Positions 1 through 44,884 of a stretch of 44,884 bases of DNA are shown piece by piece; position 1 is the first letter of the stretch, and each line of letters starts with the position of its first letter. Position numbers and translations under genes: made by a program. Below the pieces are notes generated by a model. That model searched no databases, had not been told where the DNA came from, and was given only the letters and a program-made list of their open reading frames with translations. Origin of the DNA: Actinomycetes bacterium (GTDB lineage Bacteria > Actinomycetota > Acidimicrobiia > Acidimicrobiales > Ilumatobacteraceae); contig JANYCT010000024.1 in NCBI GenBank assembly GCA_025360105.1, positions 1 through 44,884 on the forward strand, read 5' to 3'.

Positions 1-144
1 GCAGGAGCTGCCTTCTTCGCAGGAGCTGCCTTCTTCGCAGGAGCTGCCTTCTTCGCAGGAGCTGCCTTCTTCGCAGGAGCTGCCTTCTTCGCAGGAGCTG
101 CCTTCTTCGCAGGAGCTGCCTTCTTGGCAGGAGCTGCCTTCTTT
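1..144. repeat. 18-bp tandem repeat, 8 copies visible
   Basis: The unit GCAGGAGCTGCCTTCTTC occurs six times exactly (1-108), then twice with a changed last base (109-126, 127-144). It probably continues beyond the left edge. On the minus strand each unit encodes K-K-A-A-P-A. The near-perfect DNA identity, not just protein identity, indicates recent slippage expansion. Confidence 0.95.
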
Positions 145-170
145 GCCGGGGCCTTCTTTGTAGCTGCCAC
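1..170 (-). CDS. Lys/Ala/Pro-repeat (KKAAPA) protein, N-terminal part only
   Basis: The reading frame starts at a GTG at 170-168 and runs off the left edge, so only about 56 codons are visible. An AGGAAGAG ribosome binding site lies just upstream (about 180-173). After M-A-A-T-K-K-A-P-A the protein is a run of K-K-A-A-P-A hexapeptides encoded by an 18-bp tandem repeat. Such tails are seen in actinobacterial and other bacterial histone H1-like or HU-fusion DNA-binding proteins, where lysines contact DNA non-specifically. The gene lies directly downstream of HU on the same strand (34 nt gap), which fits a nucleoid role. The folded part, if any, is outside the window, so function is inferred from composition and context only. 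Copy number of the repeat may vary between strains. Confidence 0.6.
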   Translation of the reverse strand, partial: MAATKKAPAKKAAPAKKAAPAKKAAPAKKAAPAKKAAPAKKAAPAKKAAPAKKAAP

Positions 171-204
171 GTCTCTTCCTTTCACGTTGGTTTGGTTTGG
201 TTTG

Positions 205-486
205 CTATTTCTTCGGGTTGAGTGCGGCCTTGAGCGTTGAGCTCGCCGTGAACTTCACATTCGTCGATGCTGCAATTTTCACTTCAGCACCGGTCTGAGG
301 ATTGCGGCCAAGGCGAGCCTTGCGCTTGCTGGTGCTGAACGAACCGAAGCCCGGCCATGCGACCTTTTCATCCTTCTTCGCTGCTGCGACAACTTGGTCG
401 AAGAAAGCGGCGAGTGTCTTTTCAGCATCCGCCTTACTCACTCCAGCTGTGGTTGCAACTGCATCAATCAATTCTGCTTTTGTCAT
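205..486 (-). CDS. hup: DNA-binding protein HU
   Basis: This 93-residue protein matches the HU/IHF fold over its whole length. It begins M-T-K-A-E-L-I-D-A-V, has the dimerisation helices in residues 1-40, and carries the family signature around G-R-N-P-Q-T-G (about residues 61-67) that forms the tip of the DNA-binding arm. HU is a homodimeric nucleoid protein that bends DNA. The start is set by AGGAGG about 9 nt upstream of the ATG at 486. It lacks the long lysine-rich tail of mycobacterial HupB, but the next gene on the strand is a Lys/Ala/Pro-repeat protein, so the two functions may be split here. The upstream region (487-631) should contain its promoter; a GATAAT-like hexamer occurs there on the minus strand but I see no convincing -35 box. 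Confidence 0.95.
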   Translation of the reverse strand: MTKAELIDAVATTAGVSKADAEKTLAAFFDQVVAAAKKDEKVAWPGFGSFSTSKRKARLGRNPQTGAEVKIAASTNVKFTASSTLKAALNPKK

Positions 487-631
487 TTCCTCTTGCCTCC
501 TCGGTTAACGGAGCGTTACGCATTCATTATCGAACCCGTTTCGCGTGACGAATACAAGCATCCCAATAGTTGCAAATGCAATAAGATGGAAATGGCTTGC
601 GCCGGTGCGTGGATTGCGGTTCACTTCGTCC

Positions 632-1960
632 ATGTTGCTCCAACAGCACTGGCCGCTTTTCGGCCTGCGCGTGCGCACGCCGCGCATCGAATTGCGCTAC
701 CCAACCGATGACGAGGTCGCGGAAATTGCGGAGCGTTCCGTCGACGAGGGGGTGCATGATCCGGCGTATATGCCGTTCACCATCGAGTGGACCGATGTAG
801 CCCCACCGCTGCAGCAACGTCGCTCGCTGCAGTTCCACTGGGGCCTACGTGCCAACTGGCAGTCCACTGCGTGGAGCTGCAACTTTGCCGTGTTCGTCGA
901 CGGACGCATCGTGGGCACACAATCCGTAGGGGCGAACGAATTCGCCCGATTGCGCTCGGTGCTCACGGGTTCGTTCCTGTTCCTTCCCGAGCAAGGCAAG
1001 GGCATCGGTACCGAGATGCGCGCTGCCGTGTTGCACCTTGCGTTCGCCGGCCTGGGCGCCGATCTTGCTCAGACTGGCGCCTGGGAGGACAACGTGCAGT
1101 CACTGGGCGTCACACGCAAACTGGGTTACGAGATAGAAGGCCACCGGCGCATGCTCAGCCGCGGTGCGCCACGCGAGATGGTGGGATACCGCCTCGACCG
1201 CGCCACGTGGGCGAAGCGACGTCGAAACGACATCACGATCGAGGGACTCGAGCCATGTCTGGAATTGTTCGGCGTGACCCCCACCGGTCGGTCGGCGCCA
1301 CGATGCGCCGGGGTCGACGGTTGTCGCGGCGGCTGGGTGGTCGCGAGCCGCGACGGCGTTCGCGTCGAGAGTTCAATCGCGTCGGTCATCGAGTCGTTCG
1401 ACGTGGTCGGCATCGACATGCCCATTGGTCTTCCGGTCGATCGCTCCCGCGCAGCAGACGTTGAGGCACGCCGGTACCTCCGTCCACGCGGCAGTACCGT
1501 TTTTCCAACACCACCGCGCGCATGTATCGATGCACCCGACTATGCAACGGCCTGCGCTGACGCCCGAGTCGCGACCGGGAAAGCGATTTCGAAGCAGGCA
1601 TGGAACATCGTCGCGAAGATGAAAGAACTCGACAATCACGTCGGACCCGAACACGAACAGCGCATCGCAGAGGTGCATCCCGAGTGTTCGTTCCTCGCGA
1701 TGCAGCGTCTCGACTCGAACGATGCGAGGCCGTTCGAGTCGAAGCACACCGTGGTTGGGCGTGAACAGAGGACCACGGTCGTTCAGCGCACGTTCGACAT
1801 CGTGATCAGAGTGCCACCGGGCGCGCAGCTCGACGACGTGCTCGACGCCTACGCAGTGTTGTGGACTGCCGAGCGCTTCGCGCGAGGCGATCACTTCACC
1901 CTGCAGGGGCCAGCGGCCGAACGTGACGCCCGCGGCCTGCTCATGCGTATCGTCGTGTGA
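632..1960 (+). CDS. GNAT acetyltransferase fused to DUF429 domain
   Basis: A 442-residue protein with two domains. Residues about 15-200 are a GNAT N-acetyltransferase of the RimJ/RimL type; the acetyl-CoA pyrophosphate loop is Q-G-K-G-I-G and a typical N-x-x-S-x-x-x-x-x-x-x-L-G-Y segment follows. Residues about 230-440 are DUF429, recognised by V-D-G-C-R-G-G-W-V near its start, G-I-D-M-P-I-G-L-P and H-P-E-C-S-F; this family has a predicted RNase H-like fold and no agreed function. The ORF can be extended upstream to 545, but the ATG at 632 fits the N-terminus of GNAT proteins better. It is divergent from HU. Both domains are intact and in one frame, so this is a real fusion. Substrate of either domain is unknown. 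Confidence 0.8.
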   Translation: MLLQQHWPLFGLRVRTPRIELRYPTDDEVAEIAERSVDEGVHDPAYMPFTIEWTDVAPPLQQRRSLQFHWGLRANWQSTAWSCNFAVFVDGRIVGTQSVGANEFARLRSVLTGSFLFLPEQGKGIGTEMRAAVLHLAFAGLGADLAQTGAWEDNVQSLGVTRKLGYEIEGHRRMLSRGAPREMVGYRLDRATWAKRRRNDITIEGLEPCLELFGVTPTGRSAPRCAGVDGCRGGWVVASRDGVRVESSIASVIESFDVVGIDMPIGLPVDRSRAADVEARRYLRPRGSTVFPTPPRACIDAPDYATACADARVATGKAISKQAWNIVAKMKELDNHVGPEHEQRIAEVHPECSFLAMQRLDSNDARPFESKHTVVGREQRTTVVQRTFDIVIRVPPGAQLDDVLDAYAVLWTAERFARGDHFTLQGPAAERDARGLLMRIVV

Positions 1961-2107
1961 AACCATCGGCCACACTCCAGCGTGATGTAACCCATTGTTC
2001 ATCGAAACATCCACCATCTCCGGTTCGGGCTGGGCTATATCTGAAAGACATCACGAGGGCGGAGGTGCACTCCTGCGCTCTCGCCGAAGTTTGACGAAGG
2101 GATGACG

Positions 2108-3535
2108 GTGACCGATCTCTTGCCGGTTCAGTCTGAGTTGCTCGCCCCTGCCACGTTGGATGCCACACCAGATGGGGCAACGCTGGGTCCCGACAACCCG
2201 CCCGGCACAGCGCAGCGAACACGCTTTGTGATCGACACGTCGGTTCTCATCGCCGATCCTGGTTGCATCAACAACTTCGGTGACGTCGATGTGGTGATCC
2301 CACTCACCGTGATCGAGGAACTCGACGGCCTGAAGAGTCGGCCCGACGACGTCGGCCGTGCTGCACGAACGGCGTTGCGCACGATCGAGGATCTCCGGGT
2401 GCGTCACGGTGGATCGCTGGCTACGCCGGTGCCGATCGGCGCCGATCACGAATCGGGCACGCTGCAGATCGAGATCAACGGCGTGCAGAAGCACCTGCTC
2501 ATTGAGCACGGCCTCGATACCAACAAGCCCGACAACCGGATCATCGGTGCAGCGCTCGGTCAGTTGAACAAGGCCCCGACGGTGATGGTCTCCAACGACG
2601 CAGCGCTGCGTATCAAGGCCGCACACCTTGGCATCGATGCCATCGAGCATCATCCGGCAGGACGGGCAATGAGCAGTCGTCCCGTTGGCTGGCTCACGCT
2701 CGCCGCCGAGCACGACGACATCGACCGCCTGTACGCTGATGGCTTGCTCGCGACCGGCGACGTCGATGGTTCCGAGCTGCTACACGAGAACGGGTTTGCA
2801 GTGTTGCGCTCCGGCTCGCAATCTGCGCTCGCACGCCGACGTGGTGACGACTTCGAGGTGCTCGGACACGGCACCCCCGAAGCATGGGGTCTGCGGCCGC
2901 GCTCGAAGGAGCAGCGTTTTGCACTTGAACTGTTGCTCGATCCGCACGTCAGCGTGGTGGCGCTCGACGGTCGTGCCGGCACGGGTAAAACGCTGCTCGC
3001 AGTTGCAGCAGGACTCGAGCACGTCGTCGAGCGCCGCGCCTACGAACGTCTTGCGATCTATCGTCCACTCGTGCCCGTCGGCCGCGCCGACGTCGGCTTT
3101 CTGCCGGGAGGGCTCGACGAGAAGCTCGATCCGTGGATGTCAGCAATCCACGACTCGATCGTGGCACTGACAGATCAACGCAGTAGCCGCGACGCACGGA
3201 CCCTCATCGAGGAGCTCACCACTCGCGGGCAGTTGTCGATGGAGTCGGTCACGTTCCTTCGCGGACGCTCGTTGCACCGCCAATTCGTCGTCGTCGACGA
3301 GGCTCAGAACTTGGAGCCCACCACACTCAAGACGATCCTCACTCGTATCGGCGATGGCACCAAGGTGGTCTTCACCGGCGACACCAGCCAGATCGATGCG
3401 CCCTACATGGGCGAGTCGAACAACGCGCTGGCTGTATTGATTCAGGCCTTTGCGGGACAAACGTGCTTCGGGCACATCACCATGTCAGCGTGCGAGCGCA
3501 GCGAGGTCGCAAGCCTGGCTGCCGAACTGCTCTGA
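2108..3535 (+). CDS. PhoH-family ATPase with N-terminal PIN domain (PhoH2-type)
   Basis: About 475 residues. A PIN ribonuclease domain lies at roughly 40-170 (F-V-I-D-T-S-V-L, V-I-E-E-L-D-G-L-K, acidic metal ligands present, and S-N-D-A-A-L). A PhoH-type P-loop ATPase domain follows, with Walker A G-R-A-G-T-G-K-T and Walker B V-V-V-D-E-A-Q-N. PIN-PhoH (PhoH2) proteins of actinobacteria are reported to unwind and cleave RNA; I infer the same role here. An ATG at 2102 directly abuts the GAAGGG ribosome binding site, whereas the in-frame GTG at 2108 gives normal spacing of 6 nt, so I prefer 2108. It has no tightly linked neighbour; the 141-bp upstream gap holds no other gene. Confidence 0.9.
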   Translation: MTDLLPVQSELLAPATLDATPDGATLGPDNPPGTAQRTRFVIDTSVLIADPGCINNFGDVDVVIPLTVIEELDGLKSRPDDVGRAARTALRTIEDLRVRHGGSLATPVPIGADHESGTLQIEINGVQKHLLIEHGLDTNKPDNRIIGAALGQLNKAPTVMVSNDAALRIKAAHLGIDAIEHHPAGRAMSSRPVGWLTLAAEHDDIDRLYADGLLATGDVDGSELLHENGFAVLRSGSQSALARRRGDDFEVLGHGTPEAWGLRPRSKEQRFALELLLDPHVSVVALDGRAGTGKTLLAVAAGLEHVVERRAYERLAIYRPLVPVGRADVGFLPGGLDEKLDPWMSAIHDSIVALTDQRSSRDARTLIEELTTRGQLSMESVTFLRGRSLHRQFVVVDEAQNLEPTTLKTILTRIGDGTKVVFTGDTSQIDAPYMGESNNALAVLIQAFAGQTCFGHITMSACERSEVASLAAELL

Positions 3536-3551
3536 GCATTGCGCCGGGTCC

Positions 3552-3615
3552 GGCCCTCGGCCCTCGGCCCTCGGCCCATCCGTCATTCGTCAAACGTCAA
3601 ACGTCAAACGTCACC
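3552..3615. repeat. Two adjacent heptanucleotide tandem repeats
   Basis: GGCCCTC is repeated three times plus a partial copy (3552-3577). It is followed by CGTCAAA units (exact at 3588-3594, 3595-3601, 3602-3608, with variants CGTCATT at 3581 and CGTCACC at 3609). They lie in the 157-bp gap between phoH and whiB. No gene is visible here. Confidence 0.9.
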
Positions 3616-3692
3616 GACGATTCGCTTGCCTTTCGCTGCCCGTTCAATTAGTGTTAAATGCAAATGGGTGGTCGGACAACAGGAGTACGCAG

Positions 3693-4151
3693 ATGACGCA
3701 GACCATGGTGGTGCAGCCAGTTGCCATACAGACAGTGCCAGTGCAGACATTGCCAGTGCAGACATTGCCAGTGCAGACAGTGCCAGTGCAGACATTGTTG
3801 GTGCAGACGGTTGCCATACAGACGGTGCCAGTGCAGACAGTAACCATCGAGGTCAGCCCCCCAGACGACGCAGCGAGCACGCACTGGAGCGAACTGGCTG
3901 CATGTAAAGGCCGCACCTCGCTGTTCTTTGCACCGCGAGCCGAACGCCCGCAGGCACGGGCTCGTCGCGAGGCTCAGGCCGGCGTGATGTGCGCACGGTG
4001 CCCCGTTGCCACCGAGTGTCGCACGTTTGCACGCGCCAACCATGAGTACGGCTACTGGGGCGGCGAGTCCGAGGAGGAGCGGCATCTCGCCGGCTTCACG
4101 GTGTCAGCGCCCATCGGGGTTCGCGCCCGCCTGTCGTCGGTCGCCAACTGA
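3693..4151 (+). CDS. WhiB-family regulator with pentapeptide-repeat N-terminus
   Basis: A 152-residue protein. Residues 1-52 are unusual: about nine copies of V/I-Q-T-V/L-P encoded by a 15-bp repeat. Residues about 65-150 are a WhiB domain with four cysteines for a [4Fe-4S] cluster (A-C-K-G, then C-A-R-C, then E-C-R-T-F) followed by the G-Y-W-G-G turn and a basic/charged tail. WhiB proteins are actinobacterial regulators that bind the sigma factor and sense redox or NO. The start is fixed by AGGAG at 3681-3685, 7 nt before the ATG. The ORF is open further upstream (to 3450), but that overlaps phoH and lacks the signal. Which WhiB subgroup it belongs to cannot be told by eye. The repeat may be an interaction or disordered extension. 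Confidence 0.88.
   Translation: MTQTMVVQPVAIQTVPVQTLPVQTLPVQTVPVQTLLVQTVAIQTVPVQTVTIEVSPPDDAASTHWSELAACKGRTSLFFAPRAERPQARARREAQAGVMCARCPVATECRTFARANHEYGYWGGESEEERHLAGFTVSAPIGVRARLSSVAN
3714..3848 (+). repeat. 15-bp coding tandem repeat in whiB
   Basis: Units of GTGCAGACATTGCCA and variants, about nine copies, encode V-Q-T-L-P-like pentads. Some copies are identical at DNA level, so expansion is recent. The codons (ACA, TTG, CCA) are more AT-rich than the surrounding gene. Confidence 0.9.
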
Positions 4152-4177
4152 GCTGCCAGTACCGAGCTGCCAGTACC
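4150..4177. repeat. 14-bp direct repeat, two copies
   Basis: GAGCTGCCAGTACC occurs at 4150-4163 and 4164-4177, directly after the whiB stop. Probably a replication-slippage duplication; no function is apparent. Confidence 0.9.
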
Positions 4178-4199
4178 GAGCGCAGATGACGCCACTGGC

Positions 4200-4205
4200 T
4201 AACGT
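4200..4205 (+). promoter_or_regulatory. Leaderless-type -10 box (TAACGT)
   Basis: TAACGT lies 6 nt before the ATG at 4212, with no Shine-Dalgarno sequence between. This matches the TANNNT spacing of leaderless actinobacterial transcripts. Confidence 0.55.
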
Positions 4206-4211
4206 GAGGCC

Positions 4212-4592
4212 ATGACACCCGGCCAGTTTGTCTCTGACTTCATCGCTGCGTTCAACAACCGAGACCTCGACACGGCGCTGGCGATGGTCGATGAGGAGTG
4301 CGAATACGACAACGTGCCGATGGGTAAGGTCGTCGGCCCCGACGGCATGCGCGCCACCTTGGCACCGTTCATCGCTGGGTGCGATCAGATTGAGTGGCTC
4401 GTCTCGCATCAAGTTGAGTCGGGCACCATGCACACCGGAGTGGTGATGAACGAGCGCGTCGATCGGTTCCATCTCCCAGACCACTGGCTCGAAATCGGCG
4501 TTGCCGGCCTGTTCGTGATTCGCAACGGTCGCATCGTGCTGTGGCGCGACTATTTCGACAAGCAGACCTTCCTCGATCAGATGTCGGCCTGA
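4212..4592 (+). CDS. Limonene-1,2-epoxide hydrolase-like (SnoaL/NTF2 fold) protein
   Basis: This 126-residue protein has the NTF2-like cone fold pattern and the specific limonene-1,2-epoxide hydrolase signatures: N-E-R-V-D-R-F (the Arg-x-Asp pair) and W-R-D-Y-F-D near the C-terminus, which supplies the second catalytic Asp in characterised members. All three key residues appear conserved. Family members open epoxides by a one-step hydration; mycobacterial relatives act on sterol or fatty epoxides. The natural substrate here is unknown. It starts at an ATG 6 nt after a TAACGT box and probably is a single-gene unit ending before the exonuclease gene. Confidence 0.82.
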   Translation: MTPGQFVSDFIAAFNNRDLDTALAMVDEECEYDNVPMGKVVGPDGMRATLAPFIAGCDQIEWLVSHQVESGTMHTGVVMNERVDRFHLPDHWLEIGVAGLFVIRNGRIVLWRDYFDKQTFLDQMSA

Positions 4593-4612
4593 ACCGTGTT
4601 GCACCCCACGCG

Positions 4613-4618
4613 TACGGT
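4613..4618 (+). promoter_or_regulatory. Leaderless-type -10 box (TACGGT)
   Basis: TACGGT lies 7 nt before the ATG at 4626 of the exonuclease gene; no ribosome binding site is visible in between. Confidence 0.5.
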
Positions 4619-4625
4619 GTTGGAC

Positions 4626-5231
4626 ATGAGCGGCTCAGTAACCGACACCGATACCGATGGCGCCAGTTTGGGCAGGTCCCGCTTCGCGGTGGTCGATGTC
4701 GAGACGTCGGGGCTGTCCACTGAACGCGATCGCGTCCTGCAGGTTGCGGTGGTCACGGTCAACGGTGAGGGCGCCGTGCTCGATTCGTGGGTTAGCCTCA
4801 TGCGCCCGCGCATGCGCTGGGCGTTTCGGCTCGGGCCTCGTCACATTCACGGACTGTCGCGTTCGGCACTGCGCAAGGCGCCTCCTGCCGGAGTCGTTCT
4901 CGACGAGCTGGCCCACCGTCTGCGCGGCAGCACCTTCACGGCGCACAACGCCCGCTTCGACTCGTCGTTCCTGCAGCAGAGTGCGCGTCGCGCCGGCATC
5001 GATCTCGCGCTCACTCCGGCGCTATGCACGCTGAGCTTGTCCCGCCAACTCGACCCCGATCGAACGATGTCACATCGATTGCCCGACATTTGCCACCGCT
5101 ACGGCATCGCCCTCGAGCGTCCACACGACGCGCTCGAAGACGCCATGGCCACCGCGGCAGTCCTGCCCTACCTCCTGCGAGCACACGGCATCACCAACGC
5201 TGATCAGTTGTCGCGGCTCACCACGTCGTAG
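4626..5231 (+). CDS. DEDDh 3'-5' exonuclease (DnaQ/epsilon-like)
   Basis: About 201 residues forming one exonuclease domain. The metal-binding residues are visible: V-D-V-E-T-S-G (Exo I, Asp and Glu), H-N-A-R-F-D (Exo II) and H-D-A-L-E-D-A (Exo III, His and Asp). Such proteins act as proofreading subunits or stand-alone repair/RNA-trimming exonucleases; no polymerase or other domain is attached. An upstream in-frame TTG at 4596 exists, but the ATG at 4626 sits at leaderless distance from TACGGT. The 3' end overlaps the end of the convergent pafC by 28 nt. Proximity to the DNA-damage regulators PafB and PafC fits a repair role, by inference. Confidence 0.85.
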   Translation: MSGSVTDTDTDGASLGRSRFAVVDVETSGLSTERDRVLQVAVVTVNGEGAVLDSWVSLMRPRMRWAFRLGPRHIHGLSRSALRKAPPAGVVLDELAHRLRGSTFTAHNARFDSSFLQQSARRAGIDLALTPALCTLSLSRQLDPDRTMSHRLPDICHRYGIALERPHDALEDAMATAAVLPYLLRAHGITNADQLSRLTTS

Positions 5232-6163
5232 CGCGCCAGCACGCTACGAGCGGTGTCGGCGGCGAGATGCGACCAACGCTCGGGCGCTGACACCACCACC
5301 GTCGGTCCGAGACGAAGGAGCAACCGGCGCAGCCATTGCTCGCTCGTCACGGGCATGACCACCGCGGAAACCACCGAATCGGGTGCGGCCGGGGTGACGG
5401 TGTCGACGGGATAGCGCTCGATCATCCACATCAAGTCGTTCGGAACCAGCAACGTGGCTCGATCGATGTCAGGGTCATCAGTGAACCACCGCTGCGGGTT
5501 CGGAAGCGTGAATGGTCGCGGTGCGTCGATGATTCCCGTGGATGCCACCGCGAGCACGCGATCGAGACGGAAGCAGCGTTCGTCACCCGACCGCTCGTCG
5601 TCGGCAAGGAGATACCAATTGCCGCCATCGGCAAAAACAGCTCGGGGCGCGACGACACGTTCGGTTGCCTCGTCGCGCGCCGGGGTCCAATATGTGATCG
5701 ACAGCCGCTCCCCCATCTCTACTGCAGCGACAACGTCGTCGACCAGCGTGGGACGCACGAGGTCGACCACTACGCCGTCGTCACCGAGCGTCGTCGCCAA
5801 TTTGTCGAGCGCCCGCCCGAGCGCTCCGTGCGGCTCAGCGCCGGGTAGCGCCATGGCGGCGCGGCCAGCTGCCAGCAGGCCAAAACCCTCGGGCGCCGTC
5901 AGACGCAGTGGCCGCGTAAACACGCGAGGTATTCCGGCTACGACCAAGCCGTCGTCGATGAAGACATCGATGAGCTCGTCGACAAACGGGGGCAACCCGC
6001 ACATCGCAGCGAGTTCGAGATCGGCCACAACTTCGGCCTCGCTCAACGCGAAATGCGTGGCCATTTCGGAAAGCGGGACCTCACCGCGTTCCATCAGCCA
6101 GGGCAACATCACCAGCAGACGTCGCAGACGTACGTGGGCCGAGCGCGCACCGGTGCGGGCCAT
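5204..6163 (-). CDS. pafC: WYL-domain transcriptional regulator PafC
   Basis: A 319-residue protein with an N-terminal winged-helix-like segment (about 1-75), a central WYL domain (about 135-215, with the W-Y-L variant in G-N-W-Y-L-L-A-D) and a C-terminal WCX-like extension. It starts in a one-base overlap with the stop of pafB (TGATG), so the two are translationally coupled. In mycobacteria PafB and PafC form a heterodimer that activates the LexA-independent DNA damage response; the gene order here supports the same. The usual neighbours (Pup ligase upstream, tatA/tatC downstream) are not present in this window. The 3' end overlaps the convergent exonuclease gene. Confidence 0.85.
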   Translation of the reverse strand: MARTGARSAHVRLRRLLVMLPWLMERGEVPLSEMATHFALSEAEVVADLELAAMCGLPPFVDELIDVFIDDGLVVAGIPRVFTRPLRLTAPEGFGLLAAGRAAMALPGAEPHGALGRALDKLATTLGDDGVVVDLVRPTLVDDVVAAVEMGERLSITYWTPARDEATERVVAPRAVFADGGNWYLLADDERSGDERCFRLDRVLAVASTGIIDAPRPFTLPNPQRWFTDDPDIDRATLLVPNDLMWMIERYPVDTVTPAAPDSVVSAVVMPVTSEQWLRRLLLRLGPTVVVSAPERWSHLAADTARSVLARYDVVSRDN

Positions 6164-7113
6164 CAGCCACTCCCAACTGCGGTATCGGCGATCTCGGTGA
6201 GCCAGCCGATCACGTCGGCGCGGACCCCTTCGGGCGCAATCACGACGGCGTTGTCAGTGAGGCCGAGCAACCACGAACGAAAGGCCTCGCGGTTCACACA
6301 CGGCACCTCGACGTCGATGCAGCCGTCGGCGAGCCAGCCCACTACTGCCTCATCGCCAACCTCGGCGGCCACAAGCAGTGCGCGCTCGGGGGCGACCCGC
6401 ACAACAGCATGGGTTATCTCGTTCTCCGGTTCGCCGAGCAACTTTGGATCCGACGGAAAGACCTGACGAATGTCGAAGTCCGTGGGGCGCTCAAACGTGG
6501 ACGGGACACCGACGCGCACGTCGCCGTCGATGCGGTCGACACGATACGTGCGTACCTCGTTGCGCGCCCGGTCGCGACCAATCACGTACCAATACCCGTC
6601 GCGCAACAGCAGGCCATACGGTTCGAGTGTTCGATCGGTGCCGCGATACCCAAACGTGGCGATCGACCGTGTGGCCAACGCCTCGCGTAGCGGCGGCAGC
6701 GCCTCGAACGTTGGCATCGTCGCGGCCACCGCGAGCGCCGGACGTTCACTACCGACGCCGAGCTTCCAGAGACCCTCTTGGCCCCAGGAATCATCGGTGC
6801 GCGCCGCCGCAACCGCAAGCTGCAACGCGTGACGTTCATCGTCGGTGAGCTCAAGGTCGGCGAGCTCATAGCGTCGCCGGTCGATGCGATACGCAGTACG
6901 ACCCGCCTGATCGCCCCCGAGTACCGTCTGCTCGATGGGCACCCCCAGGTCGCGCAGAACGCTCTTGTCCCGCTCGAACGAGCCCCGGCGAGCGGAGTCG
7001 TTCACCGGGTATTGGCCGATCATTTCGTTGGCGATTTGTTCGAGCGTGATCGGCTGTTTCGTCTCGAGGAGCAGCGCGAGCAGGTTCGTGAGACGCTCGA
7101 GCGGTTCTGCCAT
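6163..7113 (-). CDS. pafB: WYL-domain transcriptional regulator PafB
   Basis: A 316-residue protein. Residues 1-70 form a DeoR-type winged helix (L-T-N-L-L-A-L-L-L-E-T, then F-E-R-D-K-S-V-L-R-D-L-G), followed by a linker and a WYL domain (about 145-215, D-G-Y-W-Y-V-I-G-R-D) and a C-terminal WCX region. The WYL domain is thought to sense a ligand, possibly nucleic acid, that signals DNA damage. It is first in the pafB-pafC pair. The ATG at 7113 is 7 nt after a TACGCT box, fitting a leaderless transcript; the reading of the start therefore looks secure. Confidence 0.87.
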   Translation of the reverse strand: MAEPLERLTNLLALLLETKQPITLEQIANEMIGQYPVNDSARRGSFERDKSVLRDLGVPIEQTVLGGDQAGRTAYRIDRRRYELADLELTDDERHALQLAVAAARTDDSWGQEGLWKLGVGSERPALAVAATMPTFEALPPLREALATRSIATFGYRGTDRTLEPYGLLLRDGYWYVIGRDRARNEVRTYRVDRIDGDVRVGVPSTFERPTDFDIRQVFPSDPKLLGEPENEITHAVVRVAPERALLVAAEVGDEAVVGWLADGCIDVEVPCVNREAFRSWLLGLTDNAVVIAPEGVRADVIGWLTEIADTAVGSG

Positions 7114-7120
7114 GGCAGCG

Positions 7121-7126
7121 AGCGTA
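7121..7126 (-). promoter_or_regulatory. Leaderless-type -10 box of pafB (TACGCT)
   Basis: On the minus strand TACGCT is followed by 7 nt and the pafB ATG at 7113. Confidence 0.5.
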
Positions 7127-7203
7127 GACCCTGTGTTCGGGACTTCGGCGTTAACCGTTGTCGGATACCCGTCAGCGCTATTCGACAGCGCTACCCATCG
7201 GGG

Positions 7204-7605
7204 CTAGCCATCAGCGCGACTGCGGTCGATGACCGTGCGCATGATCGCCACCACTTCATCGGCCGACGCGCCGGGCGTCAGCACTCCGGCCACACCTGCC
7301 TCGGCAAGCTTGATCGCATCGACAGCAGGAATGATGCCGCCCACGACCACAGGGATGTCGACGCCACGCTCGCGGAGCTTGGCGACAACGAGCGGGGCGA
7401 GGGTCATATGGGCTCCGCTGAGCATCGACAGCCCGATGGCGTCGACGTCCTCGTCGATTGCAGCCGATGCAACCTTGTCAGGGGTCTGGAACAGCCCCGT
7501 ATAGATCACCTCGAATCCGCCGTCGCGCAGGATACGAGCAACGACCTTGACCCCCCGGTCGTGACCATCGAGGCCGACCTTGGCGACCAGAACGCGATCA
7601 CTCAT
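7204..7605 (-). CDS. B12-binding small subunit of an acyl-CoA mutase
   Basis: A 133-residue stand-alone cobalamin-binding domain. The D-G-H-D-R-G segment near residue 14 is the D-x-H-x-x-G motif whose His ligates cobalt from below; G-L-S-M-L-S-G-A-H and G-G-I-I-P complete the family pattern. Length equals that of split mutase small subunits such as IcmB of Streptomyces. Its ATG overlaps the stop of the P450 gene by 4 nt (ATGA), so the two are translated together. No large subunit is adjacent; the only candidate in the window is the gene at 19920-21554, about 12 kb away. The pairing is inferred. An in-frame extension to 8052 is only a shadow of the P450 gene. Confidence 0.87.
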   Translation of the reverse strand: MSDRVLVAKVGLDGHDRGVKVVARILRDGGFEVIYTGLFQTPDKVASAAIDEDVDAIGLSMLSGAHMTLAPLVVAKLRERGVDIPVVVGGIIPAVDAIKLAEAGVAGVLTPGASADEVVAIMRTVIDRSRADG

Positions 7606-8924
7606 GGCGCCGCGCCCTCGAGGACCTGCACGTGCACATCGAGTTTCACCAGACCGCGCAGCACGAAGCTCGGGTGATACACGAAGTCGTTCGTCTCGGC
7701 CAGGGACACACCGCGCAGCCGTCGGGCCAGCAATTCGAAGGCGACTTGCATCTCCACACGCGACAGCGGAGCGCCGAGGCAAAAGTGTGCGCCCTTGCCG
7801 AACGCGAGATGGTCTTTCATGTTGGGGCGATCGGGGTTGAACGCATCGGCATCGTCGCCCCACACCGCCGGATCGCGATTCGCGCCGGCGTACACCACAA
7901 TGACGCGTGAACCCGCGGGCACCGGGACGCCGTCGATATCGGTATCTGCCGTGACCACGCGGAACATCCCCTGCGTCGGCGTGGAGAGGCGCAGCACCTC
8001 CTCGGTGACAGCCGCCGCCCGCCCGGCCGGATCGGCCTGCAGCAACGCCCACTGCTCGGGATGCTGGGCGAGCAGCATCATCCCCTCGGTCAGTGCTTTC
8101 GTCGTGGTCTCGTTGCCGGCCACCAACAACTGTTGCAGGATCGACAGGATCTCGGCCATGGTGAGCGCCCGACGCGACTCCGCACCGTCGTCGTCGAAGT
8201 CGTCGATCTGAGCGTGCACCAGTTCGCTCATCAGGTCGCGCGGCTCGCCGTCGGCCTGACTGGTCTCGTCGTCCTTGCCGCGGCGACGTTCGATCTGTTC
8301 GGCGAAGTAGTGCTGGAACTCGACGATGCCCTCAGCCGCCTCGATGCGCCGCTCATCGGTGATCACCGAACCGATGTTGGCGATGGAATCATCGCTCCAT
8401 CGTTTGAAGTCGGCTAAGCGATCGGCGGGCACGTTGAGCACATGCGCGATCGCCTCGATGGGCAAGGGTTCGGCGAACGCCTTCACGAAGTTGCACACAC
8501 CATTGGTGGGCATTGCGTCGATGAGCCGATTGACGATCTCAGTGACGGGGCCGCGCAGCTCGGCCATGCGCCGCGGCGTGAAGAAAGGTGCGACCGTGCC
8601 CCGATAGCGCGTCTGCTGGGGAGGATCGATGGTGAGCATCGTCGGCACCTGGGGCCAACCCGTTGCAATCACTGCGCGAAGACGGTCGACGACATCGCCG
8701 CTCGGCATGTCGCCGGCGCTGCCGAACTTCGACGAGAACGTGTGCGTATCGCGCAGGATCGGCGTGATCGACTCGTGCCGGGTCACCATGTACAGATTGG
8801 TTCCCTCGACGCGGAACGCCGGCGTCTGCTCCTGCATCGCCCGGTAGTACAGGTGAGGGCACTGCTGCACCGCCGGGTTGAACGGGTTGAAGCCGGTGAG
8901 ATCCACTGCAGCGCGATCGGTCAT
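7602..8924 (-). CDS. Cytochrome P450
   Basis: A 440-residue soluble P450 of normal bacterial length. Visible are the I-helix oxygen-activation motif A-G-N-E-T-T, the K-helix E-x-x-R (E-E-V-L-R), and the haem loop F-G-K-G-A-H-F-C-L-G-A with the cysteine ligand. It would hydroxylate an organic substrate using electrons from a ferredoxin and reductase. The nearest ferredoxin in the window (38939-39196) is far away. The gene is translationally coupled to a B12-binding mutase subunit and divergent from an SDR, so a role in catabolism of branched or alicyclic substrates is possible. Substrate not predictable by eye. Confidence 0.92.
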   Translation of the reverse strand: MTDRAAVDLTGFNPFNPAVQQCPHLYYRAMQEQTPAFRVEGTNLYMVTRHESITPILRDTHTFSSKFGSAGDMPSGDVVDRLRAVIATGWPQVPTMLTIDPPQQTRYRGTVAPFFTPRRMAELRGPVTEIVNRLIDAMPTNGVCNFVKAFAEPLPIEAIAHVLNVPADRLADFKRWSDDSIANIGSVITDERRIEAAEGIVEFQHYFAEQIERRRGKDDETSQADGEPRDLMSELVHAQIDDFDDDGAESRRALTMAEILSILQQLLVAGNETTTKALTEGMMLLAQHPEQWALLQADPAGRAAAVTEEVLRLSTPTQGMFRVVTADTDIDGVPVPAGSRVIVVYAGANRDPAVWGDDADAFNPDRPNMKDHLAFGKGAHFCLGAPLSRVEMQVAFELLARRLRGVSLAETNDFVYHPSFVLRGLVKLDVHVQVLEGAAP

Positions 8925-9032
8925 CTGTGCAGTCTCTCGCGACCGACGTGATCACAGCGAGACGGGCCGCGTCGGTGGTCGGCAACGTGCCGATGCCGAA
9001 ACCACCGCCGTCCGGGTGGCAGTGTGTTGACC

Positions 9033-9860
9033 ATGAGCATGAACCAACAGGGTCGTTACCACGATCGGGTCGCAGTCATCACGGGTGCCGCGAGCGGACT
9101 GGGCGAGGCCGCGGCACGTTTGCTCGTGGCCGAGGGCGGGCGGGTCATCATCGCCGACTATGGCGCCGAGCGCGGCGAGGCTGTCGCGGCTTCGCTCGGC
9201 AGCGCCGCGAAGTTCATTCGTTGCGACGTGACCAACGAAGACGACGTCGCCGCCGCGATGGATCTGGCCGTGGCGAGTTGGGGACGCCTCGACGGAGCGT
9301 TCGCCAACGCGGGCATCGTCGGCGTCATTGGACCCATCGAGCAAACGCCGATCGACGATTTCGATCGCACGATGGCGGTGCTGGTGCGCGGAGTATTCGT
9401 CACCGTGAAACATGCGGCGCGACAGATGATTGCGTGCGGAAATGGTGGGGCGATCGTGGCCACCTCGAGCGTTGCGGCTGTGCAGGGCGGGCTCGGACCG
9501 CATGCGTATGCGATGGCCAAGGCCGGCGTGGTGGGACTCGCCCGTTCTGCCGCCGCCGAGCTTGCCCGCCGGCAGATTCGCGTGAACGCCATTGCTCCGG
9601 GGTCGATCCCTACGGGCATGACAGCTCACGTCATGGCTGGCGACCCCGATGCACTCGAAACAACGAGCGAGCGTCTCGCCGCGGCGTCCCCGCTGGGTCG
9701 CGCGGGAATGCCGGCCGACATCGCCGAGACACTGCTGTTTCTGCTCGGCGACGCTGGCAGCTATATCAGTGGTCAGTGCATCGTGGTTGATGCGGGCCTC
9801 ACCGCTGGCGCCTCGATGAGCCCGGCGTGGGCCAAACCCGGCATGGTCGTTGCCCGATAG
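9033..9860 (+). CDS. Short-chain dehydrogenase/reductase (SDR)
   Basis: About 275 residues with the classical SDR features: T-G-A-A-S-G-L-G dinucleotide loop, N-A-G after strand 4, and the catalytic Ser and Y-x-x-x-K (Y-A-M-A-K), then the P-G-S-I-P-T-G segment. It would interconvert an alcohol and ketone with NAD(P)(H). Start choice lies between the ATG at 9033, the ATG at 9039 and an upstream GTG at 9024; a CAGTGT hexamer 7 nt before 9033 resembles the leaderless pattern. It is divergent from the P450 gene (108-bp gap), which makes a shared pathway plausible but unproven. Confidence 0.88.
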   Translation: MSMNQQGRYHDRVAVITGAASGLGEAAARLLVAEGGRVIIADYGAERGEAVAASLGSAAKFIRCDVTNEDDVAAAMDLAVASWGRLDGAFANAGIVGVIGPIEQTPIDDFDRTMAVLVRGVFVTVKHAARQMIACGNGGAIVATSSVAAVQGGLGPHAYAMAKAGVVGLARSAAAELARRQIRVNAIAPGSIPTGMTAHVMAGDPDALETTSERLAAASPLGRAGMPADIAETLLFLLGDAGSYISGQCIVVDAGLTAGASMSPAWAKPGMVVAR

Positions 9861-9861
9861 A

Positions 9862-9880
9862 ACCCGGCGTCGAGTCGGGT
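9862..9880. terminator. Small inverted repeat between convergent genes
   Basis: ACCCG (9862-9866) and CGGGT (9876-9880) flank a 9-nt loop between the SDR stop and the ClC stop. It has no U-run, so it is a weak candidate for a bidirectional terminator. Confidence 0.3.
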
Positions 9881-9881
9881 C

Positions 9882-11195
9882 TCAACCGTCGACCGACACC
9901 GTGTCGATAGGTGGCTCGATACGGTGCGCGAAGCGGATCCGGTCCGCCGACACCTCGATCAGTTTGGCCACGGCCACAGAGGCTGCGCACACCGGCACTA
10001 AGCGCAGATCGCCGGCAAGCTCGGCAACAACCACCACGCCGACGAGCGGCGTTCGAGTGCCGACCGCAATGCCCACCGACATCGCCGCAAGCATGCCGTC
10101 CCAATGTGATCCGGGCAAGGTGATGCCTGCTTTGGTACACATCTCGTACGAGAGCAGTGCGGCGCCGGCCGCCACGGCCATTGAGGGCGAGAACACGCCA
10201 CCCGGAGCGCCCGACGCGATCGACGCAGTGGTCGCGATCAACTTGCCAATGCACAGGGCGAGGGCAAGGCCCACGGTCGCTTTGGCAAAGCCCTCACGGA
10301 TGGCCTCCATGCCGTTGCCTGATGTCATCGGCGCGATTGCGACGGTCAGGCCGCCAACCACGGCAAAAACCAGGGAACGAATCCATACCCGGCGCGACTC
10401 CGTACACGGTTCGTTGCGTGGGGCGAGGCGCTTGCGAAGGGCAAAGAACACGCGGGTGGCCACCAACGCCGGCACCAATCCGGCTGCGGCACGAACGAAC
10501 GAACCACCGCTCAGTGGGTGGTCGCCGCGGTGAAAGATGGTCGTGCCACCGAGGAGGTGCACTGAGATCAAGTAGCCGAACACGCCACCGGCCAAGGCAC
10601 AGCCGACGGTTCGTCGCTCGGGACGGTTGACCACATGCTCACGCACATAGAGAAACGCGCCGATGGGGGCGTGGTACGCGGCGGCAAATGCCGCGGCGAT
10701 TCCCGTCGCCGCAAGATCGGCGGGCGGGCGGCGCATTTTCGTGCCCAACCACGCGCCGACACTGCCGCCTGTTTCCAGGATCGCCGCCTCACGACCCAGC
10801 GAAGCGAGCGTGGACATCGCAATCCACGTTCCCGATGCACGCACGAGCGTGCCAGACACGCTCGGGCCCGAACCATTGCCCCGTGCCGCTTCGGCCACCG
10901 CCCCCAGGCCGAGCCGCTCGTGGCGCCACCGCATCGCGATACGGGCGATCCATGCTGCAGCGAACAGGCCACTGGTCACCAACACGAAGACGAGCAGCCG
11001 CGATGTCTGCTGGGCAACGACGGTCGACTTCTTGTCGCCGCCGACATGTTCGAGCACAAAGATGATCGACTCGCGAAAGAATCTTGCGAACAACGCACTC
11101 AAGCCGGACACGACTACCGCCAGAACGAACGTGACGAGCATGCTGCGGATTCGGGCGAGGCGTGATGTGGTCACCTCGGGCACGGCATCATTCAC
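9882..11195 (-). CDS. ClC-family chloride channel or H+/Cl- antiporter
   Basis: A 437-residue integral membrane protein with about ten hydrophobic segments. ClC motifs are visible: G-R-E-A-A (variant of G-R-E-G-P, keeping the gating Glu) and G-G-V-F-S-P (the G-x-F-x-P anion-binding motif). These residues line the anion path in EcClcA. Whether it is a channel or an exchanger depends on the inner proton glutamate, which I cannot align with confidence. The GTG start overlaps the pgi stop by 4 nt (GTGA), so it is translationally coupled to phosphoglucose isomerase. Why a chloride transporter is coupled to glycolysis is unclear; acid or osmotic homeostasis is one guess. Confidence 0.85.
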
Positions 11196-12838
11196 ATACT
11201 CGCCTGGCGTTGCTCGCGATACCAGTTGATGAGCGACGTCGTGGAGCTGTCGTGAACAGCGGCGCCGCCATCGGGGGCAGTGAGCTCGGGGGTGATGCGG
11301 TTAGCCAAGGCCTTACCCAGCTCCACGCCCCACTGATCGAAGCTGTTCACATCCCAGATACAACCCTGCACGAACACCTTGTGCTCATAGAGCGCGATCA
11401 ATTCACCGAGCAACCGAGGCGTGAGGCGCGGTGCAACGATTGTGGTGCTCGGTCGATTGCCCGTGAACACGCGATGCGGCACCTGGACTGCGGGAATACC
11501 TTCGGCCGCAGCCTCTTCAGCGGTCTTGCCGAATGCCAGTGCCTCGGTCTGGGCAAACAGATTTGCCATCAGCAGATCGTGGTGATGGCGATACGGATGG
11601 TTGGGATGGGCAAATCCGATCATGTCCACTGGCACCAAACGCGTGCCCTGATGCAGCAATTGATAAAAGGCGTGCTGGCCGTTGGTGCCGGGCTCTCCCC
11701 ACACCACCGGCCCAGTGTCAGCAGTGACCGTCGTGCCATCGCGACGCACACCCTTGCCATTGCTCTCCATGTCGAGCTGTTGCAGATATGCCGCGAAACG
11801 GCTCAGCTCGTGCGCGTACGCGAGCACGGCGTGGCTCTGCGCACCGAGCACATTGGCGTTCCAGACGCCGAGCACCGCCATGATCACCGGCAGGTTCTGC
11901 GCCAACGGCGCGTGCAGGAAGTGCTCGTCGATCACACGAAAGCCCTCAAGGAACTGTTGGAAGCCGTCGGCACCGATGGAGATCATCAACGTGAGACCGA
12001 TTGCAGAGTCCACCGAGTAGCGCCCGCCGACCCAGTCCCAGAAGCCAAACATGTTCGTGGTGTCGATACCGAATGCGGCCACCTTGTCAGCATTGGTGGA
12101 TACCGCGACAAAGTGCTTCGCCACCGCCGATTGATCACCACCGAATCCGCCGAGCAACCATTCGCGCGCAGTTGTCGCGTTGGTGAGTGTCTCGATGGTC
12201 GTGAAGGTCTTCGACGCCACCACGAACATCGTCGACGCTGGGTCGAGGCCCTCAAGGTTCTGGGCGATGTCGGCACCATCGATATTCGATACAAAACGAC
12301 ACTCGATGTCGGGATGCTTGAACGCGTGTAACGCCGTATACGCCATGGCAGGGCCAAGGTCGCTGCCGCCGATACCGATATTGATCACGGTACGGATGCG
12401 CGAGCCGGTATGGCCGGTCCACTCACCACGGCGTACACGCTCAGCGAACGCCGCCATGCGATCGAGTGTGGCGTGCACGTCGGGAACGACATCATGCGGC
12501 GCACCCGATTCGTCGGCCACGTTGATCACGATGCCGCGCGGAGCACGCAGCGCGGTGTGTAACACGGCTCGACCCTCGGTGGTGTTGATCGGCTCGCCGG
12601 CGAACATTGCGTCGCGGCGCTGTTGCACACCCGACGTCTGCGCAACGGCAATCAGCAACTGCATCGTTTCGGTGACCACGCGCTGCTTTGAGTAGTCGAC
12701 GCGCAAATCACCAGCCGTCACGGTGAACCGATCAGACCGGCCCGGGTCGGTTGCGAAGAGTTCACGCAACGACGGTACGTGCGAATCAGCAGCATGCGCG
12801 AGCAGCGCTGACCATGCGGGGGTTGCGGTGATGTCCAC
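11192..12838 (-). CDS. pgi: Glucose-6-phosphate isomerase
   Basis: A 548-residue protein, normal length for bacterial PGI. Recognisable blocks include the sugar-phosphate-binding [19 protein letters not shown], the signature [11 protein letters not shown], the catalytic-Glu region [11 protein letters not shown], and Q-L-D-M-E-S-N-G-K. It interconverts glucose-6-phosphate and fructose-6-phosphate in the cytosol. The start is a GTG 7 nt after TAACGT on the minus strand, so it may have its own leaderless promoter, although it lies only 27 nt after pgl. The pgl-pgi order links entry to glycolysis and the oxidative pentose phosphate route. Confidence 0.97.
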
Positions 12839-12845
12839 GGGTGTG

Positions 12846-12851
12846 ACGTTA
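12846..12851 (-). promoter_or_regulatory. Leaderless-type -10 box of pgi (TAACGT)
   Basis: TAACGT on the minus strand is followed by 7 nt and the GTG start of pgi at 12838. It lies within the short pgl-pgi gap, so pgi may be transcribed independently. Confidence 0.45.
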
Positions 12852-12865
12852 GCCCTCGAACGCCG

Positions 12866-13540
12866 CTAGGGAAGCTGTGCGGCGGCCGCGTCGTCGAGCA
12901 CCAGCGTGGTGGCCGTGCGTCGAACGCGTTCCACTGGCAGATCGGCGTGATCGCAGACCCATGCGGCAACCGGAGCCGACTTCTCCGGCCCGCACACCAA
13001 AATCAGACGCGATCGAGCGGCGTTCACGACGCCCGGGGTCAGGGTCATTCGGGTTCTACCGCGGTACTCGCCGCTGATAGCGACCGGGTTGGGGTTGTCG
13101 ATGACGGCATCACCAGGGGCCCACGAAGCCGTATGGCCATCGTCGCCGAGGCCGAGATGCGCGATGTCCAACGGGGAGTTTCCCAATGCCGAGGCATAGG
13201 TCGACGCCGCTCGGATCAGCGACGCCGCCGTCACGGACATGAGATGCACGTTCGCTCGACGAATCGTCACGTGACGCAATAGGTGGTCGGTGAGCTGGGT
13301 CGCATTGCGTTCCGGGTCGCCGTCAGGGGCGACGCGTTCGTCCACTTGGAACAGGTGCACATCGTGCCACGGCACGTCCATGTGGGTCAGCGCATCGAAC
13401 ATCAACGCTGGCGTTCCCCCTCCGCTCACCGCGATACGACACAACCCACGCGCACGCACGGCGGCGCGTATTCGACGGGCCATCCACGATGCGGACGCCA
13501 GCGCCGCCTCACCGGGGGACGGCGCGATGATGATCTTCAC
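12866..13540 (-). CDS. pgl: 6-phosphogluconolactonase
   Basis: A 224-residue protein of the DevB/Pgl type, close to the usual 230-260. Visible motifs are V-S-G-G-G-T-P near residue 40, the D-E-R-V-A-P segment with the catalytic region, and L-G-L-G-D-D-G-H-T-A-S, which holds the active-site His. It hydrolyses 6-phosphogluconolactone to 6-phosphogluconate. It is 12 nt downstream of livF and 27 nt upstream of pgi, so it could be in the transporter transcript. The zwf and opcA genes that commonly accompany pgl in actinobacteria are absent here. The gene contains one copy of the dispersed 17-bp palindromic element. Confidence 0.93.
   Translation of the reverse strand: MKIIIAPSPGEAALASASWMARRIRAAVRARGLCRIAVSGGGTPALMFDALTHMDVPWHDVHLFQVDERVAPDGDPERNATQLTDHLLRHVTIRRANVHLMSVTAASLIRAASTYASALGNSPLDIAHLGLGDDGHTASWAPGDAVIDNPNPVAISGEYRGRTRMTLTPGVVNAARSRLILVCGPEKSAPVAAWVCDHADLPVERVRRTATTLVLDDAAAAQLP
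13260..13276 (-). repeat. 17-bp palindromic element, copy within pgl
   Basis: The minus strand reads CGTCACGTGACGATTCG. It shares all 17 bases with the copy at 28140-28156 and differs at one position from the copies at 28228 and 28286. Confidence 0.75.
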
Positions 13541-13552
13541 GGTGGCGGCGAA

Positions 13553-14272
13553 TCAGTCGGACGGTTCGAGTTCGGCACCGCCGAGATAGCTGCTCTCGAG
13601 CAGGTGGCGGTTGGCCGCGAGATGTTTGGCGTCGCCCTCGAGTGCGAGCGACCCATGGCTCAGCACATAGGCCCGGTCGGCCACTTCGAGCGCAAGGTGG
13701 ACGTGCTGCTCGACGAGCAGCACCCCAGCACCTGTTTCGTCGGCAATTCGGCGTAACACGGGCAACAGACGCTCGACGATGATCGGTGCAAGCCCCAAGC
13801 TCATTTCGTCGACCATGAGCAGCTTGGGGTTGGTGGTGAGCGCCCGGCCCATCGCGAGCATCTGCTGCTCGCCACCCGACAACAGACCGGCCTTGCGATC
13901 CATCAACCGGTCGAGCGCAGGGAAGTAGCCCAACGCCTGGTCGAGGTTCGCCGAACCCTTGGCCGCGCCGAGCTTGAGGTTCTCCTTCACAGTGAGTTGG
14001 AAGAACAGGCTGCGGTCCTCAGGTACGTGCGCCAGCCCCTCGCGCGCCACCATATGGGCGCGCCGACCCTTCACAGATTTTCCGAGGACGCGAATGTCGC
14101 CGTCAAGAATCGGGTTGAGCGCCGAGGTGGTGAGCAACGTGGTGGTCTTACCCGCACCGTTAGGTCCGAGCAGGGCAACGATTTCACCCTCGTTGACCGT
14201 GAGGTTGAGGCCGCGCACGACGGGTACGCCGTTATAGCCGGTGGAGAGATCCTCGATCTCGAGCAGAGCCAT
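13553..14272 (-). CDS. livF: Branched-chain amino acid-type ABC transporter ATPase LivF
   Basis: A 239-residue ABC ATPase with Walker [10 protein letters not shown], signature L-S-G-G-E-Q-Q-M and Walker B L-L-M-V-D-E-M-S. The H-V-P-E-D-R-S-L-F segment (usual H-V-P-E-G-R) and the H-loop E-Q-H-V mark it as the LivF branch. It powers import by the fused permease together with LivG. Its ATG overlaps the livG stop by 1 nt. The substrate class is inferred from family; LIV-type systems also import amides, urea and aromatic compounds. Confidence 0.9.
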
Positions 14273-15033
14273 CAGTGATCCTCCTCCTGTGCCGACTGAC
14301 CGAGGTAGGCCTCGATGACGCGTGGGTCTTTTTTGATCTCAGCCGGTGTGCCCTCGGCGATTTTGAGACCGAACTCGATCACGTAGATGTAGTCGCATAC
14401 ATTGAGAACCAGACCCATGTCGTGATCGACGAGGAAGATGGTGGTTCCCGCATCGATGATGTCGCGGAGACGCTCGCCTAGCACCAGCGATTCGGCACTG
14501 TCGAGACCTGCCGCGGGTTCGTCCATACACACGAGTTCCGGACGTGCCGCAAGCGCTCGCGCCGCGCTCACCAGTTTGCGTTGACCCTGACTGATCTCGT
14601 TGGGCATCTTGCCCGCGAGATCGGTAATGCCGAGCACATCGAGCGCCCATTCGGTGGCGGTGTCGTCGCGCTTTCGACGGGGAGCCACGAGGTCAGCGAA
14701 AAAGCTGCCAACGCTTTGCTTTTCTGCGGCCACCTGCAGATTTTCGCCGATGCTGAGGTCGTCGAACAGCTCGAGTGATTGCCAGGTGCGCCCGAGACCG
14801 AGTTTGGCTCTCCGGTGCGGCGGCATGGCTCCGATGTCACGACCGTTGAACTCGATGCGGCCCGTCGTGGGCACGAAGCCGGTGATTCCGTCGATGAAGG
14901 TTGTCTTGCCGGCGCCGTTCGGGCCGATCAGTCCCACGAGCTGGCCCTTCTCGACACGGAAGTCGACCTCGTTCACGGCCTTCAGGCCACCGAAGGTGAC
15001 GGACATGCCATTTGTCTGCAGCAACGCAGTCAT
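14272..15033 (-). CDS. livG: Branched-chain amino acid-type ABC transporter ATPase LivG
   Basis: A 253-residue ABC ATPase. Walker A is G-P-N-G-A-G-K-T-T, the signature is I-S-Q-G-Q-R-K-L (degenerate S-x-G-Q form usual for LivG), and Walker B is [20 protein letters not shown] matches the LivG Q-loop region (usually R-T-F-Q). The start overlaps the permease stop by 4 nt and the end overlaps livF by 1 nt, so the three are translationally coupled. Confidence 0.9.
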
Positions 15034-17294
15034 GATGGGGCTCCAACTTCTTGTACATCGGAAATGGTCGGCGCACTGTCGTGCTGCCCAACGTGAGGAT
15101 TACCCGGCGCGTCACCGGCTGAATCATCGGGCGCGGCTCGCCGTCGCCGCAACGACAGCCCGAGGTGGCGCACTGCACCGGCAATACCTTCCGGGTTGCG
15201 CACCGAGGCGATGATGAGGCCGAGGCCGCCCAGGATCAGCGTGTATTCGCTCGGCACTCCGAACTTCTCACTCAAGACGGTGAACACCAGCCCACCCGCG
15301 ACGAGGAAACCACCGCTGATCGAACCGAACACACTGGCGATACCACCGAGATAGGCGAAAGCGAAGAACGTGAGTGACTGAACGTAGGAGAACTTGTCGG
15401 GGGTCACGCTGCCAAACCGATAGGCCGACACGGCACCACCGACGCCGGCAATGAAAGCAGACACTGCGAAGGCGAGAATCTTCATGCCCGACACGTTCAC
15501 CCCAGCGGCCGCCGCAGCTCGTTCGTTCGAGCGCGTCGCCAGCAACCGTCGTCCGGTCGCAGAACGGCGCAGGTTCGCCACCGCGTAACACAGGATCACG
15601 ACCACGACGAGACAGAACATCGCGGTCATCGGGTTCGGCTGTTTGCCATCACCCGCGATGAAGCCCAAGATGTTGTACTGCACATCACGCGGTTGAGCGA
15701 TGAGCTTGGGCACCTTGACGGCAGCACCCTTGAAACCACCGTTGACCGAAGAGTTGCCAAAGACCGACTTGTCGATGGCAACGGCGAACGCCAGCGTGAC
15801 GATGGCCAGGTTGACGCCGCGCACACGTAGGGCGGGGAGGGCCACCAATACGCCCACCAACATCGCTACCACCGCCCCGATCAAGATCGGTATGGGAAAC
15901 GGAACGTTGTGCTCGGTGGTCATCTTGGCGACGAGGAACGCAGAGATCCCTGCAAAGGCCATCTGCGCCAACGAGATCTGGCCGACGTAGCCGGTGATCA
16001 CCACCACCGACAAGCAGATGATGATGCCGATCAAGGAGTTCGCCAGCGCCAGTCGGAACGTAGGCCCGAAGATGAACAACCCACAGATCGCAGCCGTCAG
16101 CGCGAGCGCTGGTCCACCGTAGCGAATGGCCCACCGTGGCGGGGTGGGCGAGAACGGCAGCCGCCCGGAGCTGATGGATCCACGCGTCGGCAAGCTCTTG
16201 CCGCGCAAGAAGAGCACGAGCACGATGATGATGAGCGGCAACATGCGTTCCATGCCGGGGAAGGGACCGTTGCCCGACTTCGGATACCAGTGGTGCTGCG
16301 CTTCGAGATACTTCACCAGACCAAACTGCATGCCTAACACCATCGCTGCAAACGTCGTCCAGCCGAACGAGGTGAAGCTGCCGACGAGCGCTGCTGTCAA
16401 GGCAGGAATGATGAATGCGGGGAGCACACTCGGATCGATGGTGCGCAACACCGTTGCCGCAAAGATGCCCAACAACCCCGTCAGCAGCGTGGAGATGACC
16501 CAGTTGGCGCCAGCCAGGAAATCGGGCGAGAAGCCCAGCACGACGGCGCCTTTTTCATTCTCCGATGCCGCGCGCGTGGCGAGGCCGAACCGGGTGAGCT
16601 GGAACACCGCGTACAGCAAAACGGTGAGCACGATCACCACGATGGTGAGCGCCAACTCGTCGGAGTTCATCGAGATACCAAGCGGCAAGTTGATCCGCTT
16701 GGCGGGCTTGAACATTGGCAGAGCCTCGACCGTGAACGGCTGGATACCGAAGCGACGCACGATCACCGCGGGAAGATACAGGAACAGGCCGATCGACGCG
16801 ACGACCTTGGCCAGCGGTGGAGCGGCGCGCAGCGGACGAAAGATCAAAAAGTGCAGCACCAATCCGAGCAACACGGCGACACATGCCGAAATCAACAGGG
16901 CTGGCCAGAACTGCATGTTGGGGCCGAACGAAATACGGGTGGGGATATCGGGCAGGTCGAGCGTGGAGCTAGGGCTCAGTTTGTGGACGACTCCTTCGAT
17001 GAGCGCCAGTGGATTTGGGATCGGTGGCAAGAACAGATCGCCGTCCTTGCGGAGCACGGCGTACACGTACGCCACATACATGGCAATGGCGCTGTTCGCG
17101 AAGTTGACCACGCCGGAGCCGCGGTATGTGATCACCACGCCGAGCGCGATGGCAGCGATCAGCGCGCCGTTGGTGAGACCCGGACCGGTGAGGAACTTGG
17201 CACGCGTATTGGAGTCGACGAGCGCCCAGAGCAACAGCACGAGAGAGCCCACGCCGAAGAACCACTGCAGATACTTTGTCAACGAACCCTTCAT
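15030..17294 (-). CDS. Fused LivH-LivM permease of a LIV-type ABC transporter
   Basis: A 754-residue membrane protein. The N-terminal half (about 1-370) is LivH-like (G-V-V-I-T-Y-R-G-S-G-V-V-N-F-A near residue 55, the usual N-F-A-x-G-x segment). The C-terminal half (about 400-720) is LivM-like (G-Y-V-G-Q-I-S-L-A-Q-M-A-F, A-L-R-V-R-G-V-N-L-A). In most bacteria these are two proteins that pair in the membrane; here one chain supplies both. A hydrophilic C-terminal tail of about 40 residues follows. AGGAAG lies upstream of the ATG. It is the second gene of the operon after the substrate-binding protein. Confidence 0.9.
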   Translation of the reverse strand: MKGSLTKYLQWFFGVGSLVLLLWALVDSNTRAKFLTGPGLTNGALIAAIALGVVITYRGSGVVNFANSAIAMYVAYVYAVLRKDGDLFLPPIPNPLALIEGVVHKLSPSSTLDLPDIPTRISFGPNMQFWPALLISACVAVLLGLVLHFLIFRPLRAAPPLAKVVASIGLFLYLPAVIVRRFGIQPFTVEALPMFKPAKRINLPLGISMNSDELALTIVVIVLTVLLYAVFQLTRFGLATRAASENEKGAVVLGFSPDFLAGANWVISTLLTGLLGIFAATVLRTIDPSVLPAFIIPALTAALVGSFTSFGWTTFAAMVLGMQFGLVKYLEAQHHWYPKSGNGPFPGMERMLPLIIIVLVLFLRGKSLPTRGSISSGRLPFSPTPPRWAIRYGGPALALTAAICGLFIFGPTFRLALANSLIGIIICLSVVVITGYVGQISLAQMAFAGISAFLVAKMTTEHNVPFPIPILIGAVVAMLVGVLVALPALRVRGVNLAIVTLAFAVAIDKSVFGNSSVNGGFKGAAVKVPKLIAQPRDVQYNILGFIAGDGKQPNPMTAMFCLVVVVILCYAVANLRRSATGRRLLATRSNERAAAAAGVNVSGMKILAFAVSAFIAGVGGAVSAYRFGSVTPDKFSYVQSLTFFAFAYLGGIASVFGSISGGFLVAGGLVFTVLSEKFGVPSEYTLILGGLGLIIASVRNPEGIAGAVRHLGLSLRRRRAAPDDSAGDAPGNPHVGQHDSAPTISDVQEVGAPS

Positions 17295-17328
17295 CGGCCC
17301 TTCTTCCTCGCTCCCAGCGTCCGCGTGG

Positions 17329-17362
17329 CGGGTGGGGCGCCGTTCACGCGACGCCCCACCCG
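17329..17362 (-). promoter_or_regulatory. Strong 11-bp hairpin between substrate-binding and permease genes
   Basis: CGGGTGGGGCG (17329-17339) and CGCCCCACCCG (17352-17362) pair perfectly around a 12-nt loop. The hairpin fills the 94-bp gap and has no U-run. It probably acts as an mRNA-end stabiliser or partial terminator, leaving more binding-protein transcript than permease transcript. Confidence 0.75.
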
Positions 17363-17388
17363 GTTACAACTGACCAGTTCGTTGTGGA

Positions 17389-18786
17389 TCAGATTTTCGT
17401 CACGTCGATCGGCTTGCCGTTCAAACCGTCGGCAACGCTGGTCCACTTTCCGTCCTTGAAAAGCTGGATACCCATCTGCGAAGCGCACACCGTGACGAAG
17501 ATGGGCAGGCCAAGGATGACCTGCTTGCCGCAATCGAGCGGACCGACCTGCAGCATCATCGGGCCTTTGAACCCGCGGATTGCGCCGTCGAGCGTTGCGA
17601 AGTCAACCGCACCCTTGGACGCATTCACGAACTTTGCGAACGTCATCAGGTTGGAGAACTCTGGCCCGGCAAAGCCGGTGTACTCGAGCGTCTTGGAGTT
17701 GGGAGCCGGCTTGCCGTACTGCTGCACCTTGGCGATATAGGTCTTCATACCGCTGGCGAGGTCGGGCTGGAAGTAGCTGTAGCCGTAGCCACCGAAGTAC
17801 CAACCGCTCGGGACGGGGCCGGGCTCACCGGCAGCCTTGAGGTGATCGGTCATCGGCGTGCCGAAGCACAGCCCCGTGGTGACCACGGTGGGAGTAATTG
17901 CGAGTGCCTTCATTGCGTCGTAGACGTTGATGCACTGCTGGATCGTGATGATCGGAACGAGCACATCAGCCTTGTCGGCACCGACCGAACTGAGCGCAGC
18001 CTGCACGTCGGCGGCCGAGGCAGTGTCGTCGATGCCCACGAAGGTGTACGCGATACCGGCTTTGTCCATCACCGGCTTGAACAAGAAGTCGGCGGCAGCT
18101 TTACCCGCTGCATTGTTCTGCGCCAGGATCGCAACAGACTTCGGCTTCGGGCTGAGCCCCGACACGATGTAGCCGCCCATACCGGTGACCACGCCAGGCG
18201 AGCCGGCCGTGAAGGCCTGACCGGCAGGTGTGGTGAAGTCGTCGGATGTGACGCCGTTACCGACGATGACGGGCTTCTTGCCGTTCAGCGCGTCGTACAA
18301 CTCCTTGTTGCCGACCAAGATCGTGCCGGTGACGACCACCGAGATGGTTGCGTCATTCGCGAACTGCGTGCCGCATTTGGCGCCGTCTTCGGCGGCGGCG
18401 ATGTTGCACGGCACGATCTCAATGGGCTTGCCGGCGACACCGCCAAGCTCTTTGTTGATGTAGTCACGTGCTGCGTTGATGCCGATGGTGTTCTCGGGGA
18501 AGAAGTCTTCCTGGTTCACGTAGCCGACCTTGACGCTGGAACCGGACGCGGCACCTGCAGTGCCTCCGGTGTAGTCGAGCGCCCACTTGTTGAGTTCGTC
18601 GCCCGCGCTCGACACCGTGGTCGTCGATTCACCGGCGGTGCCCGGCGTGGACGCGGTCGTGCTCGGCGCCTCGCTCGACTTGGTGGAGCCAGCCGTCGTG
18701 TCAGACTTCTTGGTCTCCGAACATGCCCCGGCCACGAGGCCAAGCACAATCAGAGACGTGGCGAGTTTGTAACTACCTACTCTCAC
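17389..18786 (-). CDS. Periplasmic-type substrate-binding lipoprotein of LIV ABC transporter
   Basis: A 465-residue protein with a lipoprotein signal (hydrophobic stretch, then V-A-G-A-C at about residues 18-22), a Ser/Thr/Ala-rich linker to about 65, and a type I periplasmic binding fold similar to LivJ. It would capture the substrate at the outer face of the membrane. The start is a GTG because the nearby ATG is followed at once by a stop; AGGGGG lies 5 nt upstream. It is first in the transporter operon and is separated from the permease by a strong hairpin. Ligand identity is not visible from sequence. Confidence 0.9.
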   Translation of the reverse strand: MRVGSYKLATSLIVLGLVAGACSETKKSDTTAGSTKSSEAPSTTASTPGTAGESTTTVSSAGDELNKWALDYTGGTAGAASGSSVKVGYVNQEDFFPENTIGINAARDYINKELGGVAGKPIEIVPCNIAAAEDGAKCGTQFANDATISVVVTGTILVGNKELYDALNGKKPVIVGNGVTSDDFTTPAGQAFTAGSPGVVTGMGGYIVSGLSPKPKSVAILAQNNAAGKAAADFLFKPVMDKAGIAYTFVGIDDTASAADVQAALSSVGADKADVLVPIITIQQCINVYDAMKALAITPTVVTTGLCFGTPMTDHLKAAGEPGPVPSGWYFGGYGYSYFQPDLASGMKTYIAKVQQYGKPAPNSKTLEYTGFAGPEFSNLMTFAKFVNASKGAVDFATLDGAIRGFKGPMMLQVGPLDCGKQVILGLPIFVTVCASQMGIQLFKDGKWTSVADGLNGKPIDVTKI

Positions 18787-18834
18787 ATTTTCCCCCTGTG
18801 GAATCGACCGACATCAGCCGGCGCGGGCTACCGG

Positions 18835-18869
18835 CACATGACCGTAGCGCATAGTTTCTACCGCATGTG
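18835..18869. promoter_or_regulatory. Inverted repeat upstream of the LIV operon
   Basis: CACATG-ACC-GTAG (18835-18847) mirrors CTAC-CG-CATGTG (18858-18869) around a 10-nt spacer. It sits about 50-85 nt before the GTG start of the substrate-binding gene and could be an operator. No matching regulator is known in the window. Confidence 0.4.
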
Positions 18870-18939
18870 ACCGATGTAACGTCGACTTGAGAGCCCCCGT
18901 CAACCCAAAATAAACCGAGCAGTCAATTCCAAGAACCTG

Positions 18940-19902
18940 TCAGTTGTGCTGCCACTGTTCATTCGCGTGATCAGCCCGTGCACCCGAACGCTCCGATCGG
19001 CTGGCAACGAACGCGCCGAGCAACACCGCCGCGCACCCGAACACGCTCATCGGAGCAACCGTTTCCTCACGCACGGCCGCACCGAGGAACAGAGCGACGA
19101 CTGGAACGATATAGATGGTGGTCGAACCTCGCGTCGAGCCGACCCGGCCGACGAGTGTGCCGGCCGCCACGAAGGCGACCGCCGAGCCGAGCACGCCGAG
19201 CGCTGCGTTGGCCGCCAGTGCATGCCACGAAAACGACGACGCGGGCACCGCAGCCACACCGAACGGTGTCAAGAGCGCGGCGGCGACCCCTGCGGCGCGC
19301 CATAGCACCGGGAGGGCGCCGTACTTCTGCTGCAACGGCACGACAAGGTTGATGGCCAATCCGTACGAGCAGAGCGCAATGAGGATCATCGCGACGCCGA
19401 CAGCCGAGTTGGATCCATCGCGCAACGACGGCCAGCCGATCAGGGCGATTCCGATTGTGCCCAGCAGCAGCCCAAGGCGTTGACGCACACCGGGCAGGCG
19501 CCGCAATAGCACCGTCGCGACGACTGCGACGAAGATCGGAGTGGCGCCGTTGAGCATGCCGGCAACGCTGCTCGACACTCGCTGCTCGGCGAGCGGAAAC
19601 ATGCTGAGCGGGAACGCCATCCACACCAGCCCGATCAGCGCAACACGAGGCCAGTCCTGACGCTCGATATGACGGCGCGCACCGGGTATACACGTCAGCG
19701 TCGCGAAGCCGAAAACCATGCGCAGCCAGGTGATGAGCATCGGTTGAAACGACCCGAGCGCAACGGCGATGAAGTAGAACGATGATCCCCACACTCCCCC
19801 AGCAAGGGCGAGCAGCATCCAATCCAGGGCATGGAACGAATCGCTGTGACTTCCCTCAGCAGTCGCCACGAGCGAAGGCGACCGCTGCGCTGGCGAGGTC
19901 AT
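18940..19902 (-). CDS. EamA/DMT-family transporter
   Basis: A 320-residue protein with ten predicted hydrophobic segments arranged as two EamA repeats (about 30-160 and 170-300). The W-G-S-S-F-Y-F-I-A motif in the first helix and the G-x-x-x-P-I-F-V-A segment at the end of the first repeat are typical. DMT proteins export or exchange metabolites and amino acids; the substrate is unknown. It starts 17 nt after the mutase stop, so it is likely co-transcribed with the acyl-CoA mutase large subunit. Confidence 0.88.
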   Translation of the reverse strand: MTSPAQRSPSLVATAEGSHSDSFHALDWMLLALAGGVWGSSFYFIAVALGSFQPMLITWLRMVFGFATLTCIPGARRHIERQDWPRVALIGLVWMAFPLSMFPLAEQRVSSSVAGMLNGATPIFVAVVATVLLRRLPGVRQRLGLLLGTIGIALIGWPSLRDGSNSAVGVAMILIALCSYGLAINLVVPLQQKYGALPVLWRAAGVAAALLTPFGVAAVPASSFSWHALAANAALGVLGSAVAFVAAGTLVGRVGSTRGSTTIYIVPVVALFLGAAVREETVAPMSVFGCAAVLLGAFVASRSERSGARADHANEQWQHN

Positions 19903-19919
19903 TGTGAGCGTGCGGTCAT

Positions 19920-21554
19920 CTAGATAGTGGGGACTTCGACGTGGCGACCAAAAACCTCGCCCATCGCGTTCATCATCTCGCCCAGCGAGGCATACACACC
20001 AGACGCATCGATGAGTGCCGGCATGAGGTTGATTTCGGGGTCAGAGGCTTCCGCAGCGAGCCGCGCGAGGGCGGCGTCGACGGCTGGCTGGCTGCGCAGC
20101 TGACGCACTGTGTCGAGCCGCTTCAGCTGTCGCGATTCGTCTTCGTTGGTGATCTGCAACGTCGGCATGGCTTCGTCGTCATTGCCCTCGGTGAAGCGAT
20201 TGACGCCGACCACAATGCGTTCGCCGCGGTTGAAGAGACGCTCGAGCTCGTACGCGCTGTCGCCGATGCAGCTCTGGAACCAGTTGTCCTCGATCCCTGC
20301 GATCACACCGTCGAGCATCGAGCCCGAGCCGAGCTGATCGAGGTGGCTGAAGATCGCCTCGGCCTGCCGCTCCATTTCGTCGGTGAGTGCCTCGACGAAA
20401 TATGAGCCGCCGAGTGGGTCGGCCACGTGCGCAACGTTTGTTTCATATGCAATGACCTGTTGCGTTCGCAGCGCGATGCGCGCCGATCGTTCGGTGGGCA
20501 GGGCAAGCGCTTCATCCATCGAGTTGGTGTGCAATGACTGCGTGCCTCCGAGAACACCGGCAAGGGCCTCGATCGCAGTACGAATGATGTTCACCTCGGG
20601 CTGCTGCGCAGTTAGTGACACTCCTGCTGTCTGGGTATGGAATCGCAACTGCATCGAGCGGTCGAGTTTCGCGCCATAGCGTTCCTTCATCCAGCGCGCC
20701 CAGATGCGTCGGGCTGCCCGGTATTTGGCGATCTCCTCGAAGAAATCGATGTGTGCGTTGAAAAAGAAACTGAGACGGGGTGCGAACGTATCGATCGGCA
20801 AACCGGCATGCATCGCCAACTCGACATAGGCGAATCCATTCGCCAGGGTAAAGGCAAGCTCCTCGGCAGCCGTGGAACCCGCCTCGCGAATGTGGTAACC
20901 GCTGATCGAGATGCTGTGCCACTTGGGCATCTCGGCCGCGGTGAACTTGATCGTGTCGCGGACCAGACGCATGCTCTGGCGAGGAGGGAACACGAACTCC
21001 TTCTGCGCCTGGTACTCCTTGAGAATGTCGTTCTGCAGAGTTCCGCCGAGGCGGGCGCGGCGCACACCGGCCTTTTCGGCCTGGGCCACGAACATCGCGA
21101 AGATCGGAGCCGCCGGCGAGTTGATGGTCATCGATGTGGTGATCTGGGCAAGATCGATGCCGGCATAGAGGTCTTCCATGTCGGCAAGCGTGTCGACCGC
21201 AACGCCACACCGACCCACCTCGCCGAGCGACATGGGATCGTCACTGTCGAGGCCGAGCAGCGTCGGCATATCGAACGCCGTCGATAGTCCGTCGCCGCCA
21301 GATTTGATGATCTCCTTGAACCGCCAGTTGGTGTCGTCGGCTGTGCCGAAACCGGCGAACATGCGCATCGTCCACAACTTCGAGCGGTACATCGAGGCGT
21401 AGGGTCCGCGCGTGTAGGGATAGACCCCCGGGAACTCAGCATCGTCGGGGCCGTACGCCGCATCCAGCGGTATGCCGCTCATCGTGTTCGTGGTTGTTGC
21501 GCGCAGCGTGCTGGCTTCGAACGCCTGTTGCCACAGTTCGCGAGGGGTCGCCAT
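19920..21554 (-). CDS. Acyl-CoA mutase large subunit, isobutyryl-CoA mutase-like
   Basis: A 544-residue TIM-barrel mutase without a fused B12 domain. The family path is clear: Y-T-R-G, W-T-M-R-M-F-A-G-F-G, S-T-A-F-D-M-P-T, T-L-Q-N-D-I-L-K-E and the A-x-E-x-A-F region. At the position of the methylmalonyl-CoA mutase substrate Tyr (R-Q-Y-A-G-F) there is Phe, and at the Arg that binds the carboxylate (M-V-R-N-T) there is Gln (A-Q-K-E-F). As I recall, Phe/Gln is the isobutyryl-CoA mutase pattern. It rearranges isobutyryl-CoA and butyryl-CoA by a radical route using adenosylcobalamin. I take the ATG at 21554 (GGAG 8 nt upstream) over longer in-frame starts. The small subunit may be the gene at 7204-7605. 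Confidence 0.88.
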   Translation of the reverse strand: MATPRELWQQAFEASTLRATTTNTMSGIPLDAAYGPDDAEFPGVYPYTRGPYASMYRSKLWTMRMFAGFGTADDTNWRFKEIIKSGGDGLSTAFDMPTLLGLDSDDPMSLGEVGRCGVAVDTLADMEDLYAGIDLAQITTSMTINSPAAPIFAMFVAQAEKAGVRRARLGGTLQNDILKEYQAQKEFVFPPRQSMRLVRDTIKFTAAEMPKWHSISISGYHIREAGSTAAEELAFTLANGFAYVELAMHAGLPIDTFAPRLSFFFNAHIDFFEEIAKYRAARRIWARWMKERYGAKLDRSMQLRFHTQTAGVSLTAQQPEVNIIRTAIEALAGVLGGTQSLHTNSMDEALALPTERSARIALRTQQVIAYETNVAHVADPLGGSYFVEALTDEMERQAEAIFSHLDQLGSGSMLDGVIAGIEDNWFQSCIGDSAYELERLFNRGERIVVGVNRFTEGNDDEAMPTLQITNEDESRQLKRLDTVRQLRSQPAVDAALARLAAEASDPEINLMPALIDASGVYASLGEMMNAMGEVFGRHVEVPTI

Positions 21555-21591
21555 GAGTGTCTCCACATCCGTAGGAACCGGCTGGTCGTCG

Positions 21592-21597
21592 TACTGT
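21592..21597 (+). promoter_or_regulatory. Leaderless-type -10 box (TACTGT)
   Basis: TACTGT precedes the ATG at 21606 by 8 nt. It lies in the 51-bp divergent gap shared with the mutase gene. Confidence 0.45.
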
Positions 21598-21605
21598 AGG
21601 CGGCT

Positions 21606-22250
21606 ATGACCGAACCATTCGACTTGAACCACACCGATCGCCTGCTCACCACCACGCGGGCGGTGCGTAAACGTCTCGATCTCAACCGGCCCGTGCCACG
21701 CGAACTCATTACCGACTGCATCCGCATCGCGTGTCAGGCGCCCGCTGGGAGCAACCTGCAACGCTGGCGTTGGGTAGTCGTCGACGACCCAACACTGCTG
21801 GCTGGGCTGGCCGAGCTGTATCGGCGCGCCTACGAGCCCTACATTGCGATGCAGAAGACCGCCGTCGACACCAGCGGCCGCACCGGAGTCGGTGCGATCA
21901 TGGACAGCTCCGACTACCTCTCCTCGATCCTGCACAAGGTTCCGGCCGTCGTGATCCCGTGCAGCCTCGGGCTACCGGTCGGCAATCAGGGTCAGGTAGC
22001 CGGCTTCTACGGCAGTGTGTTACCTGCGGTGTGGAGCTTCATGTTGGCTGCACGCAGCCGCGGCCTCGGCACTGCGTGGACCACGCTGCATCTCGAGTAC
22101 GAGGCACAGGCACGTGATCTGCTCGGCATCCCCGACACCGTGACGCAGGTAGCGCTCACACCGGTGGCGTATTACACCGGCGACGCGTTCAAGCCCGGAT
22201 CGCGCCGACCCGCCGAGGAGATCACGTATTTCAATGGCTGGAAGTCATGA
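21606..22250 (+). CDS. Nitroreductase-family flavoprotein
   Basis: A 214-residue protein of the FMN-dependent nitroreductase fold. The N-terminal R-A-V-R-K-R-L motif binds the FMN phosphate, A-P-A-G-S-N-L-Q is the usual S-x-x-N-x-Q/P FMN loop, and the G-L-G-T-A-W segment belongs to the second FMN-binding part. Such enzymes reduce nitro groups, enones or quinones with NAD(P)H. Divergent from the mutase with a short shared promoter region. Substrate unknown. Confidence 0.87.
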   Translation: MTEPFDLNHTDRLLTTTRAVRKRLDLNRPVPRELITDCIRIACQAPAGSNLQRWRWVVVDDPTLLAGLAELYRRAYEPYIAMQKTAVDTSGRTGVGAIMDSSDYLSSILHKVPAVVIPCSLGLPVGNQGQVAGFYGSVLPAVWSFMLAARSRGLGTAWTTLHLEYEAQARDLLGIPDTVTQVALTPVAYYTGDAFKPGSRRPAEEITYFNGWKS

Positions 22251-22321
22251 GCGGAGCCTGAGCGCCTGCGTGTCGTCGATGACGGGTGGTGACCTGACGG
22301 GCTGAACGGGACGGTCGACGC

Positions 22322-22327
22322 TAGGGT
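22322..22327 (+). promoter_or_regulatory. Leaderless-type -10 box (TAGGGT)
   Basis: TAGGGT precedes the ATG at 22334 by 6 nt with no Shine-Dalgarno sequence. Confidence 0.55.
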
Positions 22328-22333
22328 ATATGA

Positions 22334-22735
22334 ATGCGTTTCCGAGTCGTCACCTCTGCCATCGTCGCCGTTTCTGTGTTGAGCCTTTCTGCGTGCTCGA
22401 GTTCCAAGAGCGCATCGCCGACCGTGAAGGACACTGCGCCCGGCGTCACCAGCGACGCGACAGCAGCAAGCACCGACACCGCGACCGTGGTCACCGCCGT
22501 CGGAGACGACGACTCGATCCGCAAGCAGATCCTTGCTCAGGTCATCGATTTCGGCGGGAAGGGCGGCATGAAGCTGGATCAGGCATGTGTGACCGCGATC
22601 ATCGCCCAGCTCAGCCCTGCCGACCTGCAGCAGTTCCGCGCGAACTTCAACAGTCCAAAGGTCAGCGCTGAGGGCAACGCGCTCGGCAACAAGATCCTCG
22701 GCTGTGACTCCAACAAGCCGACATCGACGACCTGA
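22334..22735 (+). CDS. Small secreted lipoprotein of unknown function
   Basis: A 133-residue protein with a signal peptide and lipobox L-S-A-C (cysteine about residue 21), then a Ser/Thr/Ala-rich linker to about 60 and a small folded-looking domain. That domain has two cysteines (in Q-A-C-V-T and L-G-C-D) that could form a disulfide, and a D-L-Q-Q-F-R-A-N segment. I do not recognise the family. It lies alone between nitroreductase and the convergent TetR gene, with only 8 nt between stops. Confidence 0.75.
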   Translation: MRFRVVTSAIVAVSVLSLSACSSSKSASPTVKDTAPGVTSDATAASTDTATVVTAVGDDDSIRKQILAQVIDFGGKGGMKLDQACVTAIIAQLSPADLQQFRANFNSPKVSAEGNALGNKILGCDSNKPTSTT

Positions 22736-22743
22736 GCCCTGCG

Positions 22744-23394
22744 TTACCGGCCTGGAGCACGACCTCTGACGAGCTCGCCCGCCAGGAATCGTTGCAAGGC
22801 GGTGACCGCCTGTCGGTGGCGTTCGACGTCACCAGTGACGGTAGAAAAAATGGCCAGCCCCGACAGCACCGCATTGAGCAGATCTTCGACCGCAGCGCTG
22901 TTGACGCCCTCGAGGAACTCACCCGCCTCGACGGCCTCGGCGACAAGACGACCAATGAACGTCGCGGTGCGGTTCCTGATCGGAACCAACAACTCGGCAA
23001 GCTCGGGATGTCGCTGCATTTCGCTCGGCACCGTCACAACGAAACCGGCAATCGATGAATCGCTACGGTTCAATTCGACCGCAGCATCAAGGGCCCGACT
23101 GAACCGGTCGGTAAGCGTGCCGGGCTCGGCAAGCACGAGTTCGAAGCGGTCGTACACGACGTGCTGCACCTCTTCGTAGACCTCGGCATAGAGTTCTGCT
23201 TTTGACGGGAAGTAGTGATAGATCGCGCCCGTGGTGATGCCCACCTCAGAAGCGATACTCCGATTCGTGGTCGCTCCGTAGCCGTCCCTCGCGAAGATGC
23301 GACGCGCCACGTCGAGCAGGTTGTTGCGCGTCTCCGAGGAATCGACATCGCGGGGGCGGCCCAGTTTTTTGGTGACGGGGGTGCGCCGCGCCAT
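22744..23394 (-). CDS. TetR-family transcriptional regulator
   Basis: A 216-residue TetR repressor. The N-terminal helix-turn-helix (about 20-68) contains A-R-R-I-F-A-R-D-G-Y-G-A-T-T, then I-A-S-E-V-G-I-T-T-G-A-I-Y-H-Y-F, the canonical recognition helix. The C-terminal part would bind a ligand, likely an acyl-CoA given its place. It begins 4 nt after the enoyl-CoA hydratase stop, so it is last in the ligase-hydratase-TetR operon and probably autoregulates it and the divergent acyl-CoA dehydrogenase. An inverted repeat at 25928-25949 is a possible operator. Confidence 0.9.
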   Translation of the reverse strand: MARRTPVTKKLGRPRDVDSSETRNNLLDVARRIFARDGYGATTNRSIASEVGITTGAIYHYFPSKAELYAEVYEEVQHVVYDRFELVLAEPGTLTDRFSRALDAAVELNRSDSSIAGFVVTVPSEMQRHPELAELLVPIRNRTATFIGRLVAEAVEAGEFLEGVNSAAVEDLLNAVLSGLAIFSTVTGDVERHRQAVTALQRFLAGELVRGRAPGR

Positions 23395-23398
23395 CCGA

Positions 23399-24247
23399 TC
23401 AGCCCGCCGGATCGACGCGCTTGGGACCGGGATCGATGGGGATACCGAACTTGATCCGATTGTGCGCGTGGGCGAGGTGTTGGATGGAGAATGCGGCGCG
23501 CAGCGCTGTCCATTGACCCTGTGCTTCGAGGGTCTGGTTCACGCTGTCCTTGGCCAACTTCAACGCGAAGCTGGGTCGCAGCGCGATCCGTTGGGCCATC
23601 GCCATCGTGAAATCGCGTAATTCGTCGGCTGCGACGACGTGGTTCACCATACCGAGCATCTTGGCATCGTCGGCGCTCACCCAGTCACCGGTGAACAACA
23701 GTTCCTTGGCTTTGCGGGCACCCAACTCCCACGGGTGCGCAAAGTACTCGACGCCATTCACACCCATACCAACCACCGGGTCGCTGAAGACGGCATCGTT
23801 GGCGGCGATGATCACGTCGGCAACCCACAGCAACATCAGCCCACCCGCGATGGTCTTGCCCTGCGCAGCAGCAATGAGTGGCTTGGGGAGGTTGCGCCAG
23901 CGCCAGCACATCTGGAAGTAGATCTCCTCCTCCAATGCCATGTGCCCTTCTTGGCCCTCCCGTCCGAAACCACCATGGGGGGACACCAGATCGAATTCGC
24001 GTGAGCTCTCGTTGTCGCGAAGGTCGTGACCACTCGAGAAGTGGGGACCATCGGCTTGGAGCACGATCACCTTCACGTCGCTGCGCCGCGATGCGTCATC
24101 GAAACACGCATTCATCTCATAGGTCATCCGCTTGTTCTGCGCGTTACGACTCTCGGGCCGGTTCAAGGTGACGACGGCAATGCCGTGCTCACCCGGCTCA
24201 ATGATCTCGTAGCGCACAGTGGTGAGGTTGCCGAGGTCGATGCTCAT
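23399..24247 (-). CDS. Enoyl-CoA hydratase/isomerase-family protein
   Basis: A 282-residue crotonase-fold protein. V-T-L-N-R-P-E-S-R-N-A opens the fold, H-F-S-S-G-H-D-L provides the first oxyanion-hole strand, and G-K-T-I-A-G-G-L-M-L the second. The residues at the usual catalytic glutamates of hydratases are not clearly present (V-G-M-G-V-N-G-V-E-Y), so it could be an isomerase or another crotonase activity. The start overlaps the ligase stop by 4 nt. It acts with the ligase and the dehydrogenase in degradation of a CoA-activated acid. Confidence 0.87.
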   Translation of the reverse strand: MSIDLGNLTTVRYEIIEPGEHGIAVVTLNRPESRNAQNKRMTYEMNACFDDASRRSDVKVIVLQADGPHFSSGHDLRDNESSREFDLVSPHGGFGREGQEGHMALEEEIYFQMCWRWRNLPKPLIAAAQGKTIAGGLMLLWVADVIIAANDAVFSDPVVGMGVNGVEYFAHPWELGARKAKELLFTGDWVSADDAKMLGMVNHVVAADELRDFTMAMAQRIALRPSFALKLAKDSVNQTLEAQGQWTALRAAFSIQHLAHAHNRIKFGIPIDPGPKRVDPAG

Positions 24248-25821
24248 GCGTTGGGCTCCGTGACTGGTTCATGGGTGACTGGTTCATGGGTGCGCGTGTT
24301 TTCCCAATACGGCGCCCGGAGCGTGCGTTTGTTGATCTTGCCCATCGCGTTGCGGCCAACCGTGGTGACGAATTCCACTGAGCGCGGGCACTTGTATCCG
24401 GCCAGGTGTTGCCGGCACAACGTGATGAGTTCTGCGGCCGATGGAGGGTTCGTCGGATCCTCGGGAACCACCAGCGCTTTCACTGCCTCGCCCATGTCCG
24501 CATCGGGAACGCCGATCACAGCCACGTCGGAGACCCCGGGGTGGGCGATAAGTACCTTTTCAGCCTCCGCTGGATAGATGTTGACTCCTCCAGAAATGAC
24601 CATGTCGCTGAAACGATCGGTGATGTATACGTATCCATCGGCGTCGAGGTACCCGATCTCGCCGAGCGTGAACACACCGGGGCGTAGATGGGCCTGCGCA
24701 CTCTTGATCGGATCGTTGGGATACACCACACCCCGACCCGTGGAATCTTCGAAGAACAACCGGCCCTCGGTACCGGCGGCCACGGGATTGCCATCGTCGT
24801 CAACGACGAGCGCGGTGAATGGCGCAATGGCGCGCCCGACACTGCCCGGGTGGTTGAGCCATTCGACGCTCGTGATGCTGCAGGTCGTGCCGACCTCGGT
24901 AGCTCCGTAGGCGTCGAGAAAGATCGGGCCGAACCATTGGATCATCTCGTGCTTCACGTCTATCGGGCACGCGGCACCGGTATGCGCCACCAGCTGCATC
25001 GAACTCACGTCGTACCGGGCCTTCACATCGGCAGGGAGATCGAGGAGACGTTTGAAATGGGTTGGCACCATCACGCTCGTCTCGGCGCCATGACGCTCAA
25101 TCGCAGCGAGCACTGACTCCGCGTCGAACGAGTTCATCACGGCCACGGGCGTTCCTGCGGCGAGGATGCGAAACCCGTTCAGTGGCCCGGTGTGATACAT
25201 CGGACCCACCACGAGATGTGTTCCGAACTTCGTGAAGCGGTTTGCTTGCAGGCCAATGATGTGTTCGTCAATCGTGGCACCGCCAGCAAACATGGTGGGA
25301 GGCAGGTCCACGCCCTTGGGCACGCCGGTGGTGCCACTGGTGTACATCAAATTGGGGAGCGGTCGAACGTTGCGCGGCGGTTCGTCAACCGATGCCAACG
25401 CCACCCACTCCGACCAGGAGGTGACGTCAGGATGCGGATCACATCGCCATCCGATAATCAGGCCAACACGCGCGGCTCGGGCTGCCTCGACACCCCGGAT
25501 CAAGTTCTCGGGACCGACGAACAGCGCCGATGCCTGCGAGTCACGCAGGATGTAAGCGAGCTCGTCGGCGTTGAGATGGAAGTTAACGGGGACGGTACTG
25601 ACACCTGCGAGGAGGCCACCCAGGTGTGCGAGAACGGTTTCGACCGAGTTCTCGGCAAAAACCGCAACACGCCGGCGGGCGCCCAGCTGGGTTGCCCGAA
25701 TGCCGTTGGCGACCCGGTTCAACGACTCGTTCAGTTCGGGCCATGTGAGCGAAAAGCGACCATCCTGGAGGGCGACCTCGCTCGGGCGTTCCTGTGCCCG
25801 TTCGGCGATCACCAGCGCCAT
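24244..25821 (-). CDS. Acyl-CoA synthetase (AMP-forming)
   Basis: A 525-residue ANL-superfamily ligase. The P-loop-like Y-T-S-G-T-T-G-V-P-K-G (A3), A-Y-G-A-T-E (A5), and I-T-D-R-F-S-D-M-V-I-S-G-G (A8 hinge) are seen, as is the C-terminal lysine in G-R-N-A-M-G-K-I-N-K-R. It activates a carboxylic acid as acyl-AMP and transfers it to CoA. The C-terminus ends with a duplicated T-H-E-P-V segment from a 15-bp repeat. First gene of the ligase-hydratase-TetR operon, divergent from the acyl-CoA dehydrogenase. Confidence 0.92.
   Translation of the reverse strand: MALVIAERAQERPSEVALQDGRFSLTWPELNESLNRVANGIRATQLGARRRVAVFAENSVETVLAHLGGLLAGVSTVPVNFHLNADELAYILRDSQASALFVGPENLIRGVEAARAARVGLIIGWRCDPHPDVTSWSEWVALASVDEPPRNVRPLPNLMYTSGTTGVPKGVDLPPTMFAGGATIDEHIIGLQANRFTKFGTHLVVGPMYHTGPLNGFRILAAGTPVAVMNSFDAESVLAAIERHGAETSVMVPTHFKRLLDLPADVKARYDVSSMQLVAHTGAACPIDVKHEMIQWFGPIFLDAYGATEVGTTCSITSVEWLNHPGSVGRAIAPFTALVVDDDGNPVAAGTEGRLFFEDSTGRGVVYPNDPIKSAQAHLRPGVFTLGEIGYLDADGYVYITDRFSDMVISGGVNIYPAEAEKVLIAHPGVSDVAVIGVPDADMGEAVKALVVPEDPTNPPSAAELITLCRQHLAGYKCPRSVEFVTTVGRNAMGKINKRTLRAPYWENTRTHEPVTHEPVTEPNA
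24258..24287. repeat. 15-bp tandem duplication
   Basis: GTGACTGGTTCATGG occurs at 24258-24272 and 24273-24287 and gives the duplicated T-H-E-P-V at the C-terminus of the ligase. Confidence 0.85.
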
Positions 25822-25927
25822 GTGCTCGCCATTTTCATGTGTGGTATCTAACTACGCGATCAGTTCCCAATCCGAGGTGGAGCGCCCGCGCAGGTCGGCG
25901 CTGGGCTTTGCCGCTCGGCTCGTGGCT

Positions 25928-25949
25928 CCCGACTCGGTCAGCAGTCGGG
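25928..25949. promoter_or_regulatory. Inverted repeat, candidate TetR operator
   Basis: CCCGACT (25928-25934) mirrors AGTCGGG (25943-25949) with an 8-nt spacer. It sits 10 nt before the TAACGT -10 box (25959-25964) of the acyl-CoA dehydrogenase, overlapping where RNA polymerase would bind. Confidence 0.45.
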
Positions 25950-25958
25950 CGAGAGCGG

Positions 25959-25964
25959 TAACGT
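25959..25964 (+). promoter_or_regulatory. Leaderless-type -10 box (TAACGT)
   Basis: TAACGT precedes the ATG at 25972 by 7 nt. Confidence 0.55.
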
Positions 25965-25971
25965 CATCTCT

Positions 25972-27273
25972 ATGTCGGATTCCAGCCCGCCAGATATCGA
26001 AGCATTTCGTCAGAGTGCCAGGGTGTGGCTCGAGGCCAATGCCGAGCCGCTGATCGACACGATCTCCGCTGAAGACACCGCGGCCGAACACGGCGCGCCG
26101 ACGTGGGGACAGGGTTCGGACAGCGTGGCGGTGTTCCACAATCTGAGCGAGGAGCAGGAGGCTCAACGCTTGTCGTCCACACGGGCTTGGCAGCAAAAGA
26201 AGTTCGATGCTGGCTACGCGATGCTGAACTGGCCAGTTGATCTCGGTGGCCGAGGATTGCCGAACAGTTTTCTGCGCGCGTACAACGGCGAGGAGGCGCG
26301 GTTCCATGTGCCGTCGGCGGGTGAGCTACCACCCACGTCAATGGGTCTGATCGCACCAACCATCGCTGCGTACGGCACCGAACAACAGCAAGCCGATTTC
26401 ATCAGGCCGCTGATGCGGATGGACATTCTTGGCTGTCAGTTGTTCTCCGAGCCATCGGCAGGCTCTGACCTTGCCTCGGTCACCACCCGCGCAACGCGCG
26501 ACGGTGACGAGTGGATCCTCGACGGGCAGAAGGTGTGGACGTCGGGGGCACGGTTTGCCCAATGGGGCCTCGCGATTGCCCGACACGACGTCGATCTACC
26601 GAAGCACAAAGGACTCACTGCGTTTCTCGTACCGTTCGATGTCGCTGGTGTCGAGGTGCGCCCGATCAAGCAGATGAGTGGCGGCGCGAACTTCAATGAA
26701 GTGTTCTTGACCCAGGCTCGCCTGCCTGACGCGTTGCGCCTTGGTCCCGTCGGTGAGGGTTGGCGGGTGGCCCTCACGTGCCTCGGGTTCGAGCGCGATC
26801 ATTCCGGCGGCGGAGGAGGCGGCCATGCCGGTGGCGGGTATCGCCAGGTGCACGCGCTCGCCGAGCATCTCGGCGTTACCGGCGATCTCGTGGTGCGCCA
26901 GATGTTGGCCCAGTTGTATACGGACCACAAGGTGGCGCAATACACGAATCGGCGGGCGGCGGCACGATTAAAGGCCGGGCAGACCCCGGGGCCAGAAGGT
27001 TCGCTCGGCAAGCTGATGTGGACAGCAAACATGAGCAGCGTGAGCGATGCCGTGTCGACGTTGCTGGGGCCTCGGCTCACTGCCGATACTGGCGAGTGGG
27101 GAACATACGCATGGGGCGAGCACGTGTTGGGCGCACCGGGCTACCGCATAGCCGGCGGAAGCGATGAGATACAGCGCAACATCGTCGGTGAACGTGTGCT
27201 GGGCTTGCCTGCCGAACCGAGAGTCGACAAGGACGTTTCCTTCGCTGAGGCGCAACGACTCGCTCGCCGGTGA
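25972..27273 (+). CDS. Acyl-CoA dehydrogenase
   Basis: A 433-residue FAD-dependent dehydrogenase. Q-L-F-S-E-P-S-A-G-S-D-L-A is the first family signature (FAD and substrate contact), and G-G-S-D-E-I-Q-R-N-I-V-G-E-R near the C-terminus is the second. It introduces the 2,3 double bond into an acyl-CoA, passing electrons to ETF. A glycine-rich insert (S-G-G-G-G-G-G-H-A-G-G-G, about residues 281-292) replaces the usual short turn and is unusual. Divergent from the ligase-hydratase-TetR operon and probably under the same TetR control. Confidence 0.92.
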   Translation: MSDSSPPDIEAFRQSARVWLEANAEPLIDTISAEDTAAEHGAPTWGQGSDSVAVFHNLSEEQEAQRLSSTRAWQQKKFDAGYAMLNWPVDLGGRGLPNSFLRAYNGEEARFHVPSAGELPPTSMGLIAPTIAAYGTEQQQADFIRPLMRMDILGCQLFSEPSAGSDLASVTTRATRDGDEWILDGQKVWTSGARFAQWGLAIARHDVDLPKHKGLTAFLVPFDVAGVEVRPIKQMSGGANFNEVFLTQARLPDALRLGPVGEGWRVALTCLGFERDHSGGGGGGHAGGGYRQVHALAEHLGVTGDLVVRQMLAQLYTDHKVAQYTNRRAAARLKAGQTPGPEGSLGKLMWTANMSSVSDAVSTLLGPRLTADTGEWGTYAWGEHVLGAPGYRIAGGSDEIQRNIVGERVLGLPAEPRVDKDVSFAEAQRLARR

Positions 27274-27314
27274 CCCCACGGCGCCAGATTCTCCCGTTCT
27301 GGTCGGCGGTGCTG

Positions 27315-27881
27315 TCAGGCTGCATCCAACAACTCAGCAAGCATTTGCTGGTCGGTGCGTGTGCGATGCCGTTTGCGACGACTGAGCTCCACCGCAGCGA
27401 GATCCAGAAGATACCGCAGCGCGGCAAGATCGGCGGAGGTGCGCACAGCCCGCGCTGACGGCCGCAGTCGTTCCACGCGCGCGCACGTCAGGCATGCGTC
27501 AGCCGCAGAGCGATGGAACGATCGGTTCACGGGTCGCGCAAGGAGCCCGCACAGTGTCAGTCGGCGTTCACCTCTCTCGGTGATGCCAGCGGGTCGCATC
27601 GCGTGAGCCTTGCCGGACAGGGCCCAGACCTGACCGCGTTCGTAACAGGGGAACCTGTTTGGCAAATGCGCAAGCGGGCGGAAATCGGACATGATCAATC
27701 GATCCGGAGGCGGGAGCACGCCAAGCCCGCTGCGTCGCTCATACGCGCGCTGTCGACAACTATCGCGGCAATAGATGCGTGGCCGGCCCGGCCGATAAGC
27801 CGCCACAAATTCAGTGGAACACCATGCGCATGTTCTCATCGAGGGTCGGCACGTCGTTTCGGAAGGCTGTTCGTTCGTCAT
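27315..27881 (-). CDS. Zinc-finger protein of unknown function
   Basis: About 188 residues from the ATG at 27881 (an upstream in-frame start at 27959 is less likely). Residues about 15-50 contain C-A-W-C, then Y-C-R-D-S-C-R-Q-R-A-Y-E-R-R, a four-cysteine treble-clef-type finger frequent in small actinobacterial DNA-associated proteins. Further cysteines occur in L-C-G-L and C-L-T-C, the latter a possible second metal site. The C-terminal 50 residues are basic and helical. Arg-rich composition suggests nucleic-acid binding. Convergent with the dehydrogenase; upstream is non-coding repeat DNA. No family name can be given with confidence. Confidence 0.65.
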   Translation of the reverse strand: MTNEQPSETTCRPSMRTCAWCSTEFVAAYRPGRPRIYCRDSCRQRAYERRSGLGVLPPPDRLIMSDFRPLAHLPNRFPCYERGQVWALSGKAHAMRPAGITERGERRLTLCGLLARPVNRSFHRSAADACLTCARVERLRPSARAVRTSADLAALRYLLDLAAVELSRRKRHRTRTDQQMLAELLDAA

Positions 27882-28139
27882 ACGACTGTTGTATCGAAGG
27901 GGTGTCGCACCGTTCCCGCGCTCTCGATTGGTGACACCGATTGGCGTGACGCCGTACATTCAGAGCGCCCACGTCGAAGCCTCCGAACTGAAGCCCAGGC
28001 GCTAGACGATTGGCTCCACGACGCCTGCGGACAGCACGACGACAACGCCATCGTTGCGCCCAACGATCCAGCGCAACCAACCACACCAACCGACCTGTAC
28101 CCCACCCTCCAGTGGCAACCCCAGTGTTTCACCTCTCGG

Positions 28140-28156
28140 CGAATCGTCACGTGACG
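28140..28156 (-). repeat. 17-bp palindromic element
   Basis: The minus strand reads CGTCACGTGACGATTCG, built on the palindrome CGTCACGTGACG at 28145-28156. Oriented opposite to the next two copies. Confidence 0.8.
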
Positions 28157-28227
28157 TATTGGGCGGGGCAACAGGGCGACGCTAGCGGTCTCGGGTGCCC
28201 CTCCCGCCCGACCAACCCCATCCGTAT

Positions 28228-28244
28228 CATCACGTGACGATTCG
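28228..28244 (+). repeat. 17-bp palindromic element, one mismatch
   Basis: CATCACGTGACGATTCG; the second base differs from the consensus. It lies 83 bp from the previous copy. Confidence 0.75.
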
Positions 28245-28285
28245 GCAAAGGCCACAGGCGAGGGCGCCAACCGTGCACACCGTTT

Positions 28286-28302
28286 CGTCACGCGACGATT
28301 CG
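28286..28302 (+). repeat. 17-bp palindromic element, one mismatch
   Basis: CGTCACGCGACGATTCG; one base in the palindrome centre differs. It lies 58 bp from the previous copy, same orientation. Both this and the 28228 copy are followed by GCA. Confidence 0.75.
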
Positions 28303-28325
28303 GCATGGCCGGCAGGGGGAAGCAC

Positions 28326-28360
28326 CAAGCTCCAAGCTCCAAGCTCCAAGCTCCAAGCTC
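28326..28360. repeat. Heptanucleotide tandem repeat, 5 copies
   Basis: CAAGCTC is repeated five times exactly in non-coding DNA. Same unit length as the two repeats near 3.55-3.61 kb. Confidence 0.95.
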
Positions 28361-28447
28361 CAACCGCGATCAGGCCGCTCTGCGCTGGGCTGGAGCACGC
28401 ATCTATGGGCCAAGTCGAAGGACGCAACTACCGGGTGGCCAGATGGT

Positions 28448-29179
28448 TCAGTTGTTGATGATCCGACACCGACCTACCGCAGTGTCATCGCGGATCAATT
28501 CCAGCACGGCGAGGGCAATGTCGTGAGGGTGCAGCAGCTTTGTGACGGCGATGATCGGCGCGAGCCAGCCCGCAGGCTGAGTGCCGTCCCCCGTGTGCTT
28601 CATCGTCATATCAGTGTCCACCATGCCCGGAAGCACCGCGTTGACCCGAATTCCTTCGGCGGCAAAGCCGACACAGCTTTCGACTATTCGAACAACTCCT
28701 GCCTTGGTCGCCGAATACACCGGATCGAATGCCATTGGCGCCAACGCAGCGACGGATGCCGTGTTCACAATGACTCCTCCACCTCGTTTACGGAGTTCGA
28801 CAATGGCCTGTTTTGTACCCATCGCAACCCCTCCGAGATTGACGGCGATCACCGAGGCAATCTTTTCGAGAGATCCCTCGGGCCAGATCGGCTCACCACT
28901 AATCAGGCCAGCGTTGTTGTGCACGATGTCCAGACCGCCAAACGCGCTCTCGGCCTCGAAGAACATACGCCGGATGTCTTCTGGCAACGAAACATCGGCA
29001 TGGACTGCAACCGCCACGCCGCCCGAGCCATCAATGATCGACGCTGTGTCGACGGCACTGCTTTTGTTCCGGTCGACGACAACAACGCTGACCCCTTCGG
29101 AGCCGAGAGCGAGCGCCGTCGCTCGCCCGATTCCTGTACCACCTCCGGTTACCAGGGCCACCTTGCCCGACAGCAGCAT
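28448..29179 (-). CDS. Short-chain dehydrogenase/reductase (SDR)
   Basis: A 243-residue SDR. T-G-G-G-T-G-I-G is the cofactor loop, an Asp after strand 2 (V-V-V-D-R) favours NAD(H), N-N-A-G is present, and the catalytic tyrosine-lysine is Y-S-A-T-K with Ser upstream (N-T-A-S-V). It starts 8 nt after the stop of the lipoyl carrier gene, so the two are co-transcribed. Given the nearby 2-oxoacid/acetoin-dehydrogenase-like genes, an acetoin or hydroxyacyl substrate is possible, but that is inference. Confidence 0.88.
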   Translation of the reverse strand: MLLSGKVALVTGGGTGIGRATALALGSEGVSVVVVDRNKSSAVDTASIIDGSGGVAVAVHADVSLPEDIRRMFFEAESAFGGLDIVHNNAGLISGEPIWPEGSLEKIASVIAVNLGGVAMGTKQAIVELRKRGGGVIVNTASVAALAPMAFDPVYSATKAGVVRIVESCVGFAAEGIRVNAVLPGMVDTDMTMKHTGDGTQPAGWLAPIIAVTKLLHPHDIALAVLELIRDDTAVGRCRIINN

Positions 29180-29187
29180 CGGCTTGG

Positions 29188-29418
29188 CTACTCGATCGAG
29201 CCGATGTGGACGCCGACATCGTAGGTATCGCCCTCAACGCCGATGATGCGGATCACCCCGCCGATGGGTGCTTCGATGTCGTTTTCGACCTTGTCGGTTT
29301 CGATCCGGTAGAGCACGTCTCCGGCCTGCACCGACTGTCCGTCGACCACCATCCACTCGACAAGGGTGCCCTCGGTCATCGAGACCCCGAGCTTGGGAAT
29401 ATTGATCGGCGTGGGCAT
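29188..29418 (-). CDS. Stand-alone lipoyl-domain carrier protein
   Basis: A 76-residue protein that is only a biotinyl/lipoyl domain. I-E-T-D-K-V-E-N-D-I carries the acceptor lysine in the lipoyl-type D-K-V/A context (biotin domains have M-K-M), and P-K-L-G-V-S-M-T-E-G-T matches the start of E2 lipoyl domains. No linker, E1/E3-binding or acyltransferase domain follows: the gene stops after G-S-I-E. The ATG at 29418 begins the domain exactly. It could serve the E1 alpha/beta pair 0.8-2.8 kb upstream as a detached swinging arm. Co-transcribed with the SDR. Confidence 0.87.
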   Translation of the reverse strand: MPTPINIPKLGVSMTEGTLVEWMVVDGQSVQAGDVLYRIETDKVENDIEAPIGGVIRIIGVEGDTYDVGVHIGSIE

Positions 29419-29458
29419 GACATGTGTCTTATCAACCCAGCATGCGAAGCTACGAACC

Positions 29459-30151
29459 GTGAGCATTCCGGAGAGCGAACGTCCGACTGATCAAACGATT
29501 GATCAAGACGACAACAACGACGACAACAACGACGACGACAACAACAACAACACGATCGTGCTGCCGTGGTGGCGAAGCCCGCTCAATCTCATCGCCATCC
29601 TCATCGCCGTGATTGTGCTCGCTGCCGGCAGTGGGTTCGTGATTGGCGAACGCCACGCAACGGAGCACCCGAACAGCGTCGACGTCGGCTACCTGCAAGA
29701 CATGCGCGCGCACCACGAACAAGCGGTCGAGATGTCGTTGATCTTCCTCGGTAAGCAGGGCCCCAACCCGACACTTCATCTCATTGCAAAAGAAATTGCA
29801 TTCGGTCAGGCCGTCGACATCGGCCGGATGATTCAACTCCTCCGCGGCTTCGAACAGCCAGAGGCAAACGAAGCCGGCACCGGCATGACATGGATGAATG
29901 ACCCGATGCCGCTCGACCGAATGCCAGGGCTCGCCACCGACGCGGACATGAACGCGTTGATCGCATCCAAGGGCACCGATGCCGACCGCATGTTTGCGAC
30001 CCTGATGATCGCCCATCACGAAGGTGGGATCCATATGGCTGACTTCGCAGCGGCACACGCAGCGACCTCCGAGGTGCGGGCAATGGCCAGTGCGACCAGC
30101 CAGAGTCAACGCGGCGAGATCGCCGAGTTGAAGAAGCTGATGTCGATGTAG
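29459..30151 (+). CDS. DUF305 membrane-anchored protein
   Basis: About 230 residues. An Asp/Asn-rich N-terminus (about 15-32, encoded by GACAAC-type repeats) precedes one transmembrane helix (about 40-62), and an outside DUF305 domain follows. That domain has two ferritin-like histidine motifs, M-R-A-H-H-E-Q-A-V-E-M and M-I-A-H-H-E-G-G-I-H-M-A, with Met residues suited to copper binding. DUF305 proteins are linked to metal, mostly copper, handling. The GTG at 29459 is my choice; an ATG at 29417 overlapping the divergent lipoyl gene is possible. It sits between the E1 genes and the lipoyl gene on the opposite strand. Confidence 0.82.
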   Translation: MSIPESERPTDQTIDQDDNNDDNNDDDNNNNTIVLPWWRSPLNLIAILIAVIVLAAGSGFVIGERHATEHPNSVDVGYLQDMRAHHEQAVEMSLIFLGKQGPNPTLHLIAKEIAFGQAVDIGRMIQLLRGFEQPEANEAGTGMTWMNDPMPLDRMPGLATDADMNALIASKGTDADRMFATLMIAHHEGGIHMADFAAAHAATSEVRAMASATSQSQRGEIAELKKLMSM

Positions 30152-30182
30152 CCGATCTCAATACAGCTGATGTCGATTTACC

Positions 30183-30202
30183 TGCGCGCGCTCAGGCGCG
30201 CA
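30183..30202. terminator. Inverted repeat between convergent genes
   Basis: TGCGCGC (30183-30189) pairs with GCGCGCA (30196-30202) around a 6-nt loop, between the DUF305 stop and the E1 beta stop. Candidate bidirectional terminator, without a U-run. Confidence 0.45.
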
Positions 30203-30205
30203 CGA

Positions 30206-31201
30206 TCAACTGTTCGTGCGCTTGACCGCCGCAACGATGTCAGCCACCTGCGGTACGAATGCAGCCTCGAGATTCGAGGCATAAGGAACTGGCGTGTTCG
30301 CTCCCCCGACACGCTGCACAGCAGCGGACAACTGACCGAACAGTTCTTCGTGGATACGGCTGGACAACTCAGCGCCAAATCCGCAGCGGGTCACGGCCTC
30401 GTGCACCACGACAGCTCGCGAAGTGCCGGCAACAGAGGCCATCACGGCCTGTTCGTCCCACGGCACAAGCGTTCGCAGGTCGATGACCTCACACGACACG
30501 CCATCCACTGCGAGTAGCTCAGCCGCAGCGAGACAGTCGTACATCTGGCGCCCGTAGGAGATCAACGTGACGTCGGCGCCCTCACGGCGGATTGCCGCCT
30601 TGCCGAACGGCACGCGCACGTCGCCCTCGGGTACATCTCCGGCGTACGTCTTGTCCCAGTACATCATCATCTGCTCAACGAACAGCACAGGGTCGTCGTC
30701 GAAAATCGCCGTGAGCAACAAACCCTTGGCATCGGCGGGCGTGGAAGGCACCGCGACCTTCATTCCCGGCGAATGGATCGCGAAGGCCTCGAGCAACTCG
30801 GAATGCTGTGCCCCGAATCCCCGCCCGGCACCCGCAGAGGTTCGGATCACCATCGGAACCGTGGTCTGCCCACCTGACATATACCGGATCTTCGCGGCAT
30901 GGTTCGTGACTTGGTCGAGACACACGGCGAGGAAATCCATGATCATGATCTCTGCCACCGGCCGGAATCCGGCAATCGCCGCACCAATTGCGGCACCGAT
31001 GATGGCCTGCTCGGAGATGGGCGTCTTGCGAACGCGCTGCGCGCCATATTTGGTGGACAGACCGTTGGTGACCTTGTACACACCACCGGACGGCTCGGCG
31101 ATGTCCTCACCGAGCAAGAAGACCTTGTCATCAAGACCCATCGCTATGTCCATCGCTTCGTTGATGGCCATTGCCGTGAGCATGATCCGCGGCTCGCTCA
31201 T
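30206..31201 (-). CDS. 2-oxoacid/acetoin dehydrogenase-type E1, beta subunit
   Basis: A 331-residue transketolase-like beta subunit. G-E-D-I-A-E-P-S-G-G-V-Y-K-V-T near residue 32 is the conserved E1 beta N-terminal block; P-I-S-E-Q-A-I-I-G-A-A-I-G-A-A is the pyrimidine-domain Glu motif that activates TPP; and P-S-T-P-A-D-A-K-G-L and D-L-R-T-L-V-P-W-D complete the family pattern. With E1 alpha it forms a heterotetramer that decarboxylates a 2-oxoacid or cleaves acetoin and acylates a lipoyl arm. Overlaps the alpha gene by 4 nt. Confidence 0.92.
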   Translation of the reverse strand: MSEPRIMLTAMAINEAMDIAMGLDDKVFLLGEDIAEPSGGVYKVTNGLSTKYGAQRVRKTPISEQAIIGAAIGAAIAGFRPVAEIMIMDFLAVCLDQVTNHAAKIRYMSGGQTTVPMVIRTSAGAGRGFGAQHSELLEAFAIHSPGMKVAVPSTPADAKGLLLTAIFDDDPVLFVEQMMMYWDKTYAGDVPEGDVRVPFGKAAIRREGADVTLISYGRQMYDCLAAAELLAVDGVSCEVIDLRTLVPWDEQAVMASVAGTSRAVVVHEAVTRCGFGAELSSRIHEELFGQLSAAVQRVGGANTPVPYASNLEAAFVPQVADIVAAVKRTNS

Positions 31202-32205
31202 CGCGTAGTCCCTTCCATGGCGACGTCACCGAACACGTCGGTGTACAACTCGCTCAGTTCGGGCTGGGGACTGTTGAGCGCAAACTCGACCGCATCGTCG
31301 ATTGCCGCGGTGAGCTGCTCTTCCATTTCAGCCAGTTGCGCCTCGCTCGCGTGACCGTTGTCGACCAGCCAGACGCGGTAGCGCACCACTGGGTCGGCCG
31401 CCATCGCGGCCTTGCGTTCCTCCTTGGGCATGTACTCCATCGCATCACCCATCAAGTGACCGAAGAATCGGTAGGTGCGCGCCTCGACCAGCGTGGGCCC
31501 GCCGCCTGCGCGAGCGCGGGCGATTGCTTCACCCATGACCTTCCAGGTCGCAATGGGGTCGTTGCCGTCGACGGTGACCCCGGGCATGCCGTACGCGGCG
31601 GCGCGCTCACTGATGTAGTCGACACCAGTGGACATTGACATCGGCGTGTGCTCGCCATACAGGTTGTTCTGACAGACGAAAACCACCGGGAGCTTCCACA
31701 CGGCGGCCAGGTTCATACCCTCGTGAAAAGCACCGATGTTGGAAGCCCCGTCGCCAAAGTTGACAACCGTGACCTGATCGGTGCCGTTGAGTTGGGCAGC
31801 CAATCCAAAGCCATTCGCGATGGGGATACCGGCGCCGACGATGCCAGTGGTGACCATCAGCCCCGACGCGGGATGTGTGATGTGCATCGGCCCACCCTTG
31901 CCCTTGCAGGTGCCCGTGGCGCGTCCGAGGAATTCGGCCCACAGTTCGCGCAGCGGCACACCTTTGGCCAGGTGATCATGTAGCCCGCGGTAGATCGTGA
32001 CCACGTAGTCGTCGGGACGAAGGTGCACACCCCATCCGGCGCTGATGCACTCCTGCCCTCGGGGGGAGTAATAGATGAGCTGAATCTGTCCGCTCATCAG
32101 CATCATGCGGAACCGTTCGTCGCACAGTTTGATGCGACTTTGGATCTCGAACATGCGCAACAACGTGTCGCGATCGGGTGCGTCGGGGCGTTGAACATCT
32201 GCCAT
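31198..32205 (-). CDS. 2-oxoacid/acetoin dehydrogenase-type E1, alpha subunit
   Basis: A 335-residue TPP-binding subunit from the ATG at 32205; longer in-frame starts run into the neighbouring gene region and lack a family match. The TPP motif runs from G-D-G-A-S-N to the N-N of C-Q-N-N. G-Q-E, R-G-L-H-D-H-L-A-K-G and G-K-G-G-P-M-H are typical of the acetoin/pyruvate dehydrogenase E1 alpha group. No complete E2 acyltransferase or E3 is in the window, so those must come from elsewhere. Operon alpha-beta, translationally coupled. Confidence 0.92.
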   Translation of the reverse strand: MADVQRPDAPDRDTLLRMFEIQSRIKLCDERFRMMLMSGQIQLIYYSPRGQECISAGWGVHLRPDDYVVTIYRGLHDHLAKGVPLRELWAEFLGRATGTCKGKGGPMHITHPASGLMVTTGIVGAGIPIANGFGLAAQLNGTDQVTVVNFGDGASNIGAFHEGMNLAAVWKLPVVFVCQNNLYGEHTPMSMSTGVDYISERAAAYGMPGVTVDGNDPIATWKVMGEAIARARAGGGPTLVEARTYRFFGHLMGDAMEYMPKEERKAAMAADPVVRYRVWLVDNGHASEAQLAEMEEQLTAAIDDAVEFALNSPQPELSELYTDVFGDVAMEGTTR

Positions 32206-32295
32206 GAGTGGATGTCCTACCAGCCCAACGAACTCAAGCGGGAGTTGGACGATCGCGCCCGACGCAGCTGACCAATGCGCGTGATCTGTCCGCCC

Positions 32296-32301
32296 TATGC
32301 T
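32296..32301 (+). promoter_or_regulatory. Leaderless-type -10 box (TATGCT)
   Basis: TATGCT precedes the ATG at 32309 by 7 nt. This supports the 32309 start over the ATG at 32297, which lies inside the box. Confidence 0.5.
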
Positions 32302-32308
32302 GGCCGTC

Positions 32309-33766
32309 ATGCATCGCCCGTTGTCCATCGCCGTGGCCATCAGTTGCGTCGCGCTCGCATCGTGTGGTTCCACTGATCCGGGCCTGACCGCCAGTCGTTC
32401 CCTGTCGGCCACTGCGAGAGGCGAACTGCTCCCCAATCCCACGACTCCGCCGCCCAAGGGCGCCCCGACGAACCCCAACGATGCCCAGGTCAACTTTGGC
32501 CCGAACCGCGCTCCGAAGGAGTACGACAATTACCTCAAGAATGCCCTCGCTGACATTCAGGACTTTTGGCGTCAGGCCTACCCGAAGACCTACGACGCGC
32601 CGTACACCGAACTCGCCGGCGGTATTTACGCGCTCTACCCGGATCGCTCCGACACCATCAATGTCTGCGACACGAAACTGACCTATGACATCGTCGCGGA
32701 CAATGCCCGATATTTCAGCTGCGGTGATTTCATCGCGTGGGACGACGCGCGGCTGCTCCCGCAGCTCACCCAACAGCTCGGTGACAGCGCTGTGGCCACT
32801 GTGTTCGCGCATGAGTTCGGGCACGCAATCCAGATGCGCGCCGGCATCCTCGATCAGAACCTGCCGACGGTGGTTACTGAACAGCAGGCCGACTGTTTTG
32901 CTGGCGCGTGGTCGGCGCATGTGGCGCGCGGCGAGTCGCAGCTGCTCAGCTTCAGCGACGCCGAGGTCAAAGCCGGTCTGGTCGCGATGGTGTACGTACG
33001 CGATCCCCTCGATCCGATCAACGGAGAACCGGTGTTCCAAAATGGTGGACACGGCACCGCGTTCGATCGCGTCGGGGCGTTTCAGCACGGCTTCATCGGC
33101 GGTACCGACGCCTGTAAAGGTCTGATTGGGAGCCCGTTGCCGCTGATCAACCTCACGTTCTCCGGACAGGAGGACATCGCCAATCAGGGCAACCTGCCGT
33201 ACGCAGATATCGAGACCGATGTGGTCAAGGATCTCACCAGATTCTGGGACGCCACCTTCACTGCGAACAAGCTGACGTTCACCGCGCCAACGGTGAGCTC
33301 GTATCCCCACGATGGTCCGTACCCATCGTGTGACGGTGTTACCAACGACGAATGGAAACTCCATGCGGTGTACTGCCCGAAGACGAACGCCATTTCGTAC
33401 GACGACGGCTTCACCCAGGCGCTGTACTCGAAGTACGGCGATTTCTCGGTGGGCTATGTGCTGAGCAACGCGTGGAGCGAGGCCGTGCAGACACAACTGA
33501 AGAGCGGCCTCTCGGGCAAGTCCCGCGTGTTACTGAACGACTGCCTCACCGGCGTGTGGACCAAGGATCTCATCCCGAGTGGATCGACGAGCCAGCAGTT
33601 CAGTATCTCGCCCGGCGACCTCGATGAGGCTGTGTCCACCGCGTTGGTGCTCGATGGCGCGAGTCAGACCAAGCCACTGGCCAGTGCGTTCGACAAGATC
33701 GACAGCTTCCGCGCTGGCGTGCTCGGTGGCCTGAGCGAATGCAACAAGCGCATCACCGGCGGCTGA
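32309..33766 (+). CDS. Secreted neutral zinc metallopeptidase-like lipoprotein
   Basis: A 485-residue protein with a lipoprotein signal (hydrophobic core then L-A-S-C, cysteine near residue 19) and a Pro-rich linker. The catalytic zinc motif is H-E-F-G-H in V-F-A-H-E-F-G-H-A-I-Q (about residue 169-175), followed by E-Q-Q-A-D-C-F-A-G-A-W, which supplies the third ligand; this pair is typical of the YpfJ/neutral zinc metallopeptidase family. Several cysteines outside the motif (F-S-C-G, D-A-C-K-G, S-C-D-G, Y-C-P-K) suggest disulfides in an extracytoplasmic protein. Substrate unknown. The 3' end overlaps the convergent hydrolase by 14 nt. Confidence 0.85.
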   Translation: MHRPLSIAVAISCVALASCGSTDPGLTASRSLSATARGELLPNPTTPPPKGAPTNPNDAQVNFGPNRAPKEYDNYLKNALADIQDFWRQAYPKTYDAPYTELAGGIYALYPDRSDTINVCDTKLTYDIVADNARYFSCGDFIAWDDARLLPQLTQQLGDSAVATVFAHEFGHAIQMRAGILDQNLPTVVTEQQADCFAGAWSAHVARGESQLLSFSDAEVKAGLVAMVYVRDPLDPINGEPVFQNGGHGTAFDRVGAFQHGFIGGTDACKGLIGSPLPLINLTFSGQEDIANQGNLPYADIETDVVKDLTRFWDATFTANKLTFTAPTVSSYPHDGPYPSCDGVTNDEWKLHAVYCPKTNAISYDDGFTQALYSKYGDFSVGYVLSNAWSEAVQTQLKSGLSGKSRVLLNDCLTGVWTKDLIPSGSTSQQFSISPGDLDEAVSTALVLDGASQTKPLASAFDKIDSFRAGVLGGLSECNKRITGG

Positions 33767-34685
33767 GTACCTCGCGACGAATCAGATCGGCCAGTTCGCG
33801 TGGACGATCACCCTGAATGCTGTGGCCTGCGCCGTCGATGACCTCAACATGCAGCGTCGGCTGGCGGGTAGTGGCCTCGACGACGTCGGCATCATCGACC
33901 ACCGGCGAGAGTGAGCCGCGCACCAACACCACCGGACACGACACCGAACTGAAGTCGTCCCACAGCGGTGAGATGGCTGGCTCAGAAACCTCTGGCTCAG
34001 CGACCACGAGATCTTCCTCGCGTGAGCGAACGTGGCTGCGGCGGTCGTAATTCCACTCCCATGCGCCGTCAGCACCCTGATGCGCGTTGTGTAAGATTCC
34101 ACGCCGCAACGATGACTCGCTGCGCGTGGGGTTGTGCTCGATGGTGCGCACCAACAGATCGTCGAAGCTGGCAAAGGTCTGCGGACCGTTCACGAAGTCG
34201 ATGACCGCCTTGGCCTTTTGCTGGTTGACGCCGGGGGTGATGTCGACCATCACGAGACGGCGGACGAGTTCGGGATGCCTCACCGCAAGTTCCATGCTCG
34301 TCAGTCCACCAAGCGACATGCCGACCACGGCTCGTGCACCAGGCGCGAGCGCACGGACTACGACAGCGAGATCGTCGGCGAGGTTCACGGGCGTATAGGC
34401 ACCGTCATCACGCCAGTCGGACTGACCGTGACCGGCCAAATCGACCGCGACCAAGGGCACCCCGAGATCGAGGGCCACCGTGTCCCACGTATGCGCGTTC
34501 TGCGCACCCCCATGCACGAGCACGAGTTGGGGCTCACCCGCGCCCCATACCAACGCGCTGACAGTTCTGCCCGGTTCCACTGGGATCCCCACACGGCGAA
34601 CCTGGGGTGCAGGTTCCAGAGCGAGGCCGAACTCTGCGACGTTTTCATGGAACAGGCCAAACTCGTCGTACGGAACAGATGTCAC
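33753..34685 (-). CDS. Alpha/beta hydrolase
   Basis: A 310-residue hydrolase. H-G-G-A-Q-N-A-H-T-W is the oxyanion-hole strand, G-M-S-L-G-G holds the nucleophilic serine, the acid lies near G-S-L-S-P-V-V-D-D-A-D and the His is in G-A-G-H-S-I-Q-G-D, giving a complete triad. The start is a GTG at 34685 that falls inside a perfect 17-bp palindrome. It follows the L,D-transpeptidase gene by 33 nt on the same strand. Could be an esterase, lactonase or haloalkane-type enzyme; not distinguishable by eye. Confidence 0.87.
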   Translation of the reverse strand: MTSVPYDEFGLFHENVAEFGLALEPAPQVRRVGIPVEPGRTVSALVWGAGEPQLVLVHGGAQNAHTWDTVALDLGVPLVAVDLAGHGQSDWRDDGAYTPVNLADDLAVVVRALAPGARAVVGMSLGGLTSMELAVRHPELVRRLVMVDITPGVNQQKAKAVIDFVNGPQTFASFDDLLVRTIEHNPTRSESSLRRGILHNAHQGADGAWEWNYDRRSHVRSREEDLVVAEPEVSEPAISPLWDDFSSVSCPVVLVRGSLSPVVDDADVVEATTRQPTLHVEVIDGAGHSIQGDRPRELADLIRREVLSRR

Positions 34686-34694
34686 AGTGACATC
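34678..34694. promoter_or_regulatory. Perfect 17-bp palindrome over the hydrolase start
   Basis: GATGTCAC-A-GTGACATC spans the GTG start of the hydrolase gene. It may be an operator, or a hairpin that hides the start codon in mRNA from the upstream transpeptidase gene. Confidence 0.45.
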
Positions 34695-34718
34695 GTGTCA
34701 CGCGTCGACTGTGCCGTG

Positions 34719-35852
34719 CTACGGGACCGACGAGCTGGTCGTGGTGGGCACCGACTTCGTCGTGGTGGTCGTGGCGGCCACAGGCTTGGTCGTGGTCGTG
34801 ACAGGAACCGCCTTCACCGTGGTCGTTGTGGATTTCACCGTGATCGTGGTGGTGGTGGTGGTAGACGTGGTCGTGGTCGCATTGGGATCGGGGTAGTTGA
34901 ACACGGGCAACATCTCCTTGGGCGTGTACTGCTCGGGTTCTTTGCCGTCTTGACCCCAGACATAGACGCGGTCGCCGATATGCACGAAGTTCTGAAAGGT
35001 TTCCGAAATGCGCTTGTGCATGCGGATGCAGCCGTGCGAGGCCGGCTCGAGCGGAATCTTGTTCGCCCCGTGAACCGCAAGGCCGTAGTTGAAATACACC
35101 GGGTTCCACATTCCGCCGAGTGGGCCGTTGCGAATGCCCTCGACACGCCGTGTGAAGCGAAAAACCCCACCCGGCGTCTTGGACACGCCACACACCGATT
35201 TCTGCACCGGTGGATCGAGCACATTCCCCTTGTCGTCTGTGTCGAGGGTGACGGTGTCGCACCAGGTCTGGTCGGTGCCGCTCGAGATGTGGATCACGAG
35301 CGTGGGTTTGTCGTCGGTGAACACGATCGCCACCTGTTCGGGCAGATAGATCTCCATGTGGGTCTGCGCTCCCGTGCGACGCGGCTGAATTGCGATGGGA
35401 TCCTGCATGGTTTGCCACATGTCGTTGGTGACCTTGCCGGTGGCCTGTGCCCGCGGCACTTTCAGCACGAGTTTCTCGAACGCCCAGACGGCCTGCTGTG
35501 TCTGATCGCCGAATATGCCATCGGGGGTGCCCGGTGCAAACCCCAATTCGGTCAGCCGGGTCTGCACCTGCGTGACGTCGGTTCCCGACATACCAATCAC
35601 CAGCGAGCGACTGAGCGAGGTCTTCACGATTGCGGGCGAAGTGCCAATGACGACGCCGGGAAGTGTGCTCGCCGGAACAGTGAGACCGCTTGCCGAGCCC
35701 GCGTCGGTGCCCGCGACGGCGGTGGATTGCGCCGCAGCACCTTTGTCATCGTTGCCGTCACTGAACACGCCGATCGCGACGACCACAGCCAAAACAGCAA
35801 CTGCAGCGATCGCGGGCGTCCATCGGTTGGGTGAAGGTGCTCGAGAAGCCAT
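34719..35852 (-). CDS. L,D-transpeptidase with peptidoglycan-binding domain
   Basis: A 377-residue exported cell-wall enzyme. An N-terminal membrane anchor (about 12-30) is followed by a PG_binding_1 domain (about 75-140, G-T-D-V-T-Q-V-Q-T-R-L and D-G-I-F-G-D-Q-T). The YkuD catalytic domain (about 165-310) has the nucleophile cysteine in S-H-G-C-I-R-M. The C-terminus is an approximately 60-residue Thr/Val-rich low-complexity tail from GTGGTC-type repeats. It would form 3-3 cross-links or attach proteins to peptidoglycan. It lies 6 nt downstream of the GT2 gene. Confidence 0.92.
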   Translation of the reverse strand: MASRAPSPNRWTPAIAAVAVLAVVVAIGVFSDGNDDKGAAAQSTAVAGTDAGSASGLTVPASTLPGVVIGTSPAIVKTSLSRSLVIGMSGTDVTQVQTRLTELGFAPGTPDGIFGDQTQQAVWAFEKLVLKVPRAQATGKVTNDMWQTMQDPIAIQPRRTGAQTHMEIYLPEQVAIVFTDDKPTLVIHISSGTDQTWCDTVTLDTDDKGNVLDPPVQKSVCGVSKTPGGVFRFTRRVEGIRNGPLGGMWNPVYFNYGLAVHGANKIPLEPASHGCIRMHKRISETFQNFVHIGDRVYVWGQDGKEPEQYTPKEMLPVFNYPDPNATTTTSTTTTTTITVKSTTTTVKAVPVTTTTKPVAATTTTTKSVPTTTSSSVP

Positions 35853-35858
35853 TCGTGC

Positions 35859-36608
35859 TCAGACGACCCTGGTGATGCCCAAGAGTTCGACGCGCAGCTC
35901 GCGCATCTCGCGCAGGATCTTGACGATGATGGCCGGGCTGCTCAGTGTGGATTCACCCCGAGTTCGCGGAAAGTAGTCGACGCCGAACTGGGTCACGGTG
36001 TACCCAAGCTTCTTTGCACGGATGACCAACTCCGCATCGATGAACGAGCCCTCGCTCTTCAGCGTGATGTTGTCGAAGATACGCCTTTTGCACAACTTGA
36101 ACGCAAAGTTGATATCGCGCATCTTGACGCCGAACATGATGCGGATCAGAAGGTTGTAGAAGAACGTGTAGATCGCCCGCGACGAGCCCTCGTCGGTGCG
36201 GTCGTGGCGGTAGGCACTCACGATGTCGCTCTCGTAGAGACGCATGATCCGCAATGCCTTGGGGAGTTCAGCAAAGTCGAAGGGAAGATCGGCGTCGGTG
36301 TACAGCACCAGATCACCAGTGGCAGAGGCAAAGCCAGTCTTGATCGACCCACCGAGCTTTCGATTCATAGGATGATGCACTACGCGCACATGGTGGTCGG
36401 CCGCAGCCATTGCGTCGGCGAGGCGCGGTGTTTCGTCGGTAGATGCGTCGTCGACAATGATCAATTCGTAGTCGGCGATCTCGCCGGACTCAACGAGTGC
36501 CACGCAGGCGGAGCGTCCCGCCTCGACGGCGCGACCGACGTACTCCTGCTCGTTCCACATCGGGAAGAAGATCGAGAGTTTGGCGAAGGCGGGCTGATCC
36601 ATGACCAC
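35859..36608 (-). CDS. Family 2 glycosyltransferase (polyprenyl-phosphate sugar transferase-like)
   Basis: A 249-residue GT2. F-F-P-M-W-N-E-Q-E opens the GT-A fold, V-D-D-A-S-T-D-E-T is the nucleotide-sugar motif, and Y-T-D-A-D-L-P is the D-x-D-type metal site. It resembles dolichol-phosphate mannose synthase in length and order. No transmembrane helices follow, so it is a soluble or peripheral enzyme. Start is GTG at 36608 or ATG at 36602 (M-D-Q-P). Co-transcribed with the L,D-transpeptidase, so cell-envelope glycan work is likely. Confidence 0.87.
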   Translation of the reverse strand: MVMDQPAFAKLSIFFPMWNEQEYVGRAVEAGRSACVALVESGEIADYELIIVDDASTDETPRLADAMAAADHHVRVVHHPMNRKLGGSIKTGFASATGDLVLYTDADLPFDFAELPKALRIMRLYESDIVSAYRHDRTDEGSSRAIYTFFYNLLIRIMFGVKMRDINFAFKLCKRRIFDNITLKSEGSFIDAELVIRAKKLGYTVTQFGVDYFPRTRGESTLSSPAIIVKILREMRELRVELLGITRVV

Positions 36609-36691
36609 GCCAAGGGTAGCCGCTCAACCCAGTGGCCCGACTTGCAGGTCGACGGGAGTTCGTCACCGAACAGGGCTACGCTGCGATCCGC

Positions 36692-37237
36692 ATGGAGCCG
36701 CCACACCCCGACGCAGTGAACCCGGACGCCATCCCCTCGGCGCTACCGCCGTTGCCTCCCCCGCCTGCGTTTGCGCCGCCGCGTCCGACCCAGAGCCCAC
36801 AGTCCTACGACATCGCCCCGATGGCGCTGTACACCGCTCTCGAACCCACTCCGCTCGCACCCGGGCAGCTCACGCCCGCCTGGCGTACCTTGTTCGTAGC
36901 CGGATGGCTTGGCGTCATGCTCGGCTTCGGTGCGGTGTGGCAGAGCGGGCGGGCATCGGGAATCTCGCCCTGGTGGTTGGGGCCGGCCACCGACCAGCGC
37001 CTGTTCGTAGTGATTGCCTTGCCATTCGTCGCCCCCACTCTGGCGGTGATCGCAGCCACCGCCAAGCTGCGCATCACCTGCTACGTCGGTATCGTTGCCG
37101 CCATCGCTACCGCCGCAATTGCCGCGATCGATCATCCGCGCTTCCCCGGCATGGCCGCTGTCGAGTTCGCACTCGCTGCGGCTGGCCTGTTGATCAGCGT
37201 CGGCGCGTTTGCCGGACGCATGCGCGAACCCGACTGA
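36692..37237 (+). CDS. Small membrane protein of unknown function
   Basis: About 181 residues from the ATG at 36692, which is 9 nt after a TACGCT box; a longer frame begins at 36632. The N-terminal 60 residues are Pro-rich (P-P-L-P-P-P-P-A) and probably cytosolic and disordered. Four hydrophobic segments follow (about 75-95, 113-130, 135-155, 160-178). No family recognised. Divergent from the GT2 gene. Confidence 0.7.
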   Translation: MEPPHPDAVNPDAIPSALPPLPPPPAFAPPRPTQSPQSYDIAPMALYTALEPTPLAPGQLTPAWRTLFVAGWLGVMLGFGAVWQSGRASGISPWWLGPATDQRLFVVIALPFVAPTLAVIAATAKLRITCYVGIVAAIATAAIAAIDHPRFPGMAAVEFALAAAGLLISVGAFAGRMREPD

Positions 37238-37311
37238 GGCGCTCCGGTACGAAGAATTGATCGAGCGGTGAGTAATTTCACCGCATCGATCACCGAGCAC
37301 TCGGGGGGCAC

Positions 37312-37530
37312 ATGCGCACCATTCGTCATCCGCTGTCGGGGGCTACATACGACCTGACCGAGGCCGGCACCATCGTCGTTGTCAAAAACGACGTGCAGGG
37401 CGAGTTCACGGCACACGGCGTGTGGATCTCGGGGGACCTGAAGCAGGCCGATCCCCATCTGTGCCTGTGGATTGCAGGCCGCCAGCTGCCCAATCGCTTC
37501 CAACAAGCCGCAGCGGCCCTGACAAAGTAA
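37312..37530 (+). CDS. Small protein upstream of the Rieske oxygenase
   Basis: A 72-residue protein of unknown family, preceded by a strong G-run ribosome binding site (GGGGGG about 5 nt from the ATG). It reads like a compact beta domain (T-I-V-V-V-K-N-D, H-G-V-W-I-S-G-D, H-L-C-L-W-I-A-G). It ends 13 nt before the Rieske oxygenase start, so the two are co-transcribed. Possible roles are an accessory or stabilising subunit of the oxygenase, by position only. Confidence 0.72.
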   Translation: MRTIRHPLSGATYDLTEAGTIVVVKNDVQGEFTAHGVWISGDLKQADPHLCLWIAGRQLPNRFQQAAAALTK

Positions 37531-37543
37531 CAGGAGACTCCAC

Positions 37544-38926
37544 ATGACACTGCTCAGCGAACCGCCTGCGCCTGGCGAGGCCCGCTCCCCCGGCATCACC
37601 TATCAACAACTGTTGGATACTGATTCCCATCCAGAGAACGTACCTGTGGTGCTGCGCTGGCAGAACAACGAATATCAGGGCGATGCCGACATTCCCGTGA
37701 GCCGCTACACCAGTCGCGCGTTCCACGAACTCGAGAAGGAAAAAATGTGGTCGCGTGTGTGGCAGATGGCCTGCCGTGTCGACGACATCCCCGCAATGGG
37801 CGACAGCTTGGTCTACGACATCTGTGGCCAATCGATCCTCGTCGTGCGCTCGGGCCAGGCCGACGGCAGCATCAGGGCGTACTACAACGCCTGCCTGCAC
37901 CGCGGCCGACAGCTGCGCGAACACGACGGCAACGCGACCGAACTGCGCTGCCCGTTCCACGGCTTTTGCTGGAACCTCGATGGCTCGTTGAAGCACGTGC
38001 CTTGCGAGTGGGACTTTCCACACATCGATACCGAGGCGTTCGATCTCCCCGAACTGCGCGTCGGCACGTGGGGTGGCTTTGTCTTCGTGAACATGGATCC
38101 GAATTGCGAATCGCTCGAAGCATTCCTCGGCAACCTTCCCGAGCACTTCGAGAAGTGGCCGCTGGAGGACCGCTACAAAGCTGCGCACGTGGCGCGCATC
38201 TTCCCGGCCAACTGGAAAGTTGTGCAGGAGGCCTTCATGGAGGCCTTCCATGTGGTGGCCACGCACCCGCAACTCCTCGCCGGCATCGGCGATGCAAACA
38301 GCCAATACGACTGGGAAGGCAACTTCTCTCGGGCCATCACACCCAACGGAACACCAAGTCCGCACATCTCCTTTGTGCCCACCGAACAGGACATGTTTGA
38401 CGCAGTCTCCGATCGTCGACTCGATGAGCCGCCCTATCTCGTACTCACCGAGGGCATGACAGCCCGGTCAGTTACCGGCAACGGCGGGCGAATGAACCTG
38501 CGCAAGACCATCGGCGACGCGGCCGACACGATCAGCGACGCCGAACTGTCGGAGAGCATTTACTACACGCTGTTTCCGAACTTCCATCCGTGGGGCGCGT
38601 ACAACCGCATCGTCTATCGCTTCCGGCCGTACGGCGACAACCACGAGATGTCGATCATGGAGTGCATGTTCTTGGAGCCCTACGACCACGCCACACCCAA
38701 GCCTGCGAATGTGCCGATCCACTGGCTGGGCGTCGACGACGACTGGACCGAGGCACCCGAATTGGGACTGCTGGCGCGTGTGTTCAATCAGGACAGTTTC
38801 AATCTGCCCAAGGTGCAGGTGGGGTTGCGTTCGATGAAGAAGCCCGGCGTCACGTTGGCCAACTATCAAGAGACCAAACTGCGCCACTTCCACAATCTGC
38901 TCAGTGACTGGATCGCCCGGCCCTGA
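37544..38926 (+). CDS. Rieske non-haem iron ring-hydroxylating oxygenase, alpha subunit
   Basis: A 460-residue alpha subunit. The Rieske [2Fe-2S] ligands are C-L-H and C-P-F-H (about residues 117-140), and the mononuclear iron site contains E-A-F-H-V-V-A-T-H (the two histidines) with a distal Asp/Glu. It would insert one or two oxygen atoms in an aromatic or related substrate, with electrons from a ferredoxin. AGGAG lies 7 nt before the ATG. No beta subunit is adjacent, so it may work as a homo-trimer. The ferredoxin gene immediately downstream, on the other strand, is a plausible partner. Confidence 0.93.
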   Translation: MTLLSEPPAPGEARSPGITYQQLLDTDSHPENVPVVLRWQNNEYQGDADIPVSRYTSRAFHELEKEKMWSRVWQMACRVDDIPAMGDSLVYDICGQSILVVRSGQADGSIRAYYNACLHRGRQLREHDGNATELRCPFHGFCWNLDGSLKHVPCEWDFPHIDTEAFDLPELRVGTWGGFVFVNMDPNCESLEAFLGNLPEHFEKWPLEDRYKAAHVARIFPANWKVVQEAFMEAFHVVATHPQLLAGIGDANSQYDWEGNFSRAITPNGTPSPHISFVPTEQDMFDAVSDRRLDEPPYLVLTEGMTARSVTGNGGRMNLRKTIGDAADTISDAELSESIYYTLFPNFHPWGAYNRIVYRFRPYGDNHEMSIMECMFLEPYDHATPKPANVPIHWLGVDDDWTEAPELGLLARVFNQDSFNLPKVQVGLRSMKKPGVTLANYQETKLRHFHNLLSDWIARP

Positions 38927-38938
38927 TCGCCGAGCCCA

Positions 38939-39196
38939 CTAGGCGGCAAATGCAGCTTCTGCCACAACCTCGATGAATATGCACTCACCAGGACACGCCT
39001 CGGCTGCATCCACCACCGACTGATAGCTGCGCTCTGGAACCCAGGCCAAGCTGCCCGACCCGCCGGGGTCGTTGAGCGGGTAGCCCTCCTCGGCCACGTA
39101 GGCAATGCCGTCCTCGAGCTGCACGAATACGTCGGGGCAATGATCGATGCAGAGACCGTCTCCGGTGCACAAGTCTTGGTCGATCCACACCCGCAT
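38939..39196 (-). CDS. Ferredoxin ([3Fe-4S]/[4Fe-4S] type)
   Basis: An 85-residue ferredoxin. The cluster pattern is C-T-G-D-G-L-C (C-x5-C), then I-D-H-C-P, with a distal C-P-G-E-C. C-x5-C with a distal C-P is the usual [3Fe-4S] ferredoxin layout of actinobacterial P450 and Rieske partners; here an extra Cys (D-H-C-P) could allow a [4Fe-4S] cluster. Convergent with the Rieske oxygenase (12-bp gap). The ATG at 39196 is 6 nt after TACCCT, so it probably has a leaderless transcript. Confidence 0.9.
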   Translation of the reverse strand: MRVWIDQDLCTGDGLCIDHCPDVFVQLEDGIAYVAEEGYPLNDPGGSGSLAWVPERSYQSVVDAAEACPGECIFIEVVAEAAFAA

Positions 39197-39202
39197 GAGA
39201 TG

Positions 39203-39208
39203 AGGGTA
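39203..39208 (-). promoter_or_regulatory. Leaderless-type -10 box of ferredoxin (TACCCT)
   Basis: On the minus strand TACCCT is followed by 6 nt and the ATG at 39196. Confidence 0.5.
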
Positions 39209-39260
39209 TCGAAGGATTTGCTCACGCGCCCGACCGTGCGCCCACTACCCTTCTGCGGCG

Positions 39261-41279
39261 ATGGACGCTCCCGTTGCCAAGAAGATTCCGTTCGAGTGGA
39301 ACCGCCCCAGCGGCTCGGTCAGTGACCCGTGGGCTTGGATGCGCGACCGCGACGATCCCGACACCATTGCCGCCATCGAGGCCGAGAACCGCTACGCCGA
39401 CGCCTACTTCGCACGGCACACGCCGTTCGTCGAAACGGTGTTTGACGAAATCAAGTCGCGGGTCAAAGAGACCGACCTCTCGGCGCCGGTGCGTAAAGAT
39501 CAATGGTGGTACACCACGCGAACCGTCGAAGGTCAGAGCTACGCGATTCACTGTCGCGGTGCGTCGATGGAAGCGGCCGCAGATCACGTGCTCCTCGACG
39601 AGAACGTCGAGGCAAATGGCCACGACTATTTCTCACTGGGTGCGTTCGACGTGAGCCTCGATCACAGTCTGCTCGCATGGTCCAGTGACACCGATGGCAG
39701 CGAGCGATACACGCTGCGTATTCGCGATCTCTCCAATGGGAGCGAACTCGACGACGTCATCACCGACACCACCTGGGGCGGGTGCGCATGGTCGCATGAT
39801 GCGACAGTGGTGTTCTACGTGAAGCCCGACGAGGCGATGCGGCCGTATCAGGTGTGGCGTCATCGTCTCGGTACCGAGCAAGCGAAGGATCAACTGGTGT
39901 TCGAGGATCTCGATGAGCGTTATTTCGTATCGGTCGAACTCACCCGCAGCGGCGATTGGCTCGTGATCGAGTCGAGTAGCAAGTTGACCTCCGAAGTTGC
40001 GCTCATCTCGTCACAGGATCCCGAATCCAAACCGCAAGTGGTGCGGCCCCGCGTCGAAGAGATCGAGTACCACGTCGATCACTGGGGCGACCGTTTCGTC
40101 ATCGTCACCAACCTGGACGCCGAGGATTTCCGCGTGATGACCGCCCCGCTGACTCAGCCCAACGAGTGGGTCGAATTCGTTGCGCACGAGTCCGGTCGTC
40201 GCATCGTCGGCGCCGAGCCCTTTGCCGGCCATCTGGTGCTGCACGAGTGGTATCGAGCCCAGCCGCGGGTGCGCATCTTGTGGACCGACGGGCGTGAGCG
40301 AGTGATCGATCTCGGCAATGAACCGCACGACGTGGAGCTCGACTCGAACCCCGAGTGGACCGCCGACACGATTCGCTTCATGTACCAGTCGTTCACGGTG
40401 CCGGCCACGGTATTCACCGAGCACGTCGAGACGGGCGAACGCACGCTGCTGAAGCAGACGCCGGTGCCCGGCGTCGACCTCACCCGCTACACCGCCAGTC
40501 GCGAATGGGCCACCGCGTCCGATGGTACGCAGGTGCCTGTCGATGTCGTTCGGAGTGTCGACGCGAGCGCTGACAACTCAGCGCCATGTGCCGTATACGG
40601 CTACGGGTCCTACGAGGTGAGCATGGCGCCGTGGTTTTCGGTGGCGCGGTTGTCGCTACTGGATCGGGGCTGGACGTTCGCACTGGTGCACCCACGCGGT
40701 GGTGGCGAACTCGGTCGGCGTTGGTACCTCGACGGCAAACTGCTCGCCAAGATGAATACCTTCACCGACACGATCGCATGTTGCGAACACCTCGTCGCCA
40801 GTGGCTGGGCGGCACCGAACCGACTCGCACTCCGTGGCGGCAGTGCCGGCGGTTTGCTCGTGGGCGCCTGCATCAACATGCGCCCAGACCTGTTCGCCTC
40901 AGCGGTGGCCGAGGTGCCCTTTGTCGACGTGGTGTCAACGATGAGTGATCCGACGCTGCCGCTCACCATCACCGAGTGGGAAGAGTGGGGTGACCCACGG
41001 TCGCAACCCTGGGCCGACTACATGCTGAGCTACTCGCCGTACGACAACGTGGCGGTGCAACGATATCCGGCGCTCTACGTGACCGCCGGCCTCAATGATC
41101 CGCGTGTGAGTTTCCATGAACCGGTGAAGTGGGTGGCAAAGCTGCGCGAGATGCGCACCGATGATCACGCGCTGGTGTTCAAGTGCGAGCTGGGCGCCGG
41201 CCACGGTGGTCCGAGTGGACGCTACGAGAGTTGGCGCGACGAGGCCCGCGTGATCGCGTTCTTGGTGGCCACGACGTAA
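39261..41279 (+). CDS. ptrB: Oligopeptidase B-like prolyl oligopeptidase (S9)
   Basis: A 672-residue serine peptidase. An N-terminal beta-propeller (about 60-390) is followed by a catalytic alpha/beta-hydrolase domain (about 400-670). The triad is Ser528 in G-G-S-A-G-G, Asp in L-N-D-P-R-V and His in G-A-G-H-G-G-P. R-D-R-D-D-P near the N-terminus and Y-G-S-Y-E are typical of oligopeptidase B, which cleaves small peptides after Lys/Arg. TACCCT lies 9 nt before the ATG. Gene symbol assigned by family, not by experiment. Confidence 0.92.
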   Translation: MDAPVAKKIPFEWNRPSGSVSDPWAWMRDRDDPDTIAAIEAENRYADAYFARHTPFVETVFDEIKSRVKETDLSAPVRKDQWWYTTRTVEGQSYAIHCRGASMEAAADHVLLDENVEANGHDYFSLGAFDVSLDHSLLAWSSDTDGSERYTLRIRDLSNGSELDDVITDTTWGGCAWSHDATVVFYVKPDEAMRPYQVWRHRLGTEQAKDQLVFEDLDERYFVSVELTRSGDWLVIESSSKLTSEVALISSQDPESKPQVVRPRVEEIEYHVDHWGDRFVIVTNLDAEDFRVMTAPLTQPNEWVEFVAHESGRRIVGAEPFAGHLVLHEWYRAQPRVRILWTDGRERVIDLGNEPHDVELDSNPEWTADTIRFMYQSFTVPATVFTEHVETGERTLLKQTPVPGVDLTRYTASREWATASDGTQVPVDVVRSVDASADNSAPCAVYGYGSYEVSMAPWFSVARLSLLDRGWTFALVHPRGGGELGRRWYLDGKLLAKMNTFTDTIACCEHLVASGWAAPNRLALRGGSAGGLLVGACINMRPDLFASAVAEVPFVDVVSTMSDPTLPLTITEWEEWGDPRSQPWADYMLSYSPYDNVAVQRYPALYVTAGLNDPRVSFHEPVKWVAKLREMRTDDHALVFKCELGAGHGGPSGRYESWRDEARVIAFLVATT

Positions 41280-41285
41280 CGGGAT

Positions 41286-41654
41286 TCAGGCCGCAATCGC
41301 AATCACGGCGAACACCATCAACACGGCGTTGCGCACGAGATGCCGCCAGCCCAACGGGCGAGCACTCCACGACCCGAAGCACGCGCATGGCGGATGCTTG
41401 CCCTGCACCAGACGCAACACGAGCAAACCTGTGAACACGACCAGCATCGCGAGTGCGATGATCGCAGGTACGGGGCGCCCAAGCTGAACGCACAGTAGTG
41501 CGCCCACAGTGATTTCGACCCACGGAACAAACGGGACGACGAACCCGGGAGCACCGAGTTCATGCGCCTGCGCCGGCCACGATGGGGCGGCGAGCTTGGC
41601 ACCGCCCGCGACGAGGAATGCCACACCCAGGCAGATGTACGCGACTGTCGTCAC
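41286..41654 (-). CDS. MauE/DoxX-like membrane protein
   Basis: A 122-residue protein with four transmembrane helices. It has the MauE-type motif C-A-C-F-G between helices 3 and 4 and an R-N segment before the last helix. MauE-like and VKOR/DsbD-like membrane proteins shuttle disulfides or reductant across the membrane with a thioredoxin partner. The start overlaps the MBL hydrolase stop by 4 nt, giving a coupled pair. A thioredoxin-like protein is encoded divergently 1 kb away (42609), a possible partner. Confidence 0.8.
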   Translation of the reverse strand: MTTVAYICLGVAFLVAGGAKLAAPSWPAQAHELGAPGFVVPFVPWVEITVGALLCVQLGRPVPAIIALAMLVVFTGLLVLRLVQGKHPPCACFGSWSARPLGWRHLVRNAVLMVFAVIAIAA

Positions 41655-42502
41655 ACCTCGATCGTCAGCCCTTCGGAGGCGGCGAACACCTCGACACCCA
41701 AGCGCTCACCCTTGCGCACGACCGAGTTGGCGATGTAGTCCACCGCGTCGTCGCAACGAGTTGGGTCGTGGTGGAACAGGGCGAGGCGCTTTGCACCCGC
41801 CTCGGCAGCGAGCCACAGCGCGTACTCGGCCGTGCAGTGTCCCCACGTGCTCTTCGCCGCGAATTCCGACGCGAGATACTGCGAGTCGTGCACGACCAGG
41901 TCGCAGCCATCGATCAATTCGAGGGCACCGGGCGACGCCGCCATCGAGCCGTCGTAGGGCATCTGGTGATCACTGAGATAAGCGATTGATGTGTCGTTCC
42001 ATGTGACCCGGTAGCCACATGTGGGACCCACATGCGGGATGAGACGCGCCTTGACCGATACGTCGCCGATGGTGAAGTCGGTGTCGCTCACATCATGGAA
42101 CCGCATCGTGCCGGGGAACATGGTCAGCTCGATCGGGAACAACGGCGGGCGAATCGTGGCGAGGAGTACGTCGCGGATGCTTCGTCCATCGTCTTGTGGA
42201 GGGCCATACAGATCGAACTCAGCACCCGAATGCAATACCGGCGTGAAGAACGGCAGACCCTGGGTGTGATCCCAATGAAGGTGCGTCAGCAGCGCGTGTC
42301 CCCGAAACGTGCCGTCGTTGGGTTGATCCATACCGAAATAGCGCAGGCCCGTACCGAGGTCGAAAACAATCGGGTCACATTCGGGAATGTCAAGCGCAAC
42401 GCATGAGGTGTTCCCCCCGTAGCGCTCGACATCGCGACCGTTACACGGCGTTGAACCGCGTACGCCGTAGAACGTGACTTTGACTGCGTCTTGTGATTTC
42501 AC
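41651..42502 (-). CDS. MBL-fold metallo-hydrolase
   Basis: About 283 residues from a GTG at 42502 (GGGGG upstream); longer starts exist. The metallo-beta-lactamase motif is T-H-L-H-W-D-H, with downstream His and Asp in G-P-T-C-G-Y-R, S-D-H-Q and H-D-S-Q-Y. F-Y-G-V-R-G-S-T-P at the start marks the RNase Z-like/PhnP-like subfamily (cyclic phosphodiesterase or other small hydrolases). Coupled to the MauE-like gene and divergent from the thioredoxin-fusion/selenoprotein operon. Confidence 0.87.
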   Translation of the reverse strand: MKSQDAVKVTFYGVRGSTPCNGRDVERYGGNTSCVALDIPECDPIVFDLGTGLRYFGMDQPNDGTFRGHALLTHLHWDHTQGLPFFTPVLHSGAEFDLYGPPQDDGRSIRDVLLATIRPPLFPIELTMFPGTMRFHDVSDTDFTIGDVSVKARLIPHVGPTCGYRVTWNDTSIAYLSDHQMPYDGSMAASPGALELIDGCDLVVHDSQYLASEFAAKSTWGHCTAEYALWLAAEAGAKRLALFHHDPTRCDDAVDYIANSVVRKGERLGVEVFAASEGLTIEV

Positions 42503-42522
42503 GGAACCCCCGACTTGTAAAC

Positions 42523-42535
42523 CTAGACAATCTAG
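42523..42535. promoter_or_regulatory. Inverted repeat in the divergent promoter region
   Basis: CTAGA-CAA-TCTAG is a perfect 5-bp inverted repeat between the MBL hydrolase and the thioredoxin-fusion operon. Candidate operator; no regulator gene is adjacent. Confidence 0.35.
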
Positions 42536-42596
42536 AACGTCGGAGCGAATGCTCAACGTCTGTGACGTCGGTCGCACAGGCGACGCTCGCGCGGGC

Positions 42597-42602
42597 TACG
42601 GT
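42597..42602 (+). promoter_or_regulatory. Leaderless-type -10 box of the redox operon (TACGGT)
   Basis: TACGGT precedes the ATG at 42609 by 6 nt and supports this start over the frame opening at 42474. Confidence 0.55.
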
Positions 42603-42608
42603 CGGCAT

Positions 42609-44051
42609 ATGGAACGTGCGCTCCCCGACGGACTCGTAGTCATCGTCAAACGGGAATGTGCGACGTGCGCGATGGTGGTGCCAGTTCTCGAACGCCTCCA
42701 CGCCACGATCTACACACAAGACGATCCCGCGTTTCCCGAAGGTCTGCACGCCATCCACGACAGCGACCTCAGCGTGAGCTGGCATCTCGACATCGAGACC
42801 GTGCCCACGCTGCTGCGCGTGATCGACGGCCGCGAGGTAGATCGCACCGTGGGCTGGAGCCGGGCAGCGTGGCAGGCCATCACCGGCATCGATGACCTTG
42901 GTGACGATCTGCCTGTGGTGCGACCCGGCTGCGGATCACTGTCGGTGGATCCCGATCGTGTCGACGAACTCCGCGTCCGTTTCGGAGGCGACGTGCTCCG
43001 TGCCCGACGCGTAGAACTCGCCGACGCCGAAGATGACATGGAAGCGATGTTCGATCGCGGCTGGACCGATGGCCTGCCCGTGACACCGCCCACCGAGGCA
43101 CGCGTGTTGCGTATGCTGACTGGCACCACGCGAGCACCGAGCGACGTGGTGGCTGTGGTGCCGCCAGATCTCGCGGAGGTCACCGTCGAGAAGGTGGCGA
43201 TCAATGCAGTCATGGCAGGCTGCACCCCCGAATACCTACCGTGGGTCATTGCCGCGCTCGAGGCCGTGTGTACCAACGAGTTCAACATCCATGGCGTACT
43301 TGCCACCACGATGCCCGTTGGCCCCGTGGTCATCTGCAACGGCCCCGGCACCCGCGCGATCGGCATGAACAGCGGCATGAATGTGCTCGGCCAGGGCAAC
43401 CGCGCCAACATGACCATCGGTCGCGCGTTGCAGCTGATCATTCGCAATGTGGGCGGTGGACGCCCAGGCGAAGTCGACCGCGCCACCCATGGCAACCCCG
43501 GCAAGCTCAGCTTCTGTTTCGCCGAGGACGAACTCGGCTCGCCATGGACCTCGCTCGCAGTCGCTCGGGGGTTGGCCCGTGACACTGACTCCGTCACCGT
43601 GTTCGCTGGTGAAGGTCCGCGCTGCGTCGTGGACCAACTTGCCCGCGACCCTGACAGCCTGGCCAACACGTTTGCAGCATGCCTGCGGACGCTGCACAAT
43701 CCCAAACTCGTGCTCGCCTTCGACGCCATCGTGATCATGGGTCCCGAGCACGCCCGGGTGTTCGCCGACGCCGGCTGGGACCGAGACCGCGTGCTTGCCG
43801 AGATCCATGCCCGCCTCCAGTTGCCCGGCAGCGAATTGGTCCGCGGCGCAGCCGGTATCGCCGAAGGTATTCCCACCCATCTCGCCGATGTGACACTGCC
43901 CAAGTTCCGACCCGATGGACTCCTGCTGGTACACGCCGGTGGCGGTGCGGGCTTGTTCTCGGTCATCATTGGCGGATGGGCGAACGGCGAGGTCGGCAGC
44001 CAGCCCGTTACACAAATCGTCAATCCGCCCACCGAACAGGGAGCACCATGA
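42609..44051 (+). CDS. Thioredoxin-like domain fused to a large domain, partner of the downstream selenoprotein
   Basis: A 480-residue protein. Residues 1 to about 95 look like a thioredoxin fold: C-A-T-C redox motif at residues 17-20 and a probable cis-Pro in E-T-V-P-T. The remaining part (about 110-475) is one uncharacterised domain with G-W-T-D-G-L-P-V-T-P-P-T near its start, then M-A-G-C-T-P-E-Y and Gly-rich loops (N-G-P-G, H-A-G-G-G-A-G-L). I recall this domain occurring next to UGSC-type proteins, but cannot check. Its stop overlaps the ATG of the selenoprotein gene by 4 nt (ATGA), so both proteins are made together. I infer that the thioredoxin domain reduces, or exchanges electrons with, the Sec/Cys centre of the partner. 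Substrate is unknown. Confidence 0.8.
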   Translation: MERALPDGLVVIVKRECATCAMVVPVLERLHATIYTQDDPAFPEGLHAIHDSDLSVSWHLDIETVPTLLRVIDGREVDRTVGWSRAAWQAITGIDDLGDDLPVVRPGCGSLSVDPDRVDELRVRFGGDVLRARRVELADAEDDMEAMFDRGWTDGLPVTPPTEARVLRMLTGTTRAPSDVVAVVPPDLAEVTVEKVAINAVMAGCTPEYLPWVIAALEAVCTNEFNIHGVLATTMPVGPVVICNGPGTRAIGMNSGMNVLGQGNRANMTIGRALQLIIRNVGGGRPGEVDRATHGNPGKLSFCFAEDELGSPWTSLAVARGLARDTDSVTVFAGEGPRCVVDQLARDPDSLANTFAACLRTLHNPKLVLAFDAIVIMGPEHARVFADAGWDRDRVLAEIHARLQLPGSELVRGAAGIAEGIPTHLADVTLPKFRPDGLLLVHAGGGAGLFSVIIGGWANGEVGSQPVTQIVNPPTEQGAP

Positions 44052-44572
44052 GCACTGTCATCCTCGACCCCACCAACGAGCGCCGTCTGGCCGAGATGAC
44101 TCGCTGCGCCCGGCCCGCGTCGCTCGCAGGCCTGACCATCGGCCTGCTCGACATCTCCAAAGCACGTGGCGATGTGTTCTTGAACCAGCTCGAGCAACGC
44201 CTTCTCGAAACAGGCGCCACAGTGAAGCGCTTTCGCAAACCAACCTTCACCAAGCCCGCACCCGTCGACTTACGCCACGAGATCGCCAGTCAGTGCCAGG
44301 TGGTCATCGAAGCCTTGGCCGATTGAGGCAGTTGTACGTCGTGCAGTGTGCACGACATCGTTGATCTCGAGCGCCGCGGCATTCCCGGCGTGTTCGTTGC
44401 GTCGGGCGAATTCGTCACCGCCGCCGAGTCGCAGTCGATCTCGCTCGGCTTTTCCACCGTGGCACGGGTCTTCACGCCGCACCCCATCCAGGACCGCACC
44501 GACGACGAGATGCGCGCGTATGCCGACCTCGCTTTCGACGACATCGTTGCGGCGATCACCAGCGCGAGATAG
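44048..44572 (+). CDS. UGSC-type selenoprotein (TGA at 44324-44326 read as selenocysteine)
   Basis: A 174-residue protein if the in-frame TGA is decoded as Sec93. Residues 1-92 start M-S-T-V-I-L-D-P-T and include a G-L-L-D-I-S-K segment. Then comes A-D-U-G-S-C-T-S-C-S-V-H-D, and 73 more residues to a TAG at 44572 (R-R-G-I-P-G-V-F-V-A-S-G-E-F is well formed). Reading frame, codon use and protein character continue smoothly across the TGA. An 8-bp stem with a G-first 3-nt loop begins 12 nt after it, as in bacterial SECIS elements. The U-G-S-C motif matches the UGSC family of (seleno)proteins as I recall it from NCBI family names. U93, C96 and C99 give possible U-x-x-C and C-x-x-C redox pairs. 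A stop-codon pseudogene is the alternative. The sel genes are not in the window. Confidence 0.83.
44338..44356 (+). promoter_or_regulatory. Bacterial SECIS-like hairpin
   Basis: GTCGTGCA (44338-44345) pairs perfectly with TGCACGAC (44349-44356) around the loop GTG. The loop starts 19 nt after the TGA and its first base is G, which fits the published bacterial SECIS model (apical loop 16-37 nt from UGA, G among the first two loop bases). The hairpin lies inside the coding frame. Confidence 0.78.
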
Positions 44573-44601
44573 GGCGAGGTAGGGCGAACACGTCGCCCAT
44601 C

Positions 44602-44884
44602 TCACGCCGCCCGCCGAGGAGGCGGCCCCGTGGTCATAACGGTCTCGTCCGGTAAGGAAATGATCAGCGTTCGATCGTCGAGCAGCGTAAGCGCCCATCC
44701 ATCGTTGTGCACATTGCGGTGGTGCTTGCTGCAGATCGGCACAAGGTTGCAGAGATCGGTGCGGCCGCCGTGACGCCACCAGTGCACGTGATGAATTTTG
44801 CAGTACTGGAAGCGCACCTGACAACCGGGCACTGCGCACGTGCCATACAGCCCGCGCAACGCTCGTCGCTGCGCCGCGTTGGCG
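44602..44884 (-). CDS. HNH endonuclease-domain protein, C-terminal part
   Basis: About 94 codons are visible; the frame is open to the right edge, so the N-terminus is missing. The segment A-Q-R-R-A-L-R-G-L-Y, then C-A-V-P-G-C, C-K-I-H-H-V-H-W-W, and L-V-P-I-C-S-K-H-H-R-N-V-H is the HNH nuclease with its zinc cysteines and H-H motif, as at the end of DUF222-HNH proteins common in actinobacteria. These are often multi-copy and of uncertain role, possibly mobile-element related. Convergent with the selenoprotein gene, 29 bp apart. Confidence 0.87.
   Translation of the reverse strand, partial: ANAAQRRALRGLYGTCAVPGCQVRFQYCKIHHVHWWRHGGRTDLCNLVPICSKHHRNVHNDGWALTLLDDRTLIISLPDETVMTTGPPPRRAA

Follow-up and report, generated by a model that had tools for sequence, protein, structure and literature searches.

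Glycine reductase and D-proline reductase have been studied in clostridia, and the organisms that carry UGSC proteins are different ones. In these reductases the selenoproteins GrdB and PrdB have a pyruvoyl partner, GrdE or PrdA. The motif of GrdB is given as UxxCxxC in the available text of a 2026 review (PMC13188914), which also counts UGSC among the selenoprotein families whose functions are largely uncharacterised. According to the available text of PMC2398784, a study with 255 selenoprotein sequences, UGSC ranks with the most frequent selenoprotein families of the Global Ocean Sampling metagenomes, in marine and non-marine samples alike. The same text takes UGSC as a likely thioredoxin-like (Trx-like) redox protein and describes a UGSC/Unknown_1 fusion, in which a UGSC protein is joined to an unknown conserved domain. 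The UGSC family itself is already in print; what is new here is a near-constant companion of UGSC, a domain hereafter called P2, and a relation between UGSC and GrdB/PrdB. In the UGSC literature consulted, which lies mostly outside subscription papers and was available in part, no description of the companion was found beyond the name 'Unknown_1', and no description of the GrdB relation was found.

The window, by which is meant the whole stretch of 44,884 nucleotides that was analysed, comes from an actinobacterial genome of 3.9 Mb in 105 contigs and carries a UGSC gene near the end of its contig (C44). On the forward strand (44048-44572), the frame opens at ATG 44048, meets a TGA at 44324-44326, continues through 81 sense codons, and closes with TAG 44570-44572, just as the original prediction had read it. 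The residues directly after the TGA are G-S-C-T-S-C; with selenocysteine (Sec) as residue 93, this gives the U-G-S-C motif noted earlier, in a joined protein of 174 residues. The start-like GTG 44348, which had been named as the only candidate past the TGA, does exist, but it is not alone, since GTG 44390, GTG 44459, and ATG 44510 are also in frame, all of them deeper in the domain. The joined protein matches PF24696 with 152.5 bits (cut-off 25) and NF041046 with 160.5 bits (cut-off 125), while the halves before and after the TGA score 59.0 and 72.8 bits against PF24696, each onto its own half of the model. A frame that stays open for 81 codons after the TGA arises in 27% of first-order Markov simulations. 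What exceeds chance in this frame is the homology, because both halves match PF24696. The open frame and the stability of the single-sequence hairpin were also considered as proof of Sec, and both were dropped since neither is significant alone. The window protein has the sequence, the U-G-S-C motif, and the Sec/Cys exchange of the NF041046/PF24696 family, and no trait was seen that sets it apart from the other members. Judged by its sequence, it adds one more member to a family already known, for which the original prediction gave no established reaction.

The TGA at 44324-44326 is very probably read as selenocysteine, as is shown by comparison with homologous sequences. The comparison is based on 92 distinct UGSC places, with identical sequences counted once: the window, the 30 best, about 50 picked from the matches listed, and 10 plasmid records. 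One alignment (A1) holds 73 of the 92 places and another (A3), with the plasmid rows left out, holds 63. In the 73 aligned members, the columns of U/C93 and C96 are invariant, and the in-frame TGA has Cys homologues at the same column, so that homologues with Cys or Sec at residue 93, which had been proposed as a check, do exist. An in-frame stop at the Sec codon is common to several genera and phyla; therefore, a read error, which the original prediction had named as a possible refutation, does not explain the TGA. As for the sel genes looked for in the source genome, SelA was found at 333.8 bits and SelB at 282.8 bits (cut-off 242.25), together with a tRNA-Sec whose anticodon is tca (UCA), whereas SelD is represented only by a C-terminal fragment below the cut-off (82.9 bits vs 125). 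This fragment begins at base 1 of its contig and is read as the result of an assembly break.

TGA-bearing UGSC genes go together with SelA, and Cys-only ones do not. Of 296 genomes sampled across the class, 104 contain UGSC and 206 SelA. Among the matches listed, SelA is present in 80 of the 82 genomes with a TGA-bearing UGSC (in the other two, G188 and G292, SelA was not found) and in 3 of the 11 genomes whose listed UGSC rows all lack the stop, a count that omits 11 of the 104 UGSC genomes and in which 'Cys-only' is judged on the matches listed. The Cys groups used for comparison, here and for the hairpin below, comprise few members (22 sites, 11 genomes), mostly from other subfamilies. In two loci of Geodermatophilaceae, L166 and L187 (codon 9344-9346; Blastococcus, Geodermatophilus), TAG stands exactly at the Sec codon. 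Selenocysteine at UAG is reportedly the subject of a paper by Mukai and colleagues. A tRNA-Sec with a CUA anticodon and UGSC genes are reported for the Geodermatophilaceae in the available text of PMC5330540; the two TAG loci agree with this and are counted as independent support for Sec.

A SECIS-like hairpin is located at 44338-44356 on the forward strand. Its stem of 8 bp (44338-44345 with 44349-44356) begins 11 nt past the TGA, and its loop is the GTG at 44346-44348. Bacterial SECIS elements have a loop of 3-14 nt with a G in the first two loop bases, a stem of at least 4 pairs, and a distance of 13-37 nt from the UGA to the loop; these criteria were applied to the Sec and Cys sites. Such a hairpin was found at 121 of 138 distinct Sec sites, as compared with 17% expected under synonymous recoding, and at 6 of 22 Cys sites, as compared with 16% expected. 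The covariation set comprises 73 of 119 window-like Sec sites, in which 97.6% of the stem cells are paired. Ten cells are changed on both sides, while the shuffles give 1.0 and none of 500 reaches ten; less telling are the two pairs with a change on both sides, a number reached by 42 of 500 shuffles, and the four further pair types, reached by 292 of 500. Eight sequences have Trp instead of Cys at residue 99 (TGG, not TGC); the pair is kept because the partner base changes silently in a Val codon, from GTG to GTC. Since the Sec sites are related, the paired changes may represent few events. Taken singly, the window hairpin is no more stable than its shuffles (z 0.82), with a z of -0.37 against synonymous recoding, and an Rfam scan of the window gave no match. 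Overall, the selenoprotein reading proposed at the outset is supported by the family match, by SelA, SelB, and tRNA-Sec, by the conserved U/C93 column, and by the SECIS-like hairpins of the family. The truncation by gene annotation that had been foreseen occurs as well; in Acidovorax sp. T1, the homologue is listed as a 'hypothetical protein' that ends at the TGA. The partner gene and the kinship with glycine and proline reductases, described below, are not part of that prediction.

Upstream of UGSC on the same strand lies a partner gene of 480 residues (42609-44051), the stop of which overlaps the UGSC start as ATGA 44048-44051. The choice of ATG 42609 as its start is a judgement; the frame is open from GTG 42474, and conservation with homologues begins just past ATG 42609. 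Neither Pfam nor NCBIfam matches the gene at E 0.001, and its two closest named relatives among the matches listed (84% and 79% identical) carry the titles Acidimicrobiales and Acidimicrobiaceae. Two domains can be recognised in its product. The first 114 residues (42609-42950, forward strand) form a thioredoxin-like domain with CATC at 42657-42668, which finds the PDB thioredoxins with E 4.2e-5 by phmmer and, as a profile of 16 rows, with E 1.4e-6. The P2 core domain of about 350 residues (42951-44015, forward strand) follows. In an alignment of 71 rows, D40, G41, T48, G90, G131, G157, R158, and E192 of P2 (domain numbering) are invariant, and C189 is found in 67 of the 71. P2 has no relative among the PDB sequences up to E 10, and the 71 members gave chance-level hits only against Pfam.

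It is shown by sequence comparison that UGSC forms a unit with the upstream gene encoding the thioredoxin-like domain and P2. P2 is located within 600 bp and on the same strand at 91 of the 92 distinct UGSC places, upstream of UGSC at 65 and downstream at 26, and the single place without it sits at a contig end. Of the 296 genomes, 102 contain both, 2 UGSC alone, 3 P2 alone (105 with P2 in total), and 189 neither. The two genes also adjoin in all ten plasmid records, which come from haloarchaea, proteobacteria, and actinomycetes; in one of these plasmids (L145), P2 is split across two frames. The relation was also followed from the side of P2, using 80 GTDB loci found via the partner domain; these are the best 80 of at least 585 confirmed and therefore lean towards the window type. 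UGSC adjoins P2 in 71 of these best 80 loci, with TGA in 67, Cys in 1, TAG in 2, and a cut before the motif in 1; three further loci are contig ends and six are without an adjoining UGSC. UGSC lies 4-7 kb from P2 in L154, L161, and L229, and on the opposite strand no more than about 1 kb away in L183 and L185, and it was not found in the 1.3 kb of sequence remaining in L213.

Natural fusions of UGSC and P2 in a single frame occur in L062 (5905-7614) and L072 (170-1888, reverse strand), one with Sec and one with Cys. They resemble the UGSC/Unknown_1 fusion in the available text of PMC2398784, and Unknown_1 is perhaps the same as P2. A predicted model of a UGSC-P2 fusion, built from unpaired rows, has a mean pLDDT of 84, and its fold matches mostly cover the UGSC domain. 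With regard to copy number, up to eight UGSC places with distinct motifs are present per genome among the matches listed (G123, G076, G250, and others), with such paralogue motifs as YGHUGSCTSGTVRD, FGGUGSCSARSLRD, and SADUGSCTSWSVHD; each of the multi-copy places that were fetched has its own adjoining P2. On the plasmid of Acidovorax sp. T1 (L141, 8001-9527), the P2 gene is missing from the PLSDB gene table, a table that by design does not list every gene.

Genes for Sec decoding and for electron supply are found near some of the pairs. Within about 5 kb, selA is present in 10, selB in 10, both in 9, and either in 11 of the best 80 of at least 585 loci, and tRNA-Sec(tca) in 7, many of these loci ending at contig ends. 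In the same set the order selA-selB-Trx/P2-UGSC is seen in four loci (L157, L159, L160, and L162), titled Acidimicrobiaceae, Ilumatobacteraceae, or Actinomycetota, and the order P2-UGSC-selA-selB in five (L180, L193, L198, L206, and L218), titled beta- or gammaproteobacteria or genera thereof. An in-frame extension with a CxxC precedes P2 in 72 of the best 80 of at least 585 loci (window type); in the 16 rows compared by profile, it is thioredoxin-like. This tally replaces one made in 3.4-kb loci (32 of 48), which is unreliable because many of those loci are cut inside the partner gene. In Arthrobacter, trxB, trxA, P2, and UGSC (Cys form) are consecutive separate genes. On the plasmids, trxB is annotated at three of the ten loci, and a fourth has a frame like it; a search of 60 class loci found no trxB, and in the best 80 of at least 585 GTDB loci it turned up, at a distance, in just 2.

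The predicted model of the UGSC protein (mean pLDDT 95.2, pTM 0.89) is built of five strands in alternation with five helices and places Sec between strand 85-91 and helix 94-109. The solved folds listed as matches are mostly receiver and other Rossmann-like proteins; first among them is a subunit of an activation complex for methyl-coenzyme M reductase (Z 11.4, rmsd 3.4, 133 aligned). The thioredoxin-like fold assumed for UGSC in the available text of PMC2398784 is supported neither by the profile (1.86% against thioredoxin-like domains) nor by the model; thioredoxins are absent from the fold matches listed, an absence that is no proof. In sequence searches, UGSC gave three chance-level hits only against the PDB. 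Pfam MCR_C is weakly matched by one of the 63 UGSC members (E 0.022), which, together with the top fold match, possibly points to shared ancestry.

A distant relation of UGSC to GrdB/PrdB appears in profile comparisons. Against 17 or 20 GrdB/PrdB-like proteins of the same class (alignment A7 holds 17 of the 20 loci), the UGSC profile reaches 91.9% or 91.4%, Sec on Sec, with E 7.2e-7 in the 91.9% run. Ten control families, thioredoxin and nine others, stay at or below 1.9%, and the score of 48 compares with at most 18.4 in 20 column shuffles. With the motif masked the value is 73%, against the 17 short PrdB-like rows only it is 66.8%, against three full-length GrdB rows 61.6%, and against a single PrdB-like sequence 0.4%; the relation spans 62-81 columns. 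The PrdB-like profile itself reaches 12.3% against thioredoxin and has no solved relative among the PDB sequences. UGSC resembles GrdB/PrdB (PF07355) in the Sec-on-Sec match and in the link to thioredoxin, and U93, C96, and C99 of the window type stand at the UxxCxxC spacing that the available text of PMC13188914 gives for GrdB. It differs in that there is no direct match to PF07355, either for the window protein at E up to 1 or among the 25 of 26 families listed for 63 UGSC members at E up to 1, and in that the partner P2 has no resemblance to GrdB by profile. In the loci of the same class that match PF07355 (L120-L139), the matched frame stops at a TGA in all 20 loci read, with a conserved continuation past the TGA and a Sec-like context. 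The source genome has a PrdB/GrdB-like match to PF07355 of its own (C88:19116-19478).

The near-constant partner beside UGSC suggests an enzyme of two parts that is driven by thioredoxin. By analogy, UGSC and P2 probably make up a thioredoxin-fed, two-subunit selenol reductase that would work like the GrdB/PrdB part of glycine or D-proline reductase, a reading held with moderate confidence. The UGSC and P2 proteins would be one enzyme, in which P2 may bind a small substrate and Sec93 of UGSC would attack it, so that the substrate is reductively cleaved or reduced. C96, together with C99 in the window type, may resolve the oxidised Sec, and the fused thioredoxin-like domain would re-reduce Sec, drawing its electrons from thioredoxin reductase. 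Where a genome has several paralogous pairs, these might act on different substrates. The wider proposal, put forward tentatively, is that UGSC and P2 represent a superfamily of two-subunit selenol reductases fed by thioredoxin. It would be a branch of the chemistry known from glycine and D-proline reductase, in which paralogous pairs serve different small substrates and P2 is a novel kind of substrate subunit. The plasmid neighbours of the pair, as a raw list with no background count, include CoA-transferases, lyases, and small-molecule transporters (TRAP/tricarboxylate), and the families that recur, also with no background count, include acyl-CoA dehydrogenase, thiolase, and SDR as well. No substrate is named for UGSC-P2, because this tally has no background count.

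The same gene pair could be explained in other ways. UGSC-P2 might be a thiol/selenol oxidoreductase for proteins or peroxides that serves in redox defence, with the thioredoxin-like domain still acting as electron donor. The fusion of this domain to the partner and the Trx-like label in the available text of PMC2398784 are in line with such a role, which nevertheless seems rather unlikely: the UGSC model, with its alternating strands and helices, and a profile unlike thioredoxin (1.86%) point away from it, as do the up to eight UGSC places per genome among the matches listed and the plasmid neighbours, CoA-transferases, lyases, and small-molecule transporters, for which there is no background count. 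Handling of selenium or of a metal, or the maturation of another enzyme, instead of a catabolic role would fit the presence of selA, selB, or tRNA-Sec near some pairs and the closest solved fold among the matches listed, that of the methyl-coenzyme M reductase activation complex subunit. However, selA or selB is found in only 11 of the best 80 of at least 585 loci (many of them cut by contig ends), Cys-type UGSC and P2 are also present in genomes with no match to SelA, and sharing a common fold shows no function; this explanation is considered improbable. Finally, the TGA could be a true stop that leaves a 92-residue protein or a pseudogene, and the chance frequency of such an open frame given above would allow it, but the conserved Sec/Cys column, the SECIS-like hairpin, the Sec machinery, and the TAG in relatives make this extremely unlikely.

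If the selenol-reductase reading is true, it would give a function to one of the most frequent selenoprotein families of ocean and freshwater metagenomes. The near-constant partner, the thioredoxin-like domain of the window type, and the distant relation to glycine and proline reductases make the function of UGSC testable. The case also warns that gene annotation can cut a protein at a TGA. At the end of the window, the reverse-strand stretch 44602-44859 looks HNH endonuclease-like by eye.
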